A stretch of 64,000 nucleotides of DNA, from positions 1-64,000 of the forward strand of contig NZ_RMBX01000020.1 in NCBI RefSeq assembly GCF_003807585.1, in the 5' to 3' direction. The notes beneath the pieces were generated by a model. That model made no database searches. It was not told where the DNA came from and saw only the letters and a list, made by a program, of their open reading frames with translations. A program made the translations under genes and the position numbers. Below, piece after piece: positions 1 through 64,000 of the stretch. Source of the DNA: Chitinophaga barathri (GTDB lineage: Bacteria > Bacteroidota > Bacteroidia > Chitinophagales > Chitinophagaceae). How positions within the stretch are numbered: the stretch's first letter is position 1; every line of letters begins with the position of its first letter.

Positions 1-39
1 CAAAAGACGCTTTTCAATGGAAGTAAGGGATTTGGCCAT
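1..39 (-). CDS. N-terminal fragment of an unidentified gene (cut by window edge)
   Basis: An ATG at 39-37 on the minus strand opens a frame reading MAKSLTSIEKRLL up to the window edge. It lies downstream of a minus-strand terminator at about 91-120, which would separate it from the Dabb gene. Only 13 codons are visible, so no family can be named. The frame also continues open upstream of this ATG for several codons, so the true start could be a little earlier. Confidence 0.4.
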   Translation of the reverse strand, partial: MAKSLTSIEKRLL

Positions 40-90
40 TGCCTTAATTGTACTACAATGCGGGGGAAATCCTGATATATTCTTCAAAAC

Positions 91-120
91 ATAAAAATGG
101 TCGGAATTTCTTCCGACCAT
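91..120 (-). terminator. Rho-independent terminator
   Basis: A perfect 10-bp inverted repeat (97-106 with 111-120, 4-nt loop) is followed on the minus strand by a T-rich run (TTTTTATGTTTT). It would end the minus-strand transcript coming from the Dabb/amidohydrolase/ABC run before the gene starting at 39. Confidence 0.75.
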
Positions 121-189
121 GACTGGCTTTTTAGGCCCCTTTTAGCAATATCTTGTTTTGAAATCCCTGTCATGCTCCTGATAGCATAT

Positions 190-266
190 TAACCGGATCA
201 GCTCCGGATCAAGTCCGCCTCATGTCCACCTCAACTCCGCCTTGCCTATATCTCTCCTATATCTAC
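190..266. repeat. Degenerate 11-bp tandem repeat array, locus 1
   Basis: Seven consecutive 11-bp units keep exact phase: taaccggatca, gctccggatca, agtccgcctca, tgtccacctca, actccgccttg, cctatatctct, cctatatctac. Adjacent units differ by a few bases, so sequence drifts along the array while the period is fixed. Shifted by a few bases, 241-262 reads cttgcctatat-ctctcctatat; the second of these units occurs exactly, and the first at 10 of 11 bases, on the opposite strand at 48478-48543. The array is intergenic, between the end of the Dabb gene and the terminator at 91-120. Function unknown. Confidence 0.75.
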
Positions 267-365
267 CATAGCTGATTTCCGGTTATTACGGGGTAGGTTC
301 GCAGTTCGTTTCCGGCAAAAGGCAAAATACTATCATATCAGGAATCCGATACTCCTTTGTCTTTA

Positions 366-689
366 TTACAACTCTATCGTTTCCGAATCGAAGATCACTA
401 CTTTATCCCACAGCATATTGCAGTTTTCGATGAACTCCAGGTGCACCGGATGTTCCTGGTAAACGTCGTGACCGGCTTCGTCGTTAAAAACGGTGAGCAG
501 GCAGTAGCTGTAGCTCCTGTCTATCACCGGGCGGTCTGTAGCCGCGGGTTTGCCCACATTAAACACGATCAGGCTTTCAATTTTCCCGAGTGAGCTTACG
601 CCTTCCTCGAATTTTTTCACATCTGCGGCGGACAGGTCCGGCTTCAGATAGAAATTAACAACGTGCACGAATTTTTTTGTTGTGGGCAT
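366..689 (-). CDS. Dabb (stress-responsive A/B barrel) family protein
   Basis: A 107-residue protein with the size and pattern of a single ferredoxin-like Dabb domain: FVHVVNFYLKPDL at the start, a central GKIESLIVFNVGKP strand, and the EHPVHLEFIEN segment near the end that is typical of the family. Dabb proteins are small dimeric barrels; some are stress-induced and others catalyse cyclisations, so a specific reaction cannot be assigned. It begins 5 bp after the amidohydrolase gene and is the last gene of the ABC-permease/amidohydrolase run. No signal peptide is seen, so it should be cytoplasmic. Confidence 0.8.
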   Translation of the reverse strand: MPTTKKFVHVVNFYLKPDLSAADVKKFEEGVSSLGKIESLIVFNVGKPAATDRPVIDRSYSYCLLTVFNDEAGHDVYQEHPVHLEFIENCNMLWDKVVIFDSETIEL

Positions 690-694
690 AACCG

Positions 695-2002
695 CTAGTT
701 TTTTACGGATGCCAAGTTAGCAGTTCCCTGTTTAAAAATCAAGCCGTCTTTCATCACAAAACTCACTTTGCCCATTGCCTGGATATCTTTCAGCGGATCG
801 CCGTCCACCGCTGTAAAATCCGCTATTTTCCCCGCTTCCACGCTGCCCAGCTGGCTTTCCATGCCCAGTAGCTCCGCCGCCTTGATAGTGGCGGATTTGA
901 TGGCATCCATCGCCGGCATACCGGCTTCTACCATATATACAAACTCCAGCCAGTTGCTCCCGTGCATATACACACCCGCATCCGTACCGAACGCGATCTT
1001 CACACCTTTTTTCCAGGCTTTGCCAAATGTAACCTGTATCTGCGGCCCGATCGCTTCCGCTTTGGGTTTTACGATATCGGGATAATAACCGGGGATCCTG
1101 GCGGAATCGGCCACGGAGCGGCCCGCCGTGATGGTGGGCACATACCAGGTGCCGTGTTTGATGGCGAGGTTCATCGCCTCTTCGTCCATGAGGGTGCCGT
1201 GCTCGATGGAGTTCACGCCCGCGCGGATGGCCCGTTTGATGCCTTCTGTGCCGTGTGCGTGCGCGGCCACTTTGAAGTTGTAGTCTTTTGCCGTGCTCAC
1301 AATAGCGGCCAGCTCTTCATCCGTGAATTGAGGGCTGCTGCCGTCCTTAGCTACACTGAGCACGCCGCCGGTGGCGGTTATTTTGATCAGGTCCGAACCG
1401 TTTTTGTAGGCCTGGCGTACGGCTTTCCGGCATTCGTCCGGGCCGTTGGCCACACCGGCTTCAGGGCCGGGATCGCCCATGAGCGCGCGGCTGAAACCGT
1501 TGGTGGGATCTGCGTGGCCGCCTGTGGTCGCGATGGATTTACCGGCAGTGAACACACGCGGGCCTACGATCAGCCCTTTGTTGATCGCATTCCGCAGGGC
1601 AATGTTCACACCGGTGCCGCCCAGGTCGCGCACCGTGGTGAAACCGGTCATAAGCGTACGCTCCGCGTACCGCACGCTTTGGTAGGCAAGGTCCGCGGGA
1701 TTTTGTGTGAACTTTTCGGTGTAGGCGTTTTTATTGGTTTCCGCTTCCAGGTGCACGTGCATGTCCATCCATCCGGGCATCACGGTCTGGTTCTTCAGGT
1801 CTATCACTTTATCGCCGGCGGCTGGTGTGGCATAACCAGGCTGTACGGCGCTTATCTTTTTACCTTCAATGATGACGGTCATCTGCTGGCGGGGTTTATC
1901 GCTCACGCCGTCTATCAGCGTGCCGCAATGCAGGATGGTCCGTTGCGCCATTACGGTTACGACGCTGCACAGGGAAAACAGGAGGATCAGGGTCTTTTTC
2001 AT
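695..2002 (-). CDS. Exported metal-dependent amidohydrolase (imidazolonepropionase/prolidase-like)
   Basis: A 435-residue amidohydrolase-superfamily enzyme. Residues 1-19 form a signal peptide ending in MAQ, so it acts in the periplasm or at the surface. The metal-site motifs are in order: DMHVHLE (HxH) near residue 80, a candidate carboxylated lysine in [22 protein letters not shown], and the catalytic Asp in GTDAGVY. This set matches the group annotated as Xaa-Pro dipeptidases or imidazolonepropionase-like hydrolases, which cleave small peptides or cyclic amides; the substrate is not predictable. It lies 7 bp downstream of the permease gene in an apparent four-gene operon, which may couple hydrolysis to transport. 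Confidence 0.88.
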
Positions 2003-2009
2003 ATATAGT

Positions 2010-3200
2010 TCAGGTATGTTCTGCGATGTGTTTTCTCACGGCGAACCAATTCACGGCATACACCAACGCGAGGATCGCCACGGTGGCCACCAGCGACATG
2101 ATGCCGGGCCATTCCGATACAAACATATTCCGCTTCGCCAGCAGCCCGGAAGCCCACCATTGCAGGCCGGTGATGGCCACAAAAGCAACAACGCCGGTCA
2201 CCAGATACATGGGGATAAACTGCTTCAGCAGGTAACGCTGCAACTGCCCCGGCGATGCGCCCAGCGTGATCAGCAGCCGTATTTCATTCCTGTACGATTC
2301 TATTACCAGCTGGATGAACATACTGAACACCAGCAGAGCAAACATCAGCAGCACCAGCCCAAAGAAACCCACCGCCGATACGATGATCTGCACAATGCCC
2401 CTGATCTTGCTGTACTTCGTTTTTTCTTCGTCTGTCACGTATTTATGTTCTTCCAGGTAATTGGTGAGCACGGTGCTGCTTGGGTCTTTAGTCTTGACGA
2501 TAATGCGGGAAGGCGCTTTGGCTGCGCCCGTACTGTAAATGTTATTGGCCCAGTCCATAAAAGACTGCGGCACCAGCACGGTGGAGATGCGGTCGCTGAA
2601 CCCCACGATGCGCCCGAGGAAACGGCCGGTACGCATACCCTGGCTGACAACGATCCCGGGGCTGAGCGTTTTGATGGTTTCTTCGGAGAACTGCGGCATG
2701 TTGTTGCCCAGCGCAAAACCGAAATTGAACATATTCGTGAAATCGCGCGGCACGATGATGGGCACTATCTGCTGGCCCTCCTGCCATTTCCAGTCGGTAC
2801 TTTGCACATCTATAAAACTATCCGGTACCGATTCGAAAAATGCGAGGGTGGAAAAGCCCAGCTGGTCCGCTTCCAGGCGCACGTTGTATTGTGCGGCGGT
2901 GATGATGCTGAAGTCTTCTACGAACGGCTGCGCGGCAATGTCTTTCAGTTCTTCCGGCTTAAAAACCGTCAGTTCGGGTTTGCCCATCATGTCGTTGGTG
3001 ATCTTTTTGTTCACCACCAGGTAGTCCGCCCGTTCATTCTGGTTCCTGCTGCCATACAACAGTTCGTTGAAGTTGGTATGCACCTGCAAAGCCACAAGTA
3101 TCAGCAGCATGGCTATTCCCAGGCCTATGGAGGCCATCCAGAAGCGGCCCCTGCCCACCCCTGTGTGGATGATCTTTTTTAAAATCTCGTTGAACTGCAT
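2010..3200 (-). CDS. FtsX-like ABC transporter permease
   Basis: A 396-residue membrane protein with one N-terminal helix (about 20-42), a large extracytoplasmic domain of roughly 220 residues, and three C-terminal helices: the MacB/FtsX/LolE topology. These permeases are mechanotransmission or lipoprotein-handling transporters rather than classical importers. The gene starts 1 bp after the stop of its partner ATPase, so the two should be co-translated. No periplasmic adaptor (MacA/HlyD type) is adjacent, so an efflux role is less clear; the substrate is unknown. Confidence 0.85.
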
Positions 3201-3201
3201 G

Positions 3202-3852
3202 TTATAATAAATAGCTTACGGTGTAGTCAAATCGTTGGTCGTGGTCAAGATCGGTAAGGATAAACCCGGCTTTGCGCGCGTGGCATTCCTCCGCGATCAA
3301 TCTCGCCGCCTTGTCTGCGTTGGCATCGTCCAGGTGGCTGAATGGCTCGTCCATCATCAGCCATTCAAATGGCTGCATCAGCGCCCTGATGATGGCTATA
3401 CGCTGGCGTTCGCCGTAAGACAATGTGGCACCGCTCTGTTTCAGCACGTGCGTAACGCCCAGGCGCTCCGCAAATTCCAGCGTCTTTTCCTGCGGGTAAT
3501 AGGGCTGCGGGTCCATCACTCTTTTTAATTCAATATTCTCCAAAGCGCTCAGCTGGTCAAACAGCCGGAGATCCTGGAACACCACGCTTACCTGCCGCTG
3601 GCGGATGGCGCTCAGCTGGTCGCGGTTATAATCCTGCCAGGGCTTGCCGTCTACGCTGATACTCCCCGTATAGTCGTACCGGATATGATAGAGGTAATGC
3701 ACCAGTGTGGTTTTACCGGTGCCCGATGGCGCTTTTATTTTGATGAACTGTCCTGGTTGGAAAGTAACGTCGCGGTTCCAGATGTCGGACTGCCGCTGCA
3801 ATATCCTTTCGCGCAGCGGAACCGGCACAACCGCAGAAAGCTGGATCTGCAT
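3202..3852 (-). CDS. ABC transporter ATP-binding protein
   Basis: A 216-residue nucleotide-binding subunit with Walker A (SGTGKTT), a Q-loop region (VVFQDLRLF), a signature read as LSYGERQR and Walker B (WLMMDEPFSHLDD). The signature departs from LSGGQ, and the usual switch-loop His is not obvious: the segment reads ILTDLDHD. I use the ATG at 3852 (MQIQLSAVV), which has AGGAAC just upstream, rather than a TTG 11 codons earlier. It is the first gene of a run with the FtsX-like permease, the amidohydrolase and the Dabb protein. It most resembles small LolD/MacB-type ATPases. Confidence 0.87.
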   Translation of the reverse strand: MQIQLSAVVPVPLRERILQRQSDIWNRDVTFQPGQFIKIKAPSGTGKTTLVHYLYHIRYDYTGSISVDGKPWQDYNRDQLSAIRQRQVSVVFQDLRLFDQLSALENIELKRVMDPQPYYPQEKTLEFAERLGVTHVLKQSGATLSYGERQRIAIIRALMQPFEWLMMDEPFSHLDDANADKAARLIAEECHARKAGFILTDLDHDQRFDYTVSYLL

Positions 3853-3881
3853 ATGTTCCTGTTGTAGAAAGATAAATATAG

Positions 3882-3917
3882 GCAAAAAAAAGAAGCTGCC
3901 CTTGGCCGGGCAGCTTC
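3882..3917 (-). terminator. Rho-independent terminator of the DUF4836 gene
   Basis: A perfect 10-bp stem (3892-3901 with 3908-3917, 6-nt loop) is followed on the minus strand by a T-run. It lies 30 nt after the DUF4836 stop and just before the ABC ATPase start, so it separates the two minus-strand units. Confidence 0.9.
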
Positions 3918-3946
3918 CTTATCCGTTAGTCCGGAAAAATAATATG

Positions 3947-5701
3947 TTATTGTGCGGGAACTACAGCTGCGGCAGAATCAACTACTACAGCACTGTCCGG
4001 AACTGCACCACCCCATGCGGCTTCGTCTTCTGCTTTTTTCGCTTCGTAATAACCCCACATTTTTTTGGTGAAGTTCACGAGCTGCACCAGCGTATTCTGG
4101 CTTTCGTTTTTGAAGTTCAGCTCCAGTACGGATTTCTGGCTTTTACCGCTGAACGGTTCTGAAGAAACGGTAAAGTTTTTCAGCAGGCCTTTGAGGTCGT
4201 TGGAGATGCTGTCCGGCAGTTGTTTCATCTCTTTTTCAGGGATGTTGTTCACGATCTTTTCAATATCAAGGTACATGCTGAACACGCTGCCTTTGGTGGC
4301 ATTCACCGCTGCTTCGTCCAGCTTTGCTTTGGATTTGCCAGCTTCGTATGCTGTCAGCAGCGCCTGGTCTGAAGCAGCCAGGATGCGTTTGTCGTTGATG
4401 GAGACAGCCACGGGGCCCATCGGTTGCTGAGGCACGTACTGGTCACCCTGTTTGGAGAACATCGGCGCTACCACCTTGCTGCTCATCACTTTCTCGAAAG
4501 CGGCCTTGTCACCTACTTTCATGTTGAACACGAATTTGATATCGGGTTTCTCGGTGGTCATGCTGGAATCCCATTCTGAGGGTTTGCTCACTACGGAGAA
4601 ATCCGAACCGATAATGGCGATCTCACCTTTGAATGCTTTCAGGATATCGTCCAGGGAGATCTGCGCTTCGGCAAGGCCCATATTTACAAGACCGTCCATA
4701 CCCACCAGTTTCAGGATGTCTCCCACCATACGCAGGTCGAAGTTCGCCACAGCGTAACCGAGGATATTTTCGGAAGGGTAATTTTCAATCATCTCCATGT
4801 TCACTTTCTCCATCGGGTATTTTTTGATGATGTCGGTCATTTCCTTACCTGCGTAAGAAGTACCGTTCACCTTGATCTTCCCGTTTTCGAAATGTGCCGC
4901 GGCGGTAGTGAAAGCGCCTTCGGTCAGTTTTTTGATATTGCCGGTCATGAGTGCGGCCATACCGGAAGGAGTGCCGGGGTTAAAGGCGTAGATCTGTTCG
5001 CTGCTCATCCAGAAGAATACGTCGCCTTTTTCTTTCTGTACATCTTTGAAAGATTCCACAGTAGCGATGGATTCGTCTTTTTTCAGGTGGAACAGTTTGT
5101 TGAGTGTTTCAACGTTATTAACAGCCTTAGGCGCGGCGGGCAATGCAGCGCTGTCGCCATCCATGCCGTCCATATCGTCAAAACCGTAAGGATTGTTATT
5201 GTTCAGATCGTTCGGATCGAAAGCAAATATGCCGATGATGGTCTCTTTGTCGAAGCCAACGATGGCGTCATTATCTTCCAGATATTTGAAGTCGGTGCCG
5301 GCTTTTACGTCTTTTTTGGATTTCTCTTTGATAAAGGCCTCAAATTTGGCTGCATCTTTCAGTTTGGCATAAGCGGCCAGGTAACCTTTGCTGCCTGCTT
5401 CACCGGGCACCATGGCGATAAAAACGTCGCCTTTCAGGTCTACGCCTGAGTTTTCGGCATCTTTCATCGCTTTAGCCATAGAGCTGGAAGTGTCTTTGCT
5501 CTGTACGGCATCAAACAATTTATCTACAGTGAGCCCGTCCTTCACCAGTTTATCCTGGATCTGGGCGGAGTTAACACCCACTACCATAGCAGCGTTCCTG
5601 GGAATATGCTTACCCTGCTCCGGGGTTTTGGAACAGGCAGATAACAATAACACCGCTGCCCCGGATAATACGAGCAACGTTCTTGAGATCATTCTTTTCA
5701 T
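3947..5701 (-). CDS. DUF4836 family lipoprotein
   Basis: A 584-residue protein with a lipoprotein signal peptide whose lipobox ends LLSAC (Cys near residue 23), so it should be anchored in the outer or inner membrane. The mature start, HIPRNAAMVVGVNSAQI, and the long alternating alpha/beta body match DUF4836, a Bacteroidota-restricted family of unknown function. An acidic stretch (DDMDGMDGD) lies near residue 180 and the C-terminus is rich in Ala, Val and Asp. It is transcribed alone, bounded by its own terminator and a divergent YciI gene. Confidence 0.82.
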   Translation of the reverse strand: MKRMISRTLLVLSGAAVLLLSACSKTPEQGKHIPRNAAMVVGVNSAQIQDKLVKDGLTVDKLFDAVQSKDTSSSMAKAMKDAENSGVDLKGDVFIAMVPGEAGSKGYLAAYAKLKDAAKFEAFIKEKSKKDVKAGTDFKYLEDNDAIVGFDKETIIGIFAFDPNDLNNNNPYGFDDMDGMDGDSAALPAAPKAVNNVETLNKLFHLKKDESIATVESFKDVQKEKGDVFFWMSSEQIYAFNPGTPSGMAALMTGNIKKLTEGAFTTAAAHFENGKIKVNGTSYAGKEMTDIIKKYPMEKVNMEMIENYPSENILGYAVANFDLRMVGDILKLVGMDGLVNMGLAEAQISLDDILKAFKGEIAIIGSDFSVVSKPSEWDSSMTTEKPDIKFVFNMKVGDKAAFEKVMSSKVVAPMFSKQGDQYVPQQPMGPVAVSINDKRILAASDQALLTAYEAGKSKAKLDEAAVNATKGSVFSMYLDIEKIVNNIPEKEMKQLPDSISNDLKGLLKNFTVSSEPFSGKSQKSVLELNFKNESQNTLVQLVNFTKKMWGYYEAKKAEDEAAWGGAVPDSAVVVDSAAAVVPAQ

Positions 5702-5817
5702 AAAGAGAAAGATGTTAAATGGATTTGAAAATTACCGGTAAAAATACAAGGTTTTTTGCTAATACGTTTAAATTTATTGATATACGGCTCAAAACCGGCT
5801 ACTTTCAACAATTTGTC

Positions 5818-5825
5818 TACCTTTG
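5818..5825 (+). promoter_or_regulatory. Candidate -7 box for the YciI gene
   Basis: TACCTTTG is an exact match to the Bacteroidota TAnnTTTG -7 element, 44 nt before the ATG at 5870. No clear TTG -33 element is seen at the usual 19-21 nt spacing, so the assignment is tentative. Confidence 0.45.
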
Positions 5826-5869
5826 CAGATATCTGAATTTTAACCATTTACTGAAGAACCGTAATCATT

Positions 5870-6151
5870 ATGTACCTCATCCTCCTACAGTACATCCGAC
5901 CTGTCGCGGCTATAGAACATTATATGGCGGCGCACAACGCCTTCCTGGAAAAACAATACCGGGAAGGGAAATTCATTATTTCCGGCCGCAGAAAGCCCCG
6001 TACGGGTGCTATTATGCTTTGCAAGGCGGGCAGCCGCCGCGAAGTGGAAGCGATCCTCGCGGAAGATCCGCTGGACAAATTCCAGCTGGCCGTATACGAC
6101 ATCATCGAATTTGAGCCGAACACGTTCGAAATGGCGGACATCAGCTCCTGA
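5870..6151 (+). CDS. YciI family protein
   Basis: A 93-residue cytoplasmic protein of the YCII fold (ferredoxin-like). It has the family features: an early strand MYLILLQYI, a His-containing helix (EHYMAAHNAFLEKQY), the segment FIISGRRKPRTGAIML and the closing DPLDKFQLAVYDIIEF. YciI relatives include chlorohydrolase-like and sensor-associated members; the cellular role is unresolved. It is monocistronic, divergent from the DUF4836 gene, with a -7 box at 5818. Confidence 0.8.
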   Translation: MYLILLQYIRPVAAIEHYMAAHNAFLEKQYREGKFIISGRRKPRTGAIMLCKAGSRREVEAILAEDPLDKFQLAVYDIIEFEPNTFEMADISS

Positions 6152-6555
6152 TCCTTTCTTTTTCCTTCCCCCGTTTATCCCGCATCAGCCCATAGGGCTT
6201 TGCATCGCCAACGATTGCCCAAAAAAAGCCGGTCCTTTTTAAAAAAAGTTTGTAAATTCAGAGAAGAGCATCCAGAGAAAGAAAATCCTGTAATTGTTTT
6301 ATTGACCTTTTTAAAACCTAACACACGTTATGCACAGTACTATTCACACGTCAACACGTTAATGTTTTCCCAGTTTTTCCAACGCCATATCTGAATCGGG
6401 TTTCATTCTTCATTACCAAAATCACTTCCACATGCGAAAGAAGTACGATCAACTTGCGCCGTAAAACGGCTGCCGACTTAACCTAAACGCCAAAGCTAAA
6501 TCGATTTTGTTGACCGGGAGATCAACCGATTTTCCATCCTGTAAACTAAACATCT
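6152..6555. other. 404-bp intergenic region upstream of susC
   Basis: No gene is seen. The region is A/T-rich with poly-A and poly-T runs around 6220-6250 and contains the weak inverted repeat gttga/tcaac near 6508-6525. It presumably carries the susCD promoter and a long leader, but I could not place a convincing -33/-7 pair. No anti-sigma or hybrid two-component regulator gene lies next to the pair. Confidence 0.5.
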
Positions 6556-9500
6556 ATGTCATTCCACGTAAACTGCGGAGCCCGCAGGCTTCTGGCACTA
6601 TGCCTGTTGCTATTGCCATGCCTGGCCTTATGGGCGCAATCCGGCAAAATCTCGGGCAAGGTATCCGGCAAGCTGGACAAATCACCCCTGCCGGGTGTTA
6701 CTGTCGTTATCAAAGGCACTAAGACCGGTACCGTCACAGACCCGACGGGTAATTACACCATCACCGCCAAAACAGGCGACGTACTCCAGTTCTCTTTCGT
6801 AGGCTTCGGCCAGAAAGAAGTAACCGTAGGCACTACTCCCACCATAGACGTTGAGCTGGATGAAAACGCCGGCCAGCTGAATGAAGTGGTGGTAACCGGC
6901 TATGGCAGTCAGTCTAAAAAAGACATCACCGGCGCTGTGGCCACCGTAAACGTAAAGCAGCTCCTTTCCGCACCCGCGGCAAACGTTGGCCAGGCCCTCC
7001 AGGGCCGCGTAGCGGGTGTTACCATCGGCAACGAAAACGCGCCCGGCGGCAACGTAATGGTGCGTATCCGCGGCTTCGGCACCATCAACGACAACTCGCC
7101 GCTGTATATCATAGACGGCGTGCCGACGAAAGGAAATCTCAATATGCTGAACCTGAACGACATTGAAAGCATGCAGGTGCTGAAAGACGCTTCCGCGTCT
7201 TCCATCTACGGCTCCCGCGCGGGCAACGGCGTAGTGATCATCACCACCCGGAAAGGCAAACCCGGCAAACCCAAGCTCACCTACGACATGTATTACGGCA
7301 CCCAGCGCGCCGTCAAATTCCTGGACCTGCTCAATACCCAGGAATATGCGGACCTACTCTGGGAATCCCGTATCAATGCCGGTAACGTGGATGCAGCCAC
7401 CGGCTTCCCTAAACACGCCCAGTTCGGCAGCGGCGCCCGGCCTACCATCCCCGATTACATTTTCCCGGACGGCGCTTCCGCGAACGATCCCCGCGTGAAC
7501 CCCGCGAATTACAGCGCGGACATTGACGCGCCGGAGTTCAGGAAAACCAAATGGCTGATCACCAAAGCCAACAAAGAAGGCACCGACTGGATGGACGAGA
7601 TATTTAACCCGGCCCCCATTCAGAACCACCAGGTGGGCGTTTCCGGCGGCAGCGACGCCGGCCGTTATGCCATGAGCCTGAACTATTTTAACCAGGAAGG
7701 CATCATGATCCATACCTACTTCAAACGGTATTCCCTCCGCGCCAATTCTGAGTTCAACGTGAGCAAACGCATCCGCGCCGGGGAAAACATCCAGGTGGCG
7801 TACGGCGAAAGAGTAGGCCAGCCGGCCGGCAACCAGAACGAAGGAAATCCCGTTTCCTTCGCATACCGCCTCCAGCCTATCATTCCGGTGTACGACATCA
7901 TGGGCAACTTTGCAGGCACCAAAGGCGGTGACCTGGACAACGCCCGTAATCCCGTGGCGCTGCTTTACCGCAATAAAGACAACGTCGGTAAGGACCTCCG
8001 CATTTTCGGCAACGCTTACATCGAAGCGGACATCCTGCCGAACCTCACCGCCCGCAGCAGCTTTGGCGTGGATTATACGACCTTCAACATCCGGACCTAC
8101 AACATCCGCGACGTTGAATCTTCCGAATCCGCCTCAAACAGCAATCTCAGCACAAACAATAACTACGAAGCCACCTGGACCTGGTACAACACGCTTACCT
8201 ACAAATTCAGGCTGGGCTCGTTTCACCGTTTCAACGTGATCGTCGGTACAGAGTCCATCAGCAGTTATTTTGAACAGTTTGCCGCGGGCCGGGCGAACTT
8301 TTTCCTGGATGACAAGGACAACCGCTACCTGGACGCCGGTAACGCCGGAACGTCCACCAACAGCGGCAATGCCTCCAACTGGCGCCTGGCTTCTGAATTC
8401 GGTAAGGTCAACTATGCCTTCGGGGAAAAATACCTGGTGGACCTGACCCTTCGCCGCGACCGTTCCAGCCGTTTTGCGGAAGACTTCCGCGTGGCTTACT
8501 TCCCGGCTGCAAGTATCGGCTGGCGCGTGACGGAAGAAAACTTCCTGAAAAGCGGCCGCATCCTCAGCGACCTGAAACTGCGCGCAGCGTATGGCCAGAC
8601 CGGTAACCAGGAGATTGGTAACTACAATCCCTATACGTTCTTTGGCACCAACCCCACCACCTCTTTCTACGACCTGAACGGCGCCCGCACCACCTCGCTG
8701 CAGGGGTACGAGATCACCCAGTTCGGGAACACCAATGCCAAGTGGGAAACTACTTCCAGCCTGGATTTCGGATTTGATGCAAGCCTGCTCGAAGGCAGAC
8801 TGGGCGTGGCTTTTGACTGGTATACCCGCAAGACCACGGACATGCTCTTCCCGGTAGAACTGCAATTCACACAGGGCATTGCCACCAATCCTTTCCGCAA
8901 CATCGGCACAATGGTGAACAAAGGGATTGAGCTGGGCATCAATTATACCGGCGATGCCGCCGCCGGAGATTTCCGCTACGATATCGGCGTCAATTTTTCG
9001 ACTTACCGCAATAATGTAGAAGTAACAGACGGCAACCCCAACACCCGCTACTTCGGCTTCACGACCCGCCTTCCATCCATGACTGTTACCCAGGCCGGCT
9101 TCCCCATTTCATCCTTCTTCGGTTACCAGATAGACGGTATTTTCCAGACAGACGAAGAGGCCGCCAAACACGCCGCCCAGTTCGGCGGAGGCGCGAACAA
9201 CAAAGCCGGCCAGTTTATTTTCCACGACCGCGACGGCAACGGGGTGATCAATGCGGAAGACCGCATGATCATCGGCAGCCCGCACCCTGATTTCACGTAT
9301 GGCGCAAACGTACAGCTCGGTTACAAAAACTGGGGCCTGACGTTGTTTGCCGCTGGCGTACAGGGCAGCAAGATCTTCAACTACGTCCGTTACTGGACGG
9401 ACTTCCCGACGTTTGGCGGCAACCGCAGCCGCGAAATGAAAGACAATTCCTGGAGGCCCGGAAAAACTGACGCCAAGCTGCCGCAGCTGCGTTCGAACGA

Positions 9501-9795
9501 CGTGATCAGCTCCAACCCTTCCACGTATTACCTGGAGGACGGATCGTATCTCCGGATGAAAAACATCCAGCTCTCCTATCGCCTGCCCGCCACGTTGCTG
9601 CGTAAAGTGGGCGTGGAAATGTTCCAGGTGTATGTACAGGCGCAAAACCTGTTCACCGTCACCAAATACACCGGCCTTGATCCCGAGATCAACCTGCGCG
9701 CATACGGCGCGAACAACGACCGGCATATGGGCGTGGACGAAGGCGCATACCCGGCTGCTAAAACATTCCTGATCGGCGCAAATCTGAGCTTCTAA
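6556..9795 (+). CDS. SusC/RagA-family TonB-linked outer-membrane transporter
   Basis: A 1079-residue protein with a signal peptide (about 1-27, ending LWAQ), a carboxypeptidase-regulatory-like beta domain (GKLDKSPLPGVTVVIKG, about 35-110), a plug domain (ELNEVVVTGYGSQSKKDITGA through IYGSRAGNGVVIITTRKG) and a 22-strand-type barrel ending in an aromatic residue (ANLSF). It imports oligosaccharides or peptides across the outer membrane using TonB energy. The partner susD gene starts 17 bp downstream. No glycoside hydrolase is adjacent, so the substrate cannot be inferred. Confidence 0.95.
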   Translation: MSFHVNCGARRLLALCLLLLPCLALWAQSGKISGKVSGKLDKSPLPGVTVVIKGTKTGTVTDPTGNYTITAKTGDVLQFSFVGFGQKEVTVGTTPTIDVELDENAGQLNEVVVTGYGSQSKKDITGAVATVNVKQLLSAPAANVGQALQGRVAGVTIGNENAPGGNVMVRIRGFGTINDNSPLYIIDGVPTKGNLNMLNLNDIESMQVLKDASASSIYGSRAGNGVVIITTRKGKPGKPKLTYDMYYGTQRAVKFLDLLNTQEYADLLWESRINAGNVDAATGFPKHAQFGSGARPTIPDYIFPDGASANDPRVNPANYSADIDAPEFRKTKWLITKANKEGTDWMDEIFNPAPIQNHQVGVSGGSDAGRYAMSLNYFNQEGIMIHTYFKRYSLRANSEFNVSKRIRAGENIQVAYGERVGQPAGNQNEGNPVSFAYRLQPIIPVYDIMGNFAGTKGGDLDNARNPVALLYRNKDNVGKDLRIFGNAYIEADILPNLTARSSFGVDYTTFNIRTYNIRDVESSESASNSNLSTNNNYEATWTWYNTLTYKFRLGSFHRFNVIVGTESISSYFEQFAAGRANFFLDDKDNRYLDAGNAGTSTNSGNASNWRLASEFGKVNYAFGEKYLVDLTLRRDRSSRFAEDFRVAYFPAASIGWRVTEENFLKSGRILSDLKLRAAYGQTGNQEIGNYNPYTFFGTNPTTSFYDLNGARTTSLQGYEITQFGNTNAKWETTSSLDFGFDASLLEGRLGVAFDWYTRKTTDMLFPVELQFTQGIATNPFRNIGTMVNKGIELGINYTGDAAAGDFRYDIGVNFSTYRNNVEVTDGNPNTRYFGFTTRLPSMTVTQAGFPISSFFGYQIDGIFQTDEEAAKHAAQFGGGANNKAGQFIFHDRDGNGVINAEDRMIIGSPHPDFTYGANVQLGYKNWGLTLFAAGVQGSKIFNYVRYWTDFPTFGGNRSREMKDNSWRPGKTDAKLPQLRSNDVISSNPSTYYLEDGSYLRMKNIQLSYRLPATLLRKVGVEMFQVYVQAQNLFTVTKYTGLDPEINLRAYGANNDRHMGVDEGAYPAAKTFLIGANLSF

Positions 9796-9812
9796 TTTTT
9801 AAACAGATCGTT

Positions 9813-11525
9813 ATGCAACTACGTAAAATAATCATAGCTGCCGCACTCACCGTGATCGCGGTTTCCTGCAGCAACAAATTCCTGGACGTAAAGCCGAAAG
9901 CCGTGCTGCTGCCGGACCAGATGAACAATAAAAAAGGCGTGAACGCACTCCTCATCGCCGCTTATTCCCTGCTGGACGGAGTGGGCTCCGGCGGCACGTC
10001 CTGGCATGGCTCCGCGGACAACTGGATATACGGCGCCGTGGCCTCGGACGATGCCTACAAAGGTTCCACTTCCGGCGACCAGCCCGAAATATCGTTTATA
10101 GAAACGCGTAAAATACTGCCGGACAACGGTCACTTCCGCGGCAAATGGCGTGCGGTGTACGACGGCGTGGCCCGTGCGAACGATGTGCTGATCGCGCTGG
10201 CCAAAGCCACGGATATAGACGAGACAGAAAAGACGCAGATCATCGCGCAGTCCCGGTTCCTCCGCGCGCATTATCATTTTGAAGCGAAAAAGATGTGGAA
10301 AAACGTACCGTATGTGGATGAAACCATTTACAATCCGGAAGACCCCAACAGCACCAAAGTGCCCAATACGGATGACATCTGGCCCAAAATAGAAGCCGAC
10401 CTCCAGTTTGCCTGGGCCAACCTGCCACACCGCCAGAGCCAGCCCGGCCGGGCAACAAGATGGGCTGCGGCAGCTTTGCTTGCCAAGGCTTACCTGTTCC
10501 AGCAGAAATTCACCGCAGCCAAACCGCTGCTCGATTCCATCTACATCAGGGGCGGGTTTGCGCTCACGCCCCGTTATTCGGAGAACTTCCGCGCGGCGAC
10601 GAACAACAACCAGGAATCCATTTTTGAAGTGGAGCATTCCGTGAACGACGGCGCGGGCGGCGGTGAAAACGGCAACCAGGGCGCCACGCTCAATTTTCCT
10701 TACGGCGGCCCTACCACCTGCTGCGGTTTCTTCCAGCCGTCGCAGAATATGGTGAATGCATTTAAAACAGATGCAAACGGCCTGCCCATGCTCGACAACT
10801 TCAATGATGCGGATGTGACCAACGACCAGGGCATCGAATCCACACAACCCTTCACCCCCTACGCCGGTGCGCTGGACCCGCGCCTGGACTGGACAGTGGG
10901 CCGTCGTGGCATTCCCTACCTGGATCACGGCGATCACCCCGGTAAAGCCTTTGTGAGGGATCAGTCCTATGCGGGGCCTTATTCTCCCAAAAAACACCTT
11001 TTTTCCAAATCAGAGATCGGCAATTCCACCTGGACGGGCAACCCTCGCCAGAACGCCAATAATTACCGGATGATCCGTTTTTCCCATGCCATACTCTGGC
11101 TGGCGGAATGTGAGGTGGAGCTGGGCAACCTGGAAAGGGCCAGGACGCTGGTGAACGAAATACGCACGCGCTCACAGAACGCCGCCGGTTTTGTGAAAAA
11201 GGCGGACGGCACGAACGCGGCCAATTACGTGATAGGGCTGTATACCGCAGCATGGGCAGATCCTGTGTTTGCCCGTAAAGCTGTACGGTTCGAAGAAAGG
11301 CTGGAATTCGGCATGGAAGGCCACCGCTTTTTTGACCTGGTGCGCTGGGGCATTGCGGAGCAGGTGATGAACGCCTATTATGCGAAGGAAAAACTGAAAA
11401 GAACGTATTTCAACGACGTGAAATTTGAAAAGGACAAACACGAATATTACCCGATACCGGCGCAGGAGATATTGAACAGCGCCCTGAACGGGGCAGCCAC
11501 CCTGAAGCAGAACCCCAATTATTAG
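9813..11525 (+). CDS. SusD/RagB-family surface substrate-binding lipoprotein
   Basis: A 570-residue lipoprotein (lipobox VSCS, Cys near residue 20) with the SusD hallmarks: N-terminal FLDVKPKAVLLPDQ, TPR-like helices with RAHYHFEAKKMW, and a C-terminal RxxERLEFGMEGHRFFDLVRWG block. It caps the SusC barrel and binds the nutrient at the cell surface. The body contains Gly/Asn-rich loops and a CC pair (TTCCGFF). The gene is followed directly by a strong terminator, so the locus is a two-gene uptake unit. Confidence 0.95.
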   Translation: MQLRKIIIAAALTVIAVSCSNKFLDVKPKAVLLPDQMNNKKGVNALLIAAYSLLDGVGSGGTSWHGSADNWIYGAVASDDAYKGSTSGDQPEISFIETRKILPDNGHFRGKWRAVYDGVARANDVLIALAKATDIDETEKTQIIAQSRFLRAHYHFEAKKMWKNVPYVDETIYNPEDPNSTKVPNTDDIWPKIEADLQFAWANLPHRQSQPGRATRWAAAALLAKAYLFQQKFTAAKPLLDSIYIRGGFALTPRYSENFRAATNNNQESIFEVEHSVNDGAGGGENGNQGATLNFPYGGPTTCCGFFQPSQNMVNAFKTDANGLPMLDNFNDADVTNDQGIESTQPFTPYAGALDPRLDWTVGRRGIPYLDHGDHPGKAFVRDQSYAGPYSPKKHLFSKSEIGNSTWTGNPRQNANNYRMIRFSHAILWLAECEVELGNLERARTLVNEIRTRSQNAAGFVKKADGTNAANYVIGLYTAAWADPVFARKAVRFEERLEFGMEGHRFFDLVRWGIAEQVMNAYYAKEKLKRTYFNDVKFEKDKHEYYPIPAQEILNSALNGAATLKQNPNY

Positions 11526-11546
11526 ATATCAGCAAAAAAAGGAAGG

Positions 11547-11580
11547 GGGCCGGCTCATCACCGGCTCTTTTTTTATTTTT
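11547..11580 (+). terminator. Terminator of susCD
   Basis: A 7-bp stem (11547-11553 with 11561-11567, one G-T pair, 7-nt loop) is followed by TTTTTTTATTTTT, 22 nt after the susD stop. Confidence 0.85.
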
Positions 11581-11685
11581 TCCCAGTAAAGTTCTCATGA
11601 AAAATTTATGCATTACTGCTGGCCAACTACCCAGCAACGGCCACAAAAGGCATTGTGCCGCAGATACAGTCAGGTTAGGGAGCGT

Positions 11686-12237
11686 TTATTCTTTTTCCTT
11701 AAACTTCTTTTCGGCGTCCTTTGCTTTTTCAAAGTCGAGGATTACCGAATTGATGCAATAGCGCAAACCGGTTGGTGGGGGGCCGTCGTCAAATACATGC
11801 CCGAGGTGCGCTTTGCAACGGCCGCATTGTACCTCAGTACGCTGCATACCATGCGCGTTGTCCGGCGTATAGATCACGCTGGTCTTGCTGATGGGCTGGT
11901 AAAAACTCGGCCAGCCGCAGCCGCTTTCAAATTTGGTGTCTGACACGAACAGCGGGTTTCCGCACGCTGCGCAATAGTAAGTGCCCTTATCCTTAGCATT
12001 CCAGTATTTACCCGTAAACGCCCATTCTGTGCCTTTTTCGCGGGCGATGTCATAAACATCTTTGGGTAATAGGTTTTTCCACTCTGCGTCTGTTAGGTTT
12101 ACTTTACCAGTATCCGTGCGGGAGTACACCGGATTCTTTTTTTCTTCCATTGTATTGGTTTTATTCCCGTTTTGAGAGTATGTGCAGTGGCTGATCAATA
12201 AAGTCAGCCCTAAAATTAGAAGATTCCACAATTTCAT
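11686..12237 (-). CDS. msrB: Exported peptide-methionine (R)-S-oxide reductase
   Basis: A 183-residue MsrB. An N-terminal hydrophobic segment (1-21) followed by SQNGN indicates export, so it repairs oxidised methionine in envelope proteins. The catalytic domain runs from about residue 45: zinc ligands in CAAC and CGRC, the conserved GCGWPSF motif, and the resolving/catalytic segment GLRYCINS. A Cys occurs at -1 of a weak lipobox-like ISHC, but His before Cys makes lipidation doubtful. Monocistronic; its 3' end faces the susD terminator. Confidence 0.92.
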
Positions 12238-12408
12238 ACCAGTAATTTGATTCCGCGTTAACTACGCTTTAACGTCAATGTTAATAAAAGGGATATATCG
12301 TCTTAGCTCAGCCACCTTAAAGTTACGAAACACAGCCCCGAATGGATTGCGGATAGATTGTATTTAACAATATTTTTTATTCCTACCTTTACGCCAAAAG
12401 GCAGGCAA

Positions 12409-14259
12409 GTGGCGGATATCATCAATTTACTACCGGATAATTTAGCAAACCAGATAGCGGCGGGGGAAGTGATCCAGCGGCCAGCTTCGGCGGTAAAGGA
12501 ACTGCTGGAGAATGCCGTGGACGCCGGAGCGACTGAAATTCAGCTTTTCATAAAAGATGCCGGTAAAGAACTGGTACAGGTTATTGACAATGGAAGTGGT
12601 ATGAGCGATACAGATGCGCGTATGTGCTTTGAGCGCCACGCCACATCCAAGATCCGCTCTATTGACGATCTTTTTCACATCCGCACCATGGGCTTCCGCG
12701 GAGAAGCTCTCGCTTCCATCGCTGCCGTAAGCCAGGTGGAACTCAAAACCCGCCGCGATGGCGACGAACTCGGCTCTTTTATCGAGATCGACAACAGTGT
12801 TATCAAAAAACAGGAACCGTGCCAGACCGCCCTCGGAACGAGCATAGCCATGAAGAACCTGTTCTTCAACGTACCGGCCCGCCGGAACTTCCTGAAGAGT
12901 AACGCTGCGGAAATGCGCCATATTGTGGATGAATTTATACGGGTGGCCCTCGCTTTCCCCCATCTCCAGTTCTCACTCAACAGCAACGGCCAGCAGATGT
13001 TCCATCTCGAAAAGGGCTCCCTCAAACAAAGAGTGGTGAACATCCTGGGCCAGCATTACAACTCCAAGCTGGTGACCGTAAAGGAAACTACCGATTATAT
13101 GAATATCCACGGGTTTGTGGGTAAACCCGAAACTTCCAAGAAGACCCGTGGGGACCAGTTCTTTTTTGTGAACAACCGCTTCATCAAAAGCAGCTACCTG
13201 AACCATGCCGTGATGAACGCTTTCTCCGAGATGATCCCGACGGACAGTTACCCGCTCTACGTGCTCTTCATCGACCTTGACCCCGCGCATGTGGACATCA
13301 ACGTGCATCCTACGAAGCAGGAGATCAAGTTTGACGATGAACGCATCCTGTACGCCTTTGTGCAGTCCGCCATCAAACACGCGCTGGCCCAGTTCAGCGT
13401 CACGCCCGCGCTGGACTTCGACCTGGACCCGGGCATCCAGCAGCTGGACGCGCTTACCCAGCCGTTCACCGAACAAAAGAAAAATCAATCCGCCAATACT
13501 TCCATCTACAAAACCTTCACCCACGCCAACCAGGCGCATGTGATCGATAAAAGCAGCAACAGCAATCTCCTGCACTGGAAGGAACTCTACGGCGAGCCCT
13601 CCCGGCCGGACAACGATAACGTGCCGCCGGAAACGCCCCTGAGCACGGCTTCCCTGATAGATGAACGCTGGCAGGAAGCCGCCACGGATCATAAAGTGCC
13701 CGTGCAGGTACACCAGCAGTTTATTCTTTCGCAGATCAAGTCGGGTTTTATATTGATAGACCAACGGGCCGCCCATGAGCGCATTCTCTACGAACGTTAC
13801 CAGAAAGCCCTGGCGGAGAAACCTATGGCCACACAACAGAGTCTTTTCCCGCAAACGCTGGAGCTGCTCCCCGCCGATGCGCTGATCATCTCCGAAATGC
13901 TGCCAGACCTCCAGGCGCTGGGTTACGACCTTGAACCTTTCGGCCAGCATACTTTCGTCGTGCGCGGCACCCCGGCGGATATCCAGACGGGCAACGAACA
14001 GGCCAGCATCGAGGGCCTGCTGGAGCAGTTCAAACATTACAGTAACGAGCTGAAGCTCAACCGCCGCGAACGCCTCGTGCGCTCCATCGCGCGGAACAAC
14101 GCCATCCCTCCCGGGAAAGTGCTGGGCACCAGGGAAATGCAGAACATCATCGACGAACTGTTCGCCTGCTCCACCCCGAATGTTTCACCGGGCGGGCGGT
14201 TCACGTTCATCTCCTTTAAGCTGAACGACCTGGAAAAAATGTTTGAAAGGGGAATGTAA
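12409..14259 (+). CDS. mutL: DNA mismatch repair protein MutL
   Basis: A 616-residue MutL. The GHKL ATPase domain shows ENAVDAGAT, DNGSGM and GFRGEALASI, followed by the transducer domain and a Gln/Ser-rich linker (about 340-430) to the C-terminal dimerisation domain. I use the GTG at 12409 (VADIINLLPDNLANQIAAG) with GGCAGG upstream, rather than a TTG 17 codons earlier that would lie in the promoter (TTG at 12358, TACCTTTA at 12384). The C-terminal endonuclease motif reads DQRAAHERILYE where nicking MutLs have DQHA, and the later CPHGR-type motif is SPGGR. It is convergent with the gluconokinase gene, one base apart. Confidence 0.95.
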   Translation: MADIINLLPDNLANQIAAGEVIQRPASAVKELLENAVDAGATEIQLFIKDAGKELVQVIDNGSGMSDTDARMCFERHATSKIRSIDDLFHIRTMGFRGEALASIAAVSQVELKTRRDGDELGSFIEIDNSVIKKQEPCQTALGTSIAMKNLFFNVPARRNFLKSNAAEMRHIVDEFIRVALAFPHLQFSLNSNGQQMFHLEKGSLKQRVVNILGQHYNSKLVTVKETTDYMNIHGFVGKPETSKKTRGDQFFFVNNRFIKSSYLNHAVMNAFSEMIPTDSYPLYVLFIDLDPAHVDINVHPTKQEIKFDDERILYAFVQSAIKHALAQFSVTPALDFDLDPGIQQLDALTQPFTEQKKNQSANTSIYKTFTHANQAHVIDKSSNSNLLHWKELYGEPSRPDNDNVPPETPLSTASLIDERWQEAATDHKVPVQVHQQFILSQIKSGFILIDQRAAHERILYERYQKALAEKPMATQQSLFPQTLELLPADALIISEMLPDLQALGYDLEPFGQHTFVVRGTPADIQTGNEQASIEGLLEQFKHYSNELKLNRRERLVRSIARNNAIPPGKVLGTREMQNIIDELFACSTPNVSPGGRFTFISFKLNDLEKMFERGM

Positions 14260-14260
14260 A

Positions 14261-15742
14261 TCAGCCGCGCAGAACGTCCATCACGTCTTTCAGCTGGTGG
14301 TACAATAACGAAAACGCTTTGTAGTTCTTCCGGTAAACGGGCAGATGCGTAGCATCCGGCTCAAATACGCGCGCGGCGGCGGCCGGGCTGAACTGCCAGG
14401 CGTCTATCTTTTCCAGCGCGTGCCAGCCGAGCAGGGCGGCGCCCAGCGCGGAAGCATCCTCGTCCTGGTGGAGGAGCATCGGTTTCTGGAATATATCAGC
14501 CAGTAATTGTATCCACAAAGGGGAGGCGGTGAAACCGCCGCTCACGGTCACTTCCTTCACATCGCCCACCACGCTTTCCAATGCCTCGCCCACGCTGTAC
14601 AGCCCGAAACAGATCCCTTCGATCAACGCCCGCTGGAAATGCGGCGACCCATGCTGCTGACGGATGCCCACATAAGCACCCGCCGCGCGGCTGTCCCATA
14701 CCGGGGCGCGCTCGCCGAGCAGGTAAGGCATACACAGCAGGCCATCCGAGCCGGGAGGGGCGGTGAAAGCCGTTTTCAGGAAATCATTGTAGTCGGACCA
14801 GGGGAGGAATGCTTTGGAGAACCATTGCAGGGCCCCTCCGCCGTTGTTCACGGCGCCGCCGCAAACGTAATGCTCCGGGGTGAGCAGGTAAGAGAAAAGC
14901 CTGCTTTGGTCATCTTTTGCCGGTTTGCTGGTCATCATACGCATCGCGCCGCTGGTGCCGATGGTAATCGCGGCATGTCCGGGCTGTACGGCGCCGCTGC
15001 CCAGCTGGGCAAGACAGCCGTCGCTGCTGCCGGTAAGTATCAGCGTATCCGCAGGAACGCCCAATGCCTGTGCCATCGCGGGATCCATGCCGATGAGCAG
15101 GCGCGTGGTCTCCACCGGGATAGGCAGGCGCTCGTCCGTAATGCCGGCCAGCTCCAATGCGGGAGCATACCAGTCCAGCGCGCGGATATCAAACAATCCT
15201 GAGCCGGAGGCCAGGGAATAATCAGTTACAAATTCATGAAAGCAACGGTAAAGGAACAGTTCTTTGATACCGGCGAAACAGGCGGCCTGATCGAATATCT
15301 CCGGCTGGTGGTCACGTATCCATTGTAGCTTGCAGAGCGGGCTCATGGCGTGAATGGGTGTACCGGTGGCCTGGTAGATCTCCTGCCCCTTCGGCGTGTT
15401 TTTCAGCGCTGAGGCATATTGCTCCGCCCGGTTGTCCGCCCAGGTAATGAGCGGCGTAAGCGGCTCTCCGTCCGCATCTACCGCCATCAGGCTGTGCATC
15501 GCGCTGCTGAGCGCAATGGCTGCGGGCGGCGCGCCCATCTCTTCAACGGACTGGCGGATGGTGTTAATCACCGCGGCAATGATCTGCTCAGGGTCCTGCT
15601 CACTGAAGCCCGGCTGCGGTTGCAGGGTCGGATATGTTTGTCTTTTTGATACCGGAATATGCCCGGAAGGCGTAACAGCAACCGTTTTGGCACTGCCCGT
15701 CCCGATATCAACGCCAAGGATATATGGTGTGTTCGTTGTCAT
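14261..15742 (-). CDS. gntK: FGGY-family carbohydrate kinase, probable gluconokinase
   Basis: A 493-residue sugar kinase. The N-terminal phosphate loop ILGVDIGTGSAKTV, the SSAMHSLMAVD segment, ITWADNRA, and TGTPIHAMSPLCKLQW closely follow the gluconate kinase subgroup of FGGY enzymes; GTSGAMR and GSSDGCLAQLG complete the active cleft. It should phosphorylate gluconate to 6-phosphogluconate in the cytoplasm. I use the ATG at 15742 instead of a GTG nine codons earlier. It is divergent from a GMC dehydrogenase/subunit-3 pair, which fits a sugar-acid oxidation context. Other FGGY substrates such as xylulose remain possible. Confidence 0.82.
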   Translation of the reverse strand: MTTNTPYILGVDIGTGSAKTVAVTPSGHIPVSKRQTYPTLQPQPGFSEQDPEQIIAAVINTIRQSVEEMGAPPAAIALSSAMHSLMAVDADGEPLTPLITWADNRAEQYASALKNTPKGQEIYQATGTPIHAMSPLCKLQWIRDHQPEIFDQAACFAGIKELFLYRCFHEFVTDYSLASGSGLFDIRALDWYAPALELAGITDERLPIPVETTRLLIGMDPAMAQALGVPADTLILTGSSDGCLAQLGSGAVQPGHAAITIGTSGAMRMMTSKPAKDDQSRLFSYLLTPEHYVCGGAVNNGGGALQWFSKAFLPWSDYNDFLKTAFTAPPGSDGLLCMPYLLGERAPVWDSRAAGAYVGIRQQHGSPHFQRALIEGICFGLYSVGEALESVVGDVKEVTVSGGFTASPLWIQLLADIFQKPMLLHQDEDASALGAALLGWHALEKIDAWQFSPAAAARVFEPDATHLPVYRKNYKAFSLLYHQLKDVMDVLRG

Positions 15743-15846
15743 AGAATAGAAGCCGAAAGTAAAAAACACCTTCCATTTTCCGCATTTAATTTATAGATTT
15801 AAATACTCAGGTCGAATCTTATTAACAAAAATCCACGTTCAAAACC

Positions 15847-17580
15847 ATGGCATTCGAGATTAAAAAACAAGCGAAGGCGTACGATGTATGCATCATCGGC
15901 TCCGGAGCAGGAGGAGGCATGGCTGCCAAAGTACTGGCCGAAGCAGGGCTAAAAGTCGCCTTGCTGGAAGCAGGACCCAAATATGACCCCGCCGATCCCG
16001 CGCAGCAGACGCAATTGAAATGGCCGTACGAATCACCACGCAGAGGAGCAAGCACCACCCGGCCTTTCGGGGATTTCGACGCAGCCTATGGCGGATGGGA
16101 GATTAACGGCGAACCTTACACGAAAAAGAACGGCACACAGTTCGACTGGTTCCGCTCACGCATGGTGGGCGGCCGTACCAACCACTGGGGGCGCATTTCG
16201 CTCCGCTTCGGCCCCAATGACTTTAAACATCACAGCCTGGACGGGTATGGCGATGACTGGCCCATCGGTTACGATGACGTAAAACCGTTTTACGACCGTG
16301 TGGATAAAATGATCGGCGTATTCGGTTCTAAAGAAGGCATTTACAACGAACCGGACGGATATTTCCTCCCCCCGCCCAAACCGCGCCTGCATGAGCTGAT
16401 GGTAAAAAGGGCCGGCGACAAGCTGGGTATTCCAGTGATCCCTTCAAGGCTTTCTATCCTGACCCGCACCGTGAACAAGGACCGTGGCGCATGTTTTTAT
16501 TGCAGCCAGTGCAGCAGGGGCTGTACCGTACATGCGGACTTCTCCTCTTCCACCGTACTCATCAAACCGTTGATGAAAAGCGGGAACGTGGACCTGTACA
16601 CCAACGCGATGGCCCGCGAAGTGCTTACGGACGCCAGCGGTAAAGCCACCGGCGTAAGTTATGTGGACAAAACCGATCTCCAGGAGTACCAGGTGAGCGC
16701 CCGTGTGATCGTACTCGCGGCCAGCGCCTGTGAATCAGCGCGGCTGCTCCTCAATTCAAAATCATCCGCGCATAAGAACGGCCTCGCCAACTCCAGCGGC
16801 GTGGTGGGCAAATACCTGCACGACAGCACCGGCGCTTCGCGCGGCGCATACATCCCCGCGCTGATGGACCGCAAGCGGTACAACGAAGACGGTGTAGGCG
16901 GTCTGCACATGTACATTCCCTGGTGGCTGGATAATAAAAAGCTGGACTTCGCCCGCGGCTATCACATCGAGATGGGCGGCGGCATGCCCATGCCCGGTTA
17001 TGGCTTTGGTTTCGGGATAGAAGGCCTGCAAAGCAAAAATCCCAACCCGGGCAATGTAACGCCCGGCGGTTACGGCGCTTCGCTGAAAAACGAATACCGC
17101 CGCTATTATGGCTCTACCGTAGGTTTTGCGGGAAGAGGCGAAGCCATTGCCCGGGAAGACAACTATTGCGAAATAGACCCTACCGTGGTGGACAAATGGG
17201 GCATCCCCGTACTGCGTTTCAACTATACCTGGAGCGATCACGAGATCAAACAGGCGAAACACATGCAGGATACATTCGAACAGATCATCCACGAAATGGG
17301 CGGTATCCCGATTGGCACGAAAGCGGGCGAGGATAAGATGTACGGGCTTGAAAACCCCGGCCGCATCATTCACGAAGTAGGCACTACCCGTATGGGCGAC
17401 GATCCGAAACGATCCGTGCTGAATAAGTTCAACCAGGCGCACGACGTTAAGAACGTGTTTGTGGTAGACGGTGGCGCGTTTGTATCCCAGGCGGACAAAA
17501 ACCCCACCTGGACCATCCTGGCACTGGCTCTCCGCGCATCAGAATATATTGTGGACGAATTGAAAAAACAAAACCTGTAA
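15847..17580 (+). CDS. GMC-family FAD dehydrogenase, glucoside 3-dehydrogenase-like
   Basis: A 577-residue flavoprotein with an N-terminal FAD-binding loop (CIIGSGAGGGMAAKVL), the GMC segment GGRTNHWG, and the C-terminal GMC domain with HEVGTTRMG and ADKNPTWTILALALR. Four cysteines at 216, 219, 222 and 226 (ACFYCSQCSRGC) form a pattern like the iron-sulfur ligand region of bacterial FAD glucose/glucoside dehydrogenases. No signal peptide is visible, so export would depend on its partner, as known for this enzyme class. The partner subunit follows 5 bp downstream. Likely reaction: oxidation of a sugar or glycoside hydroxyl (C1 or C3), passing electrons to a cytochrome or quinone. Confidence 0.87.
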   Translation: MAFEIKKQAKAYDVCIIGSGAGGGMAAKVLAEAGLKVALLEAGPKYDPADPAQQTQLKWPYESPRRGASTTRPFGDFDAAYGGWEINGEPYTKKNGTQFDWFRSRMVGGRTNHWGRISLRFGPNDFKHHSLDGYGDDWPIGYDDVKPFYDRVDKMIGVFGSKEGIYNEPDGYFLPPPKPRLHELMVKRAGDKLGIPVIPSRLSILTRTVNKDRGACFYCSQCSRGCTVHADFSSSTVLIKPLMKSGNVDLYTNAMAREVLTDASGKATGVSYVDKTDLQEYQVSARVIVLAASACESARLLLNSKSSAHKNGLANSSGVVGKYLHDSTGASRGAYIPALMDRKRYNEDGVGGLHMYIPWWLDNKKLDFARGYHIEMGGGMPMPGYGFGFGIEGLQSKNPNPGNVTPGGYGASLKNEYRRYYGSTVGFAGRGEAIAREDNYCEIDPTVVDKWGIPVLRFNYTWSDHEIKQAKHMQDTFEQIIHEMGGIPIGTKAGEDKMYGLENPGRIIHEVGTTRMGDDPKRSVLNKFNQAHDVKNVFVVDGGAFVSQADKNPTWTILALALRASEYIVDELKKQNL

Positions 17581-17585
17581 TTATC

Positions 17586-18272
17586 ATGGACAGAAGAGAA
17601 TCGCTCAAAGCCTTGGTAATAGGCTCTTTGTCTACCGGCGTCATACTCAGCGCCTGCGAAACCAAACCCGGCGAGAAAACCAAAACCGGTGCCGGCGTCT
17701 TAAAAGACTACGGCCGCACACCCGATGAGGTGCTGCGCGACGAATCGCTTTTAAAAGAAACATTTTTCACCGCGGCGGAAATGAAAACCATTACCGTTCT
17801 GGCGGATATCATCATTCCGAAAGACGAAACTTCGGGCAGCGCCACAGAAGCGAAAGTGCCGGACTTCATCGAGTTTATCGTAAAAGACATGCCTCAGTAC
17901 CAGACGCCCATGCGGGGCGGGCTCCGCTGGCTGGACGTGCATTCGCTAAAGCTGCATAACAAAATTTTCACGGACCTTTCCAAAGAGCAGCAGCTGGCCA
18001 TTGCGGACCAGATCGCTTACCCGTACAAAGCTGCTCCTGAACTGAGCCAGGGTGTAAATTTTTTCAGCACGATACGCAACCTTACCGCTACCGGCTTCTT
18101 CACCAGCGAAATGGGGCTGAAAGACCTGGGGTACAAAGGCAACCAGCCAAACGTCTGGGACGGCGTGCCGGATGATGTGCTCAAAAAATATGATCTCGCT
18201 TACGATGAAAGGACCCTCGCCATCTCCATGAAACCGGATGACCGGGGAAAAGTAATGACCTGGGAGGATTAA
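17586..18272 (+). CDS. Gluconate 2-dehydrogenase subunit 3 family protein
   Basis: A 228-residue protein beginning MDRRESLKALVIGS, a Tat-like RR signal, followed by ILSACE, a lipobox-like Cys near residue 24. The mature part contains the family's AAEMKTITVLADIIIPKDE block and ends with the segment GYKGNQPNVWDG. In known complexes this small subunit accompanies the GMC catalytic subunit and helps export it through Tat. The tight 5-bp spacing to the dehydrogenase supports one complex in the periplasm. Confidence 0.88.
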   Translation: MDRRESLKALVIGSLSTGVILSACETKPGEKTKTGAGVLKDYGRTPDEVLRDESLLKETFFTAAEMKTITVLADIIIPKDETSGSATEAKVPDFIEFIVKDMPQYQTPMRGGLRWLDVHSLKLHNKIFTDLSKEQQLAIADQIAYPYKAAPELSQGVNFFSTIRNLTATGFFTSEMGLKDLGYKGNQPNVWDGVPDDVLKKYDLAYDERTLAISMKPDDRGKVMTWED

Positions 18273-18281
18273 CATCCGAAA

Positions 18282-18338
18282 GTGTAACCTTATACATAGC
18301 GGCACGTTATAGGATTAATCACCCTATAATCTGCCGCT
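18282..18338 (+). repeat. Leader copy 1 of a duplicated gene unit
   Basis: These 57 nt immediately before the first tandem paralog align with 19031-19088 before the second: gtgtaaccttataca, agcggcacgttata and ataatctgcc occur in both. The duplication therefore included the promoter or leader as well as the gene. Confidence 0.8.
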
Positions 18339-19022
18339 ATGAAGTTTTTAGTCGCTTTCCTGTTATTCTTTGGATTTACTATCGCCCGGGCCCAAACTGC
18401 CCCCTATCCAGGAATATTACAATATAAGCACCAGCTGAAGTTCTCATTGATGCCACAAATTGACCCTGTAAATCCAGGTTATGAGTTCGGCTATGAATTC
18501 CAATATGCCAAAAGATGGGCGTCCCAGGTCAGCTACGCCTGGCTGACGGACGAAATTCCTGCATTGTCGAATAACAGAAGCGACTACTACCGTTTTAAAG
18601 GTCGGCGCATCGGTTTTGAGCAAAAATTTTTCTTCCCTGAGACGCGCTCTTTGCATGTACATGAATATTTCGGGCTGGAACTGGGCCACCTGGAAGCCCA
18701 TACCGTCAGCGACCCGGTATTAAAAGAACTTCTTCAACCCGGCGATGTTCAGCCGCCGATAGGATGGATGAGTACTGACCGTTATACTTTTTTCATCAAT
18801 TTTAAATTCGGGGGTGAGTTTCCCCTGTTCCGTCACTTTTTGCTGGATATGAGTGCAGGGGCGGGTATTAAGTACCGCGATGTGACCAATACCTTTAGCA
18901 ATCCGCAGATGAGGGACGCGCTCATAAAATGGGATATTTTTAACCGTTACAACCCGGTAAAGGAATGGACGGGCACCATGACGTTCAATATGAAGATCGG
19001 ATATATGTTCGGACGGAATTAA
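18339..19022 (+). CDS. Exported protein of unknown function, tandem paralog 1
   Basis: A 227-residue protein with an 18-residue signal peptide ending ARAQ. The mature part has alternating aromatic strands (YEFGYEFQYAKRWASQVSYAW, read in part), a KGRRIGFEQKFFFPE segment and a final strand ending NMKIGYMFGRN, consistent with a small outer-membrane beta-barrel. I do not recognise a named family. Its neighbour at 19089 shares the pattern HQLKFSL, RWA.Q, GFEQK/SIEQK, LEAHT, AGAGIKYR/AGPGLKYR and KIGYMF, so the two are tandem duplicates. It follows the dehydrogenase pair by 66 bp. Confidence 0.75.
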   Translation: MKFLVAFLLFFGFTIARAQTAPYPGILQYKHQLKFSLMPQIDPVNPGYEFGYEFQYAKRWASQVSYAWLTDEIPALSNNRSDYYRFKGRRIGFEQKFFFPETRSLHVHEYFGLELGHLEAHTVSDPVLKELLQPGDVQPPIGWMSTDRYTFFINFKFGGEFPLFRHFLLDMSAGAGIKYRDVTNTFSNPQMRDALIKWDIFNRYNPVKEWTGTMTFNMKIGYMFGRN

Positions 19023-19030
19023 CGCAGGAC

Positions 19031-19088
19031 GTGTAACCTTATACACAGCGGCACGTTATAGAGTTAAAGTACCCAATAATCTGCCACT
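19031..19088 (+). repeat. Leader copy 2 of a duplicated gene unit
   Basis: These 58 nt before the second paralog repeat the leader at 18282-18338, with scattered substitutions and a one-base length change. Conservation of non-coding sequence between diverged paralogs suggests a shared promoter or regulatory signal. Confidence 0.8.
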
Positions 19089-19742
19089 ATGAAGTTTTTA
19101 GCTCCTTTTCTGCTGCTCTTTGCCAGCACCTTTGCCTATGCACAGAGCGAAAGCAACAACACCATTTTCCCCTACCACCATCAACTCAAATTTTCGTTGT
19201 TCCCTCTTCATGACCCGATGAATTCCGGTTTTGAGTTCAGCTACGAGCGCCAGTACAATCAGAGATGGGCCACACAGCTCGCCTTCACCATACTTTCCAA
19301 CGGGCTTCATGAAATGTTTGATACGGAGAAGGAGTACCATGGTTTTAAAGGTCAGCGCATCAGTATCGAACAGAAATACTTCTACCCCACCCGGCGCCAG
19401 CGCAGCATCCGTAAATATTTTGCGGCAGACCTCAACTGGCTTGAGGCCCATACCATCCGCACTACGTATAGTGAAACCACTCCGGTGAACCCCGTGGATC
19501 GCATGAACATCGACCGCACGACGGTATCACTCAATTTCAAATACGGCTACGAAATAGCCGTCGCGAAGCGCTTCGTGCTGGACCTCAGCGCGGGCCCGGG
19601 CCTGAAATACCGTAAAATATCCAACGACAAAAATTATGTCGGCGGCTGGCGTTCCGATTCCGATGTGAACAAGGTGTACGCTCCACGCGAAGAAATGGCG
19701 GCGAATTTTGTGATAAGTGTGAAGATCGGTTATATGTTCTAG
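19089..19742 (+). CDS. Exported protein of unknown function, tandem paralog 2
   Basis: A 217-residue paralog of the preceding protein, with a signal peptide ending YAQ and the same strand pattern (HHQLKFSLFPLHDP, RWATQLAF, RISIEQKYF, LEAHTIR, GPGLKYRKI, SVKIGYMF). It ends on an aromatic residue (YMF), as outer-membrane barrels often do. The central half is more diverged than the ends. Function unknown; a barrel or surface protein is an inference from composition. Confidence 0.75.
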   Translation: MKFLAPFLLLFASTFAYAQSESNNTIFPYHHQLKFSLFPLHDPMNSGFEFSYERQYNQRWATQLAFTILSNGLHEMFDTEKEYHGFKGQRISIEQKYFYPTRRQRSIRKYFAADLNWLEAHTIRTTYSETTPVNPVDRMNIDRTTVSLNFKYGYEIAVAKRFVLDLSAGPGLKYRKISNDKNYVGGWRSDSDVNKVYAPREEMAANFVISVKIGYMF

Positions 19743-19888
19743 AGGGATCTCACACCGGTAACTTCTTCACTGAAGCTCCAGTGTTTTTTGGCCAGAGTTC
19801 CGCCCAATGCTGGTTCCGAGATGTCCAACTTTGCGGGGTAACCCCTGTACACTAGCCGGTAGCACCCCGTTGAACCAGGGACTAACTA
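19743..19888. other. Non-coding stretch between paralog 2 and the bidirectional terminator
   Basis: About 145 bp with no ORF. It contains short self-complementary segments (cttcactgaag near 19760; ggggtaacccc near 19836), so a small structured RNA is possible, but no known family is recognised. Confidence 0.35.
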
Positions 19889-19935
19889 AAACGGGCCTGA
19901 TCTTTTAAAAAAGAGATCAGGCCCGTTTCGTTTTT
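19889..19935 (+). terminator. Bidirectional terminator
   Basis: A perfect 15-bp stem (19889-19903 with 19914-19928) is flanked by T-rich runs usable on both strands (TTTTTTT after the plus-strand arm at 19931). It serves the paralog gene and the convergent POT transporter gene. Confidence 0.9.
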
Positions 19936-19942
19936 TTATTTC

Positions 19943-21583
19943 TTATTGTACATTTTCCCTGAACACCCTGTTCAGCCAGCGCAGCATCACGAATATGAGG
20001 CCCGCGGCAAAACCCAGCAGCACAAAGTTCACGAGGAAATAATTCATTTTGTTGTCGTACGTATCCCACATAGCCGCCAGTACACCGGATAATTTATTAC
20101 CGATGGAAGTAGCCAGGAACCAGCCGCCCATCATCAGTGAAGTAAAGCGCGGCGGGCTGAGTTTGGATACAAGGGAAAGGCCCATGGGACTGAGCAGCAG
20201 CTCCCCGGCGGTGATTACGCCATAACATCCGAACAACCACCACATGGATGCTTTTTCAACGCCGTTGTTACAAAAATAAACAGCGGCCACCATCATAAAC
20301 GTAGACAGGGAGGATATCAGCAGGCCCCAGGCTATTTTGGTGGGAGTGCTCGGCTCCCTGTTCCGTCTGCGCAGGAATGCAAAGAGTGCGACCACGATCG
20401 GCGTGAGGATAATTACAAAGAACGGGTTGACGGATTGGAACAATTCGGTGTTCACCACGCTGATGCTGCTGCCTTCGGCCGGCATATGTTCAGGCGCTAC
20501 GTTCTTGAGATATACGGGAACGCCCACTTCCTTTACCGGCTGGCCATTGGCATCTTTTATCACGCGGAATTCATGGTCATACGCCACTACGGAATCCGTT
20601 TTATTGGTCACCGTTTCCGCGAGGTAGAGTTTTTGGGCGGGCGTTTCTATCGCCGGGGACAGTTCGCGGTCCGTATAAAACTGCGCCCATGTAGTGAGCG
20701 CGGTACCATTCTGTTTGAACACCGCCCAGAACATCACAGACACTGAAAAGATGGCCAGCAGCGCCTTTACGGGCTGTTTGTCTCCCGCGCTGGCTTTACG
20801 CAACAGGTTCGCGAAAAAATAAATGATCGGGAGGCATGCGAATATAAACGCGTCTGTAGAGTCGGAGCCGAATATGTTATCCGGTATCACCCAGCCGATA
20901 TAACCCACAACCAGCACGGGTATAAACACCTGCGCGAAAATGCTTCCCAGCGACATATCGCCGGGCTGTGTGGGTTTGCGCACATCGGCGTGTTTGTAAT
21001 GTTTCAGGCCGGCGATAAAAATGATCACACCGAGGAACATGCCGATGCCGGCCGCAATAAAGGCCGCGCCCCAGTTGATGCTGTTGCGCAGGTAGGCAGC
21101 AAAAAAGGTGCAGATGAACGCCCCGATGTTGATGCCCATGTAAAAGATATTATACCCGGTGTCTTTCTGGGCCTTGTATTGCGGGTCGTTGTATACGTTG
21201 CCAAGAAGGGTGGAGATATTGGGTTTGAAGAACCCGTTGCCCACGCAGATAAGCGCCAGCGACAGGTAAAACACCGTCAGGTTCTGTACGGACAGGCCGA
21301 TGTAGCCGATGCCCATGAGGATGCCGCCGATGATGATCGATTTGGAATACCCCAGTTTGCGGTCCGCCAGCAGGCCGCCAACAAAAGGCGTGAGGTATAC
21401 GAAGGCGATAAAAGTACCGAAGATGTCGACGGCTTTTTTGCGATCCATGGCCCAGCCGCCGCTTTCAGCATCCGTCAAATATAGCTGGAGAATGGCCAGG
21501 AGCAGGTAGAACCCGAACCTTTCCCACATTTCGGAAAAAAACAGGAATGGTAACGCAACGGGATGCTTGCGGTTAGAAGACAT
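19943..21583 (-). CDS. POT/PTR-family peptide MFS transporter
   Basis: A 546-residue polytopic protein with the proton-dependent oligopeptide transporter signature: SEMWERFGFYLL (ExxER motif) in helix 1, followed by many hydrophobic helices, FYMGINIGAFICTFFA and a C-terminal GELLLSPMGLSLVSKLSPP segment. It imports di- and tripeptides with protons across the inner membrane. A hydrophilic loop of about 90 residues lies between the central helices (around 325-400), longer than in minimal POTs. Its substrates would fit the products of the S46 dipeptidyl-peptidase encoded 3 kb away. Confidence 0.92.
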   Translation of the reverse strand: MSSNRKHPVALPFLFFSEMWERFGFYLLLAILQLYLTDAESGGWAMDRKKAVDIFGTFIAFVYLTPFVGGLLADRKLGYSKSIIIGGILMGIGYIGLSVQNLTVFYLSLALICVGNGFFKPNISTLLGNVYNDPQYKAQKDTGYNIFYMGINIGAFICTFFAAYLRNSINWGAAFIAAGIGMFLGVIIFIAGLKHYKHADVRKPTQPGDMSLGSIFAQVFIPVLVVGYIGWVIPDNIFGSDSTDAFIFACLPIIYFFANLLRKASAGDKQPVKALLAIFSVSVMFWAVFKQNGTALTTWAQFYTDRELSPAIETPAQKLYLAETVTNKTDSVVAYDHEFRVIKDANGQPVKEVGVPVYLKNVAPEHMPAEGSSISVVNTELFQSVNPFFVIILTPIVVALFAFLRRRNREPSTPTKIAWGLLISSLSTFMMVAAVYFCNNGVEKASMWWLFGCYGVITAGELLLSPMGLSLVSKLSPPRFTSLMMGGWFLATSIGNKLSGVLAAMWDTYDNKMNYFLVNFVLLGFAAGLIFVMLRWLNRVFRENVQ

Positions 21584-21803
21584 TGTTGTAACATGTTTGG
21601 TGCCGCTAAAAATAAGATTAAAACGGCAATCCGGCCAAATTTAATGAGAACATAACCGGTCGGTTTCTTAACTTGTAATTGGCATCTGTAGTGGGTCTTC
21701 CTGGCCCCCTGCATAAAATCGATTTAGCACCATCCGCCACTCATAGAGTAATTTGGAAATTCTAAGAATTTTTCTATTATATTGAACGAAAATTTATCAA
21801 ATC

Positions 21804-23246
21804 ATGGTTCAGGAAAAAAATAACGAAGGAAACCAGATTTCACGTAGATCATTTCTAACCACTGGCGCTACAGCCGCAGCAGGTTTTATGATCGTTCCAC
21901 GTCACGTATTAGGAGGAAAGGGCCATATAGCGCCCAGCGACAGGTTACGCGTTGCCGGCATCGGCGTTGGGGGTAAAGGTGAAAGCGATATTGCCGAATT
22001 TGCAAAAGGCCCCGCAGATATTGTTGTGTTATGCGATGTGGACGATAACCGTGCAGCCAACTCGGTGAAGAGATTCCCGAAAGCCAAGTACTACAAGGAT
22101 TTCCGCGAAATGCTGGACAAAGAACACAAAAACATCGATGCCGTGTCCGTATCCACACCGGATCACCAGCACGCAGTAGCTGCCATGGCAGCCATGCAGC
22201 TGGGCAAGCACGTATATGTTCAAAAACCGCTTACGCACGACATTTATGAAGCGCGTATGCTCACCGAAGCAGCGAAAAAATATAAAGTAGTTACCCAGAT
22301 GGGCAACCAGGGGGCGTCCGGCGACGGCGTGCGCCAGCTGATGGAATGGTACAACGCAGGCCTTATCGGCGACGTACATACCGTTTATTGCTGGACCAAC
22401 CGTCCCGTTTGGCCGCAGGGCCTCCCCTGGCCTACCGCTACCGCCGAGATCCCCAAAGGCCTCGACTGGGACCTTTGGCTGGGCACCGCTCCCAAAAAAG
22501 ATTTCGTAAATAAACTCGTGCCGTTCAACTGGCGCGGCTGGTGGGATTACGGTACCGGCGCTCTTGGTGACATGGGTTGCCATATCGTGGAGCCTCCTTT
22601 CCGCGTACTCGGCCTTGGTTACCCCACTTCCGCGGAAGCCAGCGTTGGCAGCGTGTATGTGGACGAGTTCAAACAGGGCTACTTCCCGGACAGCTGTCCT
22701 CCTTCTTCTCACGTGATCATGAACTTCAAAGGCAAAGCCGGCGATATCAAACTCCATTGGATGGACGGCGGTATCCAACCTGCCCGCCCCGAAGAACTAG
22801 GCCCGAACGAAAGAATGGGAGACGGCGGAAACGGTGCCATCTTCATTGGTACAAAAGGCAAGATGATGTGCGGTACTTACGGTATGTATCCTTCCCTGCT
22901 GCCCAGCAGCCGCAATGCGGAAGCCAAAGTGGCTCAAACCATCGCGCGTGTTCCGGAGGGCCACTACTTACAATGGGTGAACGCATGCATCGCCGGTTAT
23001 GGTAAAAAAGAGCTGAGTGCTCCTTTTGATATCGCAGGCCCGCTGACGGAGACCATCCTGATGGGTAACCTCGCTATCCGCAGCTACGATGTGCGCAAAC
23101 CCAAGGCAAGCGGCAGCGGCTTCGACTACCCCGGACGTTACATCAAACTCCTGTGGGACGGCCCGAACATGAAGATCACCAACTTCGATGACGCCAACCA
23201 GTTCGTAAAACGCTCTTACCGCGACGGCTGGACACTCGGCAAATAA
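21804..23246 (+). CDS. Tat-exported Gfo/Idh/MocA-family oxidoreductase
   Basis: A 480-residue oxidoreductase with a twin-arginine signal (SRRSFLTTGATAAAGF, about 12-30). The Rossmann domain begins RVAGIGVGGKGESDI, with the family EKP-like motif as VQKPLTHDIYEAR and substrate-domain segments DLWLGTAP and GALGDMGCHIVEPPFRVL. Periplasmic members hold NAD(P) tightly and act on sugars or glycosides, including 3-keto and N-acetylamino sugars. It is monocistronic with its own terminator. The substrate is not predictable, but several sugar enzymes lie nearby. Confidence 0.9.
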   Translation: MVQEKNNEGNQISRRSFLTTGATAAAGFMIVPRHVLGGKGHIAPSDRLRVAGIGVGGKGESDIAEFAKGPADIVVLCDVDDNRAANSVKRFPKAKYYKDFREMLDKEHKNIDAVSVSTPDHQHAVAAMAAMQLGKHVYVQKPLTHDIYEARMLTEAAKKYKVVTQMGNQGASGDGVRQLMEWYNAGLIGDVHTVYCWTNRPVWPQGLPWPTATAEIPKGLDWDLWLGTAPKKDFVNKLVPFNWRGWWDYGTGALGDMGCHIVEPPFRVLGLGYPTSAEASVGSVYVDEFKQGYFPDSCPPSSHVIMNFKGKAGDIKLHWMDGGIQPARPEELGPNERMGDGGNGAIFIGTKGKMMCGTYGMYPSLLPSSRNAEAKVAQTIARVPEGHYLQWVNACIAGYGKKELSAPFDIAGPLTETILMGNLAIRSYDVRKPKASGSGFDYPGRYIKLLWDGPNMKITNFDDANQFVKRSYRDGWTLGK

Positions 23247-23268
23247 TCGGATCACAGATACTTCCCAG

Positions 23269-23300
23269 GCGGCATCATCCTCGTATGATGCCGCTTTTTT
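23269..23300 (+). terminator. Terminator of the Gfo/Idh/MocA gene
   Basis: A perfect 10-bp stem (23269-23278 with 23285-23294) followed by TTTTTT, 23 nt after the stop codon. Confidence 0.9.
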
Positions 23301-23321
23301 ATTGGGTTGAAGTACCGGCAT

Positions 23322-23349
23322 AAAAAAACCGGGGCATGACCCCGGTTTT
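23322..23349 (-). terminator. Terminator of the minus-strand lipoprotein pair
   Basis: A 10-bp stem (23325-23334 with 23340-23349, 5-nt loop) with a T-run on the minus strand, 17 nt past the lipoprotein stop. It sits back-to-back with the plus-strand terminator at 23269. Confidence 0.88.
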
Positions 23350-23366
23350 GAATGTCTTCAAAAAAA

Positions 23367-23840
23367 CTAGCGGAACAGTTCTTTAAAATCCCTTTTGAAT
23401 TCCTGCCATTCCTTATCCGCCTTCTTCATGGATTTATCCAGGTTCTCTTTGGTCTTATCCCAGGCTTCGGCGGTGCTGTTGCGCACATCGTCCAGGCGCT
23501 TGCCCAGATCGTCGCGTACTTCTTCAAGGTCCTTACGCGCTTTTTCGCTTTTTTTGCTGCCATCCTTTTTCAGCTCTTCGATCCTTGCGTCCAGGCTGTC
23601 CATCTTTTCTTTGATGGCCGCGGCGGCTTTATCCTTTTGTTCTTTCAGGTAAGCTCCCGCGGTGTCAGCCTTTTCTTTCAGGTACGCGCCGGCGGTATCG
23701 GCCTTCATTTCCACACCTTCTTTCATTTCTGAGGCGCCTTCTTCAATTTTGCTGGCTGCGGAATCGCTGCTGGATGCGGTCTGGCTGTTCTGGCAGGCCA
23801 TCACTGCGGCTGCGGCCAGCACGAGAATATATTTTTGCAT
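23367..23840 (-). CDS. Small amphipathic-helical lipoprotein
   Basis: A 157-residue lipoprotein (lipobox VMACQ). The mature chain is almost entirely charged amphipathic helix with 11-residue periodicity; KADTAGAYLKE occurs twice in immediate tandem and is followed by related units (DKAAAAIKEK, LDARIEELKK, RKDLEEVRDDLG). This resembles apolipoprotein/LEA-like helical repeats that lie on membranes. I use the ATG at 23840; an upstream TTG would add a non-signal extension. It follows the META-domain lipoprotein gene by 39 bp in the same direction. Confidence 0.8.
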   Translation of the reverse strand: MQKYILVLAAAAVMACQNSQTASSSDSAASKIEEGASEMKEGVEMKADTAGAYLKEKADTAGAYLKEQKDKAAAAIKEKMDSLDARIEELKKDGSKKSEKARKDLEEVRDDLGKRLDDVRNSTAEAWDKTKENLDKSMKKADKEWQEFKRDFKELFR

Positions 23841-23879
23841 AGTCGTCGGTTTAAAGGATTGATGCAAACGGCATTCCAA

Positions 23880-24356
23880 TTATTCCTGGATGGCCGTGAA
23901 AGTGGCCAGGATGGAATCTCCTTTCTGAAGGCGAAGCAGGTCCTTTTCTATCGTGTATCGGCTGGTGCCTTCCAGGGCTTTGGAAAAAGCATTTTCTACA
24001 TCCAGCGCGGGGCAGGCCATCTGGGTAGATATTACGTTGGTGATCTGGAGGTCGCCGGCAGGGGTGGTGAGGTATTTTGCGCCAAAACCGTTGCAGCCCA
24101 GGAAACCCTGTACCTGGGAAGAGGTGTCCACCAATTGCATAAAGATCGCCTTGCCACTGTCCGGGATGGCCTGGGGGCCGCCGGGCAGTTCTTTCAGTTT
24201 CCAGCGGGTGCCTTCCAGTTTCCAGGCGGTTTCCGCTCCGGCTGGCTGTACTGCCACGCTGGCCGCAGTGTCCTGCGTCGCTTGTTTGGATGTGCCCTGG
24301 CAGGCATAAGTCAGAATAGCGCCGAGTGCCAAAGCGCTCAAAATCATTTGTTTCAT
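23880..24356 (-). CDS. META domain lipoprotein (HslJ-like)
   Basis: A 158-residue lipoprotein (lipobox TYACQ). After a short linker, the domain shows the META pattern: TRWKLKELPGG, IFMQLVDTSSQVQGFLGCNGFGAKY and the ISTQMACPALDVENAF segment. META domains are found in HslJ and related envelope stress proteins. Two cysteines (GCNG and MACP) could form a disulfide. I use the ATG at 24356 because it starts the signal peptide directly. It is probably the first gene of a two-gene unit with the helical lipoprotein. Confidence 0.85.
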   Translation of the reverse strand: MKQMILSALALGAILTYACQGTSKQATQDTAASVAVQPAGAETAWKLEGTRWKLKELPGGPQAIPDSGKAIFMQLVDTSSQVQGFLGCNGFGAKYLTTPAGDLQITNVISTQMACPALDVENAFSKALEGTSRYTIEKDLLRLQKGDSILATFTAIQE

Positions 24357-24471
24357 AAGTCTGGTTTTATGGTAAAAACTTATACTATCAATCTTCAAGC
24401 CATTTTAACACCCATAAGGCTGAATTGTTTCAGAATCCACGACCGGTAAATGCGGATATCGAAAAAATCGC

Positions 24472-24479
24472 TAGGTTTG
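24472..24479 (+). promoter_or_regulatory. Candidate -7 box for the S46 peptidase gene
   Basis: TAGGTTTG matches TAnnTTTG exactly and lies 29 nt before the ATG at 24509. No good TTG -33 is at the expected spacing. Confidence 0.45.
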
Positions 24480-24508
24480 GGCCTCTTTTACAAAATCTGA
24501 ACTCAACT

Positions 24509-26650
24509 ATGAAGAAAAATCTAATCCTGCTGCTGCTTTTACTTTCGGTAAAACTGGTAAGGGCAGACGAAGGCATGTGGCTGCCGTACCTCCTGGGCCA
24601 GCAAACCTATGCGGACATGGTGAAAAAAGGTCTGAAGCTCTCCAAAGAGCAGCTTTACAGCATCAATAAGTCTTCCATGAAAGACGCCATCATCATCTTC
24701 GGCGGCGGCTGCACCGGCGAGATCGTCAGCAACGAAGGTCTCATCTTCACCAATCACCATTGCGGCTACGCGGCAATCGCCAGCGCCAGCAGCGTGGAAA
24801 ATAACTATCTCCGCGACGGCTTTTATGCCAAAAACAAACAGGAGGAAATCCCCTCCAAAGCCCTCTCCGTGCAGTTCCTCGTACGTATAGAAGACGTGAC
24901 CGCCAAAGTGGAAGAAGTGCTGAAAGGCGTTTCCCTCAACGAACGCGCTGCCAAACTCCAGGGCGTTTACGGCGAAATCATTACCGCGGCTACCTCCGGC
25001 AACGGTTACGAAGCCCGGGTGATCCCCATGTTCAGAGGCAACCAGTACATCCTTTTTGTGTACGAACGTTATAAAGATATCCGCCTCGTTGGCACACCGC
25101 CCGAAAACGTAGGCAAGTTCGGCGGCGATACGGACAACTGGGAATGGCCCCGCCACACCGGCGACTTCTCCGTGTTCCGCGTGTACGCCGGTAAAGACGG
25201 CAAACCCGCTGAGTTCGCAAAGGACAACGTGCCCCTTAAGCCCAAACATTTCCTGCCGGTATCCATCAAAGGCGTGAAAGAAAACGACTATGCCATGATT
25301 TTCGGGTATCCCGGCGGCACCAACCGTTACGAAACTTCCCTTGGCGTAAAGCTGAAAACCGATGTGGAAAATCCCTCCATCGTGTCCCTGCGCGACATCC
25401 GCCTGAAATATATGTTCGAGGAAATGAAAAAAGACCCGGCCGTGAAGCTGCAACTGGCATCTTCTTACGCCGGCATCGCGAACTACTGGAAGTTCTTCGA
25501 CGGGGAAAGCAAACAACTGCTCAAGTATCATGTGTACGAAGAGAAACAAAAACAGGAAGCCACGTTCCAGCAATGGGCCAAAGGCAAACCCGAGTTTGAA
25601 AATGTATTCCCGCAATACGAAAAGGCTTACAAAGCATGGGCACCTTACACCAAAGTGCGCATCTACCTGATGGAAGGCATCCTGGGCTCTCCCTTGGCGG
25701 CTTACGCCAGCTCACTGGGCGCTGTAGAAAACGCCATCCTGAAAAAAGGTGACGTAAAAGCCGCTGTAGCTGCTGCTGACGCCGCCCGCACCAATTTCCT
25801 GAAAGAGGAAAACAAAGCCAGCGACCAAAAGATCATGGCTATCACGGCGCAGATGTTCTACGACGACATCCCTAAAGATCAGCACCCCATAGGATTCTAC
25901 GAAAGCCTTAAGTCTTTCGGCGACCTGGGTGATGAAAAAACATACCGCACCTGGGCGGCCAATGTATTTGCAAACACCATGATCCTGAACGACGCGAAAT
26001 GGAAAGCCTTCACCGGCAACCCGGATGCTACCGTGCTCCAGGACGATCCGGCTTATGCCTACGCATCTGCTTTTGTGAAAAATTATGTGGGCAAATACCT
26101 GCCGCTCTTTAACCAGTTCACCACGGAGAACAACGACCTCGGCCGCCTCTATCTGAAAGGTGAAATGCAGCGCCAGCCCACCGCAAACCGTTACCCGGAT
26201 GCGAACTTCACCATGCGCCTTTCCTACGGCCAGGTGAAACCCTACAAACCCCGCGATGCTGTGGCTTACGATTATGTAACCACCATTGACGGCGTGATGG
26301 AGAAATACAAACCGGGTGATTACGAATTTGATCTCCACCAGGACTTTATTGGCCTGGTGAAGAAAAAAGATTTCGGCCAGTACATCGATGCAAAAAGGAA
26401 TACGCTGGTAGTGAACTTTATTACTACGAACGATATCACCGGCGGCAACTCGGGCTCTCCTGTCATCAACGGAAACGGAGAGCTGATCGGCCTTGCGTTC
26501 GATGGTAACTACGAAGCGCTGAGCCATAAAATTCAGTTCGACAAAAACCTGAACCGCACCATCTGCGTGGATGTGCGCTACGTACTGTGGTGCATAGACA
26601 AGCTGGGTGGCGCGAAAAATATCATCAACGAGCTGAAGATCGTTAAATAA
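24509..26650 (+). CDS. S46 family dipeptidyl-peptidase (DPP7-like)
   Basis: A 713-residue exported serine peptidase. The signal peptide (1-18) ends VRA, and the mature start DEGMWLPYLL is typical of the family. The catalytic His lies in FTNHHCGY (83/84) and the Ser in GGNSGSPV (Ser 648). Eighteen residues after that Ser the sequence reads FDGNY; DPP7 has Gly there and DPP11 has Arg, so preference for hydrophobic rather than acidic P1 residues is inferred. I use the ATG at 24509, since the upstream open frame adds a non-signal extension. It releases dipeptides in the periplasm. Confidence 0.92.
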   Translation: MKKNLILLLLLLSVKLVRADEGMWLPYLLGQQTYADMVKKGLKLSKEQLYSINKSSMKDAIIIFGGGCTGEIVSNEGLIFTNHHCGYAAIASASSVENNYLRDGFYAKNKQEEIPSKALSVQFLVRIEDVTAKVEEVLKGVSLNERAAKLQGVYGEIITAATSGNGYEARVIPMFRGNQYILFVYERYKDIRLVGTPPENVGKFGGDTDNWEWPRHTGDFSVFRVYAGKDGKPAEFAKDNVPLKPKHFLPVSIKGVKENDYAMIFGYPGGTNRYETSLGVKLKTDVENPSIVSLRDIRLKYMFEEMKKDPAVKLQLASSYAGIANYWKFFDGESKQLLKYHVYEEKQKQEATFQQWAKGKPEFENVFPQYEKAYKAWAPYTKVRIYLMEGILGSPLAAYASSLGAVENAILKKGDVKAAVAAADAARTNFLKEENKASDQKIMAITAQMFYDDIPKDQHPIGFYESLKSFGDLGDEKTYRTWAANVFANTMILNDAKWKAFTGNPDATVLQDDPAYAYASAFVKNYVGKYLPLFNQFTTENNDLGRLYLKGEMQRQPTANRYPDANFTMRLSYGQVKPYKPRDAVAYDYVTTIDGVMEKYKPGDYEFDLHQDFIGLVKKKDFGQYIDAKRNTLVVNFITTNDITGGNSGSPVINGNGELIGLAFDGNYEALSHKIQFDKNLNRTICVDVRYVLWCIDKLGGAKNIINELKIVK

Positions 26651-26670
26651 ATAATCCTTCGGTTCAAATA

Positions 26671-26712
26671 AAAACCGGCTGCTTCCGTGTGGAGGCAGCC
26701 GGTTTTTTTATA
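26671..26712 (+). terminator. Bidirectional terminator between S46 peptidase and PBP4
   Basis: A long stem (12 perfect pairs 26671-26682 with 26695-26706, extended inward to a GTGT loop) with a T-run on the plus strand at 26703-26709 and five Ts on the minus strand. It serves both convergent genes. Confidence 0.88.
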
Positions 26713-26758
26713 TCTGTCGGGGGATAATCCGCTTCCCCGGCGCTGTTGTAGTTTAGGT

Positions 26759-28054
26759 TTATCCCGCGTTCGCAACTTTAACGAGGAAATTCTCCACCGC
26801 TCTTCTCACCACGGTGGAGGTGGAATTATGGTTGTTCACCAGCACACTGAAGATGAGCGTTTTCCCCGTCTTCGTTACGATGTAACCGCTGAGCGCAACA
26901 CATCCGCTGAGCGTGCCGGTTTTGGCATACAACCTGCCGGGCAGCGCCTGGTAATAAGCCCGCAGCGTGCCTTTACCGCCTGAGGAGAACAACGGCCAGA
27001 GGCGTTCCTTCGGATATTTTTTGATGAGTTTATCCAGCACGGTCACAAAGTCGCGGGGTGTAAAGAGGTTGTACCTGGAAAGTCCTGAACCGTCCACCCA
27101 GCTGGGGGGATGTGGCAGGTCGCTCAGGCTGCTGTCCAGCATATATTGAATGATCTTCCGGCTGTCTATCGTATCGAATTTTTGTGCGGCGGCCATCATG
27201 AGTATCTGCTCGGCGAAAAAGTTATCGCTGCGGTGCATCATGGGCTGGAACAAGGTGTCCGACGGGATGCTTCTCAGCAGCGTGTTTTCCTTCACCACCA
27301 CCGACGGTAAGACGCCTACGGGCTTGCGGAGCGTATCCTGTAAACGGCGGGCCAGCTGCTGGCGGTTGCCGGTGATGTAGGGCACTTCAAAGGAACGCGT
27401 GGCGGATTCGTCCGCGCGGAGATGGAGGATAAAAAGATTTTCCCGTTCTTCCCTGTCTGCCAGCGCTTCTGTCGGTGCGCGCTCGTAGACGAGTTCCGTG
27501 GGGAATTCAGGCGTCATGGTATACCCTGCGCCGGTGAGTTTCACCCAGGCCACGTTTCCATACATCGGCCATTCATTCAGCTCGGGCTGGTAATAATCCG
27601 CATAATCGCCCCAGCCCCAGCCCGGCCCGAAACGTTTGTTTTTGATCGCGGCCGGTTGCAGCCAGATGCGTTTGTTCGTATGGGAAAGCAGGTCCATCAC
27701 CGGCTGGTATTGAAAATCCGGGTGGAGGAAAGATGGATCCGCTGTACCGCTTACAAATATAGCGGTGTCGTTTTCCGCATAACGTATGCCGGGCAGGGAA
27801 TCGCCCAGCAATTGCAGGCCGGTATAAAGTGTGAATATCTTCGTATTGGACGCGGGCATAAAGAACTTATCGTCCTGGTGCTGGTACCAGTATTTGCCGG
27901 TGGATGGGTCGTAGATGCTGATGCCTACGTGCGCGTCGCGCAGCCCTTTGGCCTGGAGCACATCCTGTTGCGCCCACTGGCGGAGGTTCTTAGGCTGGGA
28001 ATAAGCCGCTGCGGAAATAAAAAGAGCAGCGAAAGCGAGGTAGATCGGTCTCAT
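26759..28054 (-). CDS. dacB: D-alanyl-D-alanine carboxypeptidase/endopeptidase (PBP4, S13)
   Basis: A 431-residue exported penicillin-binding protein. The signal peptide ends YSQ. All three active-site motifs are present: SxxK as ASNTKIF (near residue 67), SDN in HRSDNFFAEQ, and KTG in YAKTGTLSGC, with the family insertion domain between the first two. It trims and cleaves peptidoglycan cross-links in the periplasm. I use the ATG at 28054 rather than a TTG three codons earlier. Monocistronic. Confidence 0.92.
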   Translation of the reverse strand: MRPIYLAFAALFISAAAYSQPKNLRQWAQQDVLQAKGLRDAHVGISIYDPSTGKYWYQHQDDKFFMPASNTKIFTLYTGLQLLGDSLPGIRYAENDTAIFVSGTADPSFLHPDFQYQPVMDLLSHTNKRIWLQPAAIKNKRFGPGWGWGDYADYYQPELNEWPMYGNVAWVKLTGAGYTMTPEFPTELVYERAPTEALADREERENLFILHLRADESATRSFEVPYITGNRQQLARRLQDTLRKPVGVLPSVVVKENTLLRSIPSDTLFQPMMHRSDNFFAEQILMMAAAQKFDTIDSRKIIQYMLDSSLSDLPHPPSWVDGSGLSRYNLFTPRDFVTVLDKLIKKYPKERLWPLFSSGGKGTLRAYYQALPGRLYAKTGTLSGCVALSGYIVTKTGKTLIFSVLVNNHNSTSTVVRRAVENFLVKVANAG

Positions 28055-28130
28055 GTTTATCAAGATAAAACTTTCTTTTTAAGATATCATCCTGTAAACC
28101 GGGGCCGTGTGCGAAAACTGGTCGGCTGTG

Positions 28131-28163
28131 AAAAAGAAAAGGCCGGCCAGAACGGCCAGCCTT
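28131..28163 (-). terminator. Terminator of the second Gfo/Idh/MocA gene
   Basis: A 10-bp stem with one mismatch (28139-28148 with 28154-28163, 5-nt loop) followed on the minus strand by TTTTCTTTTT. Confidence 0.82.
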
Positions 28164-28186
28164 TAGCTGTTCATTACTTATTTCAA

Positions 28187-29533
28187 TTAAGAGAAGTATT
28201 TGGTAATGCCCGGTTTGGCATACGCATAGTTGCCTTCGGAATCAGGCAGTATCGGCGGAGGCGCGTCAAATGCATATTTCGCGGGTTGCAGGTTGATGCC
28301 GGAAGCCAGTGCTTTATCATAAGCAATGGACTGGCCAGAGTAAGTAGACATACGGCCGATGATCGCGGTGAGCGTAGCTTCCACGCCGCGTTTCGCGTCC
28401 TGGAATTTGTATTCTCCTTTTGCGATCGCTTCAAACAGCTCGTCGTGTTCTGCCTGGTAGGGGCGGTTCTGCTGCTTGCGGTCGAACTGGTACAGTACTT
28501 TGCCTTTGTGGTCGAGGATGGTGCCCCTGTCGCAGATGATGCGGCCTTTGGTACCCACGATCTCTTCATCCACGCGGCTCACTGAATCTTTCCAGTGGCG
28601 GCATTGTGCGTTCATCACCACGCCGTTGTCATAACGGTATTCCACGAAGTGGTGGTCATAGATCTCGCCGGAATCCTTGCCGGTACGGATGGCGCGGCCA
28701 CCCATGCCCACTGCCGTCTGCGGTACTTTGCCCATGAACCAGTTGCCCACGTCGATGTTGTGGATGTGCTGCTCTACGATATGATCGCCGCAGAGCCAGT
28801 TGAAATAATACCAGTTACGCATCTGGTATTCCATTTCGGTGTATTCGGGTTTGCGGGGTTTTACCCACAGCGCGCCCTGGTTCCACCAAACCTGCATGGA
28901 AGTGATATCGCCGATCATACCGTCCTGTAAACGTTTGTACAGCTCGCGGTAAGAGGTTTGATAATGGCGTTGGAGACCAACTACCACGTTGAGTTTTTTT
29001 GCTTTTGCTTTTTCAGCGGTTTCCAGCACTTTGGCGATACCCGCGGGGTCGGTGGCCACGGGTTTTTCCATGAACACATGTTTGCCCTGCGCAATCGCTT
29101 CTTCGAAGTGAATGGGGCGGAAACCCGGAGGCGTGGTAAGGATCACCACATCCGCTTTCGCCATAGCCTGTTTGTAACCATCGAAGCCGACGAACTTGTC
29201 AGCAGCCGTTACGTTCACACGCTCCGGCGTTTTTTTCATGGATTCAACAATGTTGTTATAACTATCGTCCAGCCGGTCCTGGAAGGCATCCGCCATGGCC
29301 ACCAGCTGTACGTTTTCTTTGGTGCTGAGCGCCTGTACGGCAGCCCCGGTACCACGCCCGCCGCAACCGATCAGCGCGACTTTGATCACGCCCGGTGCGC
29401 CTGAAAAATAATTTGTTTCAGCTGCATGAGACAAAATGGGTGCCGCCATCAGACCTCCCGCCAGTAAAGAGGATTGTTTTACAAAGTCTCTGCGACTTTG
29501 ACCGTGGAATGAGTGTGCTTTTTCGTTTTCCAT
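28187..29533 (-). CDS. Tat-exported Gfo/Idh/MocA-family oxidoreductase
   Basis: A 448-residue relative of the gene at 21804. It begins with a twin-arginine signal (QSRRDFVKQSSLLAGG) and a Rossmann start KVALIGCGGRGTGAA, with the EKP motif as FMEKPVATDP, GLQRHYQTSYRE and CGDHIVEQHIHNID, where the paired His residues are conserved in this branch. It is expected to be a periplasmic sugar or glycoside oxidoreductase. It ends at its own terminator, and a SUMF1-like gene lies upstream on the same strand, 131 bp away. Confidence 0.9.
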   Translation of the reverse strand: MENEKAHSFHGQSRRDFVKQSSLLAGGLMAAPILSHAAETNYFSGAPGVIKVALIGCGGRGTGAAVQALSTKENVQLVAMADAFQDRLDDSYNNIVESMKKTPERVNVTAADKFVGFDGYKQAMAKADVVILTTPPGFRPIHFEEAIAQGKHVFMEKPVATDPAGIAKVLETAEKAKAKKLNVVVGLQRHYQTSYRELYKRLQDGMIGDITSMQVWWNQGALWVKPRKPEYTEMEYQMRNWYYFNWLCGDHIVEQHIHNIDVGNWFMGKVPQTAVGMGGRAIRTGKDSGEIYDHHFVEYRYDNGVVMNAQCRHWKDSVSRVDEEIVGTKGRIICDRGTILDHKGKVLYQFDRKQQNRPYQAEHDELFEAIAKGEYKFQDAKRGVEATLTAIIGRMSTYSGQSIAYDKALASGINLQPAKYAFDAPPPILPDSEGNYAYAKPGITKYFS

Positions 29534-29664
29534 GATGGGTATTTTACCGGGACTATTTGCTGCTAGTACCGTTTGTGATTATAATAGAACATTAGCTCTC
29601 CTGAGAAATTACTAAACCTTTTCCGTAAATCCATCCTGTGACAGATTTTTGACGGAACCGGGAT

Positions 29665-30630
29665 TTAACGGGCGCCTACAAACTGGTCTATCGCATCGGC
29701 GAAGAACTTCTCCGCTTCGGCTTTAGTGGGTTGTTTTACCGGTCTCACGATCCTGAACCCGATAAAAGGCGCGTCCGCGTTCCACCATTTGCTTTTGGGG
29801 ATCTGCGGGTCGCGGTCGTTCCAGGCCTCGTCCGACTTCAGGCGCGATGCGCTCCTGGCCGCGGTGGCAGGCTCCAGGTAATGGCCGCCTTTGACGGTAC
29901 GGGGCGTTTTGTCCGTAGGTTTGTTCCAGGGGTTGGCCGCTTCCGCTTTTTTGTAGGCTTCTTCGTCGTACTGGTCCATCGTCCATTCACCCACATTGCC
30001 CAGCATGTCGTAAAGGCCCCAGGCGTTGGGTTTCAGCTCGCCTACCTTATGGTACACTTCCGTACTGTTCTCTACCGTCCAGCCGTAATCTTTTAACTGC
30101 GCGGCATCGTTGCCGAAAGGATAAGCCGTGGTGCTGCCCGCGCGGCAGGCGTATTCCCATTCGGCTTCCGTGGGCAGACGGTAAAAAATGCCGGTTTTGT
30201 TATACAACCAGCGGCAATACATCAATGCGCCGTACTGGCTCATGCTGTTCGCCGGAAAACCGCCGCTTTTGCCCATACCGAGCGTAAGATCGATGTAGGG
30301 CGGGCTGGGGCGCGTCATGCCATCGGGCAGGGGCGTCTGGTCTTTATCTTTATCCGCATACAGGTCGTATTGGTCAAAGGTGAGCTCGTAAGCGCCCATC
30401 CAGAAGGCATCTATCTTAACTTTTTTTTGCGGGCCTTCGTCCGCATTGCGTCCCGGTTCCTTGTCAGGGCTTCCCAGCAGGAATTCCCCCGCTTTGATGG
30501 GTACCATTTTGATGGTAACATCGGATCCCGCAATCTTTTGTTCGTAAGGCGCAGAAGGGTTTTCATTCTGGGCGTAGGCCGTACTGGCTACCATTCCTCC
30601 CAGCAACATGATCACTGTTTTCTTTCTCAT
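29665..30630 (-). CDS. Exported SUMF1/FGE-sulfatase-domain protein, probably non-catalytic
   Basis: A 321-residue protein with a signal peptide ending AYAQ and one formylglycine-generating-enzyme fold: FLLGSPDKEPGRNADEGPQ, RLPTEAEWEYACRAGSTTAYPFG, NAWGLYDMLGNVGEW and a closing FIGFRIVRP. The region where true FGE carries its two catalytic cysteines reads VKGGHYLEPATAARSASRL and has none, so sulfatase activation is unlikely. Such proteins are often ligand-binding or have other catalytic roles. I use the ATG at 30630. It may be co-transcribed with the downstream Gfo/Idh/MocA gene. Confidence 0.86.
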   Translation of the reverse strand: MRKKTVIMLLGGMVASTAYAQNENPSAPYEQKIAGSDVTIKMVPIKAGEFLLGSPDKEPGRNADEGPQKKVKIDAFWMGAYELTFDQYDLYADKDKDQTPLPDGMTRPSPPYIDLTLGMGKSGGFPANSMSQYGALMYCRWLYNKTGIFYRLPTEAEWEYACRAGSTTAYPFGNDAAQLKDYGWTVENSTEVYHKVGELKPNAWGLYDMLGNVGEWTMDQYDEEAYKKAEAANPWNKPTDKTPRTVKGGHYLEPATAARSASRLKSDEAWNDRDPQIPKSKWWNADAPFIGFRIVRPVKQPTKAEAEKFFADAIDQFVGAR

Positions 30631-30845
30631 CGGCAAAATGTGCTAAAAATGTTAAGCGTGTGAATTTATTAAATCCGGGCCTTGAATGCAATATTAATTT
30701 TATAAACGTTAAATATTGAGTACGAATGTTGCAATTTCTGCGTAAATCTTACCCTGGGATGGCTTTTTTATCAAATCATTCGGATTTCCATTGAAAAGCT
30801 ATTAATTTCCGGCTCAGCACAGCTCATTTTAACTAAAAACACGCT

Positions 30846-31769
30846 ATGGAAAGAAGAACCTTCCTTCAACAAGGTACCCTGGCCGGCATTTCGGCCCTCG
30901 CCCTCGGCGGCTCCGCCACGGCAAAAGCCGCGGAAAAAGGCCCGGAAAAGGCTGAAAAAACCTTCAACCTGGACTATGCCCCCCATGCCGGTATGTTCAA
31001 AAACAGCGGCGGGGAAGACTTCCTGGACCAGATCCGCTTCATGCACGACCAGGGCTTCCGCTCCATCGAAGACAATGGCATGCTGGGAAGGGATACCGCC
31101 ATGCAGAACAAGATCGGCGACCTCCTCGCCAAACTCGGCATGCGCATGGGCGTATTTGTGATAGATGGCGGCGAGAACTGGAAAATATCCCTCACCACCG
31201 GCAAACAGGAACACCTGGACCTATTCCTCAAAACCTGCGAACGATCCGTGGAACTGGCCAAACGCGTCAATGCAAAATGGGCCACCGTGGTACCCGGTTT
31301 CTTCGAGCGTAAGCTGCCCATTGGCGTGCAGACCGGCAATGTGATAGATGCCCTCCGCAGAGGCTCCGAAATACTCGAAAAAGGCGGCTTAACCATGGTT
31401 CTGGAGCCCCTCAGCGACACCCCGGACCTGTTCCTCCGCACTTCGGACCAGACCTATATGATCTGCCGCGCGGTGAACAGCCCTTCCTGCAAGATCCTGT
31501 ACGATATTTACCACATGCAGAAAAACGAAGGCATGCTGATCCCGAACATCGACCTGTGCTGGAGCGAGATCGCCTACATCCAGATCGGCGACAATCCCGG
31601 CCGTAAAGAGCCCGGTACCGGCGAGATCAACTACAAAAACATCTTCAAACACCTGCACCAGAAAGGATACAAAGGCGTGATGGGTATGGAGCACGGAAAC
31701 GCCAAATCCGGTAAGGAAGGCGAAACCGCCCTCATCAAGGCTTACCGTGATGCGGATAATTTCCTTTAA
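30846..31769 (+). CDS. Tat-type TIM-barrel sugar isomerase/epimerase (hydroxypyruvate isomerase-like)
   Basis: A 307-residue protein with an N-terminal signal of twin-arginine type (MERRTFLQQGTLAGISALA) ending near AKA. The AP-endonuclease-2-like barrel shows IEDNGMLGRD, the metal-site segments MVLEPLSDTPD and CKILYDIYHMQKNEG, IAYIQIGDNPGRKEPGTGEINY, and a last strand GVMGMEHGNA. These match the hydroxypyruvate isomerase branch. An exported member is likely to act on free sugars or keto-sugars in the periplasm. The SGNH hydrolase gene follows by 9 bp, so the two form an operon. Confidence 0.86.
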   Translation: MERRTFLQQGTLAGISALALGGSATAKAAEKGPEKAEKTFNLDYAPHAGMFKNSGGEDFLDQIRFMHDQGFRSIEDNGMLGRDTAMQNKIGDLLAKLGMRMGVFVIDGGENWKISLTTGKQEHLDLFLKTCERSVELAKRVNAKWATVVPGFFERKLPIGVQTGNVIDALRRGSEILEKGGLTMVLEPLSDTPDLFLRTSDQTYMICRAVNSPSCKILYDIYHMQKNEGMLIPNIDLCWSEIAYIQIGDNPGRKEPGTGEINYKNIFKHLHQKGYKGVMGMEHGNAKSGKEGETALIKAYRDADNFL

Positions 31770-31778
31770 TATTTTCCA

Positions 31779-32426
31779 TTGATGAAAAGAATACTCTTAC
31801 TGGCCGGGCTGATCCTGTTCTGCTCAGCCATTTATGCGCAGAAAATAAAAGTGGCCTGCGTGGGCAACAGCATCACAGCCGGCCGCGGGCTGGGAGACAG
31901 CACCTATCCCAAACACCTGCAACGCCTCCTGGGCGATGGTTACGAAGTGCGCAACCTTGGCATCAGCGGCAGAACGCTGCTCAAAAAAGGCGATAAACCT
32001 TACTGGGCCGATTCACTGTTCACCGTTGGCAAAAACTGGGCGCCGGATATCGTGATCATCAAACTCGGCACAAACGACTCCAAGCCGCAGAACTGGGACG
32101 CGAACAAAAATGACTTTGTTCCCGACTACGAAGCGTTTATCGAAGAATGGAAAAACCTGCCTTCTAAGCCGAAGATCTATGTCTGTTTCCCGGTGCCGGT
32201 TTTCCCGGTGAACGGGGCCGCTGAAAACAAATTCCGGATCAGGGAAAGTGTGGTGAAAGGCGAGATCATTCCCGCCATCAAAAAGATCGCGAAGGCGGAG
32301 AAGGTAAAGATCATCGATCTGTATAAAGCGCTTTCCGGTCACGGCAGACATTTCGCGGACGGTGTGCATCCGGACAAACAGGGTGCGGTGCTGATCGCGG
32401 AAGCAGTGGCGAAGGGGATCAAATAA
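31779..32426 (+). CDS. SGNH/GDSL-family esterase, exported
   Basis: A 215-residue hydrolase with a signal peptide ending IYAQ. The SGNH blocks are all visible: VACVGNSITAG (Ser), NLGISGRT (Gly), KLGTNDSKPQN (Asn) and FADGVHPDKQG (Asp and His). Members of this type deacetylate sialic acid, xylan or other acylated sugars. It is the second gene of an operon with the TIM-barrel isomerase and ends at a strong terminator. Confidence 0.9.
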   Translation: MMKRILLLAGLILFCSAIYAQKIKVACVGNSITAGRGLGDSTYPKHLQRLLGDGYEVRNLGISGRTLLKKGDKPYWADSLFTVGKNWAPDIVIIKLGTNDSKPQNWDANKNDFVPDYEAFIEEWKNLPSKPKIYVCFPVPVFPVNGAAENKFRIRESVVKGEIIPAIKKIAKAEKVKIIDLYKALSGHGRHFADGVHPDKQGAVLIAEAVAKGIK

Positions 32427-32444
32427 AGATGTTGAAATAATACC

Positions 32445-32479
32445 AAAAGAAAAGGGGCCGATGTGGCCCCTTTTCTTTT
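32445..32479 (+). terminator. Bidirectional terminator between convergent esterase genes
   Basis: A perfect 15-bp stem (32445-32459 with 32465-32479, loop gatgt) whose outer part gives T-rich tails on both strands. Confidence 0.9.
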
Positions 32480-32491
32480 ATGCGTAATCTT

Positions 32492-33373
32492 TTATTTATT
32501 CAGTTGCGACTGTAACCATGATATACACAGTCCGGGCCAGCTGTTCAGCACCGGGTCTTTCGGCCCCATGCCATAGCCATGGCCGCCGTGGTCATAGATG
32601 TGCAGGGTGGCGGACACTTTGTTTTTTACCAGGCCCTGGTAGAACAGGATGCTGTTTTCCACCGGCACGGTTTTATCGTCCGTGGAGTGTATCAGCATGG
32701 TGGGTGGCGTTTCCGGGGTGATGCGGAGATAGGTGCTCAGGGAATCCTTTAATGCCGGTGAAGCATCGGGGCCAAGCAGGTTCAGCGCGCTGCCTTTGTG
32801 GGCGTACTCGTTGTTCATCGCGATCACGGGGTATACCAGCACTGCAAAAGCCGGTCGGGTGCTCCATTTCTCCGTTTCTTTCGTGGCCTGCGGGTTGCCG
32901 GGGATGATCATGGTAGCCAGCGTGGAGGCTAAGTGCCCACCGGCTGAAAAGCCCAGCACGCCTATCTTTTCCGGGTTCAATCCCCAGGATTTTGCTTTGC
33001 TTTTTACCAGGCGCATGGCATTGGTCACATCGTTGTATTGCGCGGGATAACGCGAGCCGCTTTGCTGGCCGTCGTTCAGGCGGTAGTGCAGCACGATGGC
33101 GTCGTATCCCTGCGCGGTAAAAAACGCGGCAATGTCTTTCCCTTCATGATCTATGGCCAGGTGCGTGTACCCGCCACCGGGGCAGATAAGCACCGCGGCG
33201 CCGTTCTTTTTATCACCGGCGGCGGTGTAATGGTCTATATGCGGTACATCGTCCACTTTGCGGCCTCCCGCAATGCGCAGCTCAGTCTGCCCGGGATACA
33301 GATCTATTCTTTCCTGTGCTGAAACGGTAATTGTTGTTAGCATAAGCAATGCAGCGGCAAGGCTGTTTTTCAT
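32492..33373 (-). CDS. Exported alpha/beta hydrolase, acetyl-esterase (BD-FAE-like)
   Basis: A 293-residue hydrolase with a signal peptide ending VSAQ. It has the oxyanion motif PGGGYTHLAIDHEG, the nucleophile elbow GFSAGGHLAS (Ser near 141), an Asp in HSTDDKTVP and the catalytic His in YDHGGHGYG. Such enzymes remove acetyl or feruloyl groups from xylan-type polysaccharides or act on xylose esters. It starts 21 bp after the YitT gene on the same strand. It is convergent with an SGNH esterase, so two carbohydrate-esterase-like proteins are neighbours. Confidence 0.88.
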   Translation of the reverse strand: MKNSLAAALLMLTTITVSAQERIDLYPGQTELRIAGGRKVDDVPHIDHYTAAGDKKNGAAVLICPGGGYTHLAIDHEGKDIAAFFTAQGYDAIVLHYRLNDGQQSGSRYPAQYNDVTNAMRLVKSKAKSWGLNPEKIGVLGFSAGGHLASTLATMIIPGNPQATKETEKWSTRPAFAVLVYPVIAMNNEYAHKGSALNLLGPDASPALKDSLSTYLRITPETPPTMLIHSTDDKTVPVENSILFYQGLVKNKVSATLHIYDHGGHGYGMGPKDPVLNSWPGLCISWLQSQLNK

Positions 33374-33394
33374 ACAATGCAGAATTAGGGTGGA

Positions 33395-34288
33395 TTAATG
33401 AGGCGTAGCGCGTCGTTTGATCATTCCTCCGCGCGTATCGTTGATATTCGTTTGCACAATAAACGCTTTTTCATCGATTTTTTCAATCTCATCTATGATC
33501 TTATGCACCTCAAGACGGGTAACAACCGTATAAATGATATCGATGTCATCCGCCATTTCCCCTCTTTTCCCGTATCCGCTTTTCCCTTTAAACACCGTCA
33601 CGCCTTTTTTCAGTTTAAGCGTGAGGGTTTTCCTGATCAGTTCGCTGTTCGGCGAAATGACCGTCAATGCTATATACTCCTCGAAACCCTGGATCACAAA
33701 ATCCACTGTTTTGGATGCTGACAAATAGGTAAGCATGGCGTACAGCGCCGTTTCCACGTTGATCAGCACAGCAGCCACCCCAAAAATGATCACGTTAAAA
33801 TACATGATCACCTCACCGATGGACAGCACCGTTTTCCGGTTGATGTACAATGCCAGCACCTCCGTACCATCCAGCACGGCGCCGCCGCGGATGGACATAC
33901 CGATGCCCGCACCCAGGAAAAAGCCGCCGAATATGGCGATCAGCAGTTTGTCCTGCGTGATCACCGGCACTTTGATGAGCGCCAGCGCGGTGGCCAGCCC
34001 TATGATCGCCACGATGGTTTTGATGGTGAAGGTTTTGGAAAGCTGGCGGTATGCCAGTAAAATGAACGGTACGTTGAGCACTACCAGCAGCACGGAAATG
34101 GACCAGCCGGACAGGCGGTTCACGAGCAGGGATATACCCGTTACGCCCCCGTCAAGGAAACCGTTGGGCAGCAGGAAAGCCTTCAGGCCAAGGGCCGCCA
34201 GCAGCACGCCAATGCCTATCAGGACCGCATCCTGCGAATTCTGGATAATGTTCAGCCGCGCTAACCGGGCTCTACGGGATCTGTTCAA
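33395..34288 (-). CDS. YitT family membrane protein (DUF2179 C-terminal domain)
   Basis: A 297-residue protein with five or six N-terminal helices (FLLPNGFLDGGVTGISLLVN, GGFFLGAGIGMSIRGGAVLDGTE) and a C-terminal cytosolic DUF2179 domain with GVTVFKGKSGYGKRGEMADD. The family is widespread and its function is unresolved; a transport role is assumed. No ATG start fits; the first usable codon is a TTG at 34288. Spacing of 53 and 21 bp to its neighbours suggests a possible run with the arginase-like and esterase genes. Confidence 0.87.
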   Translation of the reverse strand: MNRSRRARLARLNIIQNSQDAVLIGIGVLLAALGLKAFLLPNGFLDGGVTGISLLVNRLSGWSISVLLVVLNVPFILLAYRQLSKTFTIKTIVAIIGLATALALIKVPVITQDKLLIAIFGGFFLGAGIGMSIRGGAVLDGTEVLALYINRKTVLSIGEVIMYFNVIIFGVAAVLINVETALYAMLTYLSASKTVDFVIQGFEEYIALTVISPNSELIRKTLTLKLKKGVTVFKGKSGYGKRGEMADDIDIIYTVVTRLEVHKIIDEIEKIDEKAFIVQTNINDTRGGMIKRRATPH

Positions 34289-34341
34289 GGAAGAGTAATG
34301 ATTTTCAGTTCCAAATTACGAAAACCAAACGGTAAAAACCC

Positions 34342-35481
34342 CTACAGGCGCTCCTGGTTGCGGAGCCAGCGCTCAGGTATTTCATTGTTGCTGGCCATCA
34401 GGTAATCCGTGTAGGCGCAGGGCACAAAGTTTTTATCGGGCAGCTGCATCCACCAGCGGCCTGTTTTTTTGCTTTTGAGGAAGATCGTATCTATATCCGT
34501 AAAGGCTATATGAAATTCAAGGAAGGATTCTCTTTCTGTCAGCTGGGCTTCTTTGTTTTTTACGGAACGCCCATCCATGAAGTACCAGAGCATCTGCGCA
34601 ATTTGTTTGGCGGTGAGGTTGTCCCGGTCTTTTTCAGGAAGGTAGCCGTAAATGCCGTAGGTGCTGAGCTGTGCGCTCATACCGGCATAACGGCTGAGGG
34701 CGCAGGCTTCTTCGCCGCTAAAGCCGTTTGGCGACACTGAATTGGCGGGCGCGTCCGTGTGTTTGATCATATTGATATCCACGCTGAACAGGTCCGTATT
34801 GCGCAGTACCGGTTCGATCTCCTCCAGGTTCTCCCGTACTTTGCCGAGGCGGTAGCAGTCGAAGCGGAGTTTGTCCAACGTTTCGAGCATACGCGGCTGT
34901 ACAAAATAACTCTGGAAACCGATGTGGTTATAATGGCGGATGTAGTTGGGCTGCTCCATGAACATTTCCAGCAGGAAACGTTTGCTGCGCAGGGGAGAGT
35001 TTTCGTGAAGGTCTATCTGCGCATCGGCTACGGTAGCTTCGATGATGTATTTTTTGCTGGCGTACGCCTGGTATTGTGCGTAGGTGAGGTCGTGCGAGCC
35101 GCCGAGGATGATGACAGTTTTGCCGGCGTCGATAAGTTCGGTCAGGACGGTTTTGAATGCGGCATATGTATCAGTGAGCGTGCGGCCGGCGAGTATATTT
35201 CCCGCGTCCGCGAGGCGTACATCTTTATGCCAGTGGTAGAGCTGATAAAATTCCCGGCGGATATTATCGGGAGCGGCATTGGCGTTGTTCGGCGTGCCGT
35301 TGCCGCGCTGTTCGCCTGCGCCAAGAAGGATAATATCGGCGGTGTCAAGGTCGGGGATATGATCATCTCCATACACATCGATAAGGTTACCGATCTGGAG
35401 GTCATCATATGTTTCATCTTCATTTAATCTGGCTTTGGACACCGGAGCAAGGTAATCCTGCAAGTGTGGAAAGTCTATCAT
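34342..35481 (-). CDS. Arginase/formimidoylglutamase-like protein with altered metal ligands
   Basis: A 379-residue member of the ureohydrolase fold. The first metal motif is kept (GGSHDLTY), but the second reads DAQIDLHE where enzymes have DAHxD, and the third reads SVDINMIKHTDAP where enzymes have DxDxxDPxxxP. Several Mn ligands (His, Asp) are therefore replaced. It is probably the Bacteroidota-specific branch often annotated as formimidoylglutamase, and activity is doubtful from sequence. I use the ATG at 35481 (MIDFPHLQDYL). No histidine-utilisation genes are adjacent. Confidence 0.8.
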   Translation of the reverse strand: MIDFPHLQDYLAPVSKARLNEDETYDDLQIGNLIDVYGDDHIPDLDTADIILLGAGEQRGNGTPNNANAAPDNIRREFYQLYHWHKDVRLADAGNILAGRTLTDTYAAFKTVLTELIDAGKTVIILGGSHDLTYAQYQAYASKKYIIEATVADAQIDLHENSPLRSKRFLLEMFMEQPNYIRHYNHIGFQSYFVQPRMLETLDKLRFDCYRLGKVRENLEEIEPVLRNTDLFSVDINMIKHTDAPANSVSPNGFSGEEACALSRYAGMSAQLSTYGIYGYLPEKDRDNLTAKQIAQMLWYFMDGRSVKNKEAQLTERESFLEFHIAFTDIDTIFLKSKKTGRWWMQLPDKNFVPCAYTDYLMASNNEIPERWLRNQERL

Positions 35482-35502
35482 CACAACGGATATTATTTGC
35501 AC

Positions 35503-35783
35503 GCAAACCTACAACAAGAATTTTAGAATTCATGCAGCGTGCTGTTGTTCATTATAATGAACGGTTTGATTCAGAGGATAGTGAGGAGGAGGTTGCACAG
35601 GAATGCCGGGCGATCCAGGCTTAAGCTGTGACGTTGTAATCAGTTCAATAACGTGTGGAATAGTTACCAGAAACAGGGTGCGGCTTTCCGCGGCGATAAT
35701 CTGTTCTTTTAATACAACCTGAAATGTGCAGTAAAGATCGAGGCAGGTCTGATGGCTACCGGATAAGTACGCTGGTTGTTTAC
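35503..35783. other. 281-bp intergenic region with a possible 30-codon ORF
   Basis: The region is A/T-richer than its neighbours. A plus-strand ATG at 35532 opens a 30-codon acidic frame (VHYNERFDSEDSEEEVAQE) ending at 35624. I cannot tell whether it is translated. Nothing else is recognised. Confidence 0.3.
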
Positions 35784-36071
35784 TCAGTTTTTGTGGACGA
35801 TGAACTCAAATGCTTTAGGCTCCTTGCGGAAGAAGGCGCGCTCCAATACACGGCGTTTGCTACTAACGCGGTGTTTGTTGCAGTCTGCTACTTCGGTGGC
35901 AGTAGCCAGGTAATCCATTGTTTCAACAAGGCTCAGCATATCGCTGATCTGTTTAACCTCATACTGGATCTCCTGCTCGTTGTAGCGGTCTTCATGTAAC
36001 AAGATGAGTAAGTCCCTCTCTACAGGCTTCATGCTAATTACGTTTGATTGTTTTTCTCTTTTTGTTGACAT
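35784..36071 (-). CDS. Small charged protein of unknown function
   Basis: A 95-residue, highly charged and mostly helical protein (starts MSTKREKQSNVISMKPVERD; ends RKEPKAFEFIVHKN). No family is recognised, and no signal peptide or membrane segment is seen. It contains a long amphipathic segment (EQEIQYEVKQISDMLSLVE). It lies 79 bp downstream of a 41-codon lipoprotein gene on the same strand, in a compositionally distinct gap. The ATG at 36071 is preceded by GGAAATTG. Confidence 0.5.
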   Translation of the reverse strand: MSTKREKQSNVISMKPVERDLLILLHEDRYNEQEIQYEVKQISDMLSLVETMDYLATATEVADCNKHRVSSKRRVLERAFFRKEPKAFEFIVHKN

Positions 36072-36150
36072 CAATTTCCAATAACGTGTTCCATTTCCTG
36101 CATTACAGGTAATTTAAGGAATGGAGAGGTATAGCGATTAAAATATCCGA

Positions 36151-36276
36151 TTAGTGTTTCATCCGCCCCTTTTGCATTGGAGGGCACCCGCAATCGTTTT
36201 TCTTCAGCACACTGCAACCTGACCACGTTAAACTTCCCATTACTAAGAAAACCAAAATCCATTTGTACTTTTTCAT
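36151..36276 (-). CDS. 41-residue lipoprotein with a DCGCPP motif
   Basis: A minus-strand ATG at 36276 opens a 41-codon frame. It has a basic start (MKKYK), a hydrophobic core (WILVFLVMGSLTW) and a lipobox-like SGC with Cys at residue 21. The 20-residue mature tail is SVLKKNDCGCPPMQKGRMKH. This is the architecture of the very small Cys-Pro lipoproteins common in Bacteroidota, which are easily missed because of their length. An overlapping 63-codon frame in another phase has no comparable features. It may be co-transcribed with the 95-residue protein. Function unknown. Confidence 0.68.
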   Translation of the reverse strand: MKKYKWILVFLVMGSLTWSGCSVLKKNDCGCPPMQKGRMKH

Positions 36277-36391
36277 ACTACGAAAATAAAAACTGCGACG
36301 ATATTTGCTAGTCTATCTGAGCGGGTGTTTACCTTTTCTTAACAATGATCATTTCTAAATTAAGCTATTTTCGCAAAAAAATTTTAATTAT

Positions 36392-37492
36392 TTGTCCACA
36401 AGCTTCCCGGCCAGAAAAAAAGTGCTGATTGTTCCCCTCGATTGGGGCCTCGGCCACGCCACGCGCGACATTCCGCTGATACACGAACTATTAAACGCTG
36501 GTTGTGAGGTAGTTATTGCCGCCGAAGGAAAACATGCCGCCCTGCTCTCCCGGGAATTCCCTGAACTCACCATTCTCCCCCTTCCGGGATACCACATTAC
36601 ATATTCGCAAAAAGGCCTCTTTTTCGGGCTGAAGATCGTTCAGCAGGTGCCCAAAATATGGAAGGCCATCCAATATGAACAGGCCTGGCTGCGCAAAGCC
36701 GTGGAGGAACACGGCATCAGCGGCGTGATATCGGACAACCGGTTCGGCCTCTACCATTCTTCCATCCCCTGTGTGTTCATTTCCCATCAGTTACTTATCA
36801 AAACGCCCTTTGGCGGCATCATGGAACGGGTGCTGCAAAAGCTGAACTATAAATACATCAATCGTTATTCCGCCTGCTGGATCCCGGACTTCCAGGGGGA
36901 GCCCAACCTGAGCGGAGCCCTCGCCCATCCCGCTGAACTCCCCGCCAATACTTCGTATCTCGGCTGCCTCAGCCGTTTTGAGCCGAAGGAAGGCGTCGAA
37001 AAAAAATATGACCTGCTTGCCCTCATTTCAGGCCCGGAACCGCAACGTACGAACCTGGAAGAGCTGCTGCTGGCGCAGATCAAACAGATGCCCGGCCTGA
37101 AAGCCCTGATCGTCAGCGGCCGCCCGGATCAGGCTTCTCAAAAAGAGATCATGCCCGGCGTAACACAGGTGAGCCACCTCGGCGCCAAAGAGCTGAACGA
37201 AGCCATGCTGGCCTCTGACATGGTGCTCAGCCGCTCCGGCTACACCACCCTGATGGACCTGGCCAAACTCGATAAAAAAGCCATCCTCATTCCCACGCCC
37301 GGCCAGTCCGAACAGGAGTACCTGGGCAAATATCTCATGAAAAAAGGGTATTTCTACAGCGTGCCCCAGGCACAATTTAATCTCAAAGAAACGCTGGACG
37401 CTACCCGCAATTTCCCTTTCACGCCTTTCCGGCACGGACAGGACATGGAAGCCTATAAAAAGGTCGTTCGGGATTTTGTGAAAACGCTTTAA
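36392..37492 (+). CDS. MurG-like glycosyltransferase (GT-B fold)
   Basis: A 366-residue GT-B enzyme. The N-terminal motif VLIVPLDWGLGHATR is typical of the Bacteroidota branch of UDP-sugar transferases; the C-terminal donor domain has LIVSGRPDQ, MVLSRSGYTTLMDLA and ILIPTPGQSEQEYLG, the latter two resembling MurG-type nucleotide-sugar binding. It probably acts on a lipid-linked or cell-surface glycan. The only usable start is a TTG at 36392. It is monocistronic; acceptor and donor cannot be told. Confidence 0.85.
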   Translation: MSTSFPARKKVLIVPLDWGLGHATRDIPLIHELLNAGCEVVIAAEGKHAALLSREFPELTILPLPGYHITYSQKGLFFGLKIVQQVPKIWKAIQYEQAWLRKAVEEHGISGVISDNRFGLYHSSIPCVFISHQLLIKTPFGGIMERVLQKLNYKYINRYSACWIPDFQGEPNLSGALAHPAELPANTSYLGCLSRFEPKEGVEKKYDLLALISGPEPQRTNLEELLLAQIKQMPGLKALIVSGRPDQASQKEIMPGVTQVSHLGAKELNEAMLASDMVLSRSGYTTLMDLAKLDKKAILIPTPGQSEQEYLGKYLMKKGYFYSVPQAQFNLKETLDATRNFPFTPFRHGQDMEAYKKVVRDFVKTL

Positions 37493-37564
37493 AAAATCTC
37501 TGCCCGGTGGGTGAAAAACACGTTAGCGAAATCTGTCATTTAAAATTCATTAACGAAACACGGC

Positions 37565-37915
37565 TTACAGCGCGTTCTTCAGCGCCTCCACCGTCTTTTT
37601 ATCATTCCCCGCAAAGATCTGTTTGCCGATGATGGCCACCGGCCGTTTCAGGAACGTATATTCCTCCAGGATAAGGTCCCGGTAGTCGGCTTCCGTTAAT
37701 TCTTTTCCTGCCAGGCCCCTTGCCTTGTATTGCAGGGAGCGGCGGCTGAACAGCGCTTCGTAGCTGCCCGCCATTTTTTTCATTTCGTCCAGCTGCGCGG
37801 GTGTTATCTTTTCCGTCTTGATGTCCTGCAGCTTCACCCCTTTTTCCACAGCCTGTACTTCTTTAAGGATCTTCCTGCAGGTGTCGCAGGTAGCTAAATG
37901 ATAAATCTTATTCAT
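37565..37915 (-). CDS. ArsC/Spx-family thioredoxin-fold protein
   Basis: A 116-residue protein with a CxxC redox site near the N-terminus (HLATCDTCRKIL) and the family closing segment RPVAIIGKQIFAGND. Family members are arsenate reductases or Spx-like transcription partners; the motif alone does not decide which. It is divergent from polA, 43 bp apart. Confidence 0.85.
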   Translation of the reverse strand: MNKIYHLATCDTCRKILKEVQAVEKGVKLQDIKTEKITPAQLDEMKKMAGSYEALFSRRSLQYKARGLAGKELTEADYRDLILEEYTFLKRPVAIIGKQIFAGNDKKTVEALKNAL

Positions 37916-37946
37916 CCTGTAAAATTATGAATTATGGGTAATTCAT

Positions 37947-37954
37947 TACTTTTA
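37947..37954 (+). promoter_or_regulatory. Candidate -7 box of polA, 4 nt before the ATG
   Basis: TACTTTTA matches TAnnTTTG at all but the last base and ends 4 nt before the ATG at 37959. A transcript starting about 5 nt downstream would be leaderless. No TTG -33 is evident. Confidence 0.4.
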
Positions 37955-37958
37955 CCGC

Positions 37959-40796
37959 ATGCACAAGAAACTCTTTTTATTAGATGCCCTGGCGCTCATT
38001 TACCGCGCTTATTATGCATTGATCCGGAACCCAAGGCTCACCAGCAAAGGCAAGAACACCAACGCGCAGTTCGGTTTCACCTCCACCCTGCTGGACCTTC
38101 TCAATAAAGAAAAACCCACGCATATAGCCGTGGCCTTTGATACCCACGCCCCCACCGAAAGGCATACCGATTTCGCGGATTATAAAGCCAACCGTGAAGA
38201 CGCCCCGGAAGACCTCCTGGCCGCCCTGCCGGACATCAAACGCATCATCGAAGGGTTTAATATTCCTGTGCTGGAAGTGGATGGTTACGAAGCGGATGAT
38301 ATCATTGGTACCGTAGCCTGGCAGGCCGCCGCACAGGGTTACACCGTGTATATGGTCACGCCGGATAAGGATTATGGCCAGCTGGTAAAAGAAAATGTAT
38401 TCATCTGGAAACCGCCCGCACTCGGCAATAAAGAAGAGATCATGGGGCCGAAGGAAGTGTGCGAGCGCTGGCAGATTCAAAGCGTGGACCAGGTGGTGGA
38501 CATCCTCGGCCTTATGGGCGATGCGGTGGACAACATCCCCGGCATCCCCGGCGTTGGGGAAAAGACCGCCATGAAACTCCTTGCCGAATGGGGCACCCTG
38601 GAAAATGTGATTGCCAACGCGGACAAGATCAGCGGCAAGATGGGCGAAAAAATACGCGCAGGCGCCGAAAGCGCCACCCTCTCTAAAAAACTCGCCACCA
38701 TCATCACCAATGTGCCCGTGCAATTCCATGAAGAAGATTATTGCTGCACCGAAGTGAATAAAGAAAAGCTCAGCGAGATATTTTCCGAGCTGGAATTTAA
38801 AACCCTCGGCAAACGTATACTGGGCGATACTTTCAACGCCATCGGCGGAGAAGCCGCGCCTGGAAAAGCCGTTCAGCAGGACCTCTTCGGCCAGCCGGTG
38901 GAAACCGTTTCCGCCGCAGCGGACAACCTCGTTCAACAGGCGGAAGGCATTGAATCCATCGGTCTGGTCGCCGATAAAAACATTGAAAATACCCCGCACA
39001 CCTACCTGCTCGCCGATACGCCTGAAAAACACGCGGAACTGGCCGCTCTTCTTATGAAGGAGCCCATCATCAGCTTCGATACCGAAACCACCGGTACAGA
39101 TGCCAATGCGGTGGATATCGTGGGCATGAGTTTTTCCATCAAACCCACGGAAGGCTGGTACATCCCGCTGCCGGTGGAACGGGATGCTGTACTGGCGATC
39201 CTCGAAGTGTTCCGCCCCGTATTTGAACGCGAAGACGCCCTGTTCATCGGGCAGAACGCAAAATATGATATGATCGTGCTGAAATGGTACGGCATAGAAG
39301 TGAAAGGTAAACTCTTCGACACCATGCTGGCCCACTACCTCATAGAGCCGGAAGGCCGCCGCAGCATGGACCTCCTGAGTGCCCAATACCTGCAATACGC
39401 GCCGGTTTCCATCGAAACGCTGATCGGGAAAAAAGGAAAGGGCCAGGGCACGATGCGCGACGTGGAAATCGAAAAGATCAAAGAATACGCGGCCGAAGAT
39501 GCGGACATCACGCTTCAGCTCAAATCCAAATTTGAGCCCATGCTGAAAGAACGTTCCGTTGAAAATGTGTTCTACGATATAGAAAGCCCGCTTGTAAAAG
39601 TGCTCACCGATATGGAATACGAAGGTATTGCCGTAGACCAGCAGGCGCTGGCCGACTATTCCAGGGAGCTGGAAACGGAGATCAAAAAAGCGGAGGAAAG
39701 CGTGTATCAGCAGGCCGGCGTGCGTTTTAACCTGGCTTCTCCCAAACAGCTGGGTGAAGTGCTCTTCGAAAAGCTCCAGCTGGACCCGAAGGCCAAGAAG
39801 ACCCGCACCGGTCAATATGCCACGGGAGAAGATGTACTGGCCAAACTCGCCAGCAAACACCCCATCGTGGAAAACATCCTGGTTTTCCGGGAGCTGAGCA
39901 AGCTGAAGTCCACCTACGTTGATGCCCTCCCGTTAATGATCAACCCCCGCACGAACCGCGTACACACTTCCTACAACCAGGCGGTGGCGGTTACAGGGCG
40001 CCTCAGCTCAAACAACCCGAACCTTCAGAACATCCCTATCCGTACGGAAAGGGGCCGTGAAGTACGCAAGGCCTTCGTGCCGCGCGGCCCGGAGTTCACG
40101 CTGCTCTCCGCGGATTATTCCCAGATCGAGCTGCGCATTATCGCCGCTATTTCGGAAGATGAAAATATGATGGGGGCTTTCCGCAGCAACCTGGACATTC
40201 ACACTGCCACTGCTGCAAAAGTCTACGGAGTTGACCTTTCTGATGTCACATCAGATATGCGCCGAAACGCGAAAAGTGTGAACTTCGGCATTATCTACGG
40301 CCAGAGCGCGTTTGGCCTCAGCGAAAACCTGGGCATCCCGCGCAGCGAAGCCAAAGCCCTTATCGATAACTACTTTGCGCAATACCCTTCCATCAAAAAA
40401 TATATGGAAACCCAGGTGAAATTCGCGCAGCAGACGGGTTACGTGCAAACCCTGATGGGACGTAAACGCTGGCTGAAAGACATCAATTCTTCCAACGCCG
40501 TGGTACGCGGTTTTGCCGAGCGGAACGCCATTAACATGCCCATCCAGGGGACGGCGGCGGACCTGATCAAACTGGCGATGATCTCACTGCATAAAACCTT
40601 TAAGGAGCATAATTTCCGCTCCCGCATGATCCTTCAGGTGCATGACGAGCTTGTGTTTGACGCGCATGTGGATGAAGTAGAGACCATCAAACCCCTGATC
40701 ATAGAAGGTATGCGCCGCGCCATGCCGAAGCTGGCCGATCAGCTACCCATTGAAGCGGAAATAGGCACCGGCAAAAACTGGTTAGAAGCTCATTAA
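37959..40796 (+). CDS. polA: DNA polymerase I
   Basis: A 945-residue DNA polymerase I with three domains: a 5'-3' exonuclease (residues 1-290; EVDGYEADDIIGT and the helix-hairpin-helix GIPGVGEKTA), a 3'-5' proofreading exonuclease (about 350-550) with intact acidic residues in SFDTETTGTD, GQNAKYD and AAEDADIT, and a polymerase (about 580-945) with SADYSQIELRI, NFGIIYGQSAFGLS and VHDELVFD. The length is typical. It fills gaps in repair and removes RNA primers. It is monocistronic, with a hairpin after the stop. Confidence 0.97.
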   Translation: MHKKLFLLDALALIYRAYYALIRNPRLTSKGKNTNAQFGFTSTLLDLLNKEKPTHIAVAFDTHAPTERHTDFADYKANREDAPEDLLAALPDIKRIIEGFNIPVLEVDGYEADDIIGTVAWQAAAQGYTVYMVTPDKDYGQLVKENVFIWKPPALGNKEEIMGPKEVCERWQIQSVDQVVDILGLMGDAVDNIPGIPGVGEKTAMKLLAEWGTLENVIANADKISGKMGEKIRAGAESATLSKKLATIITNVPVQFHEEDYCCTEVNKEKLSEIFSELEFKTLGKRILGDTFNAIGGEAAPGKAVQQDLFGQPVETVSAAADNLVQQAEGIESIGLVADKNIENTPHTYLLADTPEKHAELAALLMKEPIISFDTETTGTDANAVDIVGMSFSIKPTEGWYIPLPVERDAVLAILEVFRPVFEREDALFIGQNAKYDMIVLKWYGIEVKGKLFDTMLAHYLIEPEGRRSMDLLSAQYLQYAPVSIETLIGKKGKGQGTMRDVEIEKIKEYAAEDADITLQLKSKFEPMLKERSVENVFYDIESPLVKVLTDMEYEGIAVDQQALADYSRELETEIKKAEESVYQQAGVRFNLASPKQLGEVLFEKLQLDPKAKKTRTGQYATGEDVLAKLASKHPIVENILVFRELSKLKSTYVDALPLMINPRTNRVHTSYNQAVAVTGRLSSNNPNLQNIPIRTERGREVRKAFVPRGPEFTLLSADYSQIELRIIAAISEDENMMGAFRSNLDIHTATAAKVYGVDLSDVTSDMRRNAKSVNFGIIYGQSAFGLSENLGIPRSEAKALIDNYFAQYPSIKKYMETQVKFAQQTGYVQTLMGRKRWLKDINSSNAVVRGFAERNAINMPIQGTAADLIKLAMISLHKTFKEHNFRSRMILQVHDELVFDAHVDEVETIKPLIIEGMRRAMPKLADQLPIEAEIGTGKNWLEAH

Positions 40797-40810
40797 CAAA
40801 CTTGAAATAA

Positions 40811-40840
40811 TGGCAGGGGACATCGTTAGTACCCCTGCCA
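40811..40840 (+). terminator. Hairpin after polA lacking a U-tract
   Basis: A perfect 9-bp inverted repeat (40811-40819 with 40832-40840, 12-nt loop), 14 nt after the polA stop. No T-run follows, so it may end or protect the 3' end rather than be a classical terminator. Confidence 0.45.
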
Positions 40841-40882
40841 ACATGTTCCCCAAAAACTGTCAATTCTTTCCTGGCATATCCC

Positions 40883-40913
40883 TTGCATTTCCGAAAATCG
40901 TTTACTAGTTTTC
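40883..40913 (+). promoter_or_regulatory. Candidate promoter of the GNAT gene
   Basis: TTG at 40883-40885, a 20-nt spacer, and TAGTTTTC at 40906-40913 approximate the Bacteroidota TTTG-N19-21-TAnnTTTG pattern. The -7 box ends 4 nt before the ATG at 40918. Confidence 0.5.
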
Positions 40914-40917
40914 ATAT

Positions 40918-41463
40918 ATGATCCAAACCTCGAGGTTACAATTGTTACCCTGCACGTTAAAGTATTTCGAAGCGGCTCTGCATGGGAATGAAGCATTGGC
41001 ACAGATACTACTTGCAGACGTACCGGAACAATGGACGGAATTTCCTGAAATGGTGTTGGTGGCTTACGATAAATTACGCAACGACCCGGATTTGCTGGGT
41101 TGGTTTTTTTATTTGGCCATTCACCGGGCGGACAACCGGCTGATAGGCACCGGCGGCTTCAAAGGCCGGCCGGATGCGAACGGCGTGGTGGAGATCGGAT
41201 ATGAAGTTTCTGCTGCCTACCGGGAGCGGGGCTACGCTACGGAAATGGCGGAAACCCTTATCCGGTTTGCTTTCAACCATACATATGTGAGTAAGGTGAT
41301 TGCCCACACCCTCGAAGAATATAACGCCGCCGTGAAAGTATTACAAAAAGCAGGTATGCATTTCGCCGGAGCCGTAAACGGCACGGATGCGGGCGAACTG
41401 TGGCGCTGGGAGATCACCCGCGAACAGTTTGAAGCCGCCAATACCGCTCATCAATCCTCCTGA
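40918..41463 (+). CDS. GNAT family N-acetyltransferase (RimJ/RimL-like)
   Basis: A 181-residue acetyltransferase. Acetyl-CoA site elements are visible as IGTGGFKGRPDANGVVEIGYEV followed by YRERGYATEMAETLI (read in part), and a late VIAHTLEEYNAAVKVLQKAGM, the pattern of the RimJ/RimL group. The target amine is unknown. It is monocistronic, between polA and the C1 peptidase gene, 59 bp from the latter. Confidence 0.88.
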   Translation: MIQTSRLQLLPCTLKYFEAALHGNEALAQILLADVPEQWTEFPEMVLVAYDKLRNDPDLLGWFFYLAIHRADNRLIGTGGFKGRPDANGVVEIGYEVSAAYRERGYATEMAETLIRFAFNHTYVSKVIAHTLEEYNAAVKVLQKAGMHFAGAVNGTDAGELWRWEITREQFEAANTAHQSS

Positions 41464-41484
41464 GGCCCGTATAACCCTGAATCT

Positions 41485-41492
41485 TACATTTG
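41485..41492 (+). promoter_or_regulatory. Candidate -7 box for the C1 peptidase gene
   Basis: TACATTTG is an exact TAnnTTTG match, 30 nt before the ATG at 41523; no TTG -33 at proper spacing. Confidence 0.4.
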
Positions 41493-41522
41493 CTGCTTTA
41501 ATAAACCAACTAAAGCAAGAGC

Positions 41523-42674
41523 ATGAAGAAATTGTTGTTGAGTGCCGCAGTATTGTGGAGCATGACTGCCGCCGCACAAACCATTCCCCAGACTAACAAG
41601 GAAGGCAGCCAATACCAGTTCACCGTACTGAAGAACCTTGACGCCTATGCCGTACAGAACCAGGGCCAAACCGGTACCTGCTGGTCTTTTTCCGGGCTTT
41701 CTTTTTTTGAATCAGAACTCATTCGCAATGGTAAAGGCAAAGACCTTAACCTCAGCGAAATGTTTGTGGTGCGCAAGATGTACCCGCTCAAAGCGGCCAA
41801 CTACGTGCGTATGCATGGCAAAGCCAACTTTGGCGAAGGCGGCGGCTTCCCGGACGATCTGCTGTGCCTGAAAAATTTCGGCCTCGTTCCGCAGGAAGCA
41901 TACGACGGCAACCGCCAGAAAACTTACAACCACGCTGAGATGCTGGGCATCATGGAGGGCATGACCAAAAAACTCGGCGAATCCAACACCGTGAACCCCA
42001 ACTGGCAAAAAGCGCTGGAAGGTGTGTTGGACGCATATATCGGCGCTACGCCGGAAAATTTCCAGTATAACGGAAAGTCTTACACCCCGCAGTCCTTCGC
42101 TAAAGACCTGGGCCTGAACGCGGACGATTACGTAATCGTTTCTTCCTTTAATCACCACCCTTTCTACGAGCAGTTTGTGCTGGAAGTACCGGATAACTGG
42201 AACTGGGAAAAAGTATACAATGTGCCGTTGAACGACTTCACCACGATCGCCGAGCAGGCAGTGATGAACGGGTATACCATTGCCTGGGCGGCGGATGTAA
42301 GCGAGAAAGGTTTTTCCTACAAAGACGGCCTGGCCATCGTTCCGGAGAAAGACTGGGCGGACTATTCAGCCAAAGATCGTGACGCACTGTTCACCCAGCC
42401 CGCTAAAGAAAAAACCATCACACAGGAAAACCGCCAGCTGGCTTTTGATAATTACGAAACGCAGGATGACCATGGCATGCACATCACGGGCCTGGCCAAA
42501 GATCAGCAGGGCAACAAGTTCTTTATCGTAAAAAATTCCTGGGGAACCGCGGGAAGTCCCTGCAATGGTTATTTCTACGCTTCCATGCCGTATTTCGCGT
42601 ATAAGACCACCTGTTATATGGTGAATAAAAAAGCGATCCCGGCCGCGTTGGCAAAAAAGATGGGGATCCGATAA
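41523..42674 (+). CDS. Exported C1 family cysteine peptidase (aminopeptidase C/bleomycin hydrolase-like)
   Basis: A 383-residue papain-fold enzyme with a signal peptide ending AAAQ. The catalytic residues are Cys 53 (QTGTCWSFSG), His 320 (DDHGMHITG) and Asn 338 (FIVKNSWGT). Order and spacing follow the bleomycin hydrolase/PepC group, but the protein is shorter than those 440-480-residue enzymes and is exported. It probably cleaves peptides in the periplasm, complementing the S46 peptidase and POT transporter. It is followed by its own terminator. Confidence 0.9.
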   Translation: MKKLLLSAAVLWSMTAAAQTIPQTNKEGSQYQFTVLKNLDAYAVQNQGQTGTCWSFSGLSFFESELIRNGKGKDLNLSEMFVVRKMYPLKAANYVRMHGKANFGEGGGFPDDLLCLKNFGLVPQEAYDGNRQKTYNHAEMLGIMEGMTKKLGESNTVNPNWQKALEGVLDAYIGATPENFQYNGKSYTPQSFAKDLGLNADDYVIVSSFNHHPFYEQFVLEVPDNWNWEKVYNVPLNDFTTIAEQAVMNGYTIAWAADVSEKGFSYKDGLAIVPEKDWADYSAKDRDALFTQPAKEKTITQENRQLAFDNYETQDDHGMHITGLAKDQQGNKFFIVKNSWGTAGSPCNGYFYASMPYFAYKTTCYMVNKKAIPAALAKKMGIR

Positions 42675-42715
42675 ACAAATTCCTATGTGCTGTTTGTAAC
42701 GGCATTGTTATACAG

Positions 42716-42750
42716 AGAAGCTGTTTCCGCAAGGGAGCGGCTTCTTTTTT
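42716..42750 (+). terminator. Terminator of the C1 peptidase gene
   Basis: A 12-pair stem with three G-T pairs (42717-42728 with 42733-42744, loop gcaa) followed by TTTTTT. It overlaps the 3' end of the convergent YciO gene. Confidence 0.8.
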
Positions 42751-43366
42751 AACTGATGGCTTCCCAGCTGCCCGCTCCTTCCCTAACCAGTTCAGGCTCC
42801 GGGCCGGTGCAGTCTATTACCGTTGAAAACACCATTCCTCCAGGCCCGCCATCCACCACGATGTCCACCAGATTGCCGAATTTATCATGGATGATCTCCG
42901 GGTCTGTATATTCTTCCACATATTCTTCAATGGGCAGTGAAGTGCTCATTACGGGATTCCCCAGTTCTTTCACGAGTGTGCGGCAGATCAGGTTATCGGG
43001 TATGCGGATACCGACGGTATCACGTTTTGTTTTGAGCATTTTCGGCACCTGCCTGCTGGCAGGCAGAATGAAGGTGTATGGCCCGGGCAGGGCTTTTTTC
43101 AGCATACGGAACAAAGGCGTGTCCACACTTTTGGTATAGTCCGTAAGATGGCTGAGATCATAGCAGATAAATGAAAAATGCGCTTTTTTCGCGTCTATCC
43201 CTTTGATCCGCGCGATCCTTTCCACGGCTTCGTGTTTGAAAATGTCGCAGCCCATGCCGTACACGGTATCTGTCGGGTATATCACCACCCCGCCATCCTT
43301 CAGACATTCGATGATCGTCTTCAGGTTTCGCGGGTTCGGATTTTGCGGATGCAGTTCTAATCTCAT
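42749..43366 (-). CDS. Sua5/YciO/YrdC-family protein (YciO-like)
   Basis: A 205-residue protein of the threonylcarbamoyl-AMP synthase fold. It shows IYPTDTVYGMGCD, the RIKGIDAKK basic segment, LPGPYTFILPASRQVPKML, and VGIRIPDNLICRTLVKELG, which follow YciO more closely than TsaC/Sua5. Sua5 relatives make the precursor for t6A tRNA modification; YciO members have related but less certain roles. No second tsaC-like gene is in the window. Confidence 0.86.
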   Translation of the reverse strand: MRLELHPQNPNPRNLKTIIECLKDGGVVIYPTDTVYGMGCDIFKHEAVERIARIKGIDAKKAHFSFICYDLSHLTDYTKSVDTPLFRMLKKALPGPYTFILPASRQVPKMLKTKRDTVGIRIPDNLICRTLVKELGNPVMSTSLPIEEYVEEYTDPEIIHDKFGNLVDIVVDGGPGGMVFSTVIDCTGPEPELVREGAGSWEAIS

Positions 43367-43495
43367 GAGCCTTGGTTTGTACTATAATAACAATCTTGTC
43401 CGTTGTTATGTTGCCGGTGGAAATTACGCATTCATGCGCAAACATAATATTCAATAATCTTGCTAACTTTCCGCCCGGTTTAGAAAACTACCCGG

Positions 43496-44203
43496 ATGAA
43501 ATTAAAAGGTATCGTCCCCAGAACCTGGCGGCTGTTTAAAAGAATTTTCCTCATACTGTTCGTAGCACAACTGTTGTATATTATCCTGTTACGCTGGGTA
43601 AACCCTCCTATCACCCTCACCATGATCAGCAGCTGGTTCAGCCTTTGGGGCACGGACAAAAGTTTCAAACGGGATTATGTGAACTTTGATGAGATGAGCC
43701 AGCATGTAAAACTGGCGGTCATTTCCAGCGAAGACCAGTTGTTTCCCGACCACGACGGCTTTGATTTCAAATCCATCGAAAAGGCGATGAAACACAACCA
43801 GAAAAGCAAAAAGATCCGTGGCGCCAGCACTATCAGCCAGCAGGTAGCCAAAAACGTATTTCTCTGGCAGGGCCGCAGTTATATACGGAAAGGGCTGGAA
43901 GTGTACTTTACTTTTATGATCGAGAAGATCTGGGGCAAAAAACGCATCCTCGAAATGTACCTGAATGTGGCCGAGATGGGCGAAGGCGTGTTTGGTGTAG
44001 AAGCAGCCGCACAGGCCAATTATCATAAACCCGCCGCCGCCCTCAACCGGGAAGAAGCCGCCATGATAGCGGCCTGCCTGCCAAACCCGGTGAGATACAC
44101 CGTGAATCCTCCCGCGCGCATTACTGCCATCCGCCAGCGGAAAATACTGGTGCAGATGCGCAATCTCGCGCCTGACCCGGATGTGGCGGCACTGATAAAA
44201 TGA
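43496..44203 (+). CDS. mtgA: Monofunctional peptidoglycan glycosyltransferase
   Basis: A 235-residue GT51 enzyme with an N-terminal membrane anchor (about 12-32). The family motifs are present: AVISSEDQLFPDHDGFD (catalytic Glu), RGASTISQQVAKNVFLW, RKGLEVYFTFMIEKIWGKKRI (read in part), EMYLNVAEMGEGVFGVEAAA and ACLPNPVRY. It polymerises lipid II into glycan strands at the inner membrane. No transpeptidase domain follows. It is convergent with the nadR-like gene. Confidence 0.94.
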   Translation: MKLKGIVPRTWRLFKRIFLILFVAQLLYIILLRWVNPPITLTMISSWFSLWGTDKSFKRDYVNFDEMSQHVKLAVISSEDQLFPDHDGFDFKSIEKAMKHNQKSKKIRGASTISQQVAKNVFLWQGRSYIRKGLEVYFTFMIEKIWGKKRILEMYLNVAEMGEGVFGVEAAAQANYHKPAAALNREEAAMIAACLPNPVRYTVNPPARITAIRQRKILVQMRNLAPDPDVAALIK

Positions 44204-44220
44204 TCTTAATACTGTTTGTA

Positions 44221-44766
44221 TTATTTCCCTGATTCCATTGCCGGGTTTAACATATGTTCAACCGCCTCCACGGCGGTTTTCAGGCGCTGCTCATAATCCC
44301 CCCGGATGTCCGCCCAGGGAATGCCGGAATTCACTACAATATCCCGGTAAATGTTGTAGAAATATTCTCTTTCTGAAGGATGGGGATGTTCCCGGAGCGG
44401 ATCATCCGTCCAGGGAATATCTATGTAGGTAAGCAGGTAAAGATCATACTGCCGCGCCGCGATCATTTCGAGGATGCGCGGGTCGCATTCCCCGTATTTG
44501 GCTTCGCTCCATACTTTGATCACCTGCAGGTCCGTATCGCAAAAGATGAGCCCGTTTGCCCGGGAAGCGGTGTTGTCTTCCTGTTCCAGCTGGCCTTTTG
44601 CGATCGTAAGCAGGTCGCCTTGTTCGTAAGGCCTTATGATGCTAAGGTTCTCCAGGTATTCGCGCGCATATTCCCGCACCCATTCTGTATTGAAATGCGC
44701 GGCGAGCTGCTCGCTCAATGTGCTTTTGCCCGTAGATTCAGGGCCTATGACTACGATCCGTTTCAA
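44221..44766 (-). CDS. NadR-like nicotinamide riboside kinase (AAA ATPase domain only)
   Basis: A 181-residue P-loop kinase beginning LKRIVVIGPESTGKSTLSE (Walker A), with the NadR-typical EYAREYLE segment, FCDTDLQVIKVW and DIPWTDDPLREHP. It corresponds to the C-terminal ribosylnicotinamide kinase domain of NadR without the regulatory or adenylyltransferase domains. Its TTG start (44766-44764) overlaps the stop of pnuC as TTGA, so translation is coupled to the transporter. It should phosphorylate imported nicotinamide riboside to NMN. An upstream GTG/ATG start would overlap pnuC extensively and is rejected. Confidence 0.88.
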   Translation of the reverse strand: MKRIVVIGPESTGKSTLSEQLAAHFNTEWVREYAREYLENLSIIRPYEQGDLLTIAKGQLEQEDNTASRANGLIFCDTDLQVIKVWSEAKYGECDPRILEMIAARQYDLYLLTYIDIPWTDDPLREHPHPSEREYFYNIYRDIVVNSGIPWADIRGDYEQRLKTAVEAVEHMLNPAMESGK

Positions 44767-45392
44767 GGATTGTTTTCGTTTAGCTGTTGACGGTAGAGTT
44801 TCCTCCAGTGGAAATAACCGTTTACCGCAACAATGAACAGGAATATCGTTAAAAGCGCTGTCAGTGCAAGGTGTTTGTAAAACAACAGCGGCACCGCCAC
44901 AAAGTTGGAGATGTTGAGGAATATCCAGTTTTCGATCTTCCTTTTCGCCAGCAGCCACATACCGCTACAGGCCGTTGCGGATACAAATGCGTCCAGGATA
45001 GGAACGTCGGAGTCTGAGAACCTGCGAAGCAGGAAATAAATAATACTCCACCCTATTACTACAATAGCTACCGCGGTACCAAGCTCACGCCGGTTTACAG
45101 CGGATATGCCCACATGATCGCCGGCGCTTTTTGTATTACGGCTCCAATAGTACCAGCCATATACGCTCATGATAAAATAATAAGCGTTCAGCGCGGCTTC
45201 GGCGTACAATTTAAAATGCACCTGCGCCAGCATATACGTGTAAATGCCCGTGCTGACAAGCCCTGTAGGATACACCCATACACTGTTCTGCCGCGAGCAC
45301 AACACGCTGATCACGCCGAACAGTACGGCGATGCCTTCCAGCAACGTCATCTGCTGAAATCCTTTTAATACTTCCTGGTAGATCTGTTCCAT
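44763..45392 (-). CDS. pnuC: PnuC-family nicotinamide riboside transporter
   Basis: A 209-residue polytopic protein of the PnuC family: VLCSRQNSVWVYPTGLVSTG, NAYYFIMSVYGWYYW and a C-terminal AVNGYFHWRKLYRQQ. PnuC transports nicotinamide riboside by facilitated diffusion, trapped by phosphorylation, which fits the overlapping nadR-kinase gene. The start ATG (45392) lies only 8 nt past a terminator-like hairpin and U-run, so expression must involve readthrough, attenuation or a promoter inside the upstream gene. Confidence 0.92.
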   Translation of the reverse strand: MEQIYQEVLKGFQQMTLLEGIAVLFGVISVLCSRQNSVWVYPTGLVSTGIYTYMLAQVHFKLYAEAALNAYYFIMSVYGWYYWSRNTKSAGDHVGISAVNRRELGTAVAIVVIGWSIIYFLLRRFSDSDVPILDAFVSATACSGMWLLAKRKIENWIFLNISNFVAVPLLFYKHLALTALLTIFLFIVAVNGYFHWRKLYRQQLNENNP

Positions 45393-45400
45393 ATCTGGTG

Positions 45401-45430
45401 AAAAAACGGGGGCTGAAATTCATCAGCCCC
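45401..45430 (-). terminator. Terminator or attenuator directly before pnuC
   Basis: An 8-bp stem (45409-45416 with 45423-45430, extended outward with a bulge) is followed on the minus strand by TTTTTT at 45406-45401, 12 nt after the stop of the PNGase F-like gene. pnuC begins 8 nt later. Confidence 0.75.
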
Positions 45431-45441
45431 GCGAATGATTT

Positions 45442-47115
45442 TTATTCCTGGTCACCGATCAGCACGCCTGACACATTCCAGAAACTGAAGCTACCGCCCT
45501 CCGGTTTACCCAGCGGAATGGCCACCTGCAAGGTATGCCTGCCCGGCGTCAGCTCCGGCAGCGGAATGTCTACCGGCAGGGTTAAAGTGCCGGGGCACCA
45601 GTTGCTCCTGCTCAGGTCCGATGAAGATAACCCGTTTCCGAAATTACCGGATGCAGGATTCAACAAACGGTAAGTAGCGCAGTCTTCCCTCCATGGGAAA
45701 AAGTGATACGTCCTTTTGCCGTCTGCGAATATCTCGTTCAGCTTGGGATTAAACTCATCCCCGCCGCCCCAGCCGCCGTGGCCGGTAGTGATGTAACGGA
45801 GTTTGAGGTTTTTCACGCCCTGCGGCACGTCTACCGTTACGGTCAGCGAATCCTGGTCGAAGAGGGTGGCGTATTCCTGGCCGGCCATTTCCATGAGGTT
45901 CGTGGAGTTAAACACGGGCATCACCCATTTTTTATTCTCCGCGGTGGCCTCGCCGTCATAGCCGGGATAATATTTAAAACTGAGGCTGGTTTTGTGGCCG
46001 CCTTTGTCGTAGTTGCCGATATAGACACCGATCCATACTTCGCCTTGCAGGCGGGGGGAGAGATCGGAGATGTCCTGTTTATACACCGCTGAGTCCGCCC
46101 AGTCGTAGCCTTTGATGCGGGCCTGTGCGTTGAAATGCCTTACGCCGAAGGGTGTGAAGAAACGCATCAGTTCCAGCGGCGCCACGTAGTTATCTGTCGT
46201 TACGTAGCCCTGGTATTTTTTTCCGTTACGGCCGGTGGTGATCGGCAATACGGCTGCGCTTTGCTGAAGGCCGTTCAGAAAAGTAACGGCTTTGTCCGTC
46301 GGGATCATAAACACGGAACCGGTACGGTCATAAGCATCGCCGTTGGAGTATTGCGTCAGTTCGGCGAAGAGGCGCTGGCCTGGCTTGATGGCGGGCAGTT
46401 TTACTTTTTTCAGGATCACGGTACCGCCCGCGAATTTGTAGGTTGCGTTCAGCGTTTCGCCCGCAGGGTTCTCTATCTTGTTGCCCCAGCTGATCTGCTC
46501 GCGGTCAAAGATGGGCAGTGTGGTGTAACGGCTTTCTATCACCTGGCGCTGATAGGTGGGCTCATCCACGATCTTTCCTTTATTGGCGGGCCAGTTCAGC
46601 TCTTCGGCGGTTACCGTCCTGTATTCGATCTGCTTTGCGTAGGTTTCGGAATTGCCGTTGCGGATGGTTTTGAGCACAAGGCCCAGGCCCGGGGCGATGG
46701 TGATGCCCGGCGTGCCTTTTATTTTAAGATCGTTGGTATACCACACCTCGATGGTGTTCGACCGGATGAAGACTTTTGCTTTTTTACAGGGGACGCCGGC
46801 AATGGTGTCTATGCCGGGGATCAGTTCCGGTTTTACGTATTCGGAGAAAGGTTTTTTGAGGGTGTAGGTCTCGCCGTTGCTGTTCAGCACCTGGTAGCTG
46901 GCTTTTTCCCCGTAGTGGAGGAATTGTTGCTCCGTTTGCCTGCCCATGGGGGCCAGCCTCACTTCTTTTCCTTTGATATACAGCTTTTGCTCTCCGCGCG
47001 ATTCTTTTCCATTGTTCTTAAAGCCATAGGTGATCACCGCTTCAGACTGTTGCGCAAACAAAGACGCACTGGTCATTACCAATGCGCATCCAATTAAAAA
47101 CCCTCTCATAGACAT
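45442..47115 (-). CDS. PNGase F-like protein with an N-terminal GLPGLI-like module
   Basis: A 557-residue exported protein (signal peptide ending LFAQQ). The first 170 residues resemble GLPGLI-type modules of Bacteroidota: SEAVITYGFKNNG, ELIPGIDTIAGVPCKKA, IEVWYTNDLKIKGTPG. The rest matches the two-domain peptide-N-glycosidase F fold; the C-terminal part has YITTGHGGWGGGDEFNP, FFPWREDCATYRLLNP and SDLSRSNWCPGTLTLP. PNGase F removes N-glycans from glycoproteins by hydrolysing the Asn amide. Acidic residues are plentiful, but I could not confirm the catalytic Asp and Glu by position. A hairpin terminator follows. Confidence 0.82.
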   Translation of the reverse strand: MSMRGFLIGCALVMTSASLFAQQSEAVITYGFKNNGKESRGEQKLYIKGKEVRLAPMGRQTEQQFLHYGEKASYQVLNSNGETYTLKKPFSEYVKPELIPGIDTIAGVPCKKAKVFIRSNTIEVWYTNDLKIKGTPGITIAPGLGLVLKTIRNGNSETYAKQIEYRTVTAEELNWPANKGKIVDEPTYQRQVIESRYTTLPIFDREQISWGNKIENPAGETLNATYKFAGGTVILKKVKLPAIKPGQRLFAELTQYSNGDAYDRTGSVFMIPTDKAVTFLNGLQQSAAVLPITTGRNGKKYQGYVTTDNYVAPLELMRFFTPFGVRHFNAQARIKGYDWADSAVYKQDISDLSPRLQGEVWIGVYIGNYDKGGHKTSLSFKYYPGYDGEATAENKKWVMPVFNSTNLMEMAGQEYATLFDQDSLTVTVDVPQGVKNLKLRYITTGHGGWGGGDEFNPKLNEIFADGKRTYHFFPWREDCATYRLLNPASGNFGNGLSSSDLSRSNWCPGTLTLPVDIPLPELTPGRHTLQVAIPLGKPEGGSFSFWNVSGVLIGDQE

Positions 47116-47156
47116 TTTTTAATGATTGCAGGATGTAAAGCTAACAATCATAAACG

Positions 47157-47183
47157 AAAAAAGCGCAGCCTGGGGCCGCGCTT
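47157..47183 (-). terminator. Terminator of the Nfu gene
   Basis: A 10-bp stem with one mismatch (47161-47170 with 47174-47183, 3-nt loop) followed on the minus strand by TTTTTT; 28 nt after the stop. Confidence 0.8.
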
Positions 47184-47211
47184 CTAACACTATCATTCAC
47201 TCAACTATGGC

Positions 47212-47793
47212 TTATTCCGCTTCAGCTACCACTTCTTTCACTTCGGGGATCATACGCTTCATCATGCCTTCGATGCCGGCTTTGAGCGTGATCATGGAAG
47301 AGGGGCAGCCTGAACATGAGCCCTGCAGCATAACGGTTACAACGCCTTCGTTGTAATCTTTGAACTGGATGGCGCCGCCGTCCATTTCTACCGCGGGTTT
47401 CACGTAGTTTTCGAGTAATTCTTTGATCCTTTGTACAACGTCGCTTTCGTCGCCGCTGAACACGGGGGTGGACACGATATCGTCTTCGTTGATCACTGCG
47501 CGGTTGTCCTCCAGGTATTCCTTCAGGAACTGTTTGATCGTGGGGATCACATCCGCCCAGTCTGTATCGTTGGTTTTAGTAAGCGTCACAAAGTTGCTGC
47601 AGATGAACACGCCCCTGATAAAGGGGAAAGTAAACAGTTCTGCGGCCAGGGGGGATGGTGTGGTGCTGGCAGCATCCGGGAAATCGATAGATTTATTCGG
47701 ATAGAGAAGCTTGTTCACCACAAACTTCATCGTTTCCGGGTTCGGCGTCATTTCCGTATAGATACTGATAATGGGATTTCCTGTTTTAATCAT
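47212..47793 (-). CDS. Nfu-type iron-sulfur scaffold protein
   Basis: A 193-residue protein with an N-terminal Nfu scaffold domain (TEMTPNPETMKFVVN) and a C-terminal NifU-like domain with the cluster-binding GSCSGCPSS (CxxC). It receives and delivers Fe-S clusters to target enzymes; GltBD and the GMC dehydrogenase in this window are plausible clients by inference only. I use the ATG at 47793 rather than a TTG three codons earlier. Confidence 0.92.
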   Translation of the reverse strand: MIKTGNPIISIYTEMTPNPETMKFVVNKLLYPNKSIDFPDAASTTPSPLAAELFTFPFIRGVFICSNFVTLTKTNDTDWADVIPTIKQFLKEYLEDNRAVINEDDIVSTPVFSGDESDVVQRIKELLENYVKPAVEMDGGAIQFKDYNEGVVTVMLQGSCSGCPSSMITLKAGIEGMMKRMIPEVKEVVAEAE

Positions 47794-47852
47794 TATATAC
47801 AATTTTCTCCTGCAAAATTAACAAAAAATGGCGATAGTTCGGGCGGTTAATC

Positions 47853-47882
47853 TTGTAGTGTTGGGAAAGCCGGCTATTTTTG
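47853..47882 (+). promoter_or_regulatory. Promoter of mgsA (leaderless configuration)
   Basis: TTG at 47853-47855, a 19-nt spacer and a perfect TATTTTTG at 47875-47882 match the Bacteroidota -33/-7 consensus. The -7 box ends 4 nt before the ATG at 47887, so transcription should begin at or next to the start codon. Confidence 0.7.
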
Positions 47883-47886
47883 CAGC

Positions 47887-48339
47887 ATGAAACACACTAA
47901 ATCCCTTCATGCCCGCAAAAGGATTGCGCTGATTGCACATGACCATAAAAAAGCGGAATTACTGGAGTGGGCCATTTACAACAAAACGGTGCTCACACGG
48001 CATGAACTGTGGGCAACGGGTACAACCGGGAAGTTGATCGAAGAGTCCCTGGACGTATCAGTCAGGAAACTGCTGAGCGGGCCGTTGGGCGGGGATCAAC
48101 AGATCGGTGCGGCTGTTGCTGAAGGGCGTATTGATGTGATCATCTTTTTCTGGGACCCTATGGAGGCATTGCCCCATGACCCGGACATCAAAGCCCTGCT
48201 GCGGCTGGGCGTGGTATGGAACATCCCGATGGCCAGCAACCGGGCCTCCGCGGACTTCCTCATGACCTCACCGCTGATGCACCAGGAGTACACCGTAATC
48301 CTGCCGGATTACAGCCAGTACCTCGGCCGGAAAGTATAA
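47887..48339 (+). CDS. mgsA: Methylglyoxal synthase
   Basis: A 150-residue enzyme with ALIAHDHKKAEL, LWATGTTGKLIEE, SGPLGGDQQIGA (phosphate binding) and IFFWDPMEALPHDPDIKALLR, a close match to MgsA. It converts dihydroxyacetone phosphate to methylglyoxal and phosphate, bypassing lower glycolysis when sugar phosphates accumulate. Cytoplasmic, monocistronic, with a well-formed promoter. Confidence 0.96.
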   Translation: MKHTKSLHARKRIALIAHDHKKAELLEWAIYNKTVLTRHELWATGTTGKLIEESLDVSVRKLLSGPLGGDQQIGAAVAEGRIDVIIFFWDPMEALPHDPDIKALLRLGVVWNIPMASNRASADFLMTSPLMHQEYTVILPDYSQYLGRKV

Positions 48340-48477
48340 CCCCCGGTCTTTTTCCCGTCTGAATTCCACATAAGGCCTATGAAAAAGGGGCTGGTTCAAA
48401 CCGGCCGGGGAGATGTTTTTCTGCAAAGCTGCCCTTATCCTGTCGCTTTTTAATCAAATCTGATAGTATTTTACCCA

Positions 48478-48543
48478 AAAGCATGAGCATATACGAAGCA
48501 TATAGGATCGATATACGATCGTTATAGGCAAGATATAGGAGAG
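48478..48543. repeat. Degenerate 11-bp tandem repeat array, locus 2
   Basis: Six 11-bp units in exact phase on the plus strand: aaagcatgagc, atatacgaagc, atataggatcg, atatacgatcg, ttataggcaag, atataggagag. The approximate consensus is atatagganng. Reverse-complemented, units 5 and 6 read cttgcctataa and ctctcctatat; the second is identical to, and the first one base from, units at locus 1 (241-262). The array lies between convergent mgsA and DUF3500 genes. Function unknown. Confidence 0.78.
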
Positions 48544-48566
48544 CACAGCGAAAATACCACCAGTTT

Positions 48567-49571
48567 CTACCGGTGGGCACTCTTATAGTGTTCTTTCAGC
48601 ATATCTTCCCCGAAATCGTTTTTCAGGTCGCGGAAGGTGGTATGTACGTGGTTCGCGTTGTTTTGGGTATTGTCGTATTCTATCACGAAAGTCGGGCCCT
48701 GGATGCGGTAATAATGACCAATGCCCCACTTCCGGCCCCCGGCCCAGGCAAAATGTACGTTCTCCCAGCCTGCATTTTCCATTTCTTTCCACATCACTTC
48801 GGCCATCAGTTTGGTATAGCGGTCCACGTAAAGGGCGATGAGCATTTTCAGCTGTCTTTGCTCGCCGGGGTTCAGTTTGGCATACCCGAGGCCCGGAGGG
48901 TCCTGCAGCCAGGCCTTTCTTTTGTTGCTCGTGATGATGTCCGCCGGGGCCTTTTCAGCGATCACGGCCTCTTTCAGCTGTTGTTCATTCAGGCTGTCCA
49001 GCAGTTCAAAGGCCAGATCGGCTTCTTCCTTTAGTATCTGCTGCCCTTTCTTCGGGCCGTCCGGCACAATGGCCGGGTTGGAGCCCATAAACATCGGGCT
49101 GCCGGTCATCCATTTGTTTTCCAGCGCGGAGAAGTTCAGCGAAAGATGATGCCCTTCCACCCGCCAGCCCCAGGGTTTTCCCGCAGCGGGATCGCCAAAG
49201 ACGGAAAAGTAATATTTGCCCGCATCGCGGTAATCATCGTTTTCTCCCCGGCCTTCCAGCGCGCGCAATACATATTCCAGCTGCACGATGGCGGTGGCTT
49301 TGGTATAACCGTTGTTGCTCATGCAGCGTTTCAGCAGTGCATAAGCTGCCGTGCGCTGGGTTTCGTTCATTTCTTTTAAGGGAAGCCCTTTCCTGGCGCG
49401 GGGTACAAAATGCCAGTTGTACCGCTCTTCGTCATCCCAGCTGAATTGCGTTTTGGCAAGCAATTCTTTATCCAGCGTGCGGAGGAATTGCTGTGCGGCT
49501 TTTTCAGCGGTCTGAGCGGGCGCCTTGCAACACACAACTGTAAATAATATGATCAGGAGAATCTTATGCAT
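48567..49571 (-). CDS. Exported DUF3500 domain protein
   Basis: A 334-residue protein with a signal peptide ending APAQ. The mature sequence shows the DUF3500 pattern: RYNWHFVPRARKGLPLKEMNETQR (read in part), RALEGRG, PWGWRVEGHHLSLNF, NPGEQRQLKMLI and VHTTFRDLKNDFGEDMLKEH. The family is widespread in environmental bacteria with no assigned reaction; conserved His, Trp and Asp residues suggest an enzyme. It is divergent from the GHL10 gene. Confidence 0.87.
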   Translation of the reverse strand: MHKILLIILFTVVCCKAPAQTAEKAAQQFLRTLDKELLAKTQFSWDDEERYNWHFVPRARKGLPLKEMNETQRTAAYALLKRCMSNNGYTKATAIVQLEYVLRALEGRGENDDYRDAGKYYFSVFGDPAAGKPWGWRVEGHHLSLNFSALENKWMTGSPMFMGSNPAIVPDGPKKGQQILKEEADLAFELLDSLNEQQLKEAVIAEKAPADIITSNKRKAWLQDPPGLGYAKLNPGEQRQLKMLIALYVDRYTKLMAEVMWKEMENAGWENVHFAWAGGRKWGIGHYYRIQGPTFVIEYDNTQNNANHVHTTFRDLKNDFGEDMLKEHYKSAHR

Positions 49572-49659
49572 GTGCGTGGAATCTTAGGGTAAGCACAACT
49601 CTTTGAGGAATTGTAATGTTAAAGTACAAATCTTTCCCGGCCGTTTCGTACAATTCCTA

Positions 49660-49691
49660 TTTGGGATTTGCTCTTTGGAATTCTATTTTCG
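49660..49691 (+). promoter_or_regulatory. Candidate promoter of the GHL10 gene
   Basis: TTTG at 49660-49663, a 20-nt spacer and TATTTTCG at 49684-49691 fit the -33/-7 pattern with one mismatch. The ATG at 49720 follows after 28 nt, supporting that start. Confidence 0.6.
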
Positions 49692-49719
49692 CAGTTTACG
49701 GTTTTTAAAGTATCAGGAA

Positions 49720-51258
49720 ATGGTGAAGCACTTATTGGCAGGATTATTACTCTTTGGCCTGGTTCAGCAAACACTCGCGCAGCAACCGCCCAAGCGGGAA
49801 CTGCGGGCCGTCTGGATCGCGACGATCGAAAATATAGACTGGCCGTCCCGCAAGGGATTGAGCGCCGATGAGCAGAAACGCGAGTTTATCGCGCTGCTGG
49901 ATCAGCACCAGCGGAACGGGATGAACGCCATCGTGTTCCAGGTAAGGCCGGCTGCCGATGCTTTTTATCCTTCTCCTTATGAGCCCTGGAGCGAATACCT
50001 CACCGGCAGGCAGGGCCAGCCGCCCATTCCATACTACGATCCGCTGGAGTTCATGATCACGGAAACGCATAAACGCGGAATGGAATTTCACGCATGGTTC
50101 AATCCCTACCGCGCCGTGGCAAATACCCGCTCCAGCAGCATCGCGCCCAATCATATCACCCGTACCAAACCCCAGTGGTTCCTCACTTACGGGGATAAAA
50201 AATACTTCGACCCCGGCATTCCCGAAGTGCGCAACTATGTAACAGATGTGATCCGCGATGTGGTGAAACGATACGACATAGACGCCATTCATTTCGACGA
50301 TTACTTTTACCCCTACCGCATTCCAGGCCGCGACTTTCCAGACGCCGGCTCCTACCGCCTCTACGGCAAGGGCCGCTACCTGGACGAATGGCGCCGTTTC
50401 AACGTGGACACCATTATACAAATGCTCAGCTCCACCATCAAGGCCGAAAAACCCTGGGTGAAGTTCGGCATCAGCCCCTTCGGCGTATGGCGCAACCGTG
50501 ACCAGGATCCGGACGGCTCCGCCACCCGCGCGGGCGTTACCAACTACGACGATCTCTACGCGGATGTGATCAAATGGCAGCGCCTCGGCTGGATAGATTA
50601 CCTCACCCCGCAGCTGTACTGGGAGTTCGGCCACAGGCTGGTGCCTTATGAAGTGGCCGTTACCTGGTGGGCGCAACATGCGTATGGCCGGCATGTATAT
50701 ATCGGCCACGCGCCTTACCGCATTGGCAGTACGGCCGGCTGGAAAGACCCGCGCGAAATGGGCCGGCAGATCAACGCCGCCCGCTCGCTCAACACTGTGC
50801 AGGGCAGCGTTTATTTCAGTTCCAAATCCTTTAACGGCAACCCGCTTGGGTTTGAGGACACGCTCAGGAACCACCTTTATCATTATCCCGCGCTGCGGCC
50901 CACCATGCCCTGGCTGGACAATGCGCCGCCTGAAGCCCCGTATTTCATAGATGCCTTTGAAAGGCCCGAGGGGCTGGAAGTGCGCTGGGCGGACAATGAT
51001 ACCTCGCACCAGACCAAACAATATGTGCTGTATAAATTCCGGGAAGGGGAAGTAGTGAATGTGAACGACCCGACGAAGATCCTGGCGATCCTGCCGCAGA
51101 TGACGGACCCGATGCATATGGACAAAACATACATTAAAGGGCAGAAATATATTTATATAGTTACGGCTCTTGATCGTATGCAAAATGAAAGCATGATCAG
51201 CGATCCGCTCCGTGTGGAAATCGTGAATGGCAAGCCCACATTTGAGTTCGAGCCCTGA
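49720..51258 (+). CDS. GHL10 (DUF187) glycosyl hydrolase-like protein, exported
   Basis: A 512-residue protein with a signal peptide ending TLAQ. The TIM-barrel of the GHL10 family is recognisable: ELRAVWIATIENIDWPS, GMNAIVFQVRPAADAFYPS, FHAWFNPYRA, DAIHFDDYFYPYR, VKFGISPFGVWRN and LGWIDYLTPQLYWEF. A C-terminal fibronectin-III-like domain starts near residue 405 (APYFIDAFERPEG). Members include enzymes acting on de-O-glycosylated peptidoglycan or glycans, so a wall or glycan substrate is plausible. The ATG at 49720 has AGGAA before it; upstream open frame is not signal-like. Confidence 0.88.
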   Translation: MVKHLLAGLLLFGLVQQTLAQQPPKRELRAVWIATIENIDWPSRKGLSADEQKREFIALLDQHQRNGMNAIVFQVRPAADAFYPSPYEPWSEYLTGRQGQPPIPYYDPLEFMITETHKRGMEFHAWFNPYRAVANTRSSSIAPNHITRTKPQWFLTYGDKKYFDPGIPEVRNYVTDVIRDVVKRYDIDAIHFDDYFYPYRIPGRDFPDAGSYRLYGKGRYLDEWRRFNVDTIIQMLSSTIKAEKPWVKFGISPFGVWRNRDQDPDGSATRAGVTNYDDLYADVIKWQRLGWIDYLTPQLYWEFGHRLVPYEVAVTWWAQHAYGRHVYIGHAPYRIGSTAGWKDPREMGRQINAARSLNTVQGSVYFSSKSFNGNPLGFEDTLRNHLYHYPALRPTMPWLDNAPPEAPYFIDAFERPEGLEVRWADNDTSHQTKQYVLYKFREGEVVNVNDPTKILAILPQMTDPMHMDKTYIKGQKYIYIVTALDRMQNESMISDPLRVEIVNGKPTFEFEP

Positions 51259-51288
51259 CAGTTAGAGTTTTACACAACTTATTACCAG

Positions 51289-51313
51289 GCCGGGAATCAC
51301 TCCCGGCTTTTTT
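51289..51313 (+). terminator. Terminator of the GHL10 gene
   Basis: A 7-bp stem (51289-51295 with 51301-51307) followed by a T-run, 31 nt after the stop. Confidence 0.85.
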
Positions 51314-51541
51314 GTCCCCGGGAGGCTTTTGGGGGCGTTCAATTTTCATTTATTTCAAATGAAAGTACGGCCATTTTTAAGTTTTTCTAAATTTTGGGGC
51401 TTTAATATAACTTTCCGTAAAAAATACCGCGTTCCTTTAGTATCTTTAAACCGTTCCCAAAGCAATTACGGTACCTGAGCCTGGGGCATAAGCGCCTGCC
51501 GGGAGGAGTGTATCTGATAAAAAGGAAAAAATCTAAAGCCA

Positions 51542-54500
51542 ATGGAAAAAGTGAGCCAAGAGCAGGGTTTGTATCGTGCGGAATTTGAACATGATGCGTG
51601 CGGTACGGGCTTTACCGCCCACATTAAAGGAAGGAAGTCGCACCAGATCATTCGTGATGCATTGACCATGCTGGAAAATATGGAGCATCGCGGTGCCTGT
51701 GGCTGCGAACGTACTACCGGTGATGGCGCCGGCATTCTTATTCAGATGCCGCATGAGTTCCTGTATGCGGAATGTTTAAAATTAGGCATCCGCCTCCCCG
51801 AAACCGGTAAATACGGTGTCGGAATGGTATTCTTCCCGAAAGAACCACGCTGGCGCGAAGAGTGCCGCGAGATTATACAACGCTGCGCGGAAAAAATGGG
51901 CCTTGAAATCCTGGGTTACCGCAAAGTACCCGTTCGCCCCGATGGCATCGGCGAAACAGCCCTGTCCGTAGAGCCGGAGATTGAACAGCTGTTCATTGCC
52001 TGCCCCTACCACATTTCCGATCCGGAAGAGTTTGAGCGCAAACTGTTCGTCCTGCGTAATTATATTACCAAAACCGTTCGCAACTCTATCCCGAAAGACA
52101 AAGCAGAAATCTATTTCGCATCGTTCTCCCACAGAACGATCGTATATAAAGGTCAGCTCACCACTTACCAGGTTGGTCATTATTACACCGACCTGCGTGA
52201 CGAGCGGATGGTATCCGCATTCGGGCTTATCCACAGCCGTTTTGCCACCAATACCTTCCCCAGCTGGAAACTCGCGCATCCCTTCCGTTACATTGCTCAC
52301 AACGGTGAGATCAATACGCTGAAAGGCAACCTGAACTGGCTGCGGGCGGGCGAGAACAGCTTTGTGACCAAATATTTTACCCCGGAGGAAATGGAAATGC
52401 TGGCTCCCATCGTGGACGAAGGCCAGTCTGATTCCGCCTGCCTGGACAACGTGATCGAACTGCTGAACCTTACCGGCCGCTCATTGCCCCACGTAATGAT
52501 GATGCTCATCCCCGAAGCATGGGATGGCAACGAAGCGATGGACCCGGTGAAAAAAGCATTCTACGAATACCACGCTTCTCTCATGGAGCCCTGGGACGGC
52601 CCGGCTTCCATCTCTTTCACAGATGGCAAGATCATCGGCGCCACCCTTGACAGGAACGGCCTCCGCCCTTCCCGCTTCGTGGTGACCAAAGACGACCGCG
52701 TGATCATGGCTTCCGAAGCCGGCGTATTGCCCATCGATCCGAAAAACGTAAAAGAAAAAGGCCGTCTCCAGCCGGGCAAAATGTTCGTGGTGGATATGGA
52801 ACAGGGCCGCATCATCGGCGACGAAGAGCTGAAACAGAGCATTTGCTCCCAGCAGCCTTACGCCGAATGGCTCAATAAATATAAGATCCGCCTGGACGAA
52901 CTTCCGGAGCCGCGCGTAACTTTCACGCACCTGGAGCACGAGCAGATATTTAAATACCAGCGCGCTTTCGGTTACACTACCGAAGACCTGGAAACCATTA
53001 TCGCTCCGATGGCGATCGACGGCAAAGAGCCGATCGGTTCCATGGGTACGGACGTGCCCCTGGCCATCCTCAGCGATCAGCCGCAGCACATCAGCAGCTA
53101 CTTCAAACAGCTGTTTGCACAGGTGACGAACCCGCCGATCGATCCCATCAGGGAAAGACTGGTGATGAGCCTGGCTACTTTCCTCGGCAACAACGGTAAC
53201 CTTCTCGACGAAGATCCGATGCACTGCCATAGCATTGCGCTGCCGCACCCGATCCTGAACAACTATGAGCTGGAGAAGATCCGCAGTATAGATACCGGTG
53301 CCTTCCAGGCGAAAACTTTACATACCTATTTCAAGGCGGACGGTAAATCCGGTTCCCTCGAAAAAGGACTGGCGCGTCTTTGCCGTTATGCGGTAGACGC
53401 AGTGGAAGATGGCTTTGAAGTGATCATCCTGTCGGACAGGGCGATTGATTCCGAACATGCCGCTATTCCTTCCCTGCTGGCGCTTTCCGCGGTGCATCAC
53501 CACCTCATCCGCAAAGGTTACCGTGGCCAGGTTGGTCTTGTGGTGGAAGCCGGCGATGTAGTGGAAGTACATCACTTCGCCTGTCTCCTCGGTTTTGGCG
53601 CCACCGCCATCAACCCTTACCTGGCGCTCAGCACCATCCGCGACATGCGCCTGAAAGGCAAGTTGCAGACAGAGCTGGATGTGGACAAACTGAAAAAGAA
53701 TTATGTAAAAGCCATCTGCGAAGGGCTCCTCAAAGTGTTCTCCAAGATGGGCATCTCCACCCTGCAATCATACCAGGGCGCGCAGATCTTTGAAATACTC
53801 GGTATCAACAAAACCGTGGTGGATAAATATTTCACCGGTGCCGTTTCCCGCATCCAGGGTATGGGCCTCGATGAGATCGCACAGGAAACACTAGCCAAAC
53901 ACTGGACCAGCTACGGCCGGAAAGAAACACCGGTTCAGCGCCTGAGCACCGGCGGTGTGTACCAGTGGAAACGGAAAGGTGAATTCCACCTTTTTAATCC
54001 CACTACCATCCACCTGTTGCAGTATTCCACCCGCATGAACGATTACGGCATTTTCAAAAAATATTCAAAAGCTGTAAACGATCAGGCGGAAAAAGCGGCT
54101 ACACTGCGCAGTATGCTCACCTTCAAACGCAACCGCAACCCGGTGCCGCTGGAAGAAGTTGAATCCGCGGAAAGCATCCTGAAACGTTTTGCCACCGGCG
54201 CCATGAGCTTCGGCTCCATCAGCCACGAGGCACACTCCACGCTGGCGGTAGCGATGAACCGCATCGGTGCGAAAAGCAATACCGGTGAGGGTGGTGAAGA
54301 TGAAATGCGTTATGAGGTATTGCCGAACGGCGATTCCATGCGCTCCGCCATCAAACAGGTAGCGTCCGCCCGTTTCGGGGTGACCAGCTACTACCTCACC
54401 AATGCAGACGAATTACAGATCAAAATGGCGCAGGGCGCGAAGCCCGGCGAAGGTGGCCAGCTTCCTGGTCATAAAGTGGATGACTGGATCGGGAAAGTGC

Positions 54501-56071
54501 GTCACGCTACCCCCGGTGTAGGTCTGATCTCACCGCCGCCGCACCACGATATTTATTCCATCGAAGATCTGGCGCAGCTGATCTTTGACCTGAAAAATGC
54601 CAACCGCGCGGCGCGCATCAGTGTGAAGCTGGTGTCCAAAGCCGGTGTAGGCACCATTGCGGCGGGCGTTGCCAAAGCACATGCCGATGTGATCCTGGTA
54701 TCCGGCCACGACGGCGGTACCGGCGCATCTCCCATCAGCTCCGTGAAACACGCCGGCCTGCCATGGGAACTGGGCCTGGCAGAAACGCACCAGACGCTGG
54801 TACGTAACAAACTCCGCAGCCGTGTGACCGTTCAAACCGATGGTCAGCTGAAGACCGGCCGCGACATCGCGATCGCTACCTTACTCGGCGCCGAAGAATG
54901 GGGCATCGCCACCGCGGCCCTGGTAGTGGAAGGTTGCATCATGATGCGCAAATGCCATCTGAACACCTGTCCTGTAGGCGTTGCCACACAGGATCCCGAT
55001 CTGCGCAAACGCTTCAACGGCACCGCTGACGCCGTAGTGAACTTCTTCCACTTCATGGTGGCTGAATTCCGCGAGATCATGGCCGAGCTTGGTTTCCGCA
55101 CCGTTCAGGAAATGGTGGGCCAGGTGGAAGTGCTGAAAGTAAGAGAGAACATTACACATTGGAAATACAAACACCTGGACCTCTCCCCCGTACTGTACCG
55201 CGAACCGGCTTCCGACGAAACCGGCCTGTACAAACAGGAAGAGCAGGATCACGGTCTTGCCGAAGTGCTGGACTGGCAGTTGCTCAAAGCCGCCAAACCC
55301 GCGCTGGACAGCAAAACCAGGGTGTATGGCACATACAAGGTGAAGAATACGGACCGTACTGTCGGTACCATTCTTTCCAACGAAATTTCCAAGCGCTACA
55401 AAAGCGAAGGATTACCGGAAGATACCATTCACAATAAGTTCACCGGTTCAGCCGGCCAGAGCTTTGGCGCATTTAATACTAAAGGTGTAACGCTGGAACT
55501 GGAAGGCGAAGCGAACGATTACTTCGGCAAAGGCCTGTCCGGCGCCAAGCTGATCCTTTACCCTTCCACCGAAGCAGGGTTTAAAGCGGAAGAAAACATC
55601 ATCGCGGGCAACGTTGCGCTGTATGGCGCTACATCCGGCGAGGCGTACATCCGCGGTAAAGCGGGCGAACGCTTCTGCGTACGTAACTCCGGCGCAACGG
55701 TAGTGGTAGAAGGCACCGGCGACCACGGCTGTGAATACATGACCGGCGGCAACGCGGTGATCCTCGGGGAAACCGGCCGCAACTTCGGTGCGGGCATGAG
55801 CGGCGGTATCGCCTATGTGTACGACGTGAAGAGCACCTTTGCATCACAGTGCAACCTGGACATGATCGACCTGGACCCGGTAGGCGAAGAAGACGCCGCC
55901 ATCCTCCAGGACCTGATTTCCAAACACCACGCTTATACGAACAGTACAGTGGCGAAGTTCATCCTGAAAGACTGGGAGAACCAACTGCGCCACTTCGTGA
56001 AAGTATTCCCGAAAGAATACAAAGCGGCCCTCAAGGCAGTAGCCACCAAGGGTGTGAAGCACAAAGCGTAA
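51542..56071 (+). CDS. gltB: Glutamate synthase large subunit
   Basis: A 1509-residue enzyme. A 19-residue propeptide precedes the nucleophile Cys 20 (DACGTGF) of the glutaminase domain (to about 420); then a central domain, the FMN-binding synthase domain (about 800-1200; NTGEGGEDEMR, GAKPGEGGQLPG, GHDGGTGASP) with 3Fe-4S ligands Cys 1132, 1138 and 1143, and a C-terminal GXGXG domain (about 1270-1450; SGEAYIRGKAGERF). It makes glutamate from glutamine and 2-oxoglutarate with GltD. The small-subunit gene is 36 bp downstream. A TATCTTTA near 51440 may be its -7 box. Confidence 0.97.
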   Translation: MEKVSQEQGLYRAEFEHDACGTGFTAHIKGRKSHQIIRDALTMLENMEHRGACGCERTTGDGAGILIQMPHEFLYAECLKLGIRLPETGKYGVGMVFFPKEPRWREECREIIQRCAEKMGLEILGYRKVPVRPDGIGETALSVEPEIEQLFIACPYHISDPEEFERKLFVLRNYITKTVRNSIPKDKAEIYFASFSHRTIVYKGQLTTYQVGHYYTDLRDERMVSAFGLIHSRFATNTFPSWKLAHPFRYIAHNGEINTLKGNLNWLRAGENSFVTKYFTPEEMEMLAPIVDEGQSDSACLDNVIELLNLTGRSLPHVMMMLIPEAWDGNEAMDPVKKAFYEYHASLMEPWDGPASISFTDGKIIGATLDRNGLRPSRFVVTKDDRVIMASEAGVLPIDPKNVKEKGRLQPGKMFVVDMEQGRIIGDEELKQSICSQQPYAEWLNKYKIRLDELPEPRVTFTHLEHEQIFKYQRAFGYTTEDLETIIAPMAIDGKEPIGSMGTDVPLAILSDQPQHISSYFKQLFAQVTNPPIDPIRERLVMSLATFLGNNGNLLDEDPMHCHSIALPHPILNNYELEKIRSIDTGAFQAKTLHTYFKADGKSGSLEKGLARLCRYAVDAVEDGFEVIILSDRAIDSEHAAIPSLLALSAVHHHLIRKGYRGQVGLVVEAGDVVEVHHFACLLGFGATAINPYLALSTIRDMRLKGKLQTELDVDKLKKNYVKAICEGLLKVFSKMGISTLQSYQGAQIFEILGINKTVVDKYFTGAVSRIQGMGLDEIAQETLAKHWTSYGRKETPVQRLSTGGVYQWKRKGEFHLFNPTTIHLLQYSTRMNDYGIFKKYSKAVNDQAEKAATLRSMLTFKRNRNPVPLEEVESAESILKRFATGAMSFGSISHEAHSTLAVAMNRIGAKSNTGEGGEDEMRYEVLPNGDSMRSAIKQVASARFGVTSYYLTNADELQIKMAQGAKPGEGGQLPGHKVDDWIGKVRHATPGVGLISPPPHHDIYSIEDLAQLIFDLKNANRAARISVKLVSKAGVGTIAAGVAKAHADVILVSGHDGGTGASPISSVKHAGLPWELGLAETHQTLVRNKLRSRVTVQTDGQLKTGRDIAIATLLGAEEWGIATAALVVEGCIMMRKCHLNTCPVGVATQDPDLRKRFNGTADAVVNFFHFMVAEFREIMAELGFRTVQEMVGQVEVLKVRENITHWKYKHLDLSPVLYREPASDETGLYKQEEQDHGLAEVLDWQLLKAAKPALDSKTRVYGTYKVKNTDRTVGTILSNEISKRYKSEGLPEDTIHNKFTGSAGQSFGAFNTKGVTLELEGEANDYFGKGLSGAKLILYPSTEAGFKAEENIIAGNVALYGATSGEAYIRGKAGERFCVRNSGATVVVEGTGDHGCEYMTGGNAVILGETGRNFGAGMSGGIAYVYDVKSTFASQCNLDMIDLDPVGEEDAAILQDLISKHHAYTNSTVAKFILKDWENQLRHFVKVFPKEYKAALKAVATKGVKHKA

Positions 56072-56107
56072 CAAACAAATTTTAAAAGCGGACAAGCAGA
56101 GATAGAT

Positions 56108-57583
56108 ATGGGTAAACCAACAGGATTTCTGGAATTTACAAGGGAGCTTCCCGGTAAAGCTGACACCAAAAGCAGGGTGAAGCATTATAACGAATTCGTA
56201 GAGCGGTTCAGCGAACCGAAGCTCAACGAACAGGCGGCGCGCTGCATGAACTGCGGCGTACCCTTCTGCCACAGTGGATGCCCCCTGGGTAACGTGATCC
56301 CGGAATTTAACGATGCCGTTTACCGGAAAGACTGGCAGGAAGCATACGACGTGCTTTCTTCCACCAACAACTTCCCGGAATTTACAGGACGTATTTGTCC
56401 TGCCCCCTGCGAAAGCTCCTGCGTGCTGGGCATCAACCAGCCCCCGGTAGCCATCGAGGAAATTGAAAAACATATTATTGAAGTTGCTTTCGATAAAGGC
56501 CTGGTAAAGGCCAAAGTACCCCGCGTACGCACCGGCAAAAAAGTAGCCGTGATCGGTTCCGGCCCCGCAGGCCTTGCTGCCGCGGCACAGCTGAACTATG
56601 CTGGTCACAACGTAACCGTGTTTGAAAGGGACGACAAACCCGGCGGCCTTCTCCGCTACGGCATACCGGACTTCAAACTGGAAAAATGGGTGATAGACCG
56701 CAGGATCACGCTGCTGGAAGAAGAAGGCATCGAATTCCGTTGCAACGCAAATGTAGGTGTGAATGTGAGTGTGAATGACCTCCTCCGTGAATACAACGCG
56801 GTAGTACTGGCGGGTGGTTCCACCATTCCCAGGGATCTTGCTATCCCCGGCCGTGAGCTAAAGGGCGTGCATTTTGCCATGGACTTCCTGAAACAGCAGA
56901 ACAAAAGAGTGAGCAAAATAAAAGTAGATGGTGAAGACATTCTTGCAAAAGGCAAAAATGTAGTGGTGATAGGCGGCGGCGATACCGGTTCCGACTGTGT
57001 GGGCACTTCCAACCGTCATGGTGCGGTGGGCGTAACACAACTGGAACTGTTGCCCAAACCCCCGGGCGAAAGGACTCCTTTTATGCCCTGGCCTTCTTAC
57101 CCGATGGTGCTGAAAACCTCTTCTTCCCACGAGGAAGGCGCGGACCGCAAATGGGCCATCGCTACGAAAGCATTTGTGGGTGACGACAAAGGCAACCTGA
57201 AAGGTTTGCTGCTGGTGGACCTGCAATGGTCTCTCGGTGAAAACGGCGCTCCCGCAAGATTTACCGAAGTGCCGGGCTCCGAAAGGGAAGTGCCTTGCGA
57301 GCTGGCTTTACTGGCAATGGGTTTTATTCAACCACAACATAAAGGAATGCTGGAAGACCTCGGCGTTGAAACAGATGACCGTGGAAATGTGAAAGCTACT
57401 GAAAAAGCTTATCAAACCTCCATCCCCAAAGTATTTGCAGCAGGCGACATGCGCCGCGGGCAGTCTCTGGTGGTATGGGCGATCAGTGAGGGACGCGAAT
57501 GTGCGAGAAAGGTAGATGAGTTTCTGATGGGTACTTCCCAGTTGGAAAGCAAGGACCATTCATTGATGTTCTTGTCTATGTAA
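56108..57583 (+). CDS. gltD: Glutamate synthase small subunit
   Basis: A 491-residue flavoprotein with two N-terminal 4Fe-4S cysteine sets ([15 protein letters not shown] and [12 protein letters not shown]), an FAD loop ([15 protein letters not shown]), an NADPH loop ([13 protein letters not shown]) and a final [18 protein letters not shown]. It passes electrons from NADPH to GltB. It is the second gene of the gltBD operon and ends at a strong terminator. Confidence 0.97.
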
Positions 57584-57641
57584 ATCTCGAATTTTAAGTC
57601 TTCTCATAAGCAGGTTTAGATTTTGTTGTAACCTTCAGCCG

Positions 57642-57670
57642 GGCCGGGTTTTTACCCGGCCTTTATTTTT
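57642..57670 (+). terminator. Terminator of gltBD
   Basis: An 8-bp perfect stem (57642-57649 with 57654-57661, TTTT loop) followed by TTTATTTTT, 58 nt after the gltD stop. Confidence 0.85.
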
Positions 57671-57764
57671 CCCCGCCTCTTACCATTCCATTAAGCCCGG
57701 CCCCCATGAATTTGATATAGTTTTTATTTGTTAAATTTAGACTACCTAACCAAATTCAAACTCT

Positions 57765-58607
57765 ATGCGTTGGCAAGGACGCCGTCAAAGCGGTAATGTT
57801 GAAGATCGTCGCGGTTCATCACGCGGGGGTATGGTGGCCGGCGGTGGCATCGGTGCCGTCGTGATCGCCCTGTTAATTTATTTTCTCGGCGGCGATCCAT
57901 CCCAGGTGATAGACATGCAGCAGCAAGGCGGCCAGCAGCAGCAAATGTCCCCGGCACAACAGGCTGCCGAAGCTGCGGCCGATTCCCTGGTACGTGTAGT
58001 GCTGGCTGAAACCGAAGATGTGTGGAACAAAGAGTTCGCACAGATGAACCGGCGGTACCAGGAACCCAAGCTGATCCTGTTCTCGGGCATGGTGCAATCC
58101 GCCTGCGGCAACGCCTCTTCCGCCTCTGGCCCTTTCTACTGCCCCGCGGATTACCAGGTGTACATCGACCTTTCTTTTTACGACGAATTGCAAAAACTGA
58201 ACGCCACCGGCGATTTTGCCATGGCATACGTAGTAGCCCACGAAGTGGGCCACCATGTGCAGAACCTCCTGGGTATCTCCGAAAAGGTACAGGCCCAGCG
58301 CGGCCGCGTGAGCGAAACGGAATACAATAAACTTTCTGTAAAGCTGGAACTGCAGGCGGACTTCCTGGCCGGCCTCTGGGCTCATCACACCCAGAAACTG
58401 CAAAACGTCATTGAGCCCGGAGACATCGAAGAAGCCCTCAACGCCGCGAACGCTATCGGTGACGACCGTCTCCAGAAACAGTCACGCGGATACGTCGTGC
58501 CGGATGCTTTTACACATGGCACCTCCGCCCAGAGAATGTACTGGTTCAAAAAAGGATTTGAAACCGGCGATCTCCGCCAGGGTGATACCTTCAATAGTGT
58601 ACAATGA
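57765..58607 (+). CDS. YpfJ-type neutral zinc metallopeptidase
   Basis: A 280-residue membrane-anchored protein: a short basic cytoplasmic start (MRWQGRRQSGNVEDRRG), one helix (about 25-45), a Gln-rich linker and a zinc metallopeptidase domain with HEVGHHVQNLLG (HExxH). The substrate of the family is unknown. Its stop overlaps the start of the next gene as ATGA, so the two are translationally coupled. Confidence 0.92.
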   Translation: MRWQGRRQSGNVEDRRGSSRGGMVAGGGIGAVVIALLIYFLGGDPSQVIDMQQQGGQQQQMSPAQQAAEAAADSLVRVVLAETEDVWNKEFAQMNRRYQEPKLILFSGMVQSACGNASSASGPFYCPADYQVYIDLSFYDELQKLNATGDFAMAYVVAHEVGHHVQNLLGISEKVQAQRGRVSETEYNKLSVKLELQADFLAGLWAHHTQKLQNVIEPGDIEEALNAANAIGDDRLQKQSRGYVVPDAFTHGTSAQRMYWFKKGFETGDLRQGDTFNSVQ

Positions 58608-59158
58608 AAAAACAGATAGTCTGGAAAGGTCTGGATATGCAGGCAATGGAATACTGCAATGTGGAAATCACAGATACAGACATCCGTATCGACGGTTCCA
58701 TTGTTGGTTTTGGTGATGACACCCCATTTTCAGTTACCTACGATATTATCACTGACCGCAACTGGGAAGTGACCGCGCTGGAAATGGCCGTTGAGCGTTC
58801 CGGCGATTGCGCGTGGATCTCCATCCAGCGCGACCCGGACGGAAAGTGGACCCAGAGCGGCCATGCCCGCCCGGAATGGTTTGAATGCATTGACATAGAT
58901 ATTTCCCTCACGCCTTTCACCAATACCCTTCCCATCCGAAGGCTGGACCTGCCGCTCAACGAGCGGACCGAGATACAGGTGCTTTACATCAACGTGCTCG
59001 ACAACGAGATCAAACCACTTTCCCAATGGTACACGCGGCTTTCGGAAGACAAATATCTTTTCGAAGGAGTGGTGAAAGATTTTAAAGCAGAGATCACCGT
59101 GGATGAAGACGGGCTGGTGACAGACTATCCCGGGCTTTTTACCCGCGTCAACGCTTAA
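58604..59158 (+). CDS. Putative glycolipid-binding family protein
   Basis: A 184-residue protein without a signal peptide, with the family pattern WKGLDMQAMEYCNVEI, SIVGFGDDTPFSVTYDI, FECIDIDISLTPFTNTLPI and the tail DEDGLVTDYPGLFTRV. The family is annotated as putative glycolipid-binding from a structure-based guess; its role is unknown. It overlaps the metallopeptidase gene by 4 bp, and its stop codon overlaps that of the convergent lipase gene by 3 bp. Confidence 0.85.
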   Translation: MKKQIVWKGLDMQAMEYCNVEITDTDIRIDGSIVGFGDDTPFSVTYDIITDRNWEVTALEMAVERSGDCAWISIQRDPDGKWTQSGHARPEWFECIDIDISLTPFTNTLPIRRLDLPLNERTEIQVLYINVLDNEIKPLSQWYTRLSEDKYLFEGVVKDFKAEITVDEDGLVTDYPGLFTRVNA

Positions 59159-60246
59159 AATTTATAGTGCTTTTTTAAGAGGAAAAGATACGACGGCGGC
59201 ATGTGATGAATGAATACATTTTTGCCGTCGAACGGGAATCTCTGGTGATATTCCGCATCGGCCATTAATATCACCGGTGTGCCGCAGGTCATGTAATTAT
59301 TACTGAAAACATAGGCGGGTTGCTTCAGTTCTTTTAAGTGTTTCCTGGATATCTTATACACAAACCGCCCCAGGTACTTCTGAAACCTGCGCACAGAGCG
59401 GTTTGTAGTCCGTTGCATTTTATTGTACACACTCCGCGCATACCAGCGTACGATCAGATTTTGTTCTTTCAGCTGTTTATCCACATTCAGAAAGGGATTG
59501 ATCTTATTAAAATCATTTTTCGCCTGGAGGGACAACGGCGTTTCCGGCACCCAGTCCTCGCTGTTCACGATCCTCAATCCCCAACCATTGGCCGTGATGC
59601 TTTCAAAATCATACGCGTAATAAAGATTGCCGGGTTTTGGTGCGGCGCTGCAATAGGTTTTGTATTGTATATCCTCCGGCATGCCGGGAAGATATTCGAG
59701 ATAAGAGCGGGTAAGAAAAGCGATCGCCCCGCCCTGGCTATGTCCGGCGATGATAAATTCTTTTATCCCCTCCGCATACATTTGTTTTACCTGTTTCACC
59801 AGGTAGGGCGCCATAAATCCGAGTGATACCGTCCAGCCGACGTGCACGTAAGCCGTGCTGTCATTGGCGGACAGCTGGTAATCCCAGCGGGTGGAGTCCG
59901 TAAGTTGCAGTGTGCCTTTGGCCGGGATCATCGCCGCATAAAAATTCGCAAGCCAGCTTACATCTTTGGGAATAGTACCGCGGATGCGGATCACGCCAAC
60001 GCCATCGTTTCTTTTCCATATTGCGAACTGGTTAAAAAAACCGACTTCCGGCGACACGTATACGAGGGAAAAATTTGCGGGATGTTCTTTCTGAAATGTG
60101 GCGCTATCTCCCCGTTCCGGCAGGCTCATCAGTTCAAAATATTCTTTGGGGTCGAAGCCGGGTTTCAGTTGCTGTGCCTGGAGCGGAAAGTAAATACAGC
60201 ACAGCAAAAACCAAAAAACAGGGCGCATGCGTTTTTTTGTAAACAT
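59155..60246 (-). CDS. Exported lipase (class 3 family)
   Basis: A 363-residue protein with a signal peptide ending LQAQQ. The lipase elbow is GHSQGGAIAF, with alpha/beta-hydrolase context and a WVPETPLSLQ segment seen in class 3 lipases. Secreted members hydrolyse triacylglycerols or other esters. A basic stretch (RTTNRSVRRFQKYLGR) lies in the C-terminal third. Monocistronic; its stop overlaps that of the neighbouring gene. Confidence 0.87.
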   Translation of the reverse strand: MFTKKRMRPVFWFLLCCIYFPLQAQQLKPGFDPKEYFELMSLPERGDSATFQKEHPANFSLVYVSPEVGFFNQFAIWKRNDGVGVIRIRGTIPKDVSWLANFYAAMIPAKGTLQLTDSTRWDYQLSANDSTAYVHVGWTVSLGFMAPYLVKQVKQMYAEGIKEFIIAGHSQGGAIAFLTRSYLEYLPGMPEDIQYKTYCSAAPKPGNLYYAYDFESITANGWGLRIVNSEDWVPETPLSLQAKNDFNKINPFLNVDKQLKEQNLIVRWYARSVYNKMQRTTNRSVRRFQKYLGRFVYKISRKHLKELKQPAYVFSNNYMTCGTPVILMADAEYHQRFPFDGKNVFIHHMPPSYLFLLKKHYKF

Positions 60247-60312
60247 AACAAAAAAGATGTTCTATTGTTGATATCCCGTAAATTGCAAATCTCGTACCTT
60301 ATCCGAAACTAT

Positions 60313-60810
60313 ATGCTTACAATTTCTATTGCCAAACCGGAACAGACGCACATTATCCGCGAAATTGCACAGATCACCTGGCCCGTGACCTTCGGCCATA
60401 TTCTTACAAAAGAGCAGCTCGATTATATGCTGAACATGATGTACAGCGAAGATGCCCTGCTGGACCAGATCATGAACAAAGGTCACGTTTTTCTCCTGGC
60501 CCAGGCTGACGGCGAGTTTGGCGGTTATGCTTCTTATGAGCTCAACTACCAGGACAAACCGGTATCAAAGTTGCATAAAATATACGTGCTGCCGCAGATG
60601 CAGGGAAAAAGCGTGGGCAAGGCGCTGGTGAATGAAGTAGCCGCCATTGCACAAAAAGCCGGGATGGAGTATCTTTCGCTGAATGTGAACCGCCAGAATA
60701 ACGCAGTGGGATTTTATGAGCGGTATGGTTTTGTGAAAGTAGGCGAAGAAGACATTGATATCGGGAACGGCTATTTTATGAACGATGCGGTAATGCAAAT
60801 GAAGTTATAA
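60313..60810 (+). CDS. GNAT family N-acetyltransferase
   Basis: A 165-residue acetyltransferase: [20 protein letters not shown] at the start, [21 protein letters not shown] for acetyl-CoA binding (read in part), and [21 protein letters not shown] at the end. This is the group related to diamine or amino-acid acetyltransferases; the substrate is unknown. I use the ATG at 60313; a longer open frame upstream lies antisense to the lipase. An RlpA-like gene follows 7 bp later. Confidence 0.88.
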
Positions 60811-60817
60811 CCAGGCT

Positions 60818-61189
60818 ATGATACAACCTAAAAACCTAATGCCAATACTGGCGGTGATGGTCCTCCTTTTCACCGCTTCCTGTGCGCGTAAAGTAACGCA
60901 GGCCGGGAAGGCGTCCTATTACGCGGACAAATTCCAGGGCCGCAAAACTGCCAGCGGCGAAACGTTCAAACAAAACCGGATGACCGCCGCACATCAAACC
61001 CTTCCCTTCGGCACCAAAGTAAAAGTCACCAACCTGGATAATGGCAAAACCATCAAAGTGCGTGTGAACGACCGCGGGCCTTTTGTTGCCGGCAGGATCA
61101 TCGACCTGTCTAAAAAGGCCGCGCGTAAACTGGGAATGACACAGGCCGGCGTGGCAAATGTGAAGATCAAATACAAAAAGAAACGGTAG
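60818..61189 (+). CDS. RlpA-family septal ring lytic transglycosylase-like lipoprotein
   Basis: A 123-residue lipoprotein (lipobox FTASC, Cys near 22) with one double-psi beta-barrel: [54 protein letters not shown] and [10 protein letters not shown]. It lacks a SPOR domain, so septal targeting through denuded glycan is not expected. It binds or cleaves peptidoglycan in the periplasm. It follows the GNAT gene closely and may share its transcript. Confidence 0.92.
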
Positions 61190-61315
61190 TAACCTGCCAC
61201 CTAACCCGGTCAGATCCAAAGGCTCCGGCTGTTAATTCTCTATTAAAAATACCCCTCCAGGCCTTTCTTTTAACAAATTTTCGTCATATATTCGGGTAAA
61301 GTGATGTGTTCACCC

Positions 61316-61846
61316 ATGGATAACTGGTTTTATCTTCCCACCGTTTCCGATGAACGCCCTCCGATGACCAACTTGCCCGCTTATCCGGATTTTACCCTTA
61401 CCCTTTCCGGCAATGAATGGCGACAGGCAGAATTTATCAACATCAGCAAACTGTGCACTGTTGGTGAGGAGGTGGATGAGATCAAAGAAGTTTGGATCAA
61501 TCATAGCCGGGAATTTGCTGACGGCATCCGTTCGTTTCATCGCCTTCATATCCGGCGCCAGATAGGCGCAGCGGAACTGTTCATCCCTTTATTCGAACTG
61601 AAATCCCTTCTCAGAAGCCATACGCTCGGCAGCATCGCCCTGGACGATCGCGCCGGTTTTGTAAAAAACGGCTTTGCCCTCAATACTCTCTCCGGTTATT
61701 TTTACGGGCTTGAAGAAAACGGCATTGTAAAATCGCTGGGCGTACATACCGCCACAGGCCTTGCTGACCGTGAAATTGCCCGCCTCGTTAAAAACTTTTC
61801 CCTGATTTACGTACATTGGTGTAACTGTAACATCTTAACACCCTGA
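61316..61846 (+). CDS. Protein of unknown function
   Basis: A 176-residue protein (MDNWFYLPTVSDERPP), with no signal peptide or membrane segment. It includes a mixed pattern of strands and charged helices (EEVDEIKEVWINHSREFADG, FELKSLLRSHTLGSIAL) and a C-terminus rich in aromatic residues and Cys (YVHWCNCNILTP). I recognise no family. Starts at 61301 (GTG) and 61304 (ATG) are alternatives; a TATATTCG promoter-like box at 61287 favours a short leader. The VOC gene follows 4 bp later. Confidence 0.65.
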   Translation: MDNWFYLPTVSDERPPMTNLPAYPDFTLTLSGNEWRQAEFINISKLCTVGEEVDEIKEVWINHSREFADGIRSFHRLHIRRQIGAAELFIPLFELKSLLRSHTLGSIALDDRAGFVKNGFALNTLSGYFYGLEENGIVKSLGVHTATGLADREIARLVKNFSLIYVHWCNCNILTP

Positions 61847-61850
61847 TCTC

Positions 61851-62237
61851 ATGAACATCACCCTCGGCAGGGTGGTCATCCTCGTGGAAGACTATGATGC
61901 CGCTTTGCTTTTTTACGAAAAAACTCTCGGCGCCAAAAAGATCGTGGATTACACCGTGGGCAACCAACGTTTCCTTCATATTGGCTTCAGCGGCGGCGGC
62001 GCGGGCATCTGGTTCCTCGCGGCGGACGGGCCGGAACAACAATCCCTCATTGGCAACCAAACCCACCAGCAACCCACACTGGTCATGTACACGGATGAAT
62101 TCGAAAACCTGCACGAACGTCTCCGCAAAAACGGTGTCACCATCAACCGGCCACCAGTGTACGGGCCGGACAGCTGGTATCTCCACTTCCTGGACCTCTA
62201 CGGAAATGAGATCGTACTGGTACAACCGATCCGGTAA
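61851..62237 (+). CDS. VOC (glyoxalase/bleomycin-resistance) family protein
   Basis: A 128-residue protein of two beta-alpha-beta3 repeats: GRVVILVEDYDAALLFYEKTLGAKKI and LVMYTDEFENLHERLRKNGVTI, ending in FLDLYGNEIVLVQP, the usual metal-binding glutamate being in the last strand. VOC proteins include glyoxalases, dioxygenases and resistance proteins, so no reaction can be set. It is separated from the unknown protein by 4 bp and likely co-transcribed. Confidence 0.88.
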   Translation: MNITLGRVVILVEDYDAALLFYEKTLGAKKIVDYTVGNQRFLHIGFSGGGAGIWFLAADGPEQQSLIGNQTHQQPTLVMYTDEFENLHERLRKNGVTINRPPVYGPDSWYLHFLDLYGNEIVLVQPIR

Positions 62238-62316
62238 AATCCGCCATCTCTCAGGCAATTGTCACTTTTCCACATCGCGCTTGCATCTGCGGTGGTAGTC
62301 TGTTTTATTTGTAGAC

Positions 62317-63585
62317 ATGAATAAGATAAGCTACTCTTTCCTGCTGCTGGCTGCGCTGGCTACAGGCCATACCCTGCGGGCACAATCCCCTGCCGCCACC
62401 GAGGTGGTGCTGCCCGGCTTTACGGCCTACGCCGTTCCCGAAGAAAAAGGCGTGGACATCTCCGGCAGGCGCGGAGTTGTAAGCTGGACGGACAGTTCCA
62501 GCGCCGTCAATTTTTATTTCCATGCCGCCAACCCCGGTGCGCTGAAGATCGGCCTGCAGGCCAAAAGCGATGCGCCGTCCAAAGTACGCATGAGCATCAA
62601 CGGCACGGAGAAAATAATCAACATCCCTGCCGGTGCGGATTATGCCACCATCCCTGCGCTTCAAACCAAACTGAAACAACCGGGCTTTTACACCATTTCA
62701 CTGAAAGGTGTGGAAAAACAAGGTTCTGTGTACGCAGATGTAAAAGGTGTAACACTGGAAGGCGCCGCCACCAAAGACATTCAGTTCAATCCCAAGTCAT
62801 GGCGCCGCTCCGCTTCCGTACACCTGAACTACACCGCGCCGGAAGGCACCGATGTGGAATGGTTTTATGGTGAGATCAAAGTGCCGGAAGGAGAAGACAA
62901 GCTCGGCACCTATTTTATGTCCTGCGGTTGGCACCGCGGATATTTCGGGATGCAGGTGAACAGCCCGACCGAAAGAAGGATCATCTTTTCAGTGTGGGAT
63001 TCCGGTAAAGAACCGGATGACCGTGCCAAGGTGAAATACGAAGACCAGGTAACCCTGCTGGGCAAAGGTGACAGCGTAGTGGCGCAGGGTTTCGGCGGCG
63101 AAGGTACCGGTGGCCACAGCCATTGGAAATACATGTGGAAAGCCGGCGAAACTTACCGCTTCCTCATGCACGCCGTACCCACCGGCACCGTTACCCAGTA
63201 CACCGCTTACTTCTACGTGCCCGAGCACAAAGAATGGAAAATGATCGCCAGCTTCCGCGCACCGAAAGACGGCAAATACATGGGCCGTCTCTATTCTTTC
63301 CTTGAAAACTTCAGCTTCGAAAACGGCTTCCAATACCGCAAAGGTTATTATGGCAATCATTGGGTAAAATCCAGTAAAGGCGAATGGATCGAGCTTACAA
63401 AAGCACGCTTCAGCAACGATGCTACAGCCCGCGCCAAAGACCGCCTCGATTTTGGCGGCGGATCTGAAAATGGTATGTTTTATCTCTGGACCGCCGGTTT
63501 TGTGCCCGCGAACGCCAAAATGGGCGATGTTTTTGAAAGAGCGCCGCTGGGTAAAGCGCCCGAAATTGAACTGCCTAAATTTTGA
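62317..63585 (+). CDS. Exported DUF3472 domain protein (with N-terminal DUF5077-like region)
   Basis: A 422-residue protein with a signal peptide ending LRAQ. The N-terminal 130 residues form a beta-rich sugar-binding-like region (SSAVNFYFHAANPGALKI), and the rest matches DUF3472: SVHLNYTAPEG, EIKVPEGEDKLGTYFMSCGW, RRIIFSVWDSG, GGHSHWKYMWKAGETYRFL and GNHWVKSSKGEWIEL. Function unknown; it is common in polysaccharide-degrading Bacteroidota. A TTG-N20-TTTATTTG arrangement ends 5 nt before the ATG. A terminator follows. Confidence 0.85.
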   Translation: MNKISYSFLLLAALATGHTLRAQSPAATEVVLPGFTAYAVPEEKGVDISGRRGVVSWTDSSSAVNFYFHAANPGALKIGLQAKSDAPSKVRMSINGTEKIINIPAGADYATIPALQTKLKQPGFYTISLKGVEKQGSVYADVKGVTLEGAATKDIQFNPKSWRRSASVHLNYTAPEGTDVEWFYGEIKVPEGEDKLGTYFMSCGWHRGYFGMQVNSPTERRIIFSVWDSGKEPDDRAKVKYEDQVTLLGKGDSVVAQGFGGEGTGGHSHWKYMWKAGETYRFLMHAVPTGTVTQYTAYFYVPEHKEWKMIASFRAPKDGKYMGRLYSFLENFSFENGFQYRKGYYGNHWVKSSKGEWIELTKARFSNDATARAKDRLDFGGGSENGMFYLWTAGFVPANAKMGDVFERAPLGKAPEIELPKF

Positions 63586-63608
63586 TTTTCATTCATTTAG
63601 CGTTGAAG

Positions 63609-63635
63609 GGTCCGCCATATGGCGGGCCTTTTTTT
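63609..63635 (+). terminator. Terminator of the DUF3472 gene
   Basis: An 8-bp stem with one G-T pair (63609-63616 with 63621-63628, ATAT loop) followed by TTTTTTT, 23 nt after the stop. Confidence 0.85.
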
Positions 63636-63655
63636 GTCAAACAAACTAGTCATGG

Positions 63656-63684
63656 TGTAAAATATATTTTACATTTTGTAAAAT
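63656..63684 (+). promoter_or_regulatory. Candidate operator: perfect 18-bp palindrome plus a half site
   Basis: TGTAAAATATATTTTACA (63656-63673) is identical to its reverse complement. Three bases on, TGTAAAAT (63677-63684) repeats the half site. It lies 30-58 nt before the ATG at 63714, where a repressor or activator would bind. No DNA-binding protein is visible within the window to pair with it. Confidence 0.6.
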
Positions 63685-63713
63685 AAACCTATCTTTATTA
63701 AAATCAATTCGCC

Positions 63714-64000
63714 ATGAAACCGAAATATCTCTTACCGCATGTGTACAAAAAGATCGGTTGGTTTATCGCCATTCCTTTCCTGACGTACGCCATTTATTCC
63801 TACATCCTGGGAGACATATTCACGCTGCCCTACAGTGCGGACAGCCTGGAAAATAAAATTCCGCTCTTCGGCACGATTATGCTGATCGGGCTCTTCGCCG
63901 GGTTGCTGCTGGTATCTTTCAGCAAAGAAAAAACAGAGGATGAATACATCAGCAGGCTACGCCTGGAATCGTTGCAGCTGGCGGTGATCATCAATTACAT
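63714..64000 (+). CDS. Small membrane protein, C-terminus cut by window end
   Basis: The ATG at 63714 opens a frame of 95 codons to the window end. It has a basic start (MKPKYLLPHVYKKIG), a first helix (WFIAIPFLTYAIYSYIL), a loop, a second helix (GTIMLIGLFAGLLLV) and then a charged segment (SKEKTEDEYISRLRLESLQL) leading into a third hydrophobic stretch. This resembles small Bacteroidota membrane proteins often encoded beside an Xre-type regulator, but the next gene is outside the window. The upstream palindrome may control it. Confidence 0.75.
   Translation, partial: MKPKYLLPHVYKKIGWFIAIPFLTYAIYSYILGDIFTLPYSADSLENKIPLFGTIMLIGLFAGLLLVSFSKEKTEDEYISRLRLESLQLAVIINY

Follow-up and report, generated by a model that had tools for sequence, protein, structure and literature searches.

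An 11-bp tandem array in Chitinophaga barathri is, in our preferred reading, the interior of a short non-autonomous element that belongs to a large Chitinophaga family, would have spread in the manner of a MITE and would be constrained in its helical phase. We consider the case for and against this reading evenly balanced, because we found no target-site duplications, clean empty sites or autonomous partner. The array lies at 48478-48543 of the 64,000-nucleotide stretch that was analysed (the window). On an 11-bp grid starting at 48479 it reads AAGCATGAGCA TATACGAAGCA TATAGGATCGA TATACGATCGT TATAGGCAAGA TATAGGAGAGC, i.e., one degenerate unit followed by five clear units of TATA type (48479..48544, forward strand). 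The array of the original prediction is thus real, and its count of six in-phase units was slightly generous, since the first unit on the grid is degenerate. Identity at lag 11 is 36 of 55 positions, where about 14 are expected at 25% identity. In a scan of the 64 kb at periods 7 to 24, with identity counted over 55 positions, the sole segment with a higher lag-11 count was a second array near the start of the window (locus 1, 37/55), and the next separate segment reached 29/55; the best segments at other periods (35 at period 9, 33 at period 21) were found elsewhere. The two loci had been said to share two units on opposite strands and in reversed order, and this is exact: CTCTCCTATAT has one copy at 252 and a reverse-complemented one at 48533, and CTTGCCTATA one copy at 241 and a reverse-complemented one at 48523.

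The true unit is wider than the array. It spans 48461-48562 on the forward strand (102 bp) and is bounded by degenerate terminal inverted repeats (TIRs) of about 15 bp: TGATAGTATTTTACC on the left (48461..48475, forward strand) and the more degenerate GCGAAAATACCACCA on the right (48548..48562, forward strand; 4 mismatches to the pattern used). It matches the profile R1, built from 34 copies of its subfamily (type i), with an E value of 4e-19, which is not independent evidence because the window element is one of the 34 sequences. The array was correctly placed between two convergent genes. On its left is an MGS-domain (methylglyoxal synthase domain) protein (47887..48339, forward strand; PF02142), and on its right a DUF3500 protein (48567..49571, reverse strand; PF12006) whose stop codon is 4 bp from the element.

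Searching the C. barathri genome at the DNA level with the array and its flanks returned 14 places at E 0.001 or better, query counted, and the flanks of these places revealed shared termini of approximately TGATRGTATWTTNNC (left) and GNTAAAATANTAYCA (right); the TIR of the family is of the TGATRNTATWTT type. The TIR pattern had 32 matches in the genome, against 6 for a reversed control, and the array pattern with up to 3 mismatches had 52 overlapping matches, against 0 for the reversed-pattern control. The case envisaged against a dispersed family, a genome scan finding only these two loci, therefore fails. R1 gave 52 matches at E 0.01 or better. Since some of these coincide with the motif of a second subfamily (at least three among the 46 matches listed: C3:126898, C11:328906 and C23:27973), we put the number of type i copies at about 45-50.

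Locus 1 belongs to this second subfamily (type ii). Its element (179..335, reverse strand, 157 bp) lies 30 bp from the 3' end of an ORF of 107 aa (366..689, reverse strand), and has the same kind of ends, with units such as GAGGTGGAGAT and GAGGCGGACTT in its right part. A 26-base pattern from the right part of type ii had 43 matches at 42 places in the genome, and its control none. The two loci of the window belong to two subfamilies sharing end type and some units, and are not two copies of one element. The prediction of one dispersed repeat family is thus supported, and the family is larger than supposed; its two loci fall in sister subfamilies, and the repeating entity is the TIR-bounded element and not the array. 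Units in the C. barathri genome are of the types TATASGATCG, AGCAASGATAG and TCGAASGATNG; elsewhere we found AAGCGAASGAG in C. alhagiae, and ACAAGGAGAAG and AAGCNNCCTGA in other species. The family is short, multi-copy, non-coding and TIR-bounded, as MITEs are. Overlap with an ORF of 240 nt or longer exceeded 30 bp in 7/44 type i and 4/28 type ii copies, two of the seven type i copies overlapping ORFs above 1.3 kb, so some elements, though few, may run into the end of a gene.

The C. barathri genome contains further 11-bp arrays. A third architecture, with two opposed 11-bp arrays around a core of about 35 bases, was seen at five loci there (L027, L032, L041, L044 and L047; core ..CGGGTTTGAGGGTGTTT..), at L133 in genome G014 and at L140 in G042, the last with partly different unit types in its two arms. 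Arrays of GCATA/ATGCTTTT-type 11-bp units occur at L033, L042, L381 and in the flank of L086 in C. barathri, and at L333 (G003) and L334 (G059), where they continue into GGTGGA-type units and so seem to link both types. More tandem repeats of about 11 bp, of GTGTAGACCCG and GGTTAGACGTA types, stand directly outside type i elements, in the flanks of L012, L094, L088 and L021. Repeats resembling a sequence with CGTCATTGCGAGGAGC occur in other bacteria; this sequence is found beside the arrays of L027, near 1560-1680.

The TIRs are kept as sequence and show no pairing covariation. With the two ends treated as the arms of a stem, pairing was at least equally good in 488 of 500 shuffles. The idea that the TIRs form a stem, as RNA or as a cruciform, was rejected for lack of covariation, and a known RNA family was likewise rejected, with 0 Rfam matches at gathering score in 10 sources (92,011 bases). 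Because they are conserved as sequence without pair covariation, the TIRs are probably read as DNA by a protein. We found no target-site duplication in 51 elements, comprising those 23 of 34 type i copies whose ends had no more than 3 mismatches each, plus 28 type ii copies (duplications of k 2-9 at offsets from -3 to +3; from k 4 upwards there was no excess). Nor was an autonomous element with a type ii left end and a transposase gene found in the C. barathri genome at up to 2 mismatches: of 28 left-end matches (control 3), 25 carried the type ii motif, one was a type i copy, one carried another 11-bp array and one neither. Dozens of copies without evident coding capacity, together with the absence of elements from many orthologous sites (see below), point to mobilisation in trans, and the TIRs would be recognised as sequence by a trans-acting recombinase.

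The elements occur in length classes. Measured from TIR to TIR, the classes in C. barathri lie about 11 bp apart, at 91, 101, 122, 134, 145, 157 and 167 bp. Type i copies (n=34) are of 91 bp (2) or 99-103 bp (32), and type ii copies (n=28) of 121-122 (4), 134 (1), 145 (3), 156-158 (18) and 167 bp (2); a TIR pair was missing at two of the 30 type ii loci, and L085, which has a poor left end, was excluded from alignment and counts. With all 62 lengths pooled, the resultant R is 0.86 at period 11 and 0.53 at 10.5, peaking at 11.15. The seven class centres, which were grouped by hand, fit period 10.96 (R 0.92), a value reached by 0.6% of random centre sets. Elements from other species gave 90 (1), 99-101 (19) and 112-113 bp (2) where 85-175 bp were allowed; this set of 22 was obtained from 37 loci, reduced to 24 sequences by removing duplicates and loci without a TIR pair, and by dropping two pairs (92 and 110 bp) as spurious. 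The rule is not exact, since type ii alone fits best at 11.65 (R 0.94, against 0.87 at 11), and ten relatives in genome G053, of 147-148 (7), 159 (2) and 143 bp (1), are shifted by about 2 bp from the C. barathri classes. Two loci in genome G052 measured 121 and 124 bp, and the script found no TIR pair in 7/20 motif loci from four other genomes. Tandem arrays change by whole units anyway; that unlike interiors should fall near the same length classes is less expected.

Within elements, the 11-bp phase holds throughout. Lag 11 was the best of lags 5-18 in 34/34 type i, 28/28 type ii and 22/22 other-species elements, with a mean lag-11 identity of 0.54-0.61 against 0.27-0.28 in shuffles (84 elements). 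The left part of type ii keeps the 11-bp phase with an A at two unit places and a C as its most constant letters and the rest nearly free; where letters are free, lag-11 identity is 0.40, against about 0.24 at other lags. Such persistence of phasing would also fit the main rival to our reading, that a host protein wraps the element. The copies would then be docking sites, contacted once per turn by a DNA-wrapping or ring-forming protein (e.g., a nucleoid protein, gyrase-like wrapping, or a ribbon-helix-helix protein like ParR), and selection would keep them in place. There are precedents, as given in the excerpted texts of the respective papers: gyrases have periodic GC preferences of 10-11 bp (PMC12324340), gyrase cleavage sites are over-represented in BIME-2 (PMC6379681), and ParR of plasmid R1 requires at least two 11-bp repeats (PMC9426499). 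Docking sites maintained by the host nevertheless seem somewhat unlikely to us. Unit sequences differ widely within one genome, and the GC periodicity seems not to be general: it is 3.08 at period 11 in C. barathri type i, peaks at 12 (6.03, with 2.31 at 11) in its type ii, and in 24 other-species sequences (two of them spurious) stays near background (1.01 at 11, 0.54-1.08 at other periods tried), so that GC phasing as a general rule found no support in C. barathri type ii or in the other species. On our preferred reading of a MITE-like element, the fixed phase would reflect the need of a short element to bring its two ends together on the same face of the helix. The interior would keep both ends on that face and be contacted about once per turn by the recombinase or by an architectural protein; with the ends kept in phase and one contact per turn, spacing would be under stronger selection than letters.

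Type ii copies are unevenly diverged. Among 18 copies of 156-158 bp, the 39-bp left part is 0.425 identical, no better than the 0.457 of independent draws from column frequencies, and the right 82 bp are 0.856 identical. Type i had first been gathered by unit patterns and type ii by the 26-base right-half pattern, so that lag-11 and right-half conservation are partly conditioned by collection; sets found by TIR only or by left end only served as checks. Of 28 matches collected by the left end only, 25 carry the right-half motif, and 23 copies thus collected are 43% identical on the left and 82% on the right, or 77% on the right without the 26-base motif. Copying of whole elements would predict even divergence, and the 43% against 77-82% in type ii speaks against it. 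Ten copies in G053, collected by the right-half motif, show the same pattern with other sequence (left 0.436, right 0.816). Unequal divergence in two species suggests constraint in place, as host-maintained docking sites would have it. It would also be produced by dedicated diversification, in which templated or error-prone synthesis would rewrite particular modules, much as a diversity-generating system acting on DNA sites might; in its favour are the C. barathri left part, no better than independent draws beside a conserved right part, and the like contrast in G053. We judge dedicated diversification improbable, since relaxed constraint on the left, with the right held by selection or gene conversion, would give the same picture. 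Moreover, the left-right correlation, 0.05 over 153 pairs among the 18 copies, is 0.32 over 253 pairs in the left-end set, so the two parts are not fully decoupled.

By the window locus, the nearest of 79 genomes is G052 (85% identity over 3.5 kb), which has 14 R1 matches. Ten of them lie at loci homologous to C. barathri element loci, three being matched on one side only (L219, L223 and L236), and eight pairs were compared end to end. The unit type is outright different in four of the eight (C. barathri TCGAA against TATA twice, AGCAA against TATA, and TATA against TCGAA), the unit mixture differs in two, and both members are TATA in two; that unit type differs at orthologous sites is a further point for dedicated diversification. 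TIR identity is 0.742 in the eight orthologous pairs and 0.670 in 328 non-orthologous ones (reached by 9 of 4000 random matchings), against 0.606 and 0.581 for the interior (reached by 570 of 4000). The TIRs thus still record the past of their site, a record that is almost gone from the interior. The arrays thus seem to change in place while the TIRs keep locus-specific letters, which disfavours re-insertion as the cause of the change in unit type. Under the MITE-like reading, modules would turn over in place, probably via slippage and exchange between dispersed copies, which would give rise to lineage-specific unit types.

Elements are also gained and lost between the two genomes. Of the window element, only the right part is present at the corresponding site in G052, and the same intergenic region in the more distant G011 and G005 is without the element, by eye. 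For 26 of 30 further type i loci of C. barathri a place could be assigned in G052, with alignment of both flanks in 18 cases; no R1 match of G052 overlaps any of these places. Eleven junctions read by eye in G052 had no full element, and two of them (L256 and L267) had a TIR-like remnant alone; with a full element in C. barathri, these lone ends suggest decay by internal deletion. Remnants of this kind would also be left by neutral minisatellite debris persisting between genes, a reading we find very improbable, since drifting DNA is not expected to form length classes or to keep its ends conserved across several species. At type ii sites with both flanks aligned (n=9), G052 has no element in eight and a diverged relative in one; at two of the eight (L286 and L297), hundreds of further bases are also missing. 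Insertion polymorphism between relatives is thus observed between C. barathri and G052, with no clean empty site among the G052 sites read, as extra DNA is absent along with the element. Comparing 20 type ii loci of G082, G053, G052 and G054 with C. barathri, we found only three matched locus pairs. That many sites are not common to G052 counts against host-maintained docking sites. Within G052, L233 (1483-1610) and L243 (1970-2097) are 97% identical over 128 bp, longer than the distance from TIR to TIR, and the sharp ends of these copies may mark the true unit of copying.

Both arrays had been predicted to lie next to gene 3' ends, which is partly borne out, in type i and not in type ii. Of 44 type i copies examined, 40 had both neighbours called, and 20 of these stand between convergent genes, compared to 9 of 35 junctions in the window (uncorrected p 0.036); type ii shows no such preference (7/26, 28 examined, p 1.0). 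Divergent junctions are under-used (9/66 vs 11/35, uncorrected p 0.039). The control for these comparisons is the set of 35 junctions of one 64-kb window, the window's own element sites included, with gene calls made on a simple longest-ORF basis. This set replaced a first control (4/45 convergent), which was biased because its loci had been chosen around elements. The enrichment between convergent genes is therefore modest and limited to one subfamily: in type i it would favour host-maintained docking sites, and its lack in type ii speaks against them. An association with intrinsic terminators, which reading of the flanks had suggested, was not significant (13/72 vs 2/31 control gaps, p 0.22) and was rejected.

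Across the genus, R1 matched in 12/40 genomes and the 26-base type ii pattern in 26/79, C. barathri counted in both, with no control matches for the latter. Some relatives have the same ends with other 11-bp units. An exact TIR-pair pattern with 56-86 free bases, a narrow test, found 13 stretches in a collection of species. Chitinophaga accounts for ten of them (C. alhagiae, C. niastensis, strain SYP-B3965 and a MAG), all of 99-101 bp where 86-116 bp were allowed. The remaining three are from MAGs named Prevotellaceae bacterium, bacterium and Candidatus Lokiarchaeota archaeon; visual inspection of these showed no 11-bp array, and one has an AT-rich repeat of longer period. The TIR pattern was well above its control in G011 (22 vs 2) and G014 (21 vs 5), and little above it in G031 (24 vs 11) and G043 (11 vs 7). 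G007 has 87 R1 matches; those read (L131 and L143) have some ten units of 11 bp, whose order is roughly palindromic, and lack clear ends of the TGAT type. Viral contigs had no match to two exact patterns, and plasmids and phages had none with one query each.

Several known systems resemble the Chitinophaga family in part. Porphyromonas gingivalis is in the same phylum as Chitinophaga. The closest precedent that we found is its BrickBuilt element, a MITE with an internal minisatellite, which in the excerpted text of the paper has 19 copies and is likewise small and intergenic, with inverted-repeat ends around a tandem array (PMC4596501). The same text gives it a 23-nt unit, 1 to 22.8 units, a total of 84-991 nt and IS5-family-like TIRs, whereas the Chitinophaga element has an 11-bp unit, length classes of about 11 bp, TIRs of its own type and several unit types per genome; neither the 23-nt unit nor IS5-like TIRs were found in it. 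REPs and BIMEs are also short, intergenic and present in many copies, but REPs, as excerpted, are palindromes of 20-40 bp (PMC3733652), and here we see direct repeats and TIRs without pairing covariation. The units are not palindromic, while some other C. barathri arrays are inverted (L027, L032). The parC centromere of plasmid R1, bound by ParR, has 11-bp direct repeats too; it is a plasmid site of parMRC, in contrast to dozens of chromosomal copies with varied units, and no par gene directly adjoins the window site (the three neighbouring proteins scanned for parM/parR linkage are MGS, DUF3500 and NifU). Finally, class A flexible patterns, in the excerpted description, are a diffuse 11-bp genome bias covering up to half a genome in stretches of at most 50 bp (PMC1242344); the 11-bp period is common to both, and the Chitinophaga element is bounded where that bias is not.

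A bolder reading, which we think unlikely, is that helical phase itself is what is inherited: each module between the TIRs would span one turn, the number of modules would change by whole-turn steps, and their letters would be rewritten in place, at times hypervariably in particular modules, with the frame preserved. Such a trait would require a protein that senses DNA one turn at a time, and some means of exchanging or rewriting modules. These results describe a repeat family of Chitinophaga, with no earlier report of such repeats in the genus among the open-access literature matches listed. If the MITE-like reading is true, selection on spacing and helical phase, and not on letters, would be readable from the length classes of a natural element, and the family would offer a test system for how short elements join their ends and how bacterial repeat arrays get rewritten.
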